From Bacteroidota bacterium (GTDB taxonomy: Bacteria; Bacteroidota; Bacteroidia; Bacteroidales; B39-G9): DNA of 8,117 bases. The notes under the pieces were generated by a model. That model did not search any database and had not been told where the DNA came from. It worked only from the letters and a program-made list of their open reading frames with translations. The stretch is taken from NCBI GenBank assembly GCA_003648455.1, contig QMPG01000131.1:1-8117 (forward strand), given 5' to 3'. Of this stretch, positions 1 to 8,117 are shown one piece after another; the stretch's first letter is position 1, and each line of letters opens with the position of its first letter. A program made the position numbers and the translations under genes.

Positions 1-1497
1 CATTGTTTCATCATCTACACGCTTAAATCCTCTAACATTTTGGATAATTTTTTCCATATCATCACTAATGAAATCATAACCATATTGTTTTTTAGTATTT
101 AATTTAGCAAATTCTTTTGTTTGTGCGTTAAGCTGTAACGTTTCAACTCCAAACGGAGCTGCACATTCAAATTCATAAGGCAATTCAATTACTTTGTTTA
201 TTTTGTCTGTTCCAATGTAATAGCTGTCAAGCAAAAGTACTTTTGAGCCGTCTGCCATATGATAAATAAAACGCAAGTAACATTCTTTATTGGCACGAAC
301 ATGAAGTTTCATTCTTTCTGCTTCGGTAAAAATAAGATTTTCATTTCCTTTGTTTGTCCATACATCAATAAGCAGACCGCCGTTTATTACTTCATTTTCG
401 CTAAAAGCTTTCATATTTGCATAAGCCTTTTCAAAGTTCTCAGGCTTAAACGAAATTGAATTATTTTCTAACCACGAAATCGGCAATTCTTTTTCAACGC
501 TTGCAAGAGTTTTTCCTGAGTTAATGTCTTTTAAAATAGCAATAACTTTTAAGTTATCTTGATTTTCCCAATATGTACCTGTTAACAGTAAATTGTTTTT
601 TTGATTATCATTAATTGGTAAATTAGCTTTTGTATTTATATTATAACCGGATATTTGTATGAGTTTTTGCTCAAGCATTTTGTATAATCTGCGAGAAAAT
701 TCACTTCCCATTTTTGTGTCTTGATAAGTAAAAGGAACCAGCCTTATGGTTTTATTAATTTTATTAGTTTGCATTTTAAAACCATTGGATAATAGATAAC
801 ATAAATCTGTAAGAGAAATATTTTTATCGGTTTCAATTTTTGATATTTCCGAATTAACTTCAAGTTTTAGTTTGTTGGTTTTTTCAAAATCAACTTGAGC
901 TGCTTTTAATTTACTTATTGCAACTAAAAAAGTTTGTGATTGTTCAATATCTCTAAAAATGGGAGAGCAATTATATAAAGTTGTCAATGCTTTTTGCTTG
1001 TTGTTATCCGACAAATATTTTTTTGCAGTCTCAATGTTTGATGAAATTTGCGAGAGTTTTTTTTCAATATTCTGCTTGTAGTGTTTGCTTAGCGCTGATT
1101 TTTTCACATATGCCAATACGTAAGCAGTTTTTTTTCTTTTATGAAAATATGTTTCGGTTTTTAATCCCACCAGATTAACATTTGAAAAAGAAACGCTCGA
1201 TTGTTTAAACGATTGACTAAATTTATTGTCAATCTCAGAAGTTTGCAAAATTGTTGTAGTTGCTACTGTAACTTGCATTGCTTCGCTAATTTGAGTTTTT
1301 ACCTGATTTTTTAATTTGGCAAAAACCTCATTAGGAACTTTATCACCTTTAATCTTTTCCCACGAAAATCCCACAAAATAAAACGACTGAGGAAATTTTT
1401 GTTTTCTTGAGTTATAGTCTATCCATTCTGGTTCCTGGCTGTATATTATGTTTGCAGATAAGCAAATTAATAAAAAAGAAATAAGTATTTTTTTCAT
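1..1497 (-). CDS. Secreted DUF4384 domain protein, C-terminus cut by window edge
   Basis: An open frame of 499 codons runs leftwards from an ATG at 1497 with no stop before the window edge. I read it through codon by codon. The N-terminus (MKKILISFLLICLSANIIYS) is a signal peptide, probably cut near S20/Q21; Cys12 lacks a proper lipobox, so export as a soluble periplasmic or outer-surface protein is more likely than a lipoprotein. Residues 22-130 (PEWIDY, YFVGFSWEK, then YVLAYVKK) resemble the N-terminal part of LPP20-like/DUF4384 proteins of Bacteroidetes. A Lys/Gln-rich, probably helical stretch follows at about 130-230. The C-terminal DUF4384 domain covers roughly 375-475, with VRANKECYLRFIYHMADGSK at 400-419 and CAAPFGVETLQL at 445-456. 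Family ends normally lie soon after this, so perhaps 10-30 residues are missing. Function is unknown. It is divergent from the metal cluster and probably unrelated to it. Confidence 0.85.
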   Translation of the reverse strand, partial: MKKILISFLLICLSANIIYSQEPEWIDYNSRKQKFPQSFYFVGFSWEKIKGDKVPNEVFAKLKNQVKTQISEAMQVTVATTTILQTSEIDNKFSQSFKQSSVSFSNVNLVGLKTETYFHKRKKTAYVLAYVKKSALSKHYKQNIEKKLSQISSNIETAKKYLSDNNKQKALTTLYNCSPIFRDIEQSQTFLVAISKLKAAQVDFEKTNKLKLEVNSEISKIETDKNISLTDLCYLLSNGFKMQTNKINKTIRLVPFTYQDTKMGSEFSRRLYKMLEQKLIQISGYNINTKANLPINDNQKNNLLLTGTYWENQDNLKVIAILKDINSGKTLASVEKELPISWLENNSISFKPENFEKAYANMKAFSENEVINGGLLIDVWTNKGNENLIFTEAERMKLHVRANKECYLRFIYHMADGSKVLLLDSYYIGTDKINKVIELPYEFECAAPFGVETLQLNAQTKEFAKLNTKKQYGYDFISDDMEKIIQNVRGFKRVDDETM

Positions 1498-1527
1498 GGT
1501 ATGAAATTTTAAAAAAACTTTTCAATT

Positions 1528-1543
1528 TCCGCCAGTTGGCGGA
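1528..1543. repeat. Palindrome TCCGCCAGTTGGCGGA, repeat-family core
   Basis: Seven-base arms TCCGCCA/TGGCGGA flank a GT centre. The same palindrome with one base changed (TCCGCCAGCTGGCGGA) occurs at 3051-3066 inside a larger hairpin element, so this is a solo core of a dispersed palindromic repeat. It lies 31 bases upstream of the DUF4384 start, where it could form a hairpin in that gene's leader. It is GC-rich against an AT-rich background. Confidence 0.7.
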
Positions 1544-1622
1544 CTTAAAAATGTTTTTTTGTTAATACTTTTTTATTTTAATTAAATAAAGGTAAGATTT
1601 TTTTTAATTATTTAAAAAAATA

Positions 1623-1654
1623 TTTGGATTATGAACATAAGTTCATTATCTTTG
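1623..1654 (+). promoter_or_regulatory. Bacteroidetes-type promoter for the DUF134 gene
   Basis: TATCTTTG at 1647-1654 matches the Bacteroidetes -7 consensus TAnnTTTG in full. A TTTG at 1623-1626 lies 20 bases upstream of it, matching the -33 TTTG element at normal spacing. Transcription would begin at about 1660, leaving a leader of about 60 bases before the ATG at 1722. This is the best promoter I see in the window and is a good candidate to drive the plus-strand cluster. Confidence 0.7.
1631..1646. promoter_or_regulatory. Candidate operator: ATGAAC-ATAA-GTTCAT inverted repeat
   Basis: Two perfect six-base inverted arms around ATAA sit in the spacer between the -33 and -7 boxes of the DUF134 promoter and end directly against the -7 box. 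A dimeric helix-turn-helix protein bound here would block RNA polymerase. The natural candidate is the DUF134 protein encoded just downstream, acting as an autorepressor. That assignment is inference; I saw no second copy of the motif in the window. Confidence 0.45.
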
Positions 1655-1721
1655 TACCATAATATTAAAATTAAATCTTTGTATATTTTATTAGTAAAGT
1701 TTAAACTTTATACTCAAACAC

Positions 1722-2195
1722 ATGGCGAGACCGGAAAAAGATAGAATTGTACTTAATCCTCCGTTATTTTCGGAGTTCAAACCCGTTGGTGTTCCAAGCA
1801 ATACGTTAATTCAGGTTTTGCTTACACTTGATGAGTATGAAGCTTTTCGTTTGTCTGATTATCTTGGTTTATCGCAATTAGAGGCAGCGAGAGAAATGGA
1901 AATATCGCGTCCTACATTTACAAGACTTATTGAAAAAGCAAGAAAAAAAATTGCAGATTTTATAGTTCAAGGGAAAGTTCTGACAATTGAAGGTGGGAAC
2001 ATCCATTTTAGACGAAATATTATTAAATGTTTAGATTGTGGACATATGTTCCAAATAAATATGGACGAGTCTCTTATTGTGTGCCCCGATTGTAAATCGA
2101 AAAATTTAATTAACCTAGCAGGTGGATTTGGTCATGGCATCTGTTGTGCTAATAGAAATCATAGAAGATTAAGAAATAGAGGTAGAAAAAAATAA
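1722..2195 (+). CDS. DUF134 (UPF0251) helix-turn-helix regulator with zinc ribbon
   Basis: A 157-residue protein opening MARPEKDRIV, the typical DUF134/UPF0251 start. Residues 20-92 carry the family core: FKPVGVP, LTLDEYEAFRLSDYLGLSQ, EAAREMEISRPTFTRLIEKARKK, then KVLTIEGG. The segment at about 48-76 is a sigma-like helix-turn-helix (LSQLEAAREMEISRPTFTRLI). A C-terminal extension holds C103-x2-C106 and C121-x2-C124, a zinc-ribbon or metal/Fe-S site, then CC at 141-142 and a very basic tail (NRNHRRLRNRGRKK). Family members are predicted DNA-binding proteins usually found next to NifX-like and MinD-like genes, as here. The cysteine set could make DNA binding respond to metal or redox state; that is inference. 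No Shine-Dalgarno is seen, which is normal for this phylum. It is probably the local regulator, perhaps acting on the inverted repeat at 1631-1646. Confidence 0.88.
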   Translation: MARPEKDRIVLNPPLFSEFKPVGVPSNTLIQVLLTLDEYEAFRLSDYLGLSQLEAAREMEISRPTFTRLIEKARKKIADFIVQGKVLTIEGGNIHFRRNIIKCLDCGHMFQINMDESLIVCPDCKSKNLINLAGGFGHGICCANRNHRRLRNRGRKK

Positions 2196-2250
2196 AATTA
2201 CATATAAGAAAATTTTAAGAATAATAAATTTTGTACTAATATTAATTAAA

Positions 2251-2258
2251 AAAGGAGG
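2251..2258 (+). promoter_or_regulatory. Strong Shine-Dalgarno AAAGGAGG before the DUF5320 gene
   Basis: AAAGGAGG lies five bases before the ATG at 2264. None of the other genes in the window has a comparable site, and Bacteroidetes generally do not rely on Shine-Dalgarno pairing. It fixes the start codon and suggests either unusually strong translation or descent from a lineage that uses such sites. Confidence 0.75.
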
Positions 2259-2263
2259 TTATC

Positions 2264-2578
2264 ATGCCAAGAGGTGATAGAACGGGACCTTCAGGAAATG
2301 GTCCTATGACAGGAAGACGAATGGGTTATTGTGCAGGCAATAACCAAGCCGGATATATGAATTCCGGATATGGCAACTATGGTCGAGGCTTTGGATATGG
2401 TCGAGGCTTTGGGCATGGAAGAGGCTTTGGATACGGCAATAGAAATTTCTATGATGAGAGTATCCCAAATATTTCTGAAAAGACATTGCTTGAAAATGAG
2501 ATTAATTCTCTAAAAGATCAATTGTCGAATTTAGAAATAAGACTTTCTGAAATCAACAATAATGATAAAGAAAGCTAA
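2264..2578 (+). CDS. DUF5320 protein, Gly/Arg-rich with C-terminal coiled coil
   Basis: A 104-residue protein with the family signature MPRGDRTGPSGNGPMTGRRMGYC at 1-23, including the single cysteine C23. The middle (34-60) is Gly/Tyr/Arg-rich and contains three tandem GRGFG(Y/H) units. The end (about 70-98) is a predicted coiled coil, EKTLLENEINSLKDQLSNLEIRLSEI, with heptad-spaced Leu/Ile. DUF5320 genes commonly neighbour DUF134 and NifX-family genes in anaerobes; function is unknown. The coiled coil suggests oligomers and the Gly-rich part is probably flexible. It is 68 bases downstream of the DUF134 gene, probably in the same transcript, and is followed by a hairpin terminator. Confidence 0.85.
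   Translation: MPRGDRTGPSGNGPMTGRRMGYCAGNNQAGYMNSGYGNYGRGFGYGRGFGHGRGFGYGNRNFYDESIPNISEKTLLENEINSLKDQLSNLEIRLSEINNNDKES
2381..2434 (+). repeat. Three tandem 18-base units inside the DUF5320 gene
   Basis: Units at 2381-2398, 2399-2416 and 2417-2434 follow GGTCGAGGCTTTGGATAT with few differences. Each encodes GRGFG(Y/H). Near identity at DNA level, including the same codons, points to recent tandem duplication and possible length variation between strains. Confidence 0.85.
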
Positions 2579-2586
2579 AAATTGTT

Positions 2587-2616
2587 AAGTAGGCCATAAA
2601 ATATGACCTACTTTTT
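2587..2616 (+). terminator. Hairpin terminator or attenuator after the DUF5320 gene
   Basis: The stem pairs 2587-2598 (AAGTAGGCCATA) with 2602-2613 (TATGACCTACTT), 11 of 12 paired, around a three-base loop. The T-rich run is short (about five T, 2612-2616), so termination may be partial. It starts 8 bases after the stop codon and separates the highly translated DUF5320 gene from the following genes. Confidence 0.6.
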
Positions 2617-2646
2617 AGTATTTAATTTAATTAAAAAAAATATAAA

Positions 2647-2868
2647 ATGAGAAATTCAAGAAATTCAGGTACCCCGGGAAGTGGTAGAGGACTTGGTAAT
2701 GGAGGCGGTCGTGGACGAAACAACGGCGGAGCTTTTGGCACAGGAGGTTTTTGTGTTTGTGCTAAATGTGGCGAAAAAATTCCTCACCAACAAGGCGTTA
2801 AATGTACTTCTGTGAAATGTCCTAAATGTGGGCATGTTATGATAAGAGAAGAACTACTTAATAAGTAG
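2647..2868 (+). CDS. Small Gly-rich protein with six-cysteine zinc ribbon
   Basis: A 73-residue protein. Residues 1-34 are Gly/Arg/Asn-rich and probably disordered (SGRGLGNGGGRGRNNGG). Residues 35-66 form a compact metal site: C36-x-C38-x2-C41-G, H47 in IPHQQGVKC, C53, then C58-P-K-C61-G. The pattern CxCxxCG...C....CPxCG is a zinc ribbon or rubredoxin-like knuckle. I recall very similar short proteins beside DUF134 and NifX-family genes in anaerobes, with no assigned function. The tail resembles that of the DUF5320 protein next door, suggesting similar surroundings or a shared partner. No Shine-Dalgarno is visible. The ATG was chosen because the Gly-rich N-terminus is typical and no earlier in-frame start is apparent. 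Confidence 0.75.
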   Translation: MRNSRNSGTPGSGRGLGNGGGRGRNNGGAFGTGGFCVCAKCGEKIPHQQGVKCTSVKCPKCGHVMIREELLNK

Positions 2869-2889
2869 AGATTATAAATTATGTAATTT

Positions 2890-3133
2890 AATGTATCCTC
2901 TCAAAATTGTTGATATTGTTAGTATATAATGTGATTACCATTCACTTTATTATACAATAGTTAGGGTCTGCACAAAAACTCCTATATTGTCATTTCGACT
3001 GAAAGGAGAAATTTCATAACACAGTGTATATAAGCTGAATGAGATTTCTCTCCGCCAGCTGGCGGATCGAAATGACAGCATAATTAAAATTTCAAGGGTT
3101 TTCGTGCAAGCATTAGTTAAGAGAGGATACATT
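2890..3133. repeat. Composite palindromic region with 13-base inverted ends
   Basis: AATGTATCCTCTC (2890-2902) and GAGAGGATACATT (3121-3133) are exact inverted repeats 244 bases apart outside to outside. Inside lie a second weaker pair (about 2914-2934 against 2942-2958, based on ATTGT...GTGA) and a third pair (2969-2981 TGCACAAAAACTC against 3096-3108 GGGTTTTCGTGCA, 11 of 13 matching), which encloses the element at 2988-3077. The region fills nearly all of the gap between the zinc-ribbon and NifX genes. It looks like a small non-autonomous mobile element, or one repeat inserted into another. I cannot see a clean target-site duplication; TTTA occurs near both ends. Confidence 0.6.
2988..3077. 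repeat. 90-base hairpin element with TGTCATTTCGA ends
   Basis: Ends TGTCATTTCGA (2988-2998) and TCGAAATGACA (3067-3077) are perfect 11-base inverted repeats. Inside, GGAGAAATTTCAT (3005-3017) imperfectly matches the complement of AATGAGATTTCTCTCC (3038-3053). The palindrome TCCGCCAGCTGGCGGA sits at 3051-3066 and shares its core with 1528-1543. This matches the style of repetitive palindromic units scattered through Bacteroidetes genomes. It has no coding capacity. Confidence 0.75.
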
Positions 3134-3162
3134 TTTAATATAATAATTAAAAACATAAACAA

Positions 3163-3495
3163 ATGAAATTCGCAATACCAACAACTGAAGGAAGATTATG
3201 TGAACATTTTGGACAATGTGAGAAGTTTGCAATAATTGAGACTAAAGGTAGTACTGTTATTTCAGAAAGTTTTGTTTCACCTCCGGAACATCACGAGAGA
3301 GTTTACCCTGGATTTTTGGCTCAGCTTAAAGTTGATGTAATAATTTCGGGAGGCATAGGACAAAAAGCAATAGATGCTTTTAATGAAAAAAATATTAAGG
3401 TTTTTGCAGGAGTTAATTCCGATTCCCCTGTTAAATTGGTTGTAAATTATTTAAACAATCAGTTAGCAGGAGGAATGAACTTATGCGATCATTAA
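3163..3495 (+). CDS. NifX/ORP-family small metal-cluster-binding protein (first copy)
   Basis: A 110-residue protein of the dinitrogenase iron-molybdenum cofactor-binding fold (NifX/NafY/NifB C-terminal; PF02579-like). It opens MKFAIPTTEGRLCEHFGQCEKFAIIE, the family's first strand and HFG loop, has SPPEHHERVYPG at 39-50, the glycine loop ISGGIGQKAID at 61-71, and ends GGMNLCDH. Possible ligands are C13, H15, C19, H43, H44, C108 and H110. Length is normal for stand-alone members, which include the Mo-Cu cluster protein ORP of Desulfovibrio. It most likely binds a metal-sulfur cluster or precursor. The GTG start of the first ATPase lies 28 bases downstream, so they are probably co-transcribed. 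No -7 box is evident directly upstream; expression may depend on readthrough of the palindromic leader. Confidence 0.88.
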   Translation: MKFAIPTTEGRLCEHFGQCEKFAIIETKGSTVISESFVSPPEHHERVYPGFLAQLKVDVIISGGIGQKAIDAFNEKNIKVFAGVNSDSPVKLVVNYLNNQLAGGMNLCDH

Positions 3496-3523
3496 TTGAA
3501 ATTATAATTTAAAAATTAGATAA

Positions 3524-4384
3524 GTGAAAATAGCAATTGCAAGTGGCAAAGGAGGCACAGGTAAAACAACCCTTTCAACAAATTTATCAAACTTTTTTGC
3601 TGAAGAGGAAAATGTTGTTCTTGTTGATTTAGATGTTGAAGAACCGGATTCCGGTTTATTTCTTAATGCTGAGTTAATTAGTAAAGAAGATAAATTTAAG
3701 ATGATTCCCAAATGGGATAAAGATAAATGCACTTTATGTGGCTTATGTCAAAAAGTTTGTAACTATAATGCTGTAATTCAACTTGGTAATGAGATTATGG
3801 TTTTCCCCGAATTATGTCATAGCTGTTACGCTTGTTCGGAGTTGTGTCCTACATCCGCATTGCCAATGTTGTCAAAAAAAATGGGAGAGTTGAAACAATT
3901 TAAATCAAATAATTTGGTTTTTATTGAAAGTCGATTAGATATTGGTGAAGAACAAGCAGTGCCATTAATAGCACAAACAAATGAGTATGTTGACAAGCAT
4001 TTCCCTAACGAAATTAATAAAATTTTTGATTGCCCTCCCGGCACATCATGTCCTGTTATAGAAGCAACAAAAGATGCAGATTTTGTGATATTAGTTACAG
4101 AACCTACTCCTTTTGGACTTAATGATTTAATTCTGGCCGTTGAGACCATGAAAACACTCAATAAAATTTTTGCCGTAGTAATTAACCGTTATGGTATTGG
4201 GAATGATGATGTAATAGAGTACTGCGAAAAAGAAAAAATTCCTATTATTGCAAAAATTCCTAACAGTCGTAAAATTGCAGAACTTTATTCAAATGGCAAG
4301 TTAATTTATAAGGATATTCCGGAAGTTAAGAAACAATTTGAAAATATTAAAAATTATATTTCTAAGATAAAAAAAGACAAATAA
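3524..4384 (+). CDS. MinD-type P-loop ATPase with inserted 2x[4Fe-4S] ferredoxin domain (first)
   Basis: A 286-residue protein starting at GTG 3524; the P-loop strand (KIAIASGKGG) begins directly after it, and no in-frame ATG precedes it. Deviant Walker A SGKGGTGKTT is at 7-16, with the MinD/Mrp signature lysine, and the switch motif DLDVEEPDSG is at 35-44. Two ferredoxin motifs follow: C69-x2-C72-x2-C75-x3-C79 and C98-x2-C101-x2-C104-x3-C108, each predicted to bind [4Fe-4S]. Walker B is FDCPPGTSCP at 168-177, then VTEPTPFGLND at 191-201. This is the soluble 'ATPase with ferredoxin insert' class found beside NifX-like proteins in anaerobes and in the ORP complex. It probably couples ATP binding and dimerisation to electron or cluster transfer. 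The next gene, a paralog, starts two bases after its stop. Confidence 0.92.
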   Translation: MKIAIASGKGGTGKTTLSTNLSNFFAEEENVVLVDLDVEEPDSGLFLNAELISKEDKFKMIPKWDKDKCTLCGLCQKVCNYNAVIQLGNEIMVFPELCHSCYACSELCPTSALPMLSKKMGELKQFKSNNLVFIESRLDIGEEQAVPLIAQTNEYVDKHFPNEINKIFDCPPGTSCPVIEATKDADFVILVTEPTPFGLNDLILAVETMKTLNKIFAVVINRYGIGNDDVIEYCEKEKIPIIAKIPNSRKIAELYSNGKLIYKDIPEVKKQFENIKNYISKIKKDK

Positions 4385-4386
4385 GA

Positions 4387-5265
4387 ATGAAAGAGATTGT
4401 AGTTATTTCTGGCAAAGGAGGCACAGGAAAAACATCTATTACGGCATCGTTTACATATCTTGGAGGTAAAGATGTTGTTGTAGCTGATTGTGATGTTGAT
4501 GCTGCTGACATGCACCTTCTTTTGCAACCGAATTTTGCAAAATCGAAAGATTTTTATAGCAGTGAAATTGCAAAAATTGACCAAAATAAATGTATTAAGT
4601 GTGGGAAATGTGCTGATGTTTGTCGTTTCAATGCTATTCCAATAATTAATGAACAGTATACAATTAATTCTCTTAATTGTGAGGGCTGTGGTTATTGCTC
4701 ACATGTTTGTCCTGTTGATGCAATAACCATGGAATTACAGAATGACGGCAAATGGTTTATTTCTAATACTCGATTTGATAATATTCTTGTTCATGCAAAA
4801 CTTGGTATTGGTTCTGACAATTCCGGCAAGCTTGTTGCAAAAGTCAAAAACGAAGCAAAAAAAATTGCAAAAGAAAAAAATAAAAATTATATAATTATTG
4901 ATGGATCGCCCGGAGTTGGATGCCCTGTAATATCTTCAATTTCAGGTGCTGATTTTGTGGTTCTTGTTACAGAGCCGACAGTCTCGGGTTTGCACGATTT
5001 AGAACGAGTTTATAAATTGGTGAAAAAATTTAATATTAATGCCGGGTGTATTATTAACAAGGCTGACCTTAATCTTCAGATATCAAAAGAAATTCAAGAA
5101 TTCCTTAAAAAAGAGGATATTGTTTTTATTGCCAATCTGCCTTATGATGAAACTTTTACCAAAGCAATGACCGCTGGTCAAACAATTGTTGAGTATGGTG
5201 AAAATAATTTAAAGAATATTATTATTGAAAGTTGGGATAAAATAAAAGAATTAGTGGAGAATTAA
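4387..5265 (+). CDS. MinD-type P-loop ATPase with inserted 2x[4Fe-4S] ferredoxin domain (second)
   Basis: A 292-residue paralog of the previous protein with the same domain order. Walker A SGKGGTGKTS is at 8-17, the switch motif DCDVDAADMHLLL at 34-46, ferredoxin motifs at C69/C72/C75/C79 and C98/C101/C104/C108, and Walker B IIDGSPGVGCP at 170-180 with C179, then VTEPTVSGLHD at 194-204. All eight cluster cysteines fall at the same residue numbers as in the first copy. The switch region differs (DCDVDAADM against DLDVEEPDS), marking the two distinct subfamilies usually found as neighbours. The two-base gap implies translational coupling and roughly equal amounts, so a heterodimer is likely; this is inference. 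Its start is supported by the P-loop strand beginning at residue 2. Confidence 0.92.
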   Translation: MKEIVVISGKGGTGKTSITASFTYLGGKDVVVADCDVDAADMHLLLQPNFAKSKDFYSSEIAKIDQNKCIKCGKCADVCRFNAIPIINEQYTINSLNCEGCGYCSHVCPVDAITMELQNDGKWFISNTRFDNILVHAKLGIGSDNSGKLVAKVKNEAKKIAKEKNKNYIIIDGSPGVGCPVISSISGADFVVLVTEPTVSGLHDLERVYKLVKKFNINAGCIINKADLNLQISKEIQEFLKKEDIVFIANLPYDETFTKAMTAGQTIVEYGENNLKNIIIESWDKIKELVEN

Positions 5266-5284
5266 TAATTAAAAAGATTAATTG

Positions 5285-5292
5285 TAAATTTG
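5285..5292 (+). promoter_or_regulatory. Possible internal -7 box TAAATTTG
   Basis: TAAATTTG matches TAnnTTTG in full and lies 94 bases before the second NifX ATG, in the only sizeable gap between the ATPases and that gene. I see no convincing TTTG about 20 bases upstream, and such AT-rich matches arise easily by chance. Confidence 0.3.
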
Positions 5293-5303
5293 CAAATAAA
5301 ACA

Positions 5304-5332
5304 ACTCTTACGGATTTGTAATTAGTAAGAGT
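5304..5332 (+). other. Hairpin in the leader of the second NifX gene
   Basis: ACTCTTAC (5304-5311) and GTAAGAGT (5325-5332) form a perfect eight-base stem around a 13-base loop. There is no T tract, so it is not a classical terminator. It may stabilise or process the mRNA between the ATPase genes and the NifX gene, or form the leader of a transcript from the possible promoter at 5285. Confidence 0.5.
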
Positions 5333-5385
5333 GTAAAGTGAAAAGAGAAGTAATTAAATATCAATATAATATAAAAAATAAAAAT

Positions 5386-5727
5386 ATGAAAATTGCATTC
5401 ACAACAAAAGGAATAGAATGGGATTCAATGATGGATCCTCGTTTTGGAAGAACAGAGTTTATTTTAATATATGATGAGGAAAAAGATGAATTAGCTAATT
5501 TTGACAATAGAGATATTGAAGGCGAAGCTCATGGTGCAGGACCAAAAACAGCACAACAATTATTTGAGATGAAACCTGATGTATTAATCACAGGTAACGG
5601 ACCAGGCGGAAATGCTGCAACAGTATTGGAAAAATCAGGAACGAAAATTTTTGTTGGAGCAGGACAAATGACTGCCAAACAAGCTTATGATGCATATAAA
5701 AAGAATGAATTAAAGGAATTTAAATAG
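5386..5727 (+). CDS. NifX-family small metal-cluster-binding protein (second copy)
   Basis: A 113-residue protein counted from ATG 5386. A longer in-frame reading from GTG 5338 adds 16 Lys/Asn/Tyr-rich residues, but the NifX fold begins exactly at MKIAFTTKGIEWDSMMDPRFGR, so the ATG is preferred. The usual HFG loop is replaced by RFGR (19-22). H49 lies in the loop EAHGAGPKTAQ, the glycine loop reads LITGNGPGGNAA (67-78), and the end is KKNELKEFK. There is no cysteine at all, so a cluster or metal would have to be held by His, Met and Asp groups or non-covalently. It lies 120 bases after the second ATPase and is followed by a strong terminator, closing this operon. A role as a carrier or partner of the ATPase pair is inference. 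Confidence 0.85.
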   Translation: MKIAFTTKGIEWDSMMDPRFGRTEFILIYDEEKDELANFDNRDIEGEAHGAGPKTAQQLFEMKPDVLITGNGPGGNAATVLEKSGTKIFVGAGQMTAKQAYDAYKKNELKEFK

Positions 5728-5752
5728 TATTATAAATAATATTATTTTTAGC

Positions 5753-5775
5753 CGTCATTGAGATGAATAATGACG
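5753..5775. repeat. CGTCATT...AATGACG palindromic repeat (copy 1)
   Basis: CGTCATT (5753-5759) and AATGACG (5769-5775) are perfect inverted arms around nine bases, followed by AAACAATC. A related copy lies at 6367-6389, followed by AAGTAATC. This style (CGTCATTgCGAGG...TGACGAAgCAATC) is a common dispersed bacterial intergenic repeat. It sits just before the terminator. Confidence 0.65.
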
Positions 5776-5799
5776 AAACAATCATTAAATGAAAGAGGT

Positions 5800-5836
5800 G
5801 CAAGGTTTTATTTAGTAAAAACCTTGCGGTTTTTTT
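5800..5836 (+). terminator. Rho-independent terminator after the second NifX gene
   Basis: GCAAGGTTTT (5800-5809) pairs perfectly with AAAACCTTGC (5818-5827) around an eight-base loop, followed by GG and seven T (5830-5836). It should end the transcript carrying the ATPases and NifX genes. The TTG start of the next gene is only 22 bases downstream, so that gene must use readthrough or a start very close to its own coding region. Confidence 0.85.
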
Positions 5837-5858
5837 CTATTAATAAATTACAACTGAT

Positions 5859-6344
5859 TTGAAAAATATTATTTATAAACCAATTGGGATAATCCACTCC
5901 CAAAACAAAACACCTGAAGGAACCCCAATACAGGCATCTTCAGCAAAAGATATTAAAGGTGTAATAGAATTATATCCTGAATTTATTGACGGGTTAACAG
6001 ACCTTGACGAATTTTCTCATATAATTTTATTATACCATTTTCATTTATCTAAAGAAGCTAAATTAATCTCAAAACCTTTTATGGATGATGTGTCACATGG
6101 AGTATTTGCAACTCGTGCACCAAGCAGACCTAATCATATTGGGATTTCTTATGCTAAAATTGAAAAAATTGAAGGAAATAAAATCTTTGTAAACGGAATT
6201 GATATTGTAGATGGTACGCCACTTCTTGATATTAAACCTTATGTTCCTCAATTTGATTATAACAAGGTGGAAAAAATCGGTTGGCTTAATAAAAATGTTC
6301 GTAAACTGCCGGAAGCAAAAGATGATGGCAGATTTGTAAAATAG
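5859..6344 (+). CDS. trmO: TrmO/TsaA-type SAM-dependent tRNA (t6A37) methyltransferase
   Basis: A 161-residue protein. TTG 5859 is taken as the start because the family's first strand (KNIIYKPIGIIHS) follows at once and the next in-frame Met is M75. Family motifs in order are PIGIIHS (8-14), TPIQASSAKDIKGVIEL (22-38), DGLTDLDEFSHIILLYHFH (44-62), HGVFATRAPSRPNHIGIS (80-97) and DGTPLLDIKPYVPQFD (118-133). TrmO (PF01980) uses S-adenosylmethionine to N6-methylate t6A37 of tRNA-Thr. Here the conserved RPNPIG loop reads RPNHIG (H93), and the protein lacks the longer C-terminal domain of E. coli TrmO, as many bacterial and archaeal members do. Stand-alone TsaA proteins also recur in metal-related clusters, so another substrate is possible. 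Its position between two NifX genes is noteworthy. Confidence 0.85.
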   Translation: MKNIIYKPIGIIHSQNKTPEGTPIQASSAKDIKGVIELYPEFIDGLTDLDEFSHIILLYHFHLSKEAKLISKPFMDDVSHGVFATRAPSRPNHIGISYAKIEKIEGNKIFVNGIDIVDGTPLLDIKPYVPQFDYNKVEKIGWLNKNVRKLPEAKDDGRFVK

Positions 6345-6366
6345 AATCTAAATAATTCATTTTTTT

Positions 6367-6389
6367 CGTCATTACGAGGAAGTATGACG
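6367..6389. repeat. CGTCAT...ATGACG palindromic repeat (copy 2)
   Basis: CGTCAT (6367-6372) and ATGACG (6384-6389) flank ACGAGGAAGT-like sequence and are followed by AAGTAATC. Aligned with 5753-5775, the arms and the trailing GACGAA...AATC agree. It fills part of the gap after the methyltransferase gene; the rest of 6390-6510 is AT-rich with no clear signal. Confidence 0.65.
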
Positions 6390-6510
6390 AAGTAATCCTT
6401 TGATTTTTATATTGAAATTTTGAAACTTAGGTATTTGTTTTAATTTTATTGACAAATGAATTATGTTTTTTATTAATAAAGAAATCCAAAAATATTAAAA
6501 ATATAATAAT

Positions 6511-7356
6511 ATGAAGACTTATTTAGATTGTTTACCATGTTTTATGCAGCAAGCACTTAGGGCGGGACGAATGGCTACTAATGATGAAAAAAAGTTAAAA
6601 GATTTACTAAGTAGCGTTGGTGAGATGATAAAGGATATCCCTATGCAAAATACACCACCCGAGACAGGAGATGCAATTTATAAAAAAGTGAGAGAAATTA
6701 CAGGAGTAAACGACCCTTATGTAAAAATTAAAGAAGAAAATATAGCAGAAATATTGGCATTGTATCCCGAGATGAAAAAAATTGTCGACAGCTCAGATGA
6801 TAAAATTTTGACTGCCATTAGATTTGCAATTGCAGGAAATGTTATTGATTTTGGTGTTAACAAAGAGTTTGATATTGAACAGGAAATAAAAAATAATTTA
6901 GACAAAGAATTTGCAATTTTCGATTACCAAGAATTTATACAACAGCTTGAAAAGGCTAATTCAATTCTTTATATTGGAGATAATGCAGGAGAATCTGTTT
7001 TTGATAAAATTCTTATCGAAGAATTGGGCAAAAAAGTAACTTTTGTCGTTCGCGATATACCTGTTATTAATGATGCTACTAAAGAAGATGCTATTGCTTC
7101 GGGAATTGGAGAAGTAGCAGAAATTATATCCTCGGGAACTTCAGCACCGGGAACAATATTAAATTCATGTAATGATGATTTTCTCGAAAGATTTAAAAAT
7201 GCCGATTTGGTAATAAGCAAAGGACAGGGAAATTATGAGGGCTTATCTAATGTAGAGCGCACGGTATTTTTTCTACTAAAAGCAAAATGCCCAATTATTG
7301 CTAATGATATAGGAGTAAAAGAAAACGATATTGTTTTAAAAGGAATTAACATTTAA
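6511..7356 (+). CDS. DUF89 (AF1104-like) metal-dependent phosphatase-family protein
   Basis: A 281-residue protein, normal for the prokaryotic DUF89/ARMT1-like subfamily (COG1578, PF01937). The N-terminal CxxC is in DCLPCFMQQALRAGR (C7, C10). AIAGNVIDFGV is at 106-116. The metal/catalytic region has YIGDNAGESVFDKILIEEL (154-172; D157, N158, E161), VVRDIPVINDATKEDA (179-194; N187, D188) and ISKGQGNYEGL (235-245). Members studied in other organisms are metal-dependent phosphatases proposed to remove damaged phosphometabolites; the substrate here is unknown. The CxxC near the N-terminus is typical of this subfamily and may bind metal. A NifX-family gene follows after nine bases, so the two probably form an operon. 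This pairing suggests a link to the metal-cluster genes upstream, though DUF89 may act on an unrelated phosphoester. Confidence 0.88.
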   Translation: MKTYLDCLPCFMQQALRAGRMATNDEKKLKDLLSSVGEMIKDIPMQNTPPETGDAIYKKVREITGVNDPYVKIKEENIAEILALYPEMKKIVDSSDDKILTAIRFAIAGNVIDFGVNKEFDIEQEIKNNLDKEFAIFDYQEFIQQLEKANSILYIGDNAGESVFDKILIEELGKKVTFVVRDIPVINDATKEDAIASGIGEVAEIISSGTSAPGTILNSCNDDFLERFKNADLVISKGQGNYEGLSNVERTVFFLLKAKCPIIANDIGVKENDIVLKGINI

Positions 7357-7365
7357 ATTAAAATT

Positions 7366-7770
7366 ATGACTTTAAAATTTGCATTTGCAACAGATGATGG
7401 TAAGACATATATTGACAGGCATTTTGGCGATGCCGATTATTATGACATTTATGAGATTTCATCAAACGAAAGTAAATTCATAAAAAGAATTGTTAACACA
7501 ACCGAAGAAGATGATGAAGAGATTCATGCTGACCCTAAAAAAGCGAAGAGTGTTGTTGATTTGTTGAAAATAGAAGCTGTTCAAGTTGTAATATCAAAAG
7601 TATTTGGGCCAAATATCAAACGAATTAAAAAGAAATTTGTTTGTGGATTATTTAATGATCAACAAATATCTGACAGCATTAAAACTATTCAAGAGAAGAT
7701 GAATGTTTTTACTGATGAGTGGGAAAAGGGAGAAATACGAAATCATATTAATTTAAAAACCGGAATATAA
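7366..7770 (+). CDS. NifX-family protein with extended C-terminus (third copy)
   Basis: A 134-residue protein, about 20 longer than the other two NifX-like copies. It opens MTLKFAFATDDGKTYIDRHFGDADYYDIYEI, with the HFG loop at 19-21, followed by an acidic stretch TTEEDDEEIHADPKKA (45-60; H54), a second half beginning IEAVQVVISKVFGPNIKRI (69-87), and one cysteine at C93 in FVCGLF. The usual glycine loop (SGGIG/TGNGPGG) is altered to SKVFGPN. The C-terminal extension (about 108-134, EKMNVFTDEWEKGEIRNHINLKTGI) is unlike the other copies. The fold suggests metal-cluster or cofactor binding, but the ligand set differs, so the function may have diverged. It is coupled to the DUF89 gene. Confidence 0.82.
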   Translation: MTLKFAFATDDGKTYIDRHFGDADYYDIYEISSNESKFIKRIVNTTEEDDEEIHADPKKAKSVVDLLKIEAVQVVISKVFGPNIKRIKKKFVCGLFNDQQISDSIKTIQEKMNVFTDEWEKGEIRNHINLKTGI

Positions 7771-7773
7771 AAC

Positions 7774-7788
7774 ATTAGTCAAACTAAT
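7774..7788 (+). other. Small hairpin after the third NifX gene
   Basis: ATTAGT (7774-7779) and ACTAAT (7783-7788) form a six-base stem around CAA. There is no T tract, so it is at best a weak or Rho-dependent end signal. It begins four bases after the stop codon. Confidence 0.3.
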
Positions 7789-7814
7789 CGGGTAGCTTAT
7801 ATTTGATTATAATT

Positions 7815-8117
7815 ATGATTTCCTAAACAAAGAAATCCGTGGACAAAAGATTTCGTGTTAATCCGTGAAATCCGTGGACAAATAATATGATGTTAATAAC
7901 ATAGAAAATAAAATTAAATTGAATAAATTAGCCAAATGAAAATATAATTAAATTCATAATTGGAGCAGGACTTAATATGATTTCCTAAACAAAGAAATCC
8001 GTGTTAATTTGTGAAATCCGTGGACAAATAATATAAATAGATAATATAATTTTAGAATTTAGGTTTAAATTGAATAAATTAGCTGAATGATTATATAATT
8101 AAATTCATAATTAGAAC
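7815..8117. repeat. Two diverged copies of a roughly 150-base repeat, non-coding right end
   Basis: Unit 1 begins at 7815 and unit 2 at 7977, both with ATGATTTCCTAAACAAAGAAATCCGTG. Shared blocks follow: GTGTTAATCCGTGAAATCC (7855 on) against GTGTTAATTTGTGAAATCC (8001 on), then CGTGGACAAATAATAT in both, and AAATTGAATAAATTAGC (7916 on and 8067 on) with ATATAATTAAATTCATAATT. Unit 1 has about 16 extra bases because AAATCCGTGGACAAA occurs twice in it (7833 and 7869). Unit 2 is cut by the window edge, so more copies may follow. No open frame, tRNA or CRISPR structure is seen in 7771-8117. Confidence 0.8.

What the first reader, a model, noticed from the sequence alone, without database searches (positions are those of the whole stretch)
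1722..7770. Possible non-nitrogenase metallocluster system: DUF134, DUF5320, Zn ribbon, three NifX-like proteins, paired MinD/ferredoxin ATPases, TrmO, DUF89
The sequence directly shows cluster-binding-fold proteins, ATPases with eight Fe-S cysteines each, and two cysteine-rich small proteins on one strand in about 6 kb. From known families, a related set makes up the Desulfovibrio orange-protein loci (NifX-family ORP with a Mo-Cu-S cluster plus MinD-like ATPases). There the regulator is sigma54-dependent; here a DUF134 protein is in that position. Adding TrmO and DUF89 to the set is less familiar to me. Assembly or trafficking of an unidentified metal-sulfur cluster is the inference.
Basis: partly seen in the sequence, partly recalled or inferred. 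Interest (0 to 1): 0.7.

Follow-up and report, generated by a model that had tools for sequence, protein, structure and literature searches.

The report
Anaerobe iron-sulfur module with DUF134 switch
This piece of an uncultured Bacteroidales genome carries a gene set, widespread in anaerobes, that probably builds, stores and hands on iron-sulfur units, and comparing relatives points to a DNA switch site for its unknown regulator and a short peptide tag shared by several of its proteins.

Summary
The core (DUF134, DUF5320, a six-cysteine protein, NifX, two MinD/ferredoxin ATPases, NifX) is of the known ORP kind: NifX2 matches ORP structure 2wfb (E 2e-8). A predicted terminator separates it from TrmO. 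DUF89 is a frequent neighbour (19 of 80 loci), TrmO a rarer one (6 of 80). Two findings go further. (1) DUF134, a family without known function, has a predicted operator on its own promoter, ATGARC-N4-GYTCAT. Fetched loci with the strict site ATGARCATATGYTCAT lie at DUF134 or system genes in 19 of 19 cases (2 were training sites); looser sites outside the first sample mostly do not (1 of 7, 0 of 11). In two samples 12 of 12 such DUF134 genes precede a NifX gene. Against it: four sampled Bacteroidota with the ATPases show no such site there. (2) A 23-residue N-terminal tag heads DUF5320, Cys-rich proteins and NifU scaffolds and tracks the ATPases (same 5 of 198 genomes; 65 both, 3 and 10 alone, of 118). 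Best model: Fe-S assembly and storage, IssA-like; no metal is shown.

The parts
1623..1654 (+). Predicted promoter of the DUF134 operon: TTTG (1623-1626) and TATCTTTG (1647-1654) with the operator between them
   Evidence: Sequence. TAnnTTTG directly follows the operator in 5 of the 7 system loci printed (not in L013, L015). That these are Bacteroidetes -33/-7 elements is recalled, not tested.
1631..1646 (.). Predicted DUF134 operator ATGAACATAAGTTCAT (perfect 6-bp arms, 4-bp spacer)
   Evidence: the same 16-mer stands upstream of DUF134 in L002. Its spacer ATAA differs from the ATAT of the strict genome-wide pattern.
1722..2195 (+). DUF134: sigma-region-4-like HTH plus a C-terminal four-cysteine region; predicted regulator
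2264..2578 (+). DUF5320: N-terminal tag, Gly/Arg/aromatic-rich middle, acidic C-terminal end (coiled-coil-like by reading)
   Evidence: PF17253 93 bits; pI 9.9 for residues 1-66, 4.4 for the rest
2264..2341 (+). Shared N-terminal tag (first 26 residues of DUF5320)
   Evidence: Alignment A2
2587..2613 (.). Terminator-like hairpin between DUF5320 and the Cys-rich gene
   Evidence: z -2.7 for 2578-2640
2647..2868 (+). Six-cysteine small protein ('Zn ribbon'); in relatives this type often starts with the tag, here the start is degenerate
   Evidence: No family match; six Cys and one His invariant in 12 aligned sequences
2987..3078 (.). Long intergenic hairpin between the Cys-rich gene and NifX1
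   Evidence: z -5.9 for 2960-3090
3163..3495 (+). NifX1, of the type that forms the C-terminal domain of MrpORP; H15, C19, H43, C108, H110 conserved
   Evidence: NF041136 positions 265-365, 105.6 bits; alignment A3; AF2 pLDDT 90.2; fold matches 2yx6, 1o13, 2wfb, 1p90
3524..4384 (+). MinD1: P-loop ATPase with inserted two-cluster ferredoxin (GTG start)
   Evidence: PF01656 65.7 bits and Fer4
4387..5265 (+). MinD2: second P-loop ATPase with inserted two-cluster ferredoxin
   Evidence: PF01656 47.6 bits and Fer4
5386..5727 (+). NifX2, ORP-like (ATG start; GTG at 5338 possible)
   Evidence: PF02579 44 bits; PDB 1rdu E 1.9e-12, ORP 2wfb E 2e-8
5799..5838 (+). Predicted intrinsic terminator closing the core operon
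   Evidence: z -5.7
5859..6344 (+). TrmO-family protein (neighbour, separate unit; TTG start)
   Evidence: TIGR00104 127.8 bits, cut-off 93.25
6511..7356 (+). DUF89/ARMT1-like phosphatase family (frequent neighbour)
   Evidence: PF01937 245.5 bits; PDB 2g8l E 4e-44
7366..7770 (+). NifX3, acidic NifX variant directly after DUF89
   Evidence: PF02579 36 bits; 7 of 80 loci

Best explanation
The core operon encodes an anaerobic iron-sulfur assembly, storage and delivery module. The paired MinD/ferredoxin ATPases use ATP and their [4Fe-4S] clusters to load and unload Fe-S units on small NifX carriers. DUF5320 is a stand-alone polycationic, aromatic partner that binds polymeric or surplus Fe-S, as the IssA tail is proposed to do, and docks through an N-terminal tag that relatives also place on NifU scaffolds, Cys-rich proteins and, more weakly, ferredoxins and a NifX domain. 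Where DUF134 is present it represses the operon from a site on its own promoter and reads the state of a partner NifX. Shown by sequence: the parts, their recurrence, the fusions, tag co-occurrence, the operator-like sites. Inferred: Fe-S as cargo, storage, docking, repression, NifX as sensor. DUF89-NifX3 and TrmO lie in separate units and may serve related upkeep.
For: Core in loci from many phyla. Fusions in relatives: tag-NifU_N (L007, P0133), NifU_N-NifX (P0169, P0181), DUF134-NifX (L047, L198, partly by reading), Mrp-NifX (by reading), NifX with G/R-rich tail and ferredoxin (L046), both ATPases in one 596-residue frame (G007). MrpORP binds Fe-S in both domains and transfers it to Orp3-Orp4-Orp8 (PMC6345978, abstract and passages). 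Tag and ATPases co-occur: the same 5 of 198 Bacteroidota genomes; 65 both, 3 tag only, 10 ATPase only, 40 neither of 118 (Fisher p 2e-18). 95 tag proteins of 88 aa or more: Gly 30%, Arg 12%, F+Y+W 19%, median pI 10.8 of the first two thirds; IssA tail 10% cationic, 20% aromatic, 21% Gly, pI 10.7 (PMC5524996, passages). Strict operator loci: 19 of 19 at DUF134 or system genes, 2 of them training sites; 12 of 12 DUF134 genes so found in samples B and C precede a NifX gene, in L203 after one small gene.
Against: No metal is demonstrated. The window's NifX proteins lack IssA's tail; the tail-like protein is separate. An arsenic-efflux-type permease and His-rich NifX proteins beside DUF134 fit metal-ion homeostasis as well. 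In sample B none of the five ATPase genomes has the searched site: G007's has another spacer, and the fetched system regions of the other four (G101, G112, G116, G230) hold no site with exact arms; only G116 shows DUF134 there. Loose-only sites are mostly elsewhere (1 of 7 and 0 of 11 at DUF134), and reversed-pattern controls gave 0, 2 and 3 sites. DUF134 is found in 33 of 80 loci, so other regulators must serve the rest. The window's own site has a variant spacer. The tag-ferredoxin and tag-NifX cases score only 20.6 and 19.2 bits.
Confidence: 0.5

Rival explanations
1. Mo-Cu (or other heterometal) sulfide cluster system: the NifX proteins hold an ORP-type Mo-S-Cu cluster that the ATPases build or move.
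For: NifX2 matches ORP 2wfb by sequence (E 2e-8) and NifX1 by fold (TM 0.74). ORP's copper-molybdenum cluster is cited in PMC6345978 (reference list seen).
Against: Relatives link the system to NifU scaffolds, ferredoxins and Mrp domains, which are Fe-S parts. Among the recurrent neighbour clusters that I annotated none is a Mo or Cu handling family; not all clusters were annotated.
Confidence: 0.15
2. Metal or metalloid stress response: DUF134 and its NifX partner sense a toxic or scarce metal, and the ATPases and Cys-rich proteins sequester it.
For: An ArsP_2/arsenic_eff permease family recurs in 6 loci (cluster c14) and stands beside NifX3 in L001 and L002; a permease that scores 122 bits against SaoE (cut-off 325) follows DUF134 in L197; the NifX beside DUF134 in nine Bacteroidota loci has a His-rich insert.
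Against: No exporter in the window; the NifU, ferredoxin and Mrp fusions are not explained by export or sequestration.
Confidence: 0.15
3. Dedicated maturation of one unknown Fe-S enzyme or cofactor (NifB-like chemistry with the radical SAM protein of some loci), not storage.
For: A radical SAM family recurs in 17 loci and a methyltransferase family in 8 (clusters c4 and c13; Pfam).
Against: No single target enzyme stood out among the recurrent clusters; the window has no radical SAM gene.
Confidence: 0.12
4. The operator belongs to another regulator (LexA- or ArsR/SmtB-type sites share GAAC-N4-GTTC or TGAA/TTCA cores; recalled) that controls DUF134.
For: Resemblance of the core, from memory. 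An ArsR-like gene lies divergent in L205 (by reading).
Against: 19 of 19 strict loci lie at DUF134 or system genes; all 12 genomes with a site in sample A have DUF134 (36 of 50 overall); in 8 of 9 sample-B loci the site lies 2 nt after a TAnnTTTG string just before DUF134 (by reading).
Confidence: 0.1

Closest known systems
Desulfovibrio ORP (orange protein) operons, with MrpORP
   Same: NifX-family ORP and Fe-S proteins of an anaerobe-specific set; NifX1 is of the MrpORP C-terminal-domain type; MinD-like ATPases (their presence in the Desulfovibrio operons is recalled)
   Different: DUF134 in place of the sigma54 activator and IHF; no Mrp domain in the window; DUF5320 with tag and a six-cysteine protein in the operon; DUF89-NifX3 and TrmO beside it
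IssA of Pyrococcus furiosus (thioferrate storage)
   Same: NifX-fold carrier together with a Gly/cationic/aromatic-rich polycationic part of similar make-up
   Different: In the window carrier and tail-like part are separate proteins; the tail-like protein has an N-terminal tag and an acidic end; thioferrate not shown
Nitrogenase cofactor carriers NifX/NafY/NifB
   Same: Same fold (NafY 1p90 and the NifX of 9ian found by structure)
   Different: NifX3 scores 36.8 against the NifX cut-off of 112; no nitrogenase gene in the window

Membership tests
ORP-type system | NifX-family protein related to ORP 2wfb | tested here: met
   NifX2, E 2e-8
ORP-type system | Paired MinD-like ATPases with ferredoxin insert | tested here: met
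   a direct comparison with the Desulfovibrio Orp ATPases was not made
ORP-type system | sigma54-dependent regulator | tested here: not met
   DUF134 instead; a sigma54-type regulator cluster (by reading) occurs in 12 of the 80 loci (c8)
ORP-type system | Mo-Cu-S cluster | not testable with these tools
   Needs metal analysis and spectroscopy
MrpORP (NF041136) | Mrp ATPase fused to NifX, cut-off 450 bits | tested here: not met
   NifX1 105.6 bits, C-terminal part only
NifX (TIGR02663) | Curated cut-off 112 bits | tested here: not met
   NifX3 36.8 bits; NifX1 and NifX2 not listed at E 1e-3
IssA | NifX domain with polycationic Gly/aromatic tail in one protein | tested here: not met
   Window NifX proteins are 110-134 residues long (113 for NifX2 from its ATG) without such a tail; the composition is found in DUF5320
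IssA | Thioferrate | not testable with these tools
   Needs XAS and EPR
DUF134 (PF02001) | Cut-off 27 bits | tested here: met
   84.1 bits
DUF5320 (PF17253) | Cut-off 27 bits | tested here: met
   93 bits
TrmO (TIGR00104) | Cut-off 93.25 bits | tested here: met
   127.8 bits; tRNA methylation itself not testable here
Damage-control phosphatase (NF040824) | Cut-off 440 bits | tested here: not met
   193.7 bits; the wider Pfam ARMT1-like domain is met

The most novel reading that the evidence does not exclude
A modular, anaerobe-wide iron-sulfur depot: a 23-residue N-terminal tag (MPxxDxTGPxGxGPxTGRxxGxC) recruits scaffolds, ferredoxins, Cys-rich proteins and NifX carriers to DUF5320, a polycationic Gly/Arg/aromatic organiser that wraps or condenses polymeric iron sulfide; paired MinD/ferredoxin ATPases fill and empty it; and, in many lineages, DUF134 with a NifX domain as its cluster gauge represses the regulon from TTATGARCATATGYTCATAA. 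DUF134-NifX would then be a general two-gene metal-sulfur sensor, present even where the ATPases are absent.
Probability: 0.2. Interest if true: 0.85.

Novelty: new variant of a known kind. Interest (0 to 1): 0.66.

Why it matters
How anaerobes store and hand on iron and sulfur is poorly known. If right, protein families without function (DUF134, DUF5320, the six-cysteine protein) gain testable roles, a regulator gains a DNA site that a gel shift can check, and a short tag gives a way to list further parts of the system from sequence alone.

Tried and rejected

Paper searches for DUF5320 (2 papers), DUF134 (22 papers, 20 listed), UPF0251 (1 paper), GPMTGR (none) and at least two of COG1149/COG1433/COG1342/DUF89 (none) showed no account of the operator or tag; only listings were seen, except single passages of PMC10434189 and PMC5886521, which give none. 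(ORP; SaoE and organometal; IssA) were listings too. The 2011 ORP operon paper is not held.

Training overlap: the profile came from nine sites (W, L001, L002, L005, L007, L009, L013, L014, L017). Four of the 13 sites of sample A (G005, G009:C163, G013, G014) are training sites, two of them among its 8 strict loci; samples B and C are independent.
Full report
What is there. The window (a contig for which no whole genome is held) encodes on the + strand DUF134, DUF5320, a six-cysteine small protein, NifX1, two MinD-type ATPases each with an inserted two-cluster ferredoxin, NifX2, then TrmO, DUF89 and NifX3. The best named relatives of MinD1 in the list are Bacteroidales proteins (75% identity). 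A predicted terminator follows NifX2 at 5799-5838, so the first seven genes are best read as the core operon, TrmO as a neighbour, and DUF89-NifX3 as a pair. A weaker hairpin (2587-2613) and a long one (2987-3078) lie inside the core.

How widespread. By their titles they come from Bacteroidota, Calditrichota, Marinimicrobia, Spirochaetota, Campylobacterota, Cloacimonadota, Planctomycetota, Chloroflexota, many deltaproteobacterial groups, Omnitrophota and archaea. By six-frame profile search of these 80 loci: NifX types 76, DUF5320 54, Cys-rich 48, DUF134 33, DUF89 19, NifX3 7, TrmO 6. From rows found in 50 of the genomes (45 DUF89, 34 TrmO) about 0.35 and 0.26 loci would be expected by chance. 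In a sample of 118 genomes from the phylum of a Desulfobacterales MAG, DUF89 lies within 10 kb of a tag gene in 7 and of MinD in 3 of the 63 DUF89 genomes. So DUF89 is a real but optional associate and TrmO a rarer one. Other recurrent neighbours: a radical SAM protein (17 loci), NifU_N scaffolds (cluster c6, 14 loci), pyridine nucleotide-disulfide oxidoreductases (13), sigma54-type regulators (12, by reading), MBL (11), CGGC (10), methyltransferases (8) and ArsP_2 permeases (6).

The operator. Upstream of DUF134 in the window stands ATGAACATAAGTTCAT (1631-1646); the same or similar palindromes stand before DUF134 in relatives from at least five phyla by record title. A profile from nine such sites found others outside its training loci, among them before DUF5320 (L015), NifX2 (L053), a DUF134-NifX fusion (L047) and a DUF89-DUF5320 operon (L020, 16 bits). 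The exact pattern TGARCATATGYTCA was then searched in whole genomes. Sample A, 50 genomes that hold the system: 13 sites in 12 genomes, reversed control 0; all 13 lie at DUF134 or other system genes, some by my reading of the printed frames. The weakest are G041 (about 1 kb from two tag genes, with another gene between) and G019 (before two genes whose tags score under 20 bits). Four of the 13 are training sites. Sample B, 198 Bacteroidota genomes: 17 sites in 16 genomes, control 2 sites; 15 genomes were fetched as loci (G162 was not), and 9 of the 15 loci lie directly before DUF134. Sample C, the 118 genomes: 14 sites in 11 genomes, control 3 sites; 3 of 14 lie before DUF134, in two genomes. 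Split by strictness, loci with ATGARCATATGYTCAT are 8 of 8, 8 of 8 and 3 of 3 at DUF134 or system genes (17 of 17 without the two training sites); loci with only the looser form are 5 of 5, 1 of 7 and 0 of 11. Two genomes are shared between samples (G007, G049).

What speaks against it. None of the 16 site genomes of sample B is one of its five ATPase genomes. G007 has a site with another spacer before DUF134; in the system regions fetched from the other four (G101, G112, G116, G230) no site with exact arms ATGARC-N4-GYTCAT is present, and only G116 shows DUF134 there. So the site follows DUF134, not the ATPases, and at least one DUF134 must use a diverged site. The window's own site has ATAA in the spacer and would not match the strict pattern.

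Where the site lies. In the window and in L002, L005, L007 and L053 it is followed at once by TAnnTTTG (5 of 7 system loci printed; not L013, L015); in 8 of the 9 sample-B loci (not L203) a TAnnTTTG string ends 2 nt before it, by reading. Both are places where a bound protein would block transcription. In samples B and C 12 of 12 DUF134 genes so found are followed on the same strand by a NifX-type gene (profile E 1e-7 or better; in L203 one small gene lies between); in the nine of sample B the NifX has a His-rich insert. With the DUF134-NifX fusions (L047; L198) this makes a NifX domain the likely sensor.

The tag. DUF5320 begins MPxxDxTGPxGxGPMTGRxxGxC (A2, 29 sequences). In the 50 genomes of the loci, 40 have a match at E 0.01 (A2 was built from some of them). 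In 198 Bacteroidota genomes 5 have it at E 0.001, the same 5 that have the ATPases at E 1e-40 (Fisher p 4e-10, or 2e-8 without the centre genome). In the 118-genome sample 65 have both, 3 the tag alone, 10 the ATPases alone, 40 neither; 57 of 99 tag places lie within 10 kb of a MinD place. Among 137 distinct tag proteins of 20 bits or more in the fetched loci, 133 begin Met-Pro at the tag. Besides DUF5320-like proteins the tag heads 10 Cys-rich proteins, a NifU_N scaffold in L007 and another, P0133, a ferredoxin-type protein (L122, 20.6 bits) and, below the cut, a NifX protein (L136, 19.2 bits); L028 shows a degenerate tag on a ferredoxin. A docking role is inference.

Likely working. IssA stores Fe and S as thioferrate on a NifX-family domain with a Gly/cationic/aromatic tail, and a related 'IssX' clade is uncharacterised (PMC5524996, abstract and passages). 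Several NifX2 relatives carry a Gly/Arg-rich tail, some with a DUF5320-like end, and DUF5320 looks like that tail as a separate, tagged protein. MrpORP, whose second domain is of the NifX1 type, moves Fe-S to ORP proteins (PMC6345978, passages). M. voltae raises two IssA homologues on pyrite (PMC8516115, PMC9431491, passages). From these I infer Fe-S loading, storage and delivery, with DUF134 as repressor where present. NifX1 keeps H15, C19, H43, C108 and H110 (90% or more of 21 sequences) as possible ligands; C108 and H110 lie in a tail of low model confidence.

Verdict.

Noticed in passing
L203-L205, L207-L212 (Bacteroidota genomes without the ATPases): DUF134 followed by a NifX-type gene with a His-rich insert behind the same operator: a minimal two-gene module.
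   Followed up: partly
P0169, P0181: NifU_N scaffold fused to a NifX domain in one protein.
   Followed up: partly
L046 (ORF L046_12): NifX2, Gly/Arg-rich stretch, helical-looking end and two-cluster ferredoxin in one 291-aa protein.
   Followed up: no
L197:1533-2916: DUF134 behind the operator, followed by a permease related to SaoE (below its cut-off).
   Followed up: partly
L194:1533-2273: A 246-aa protein (DUF364-like, name recalled; no NCBIfam match) behind an operator copy about 1 kb from two tag genes.
   Followed up: no
L203:1500-3014: A genome without the ATPases in which DUF134 is followed by a protein starting MPLGDGTGP, a NifX and a ferredoxin.
   Followed up: no
window 7808-8115: Imperfect direct repeats of 46 and 63 nt, about 150 nt apart.
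   Followed up: no
window 1-1497 (- strand): Divergent gene with a signal-like start and a DUF4384 match below its cut-off.
   Followed up: no
window 2987-3078: Strong 92-nt intergenic hairpin holding TCCGCCAGCTGGCGGA, nearly the palindrome TCCGCCAGTTGGCGGA seen upstream of DUF134.
   Followed up: partly
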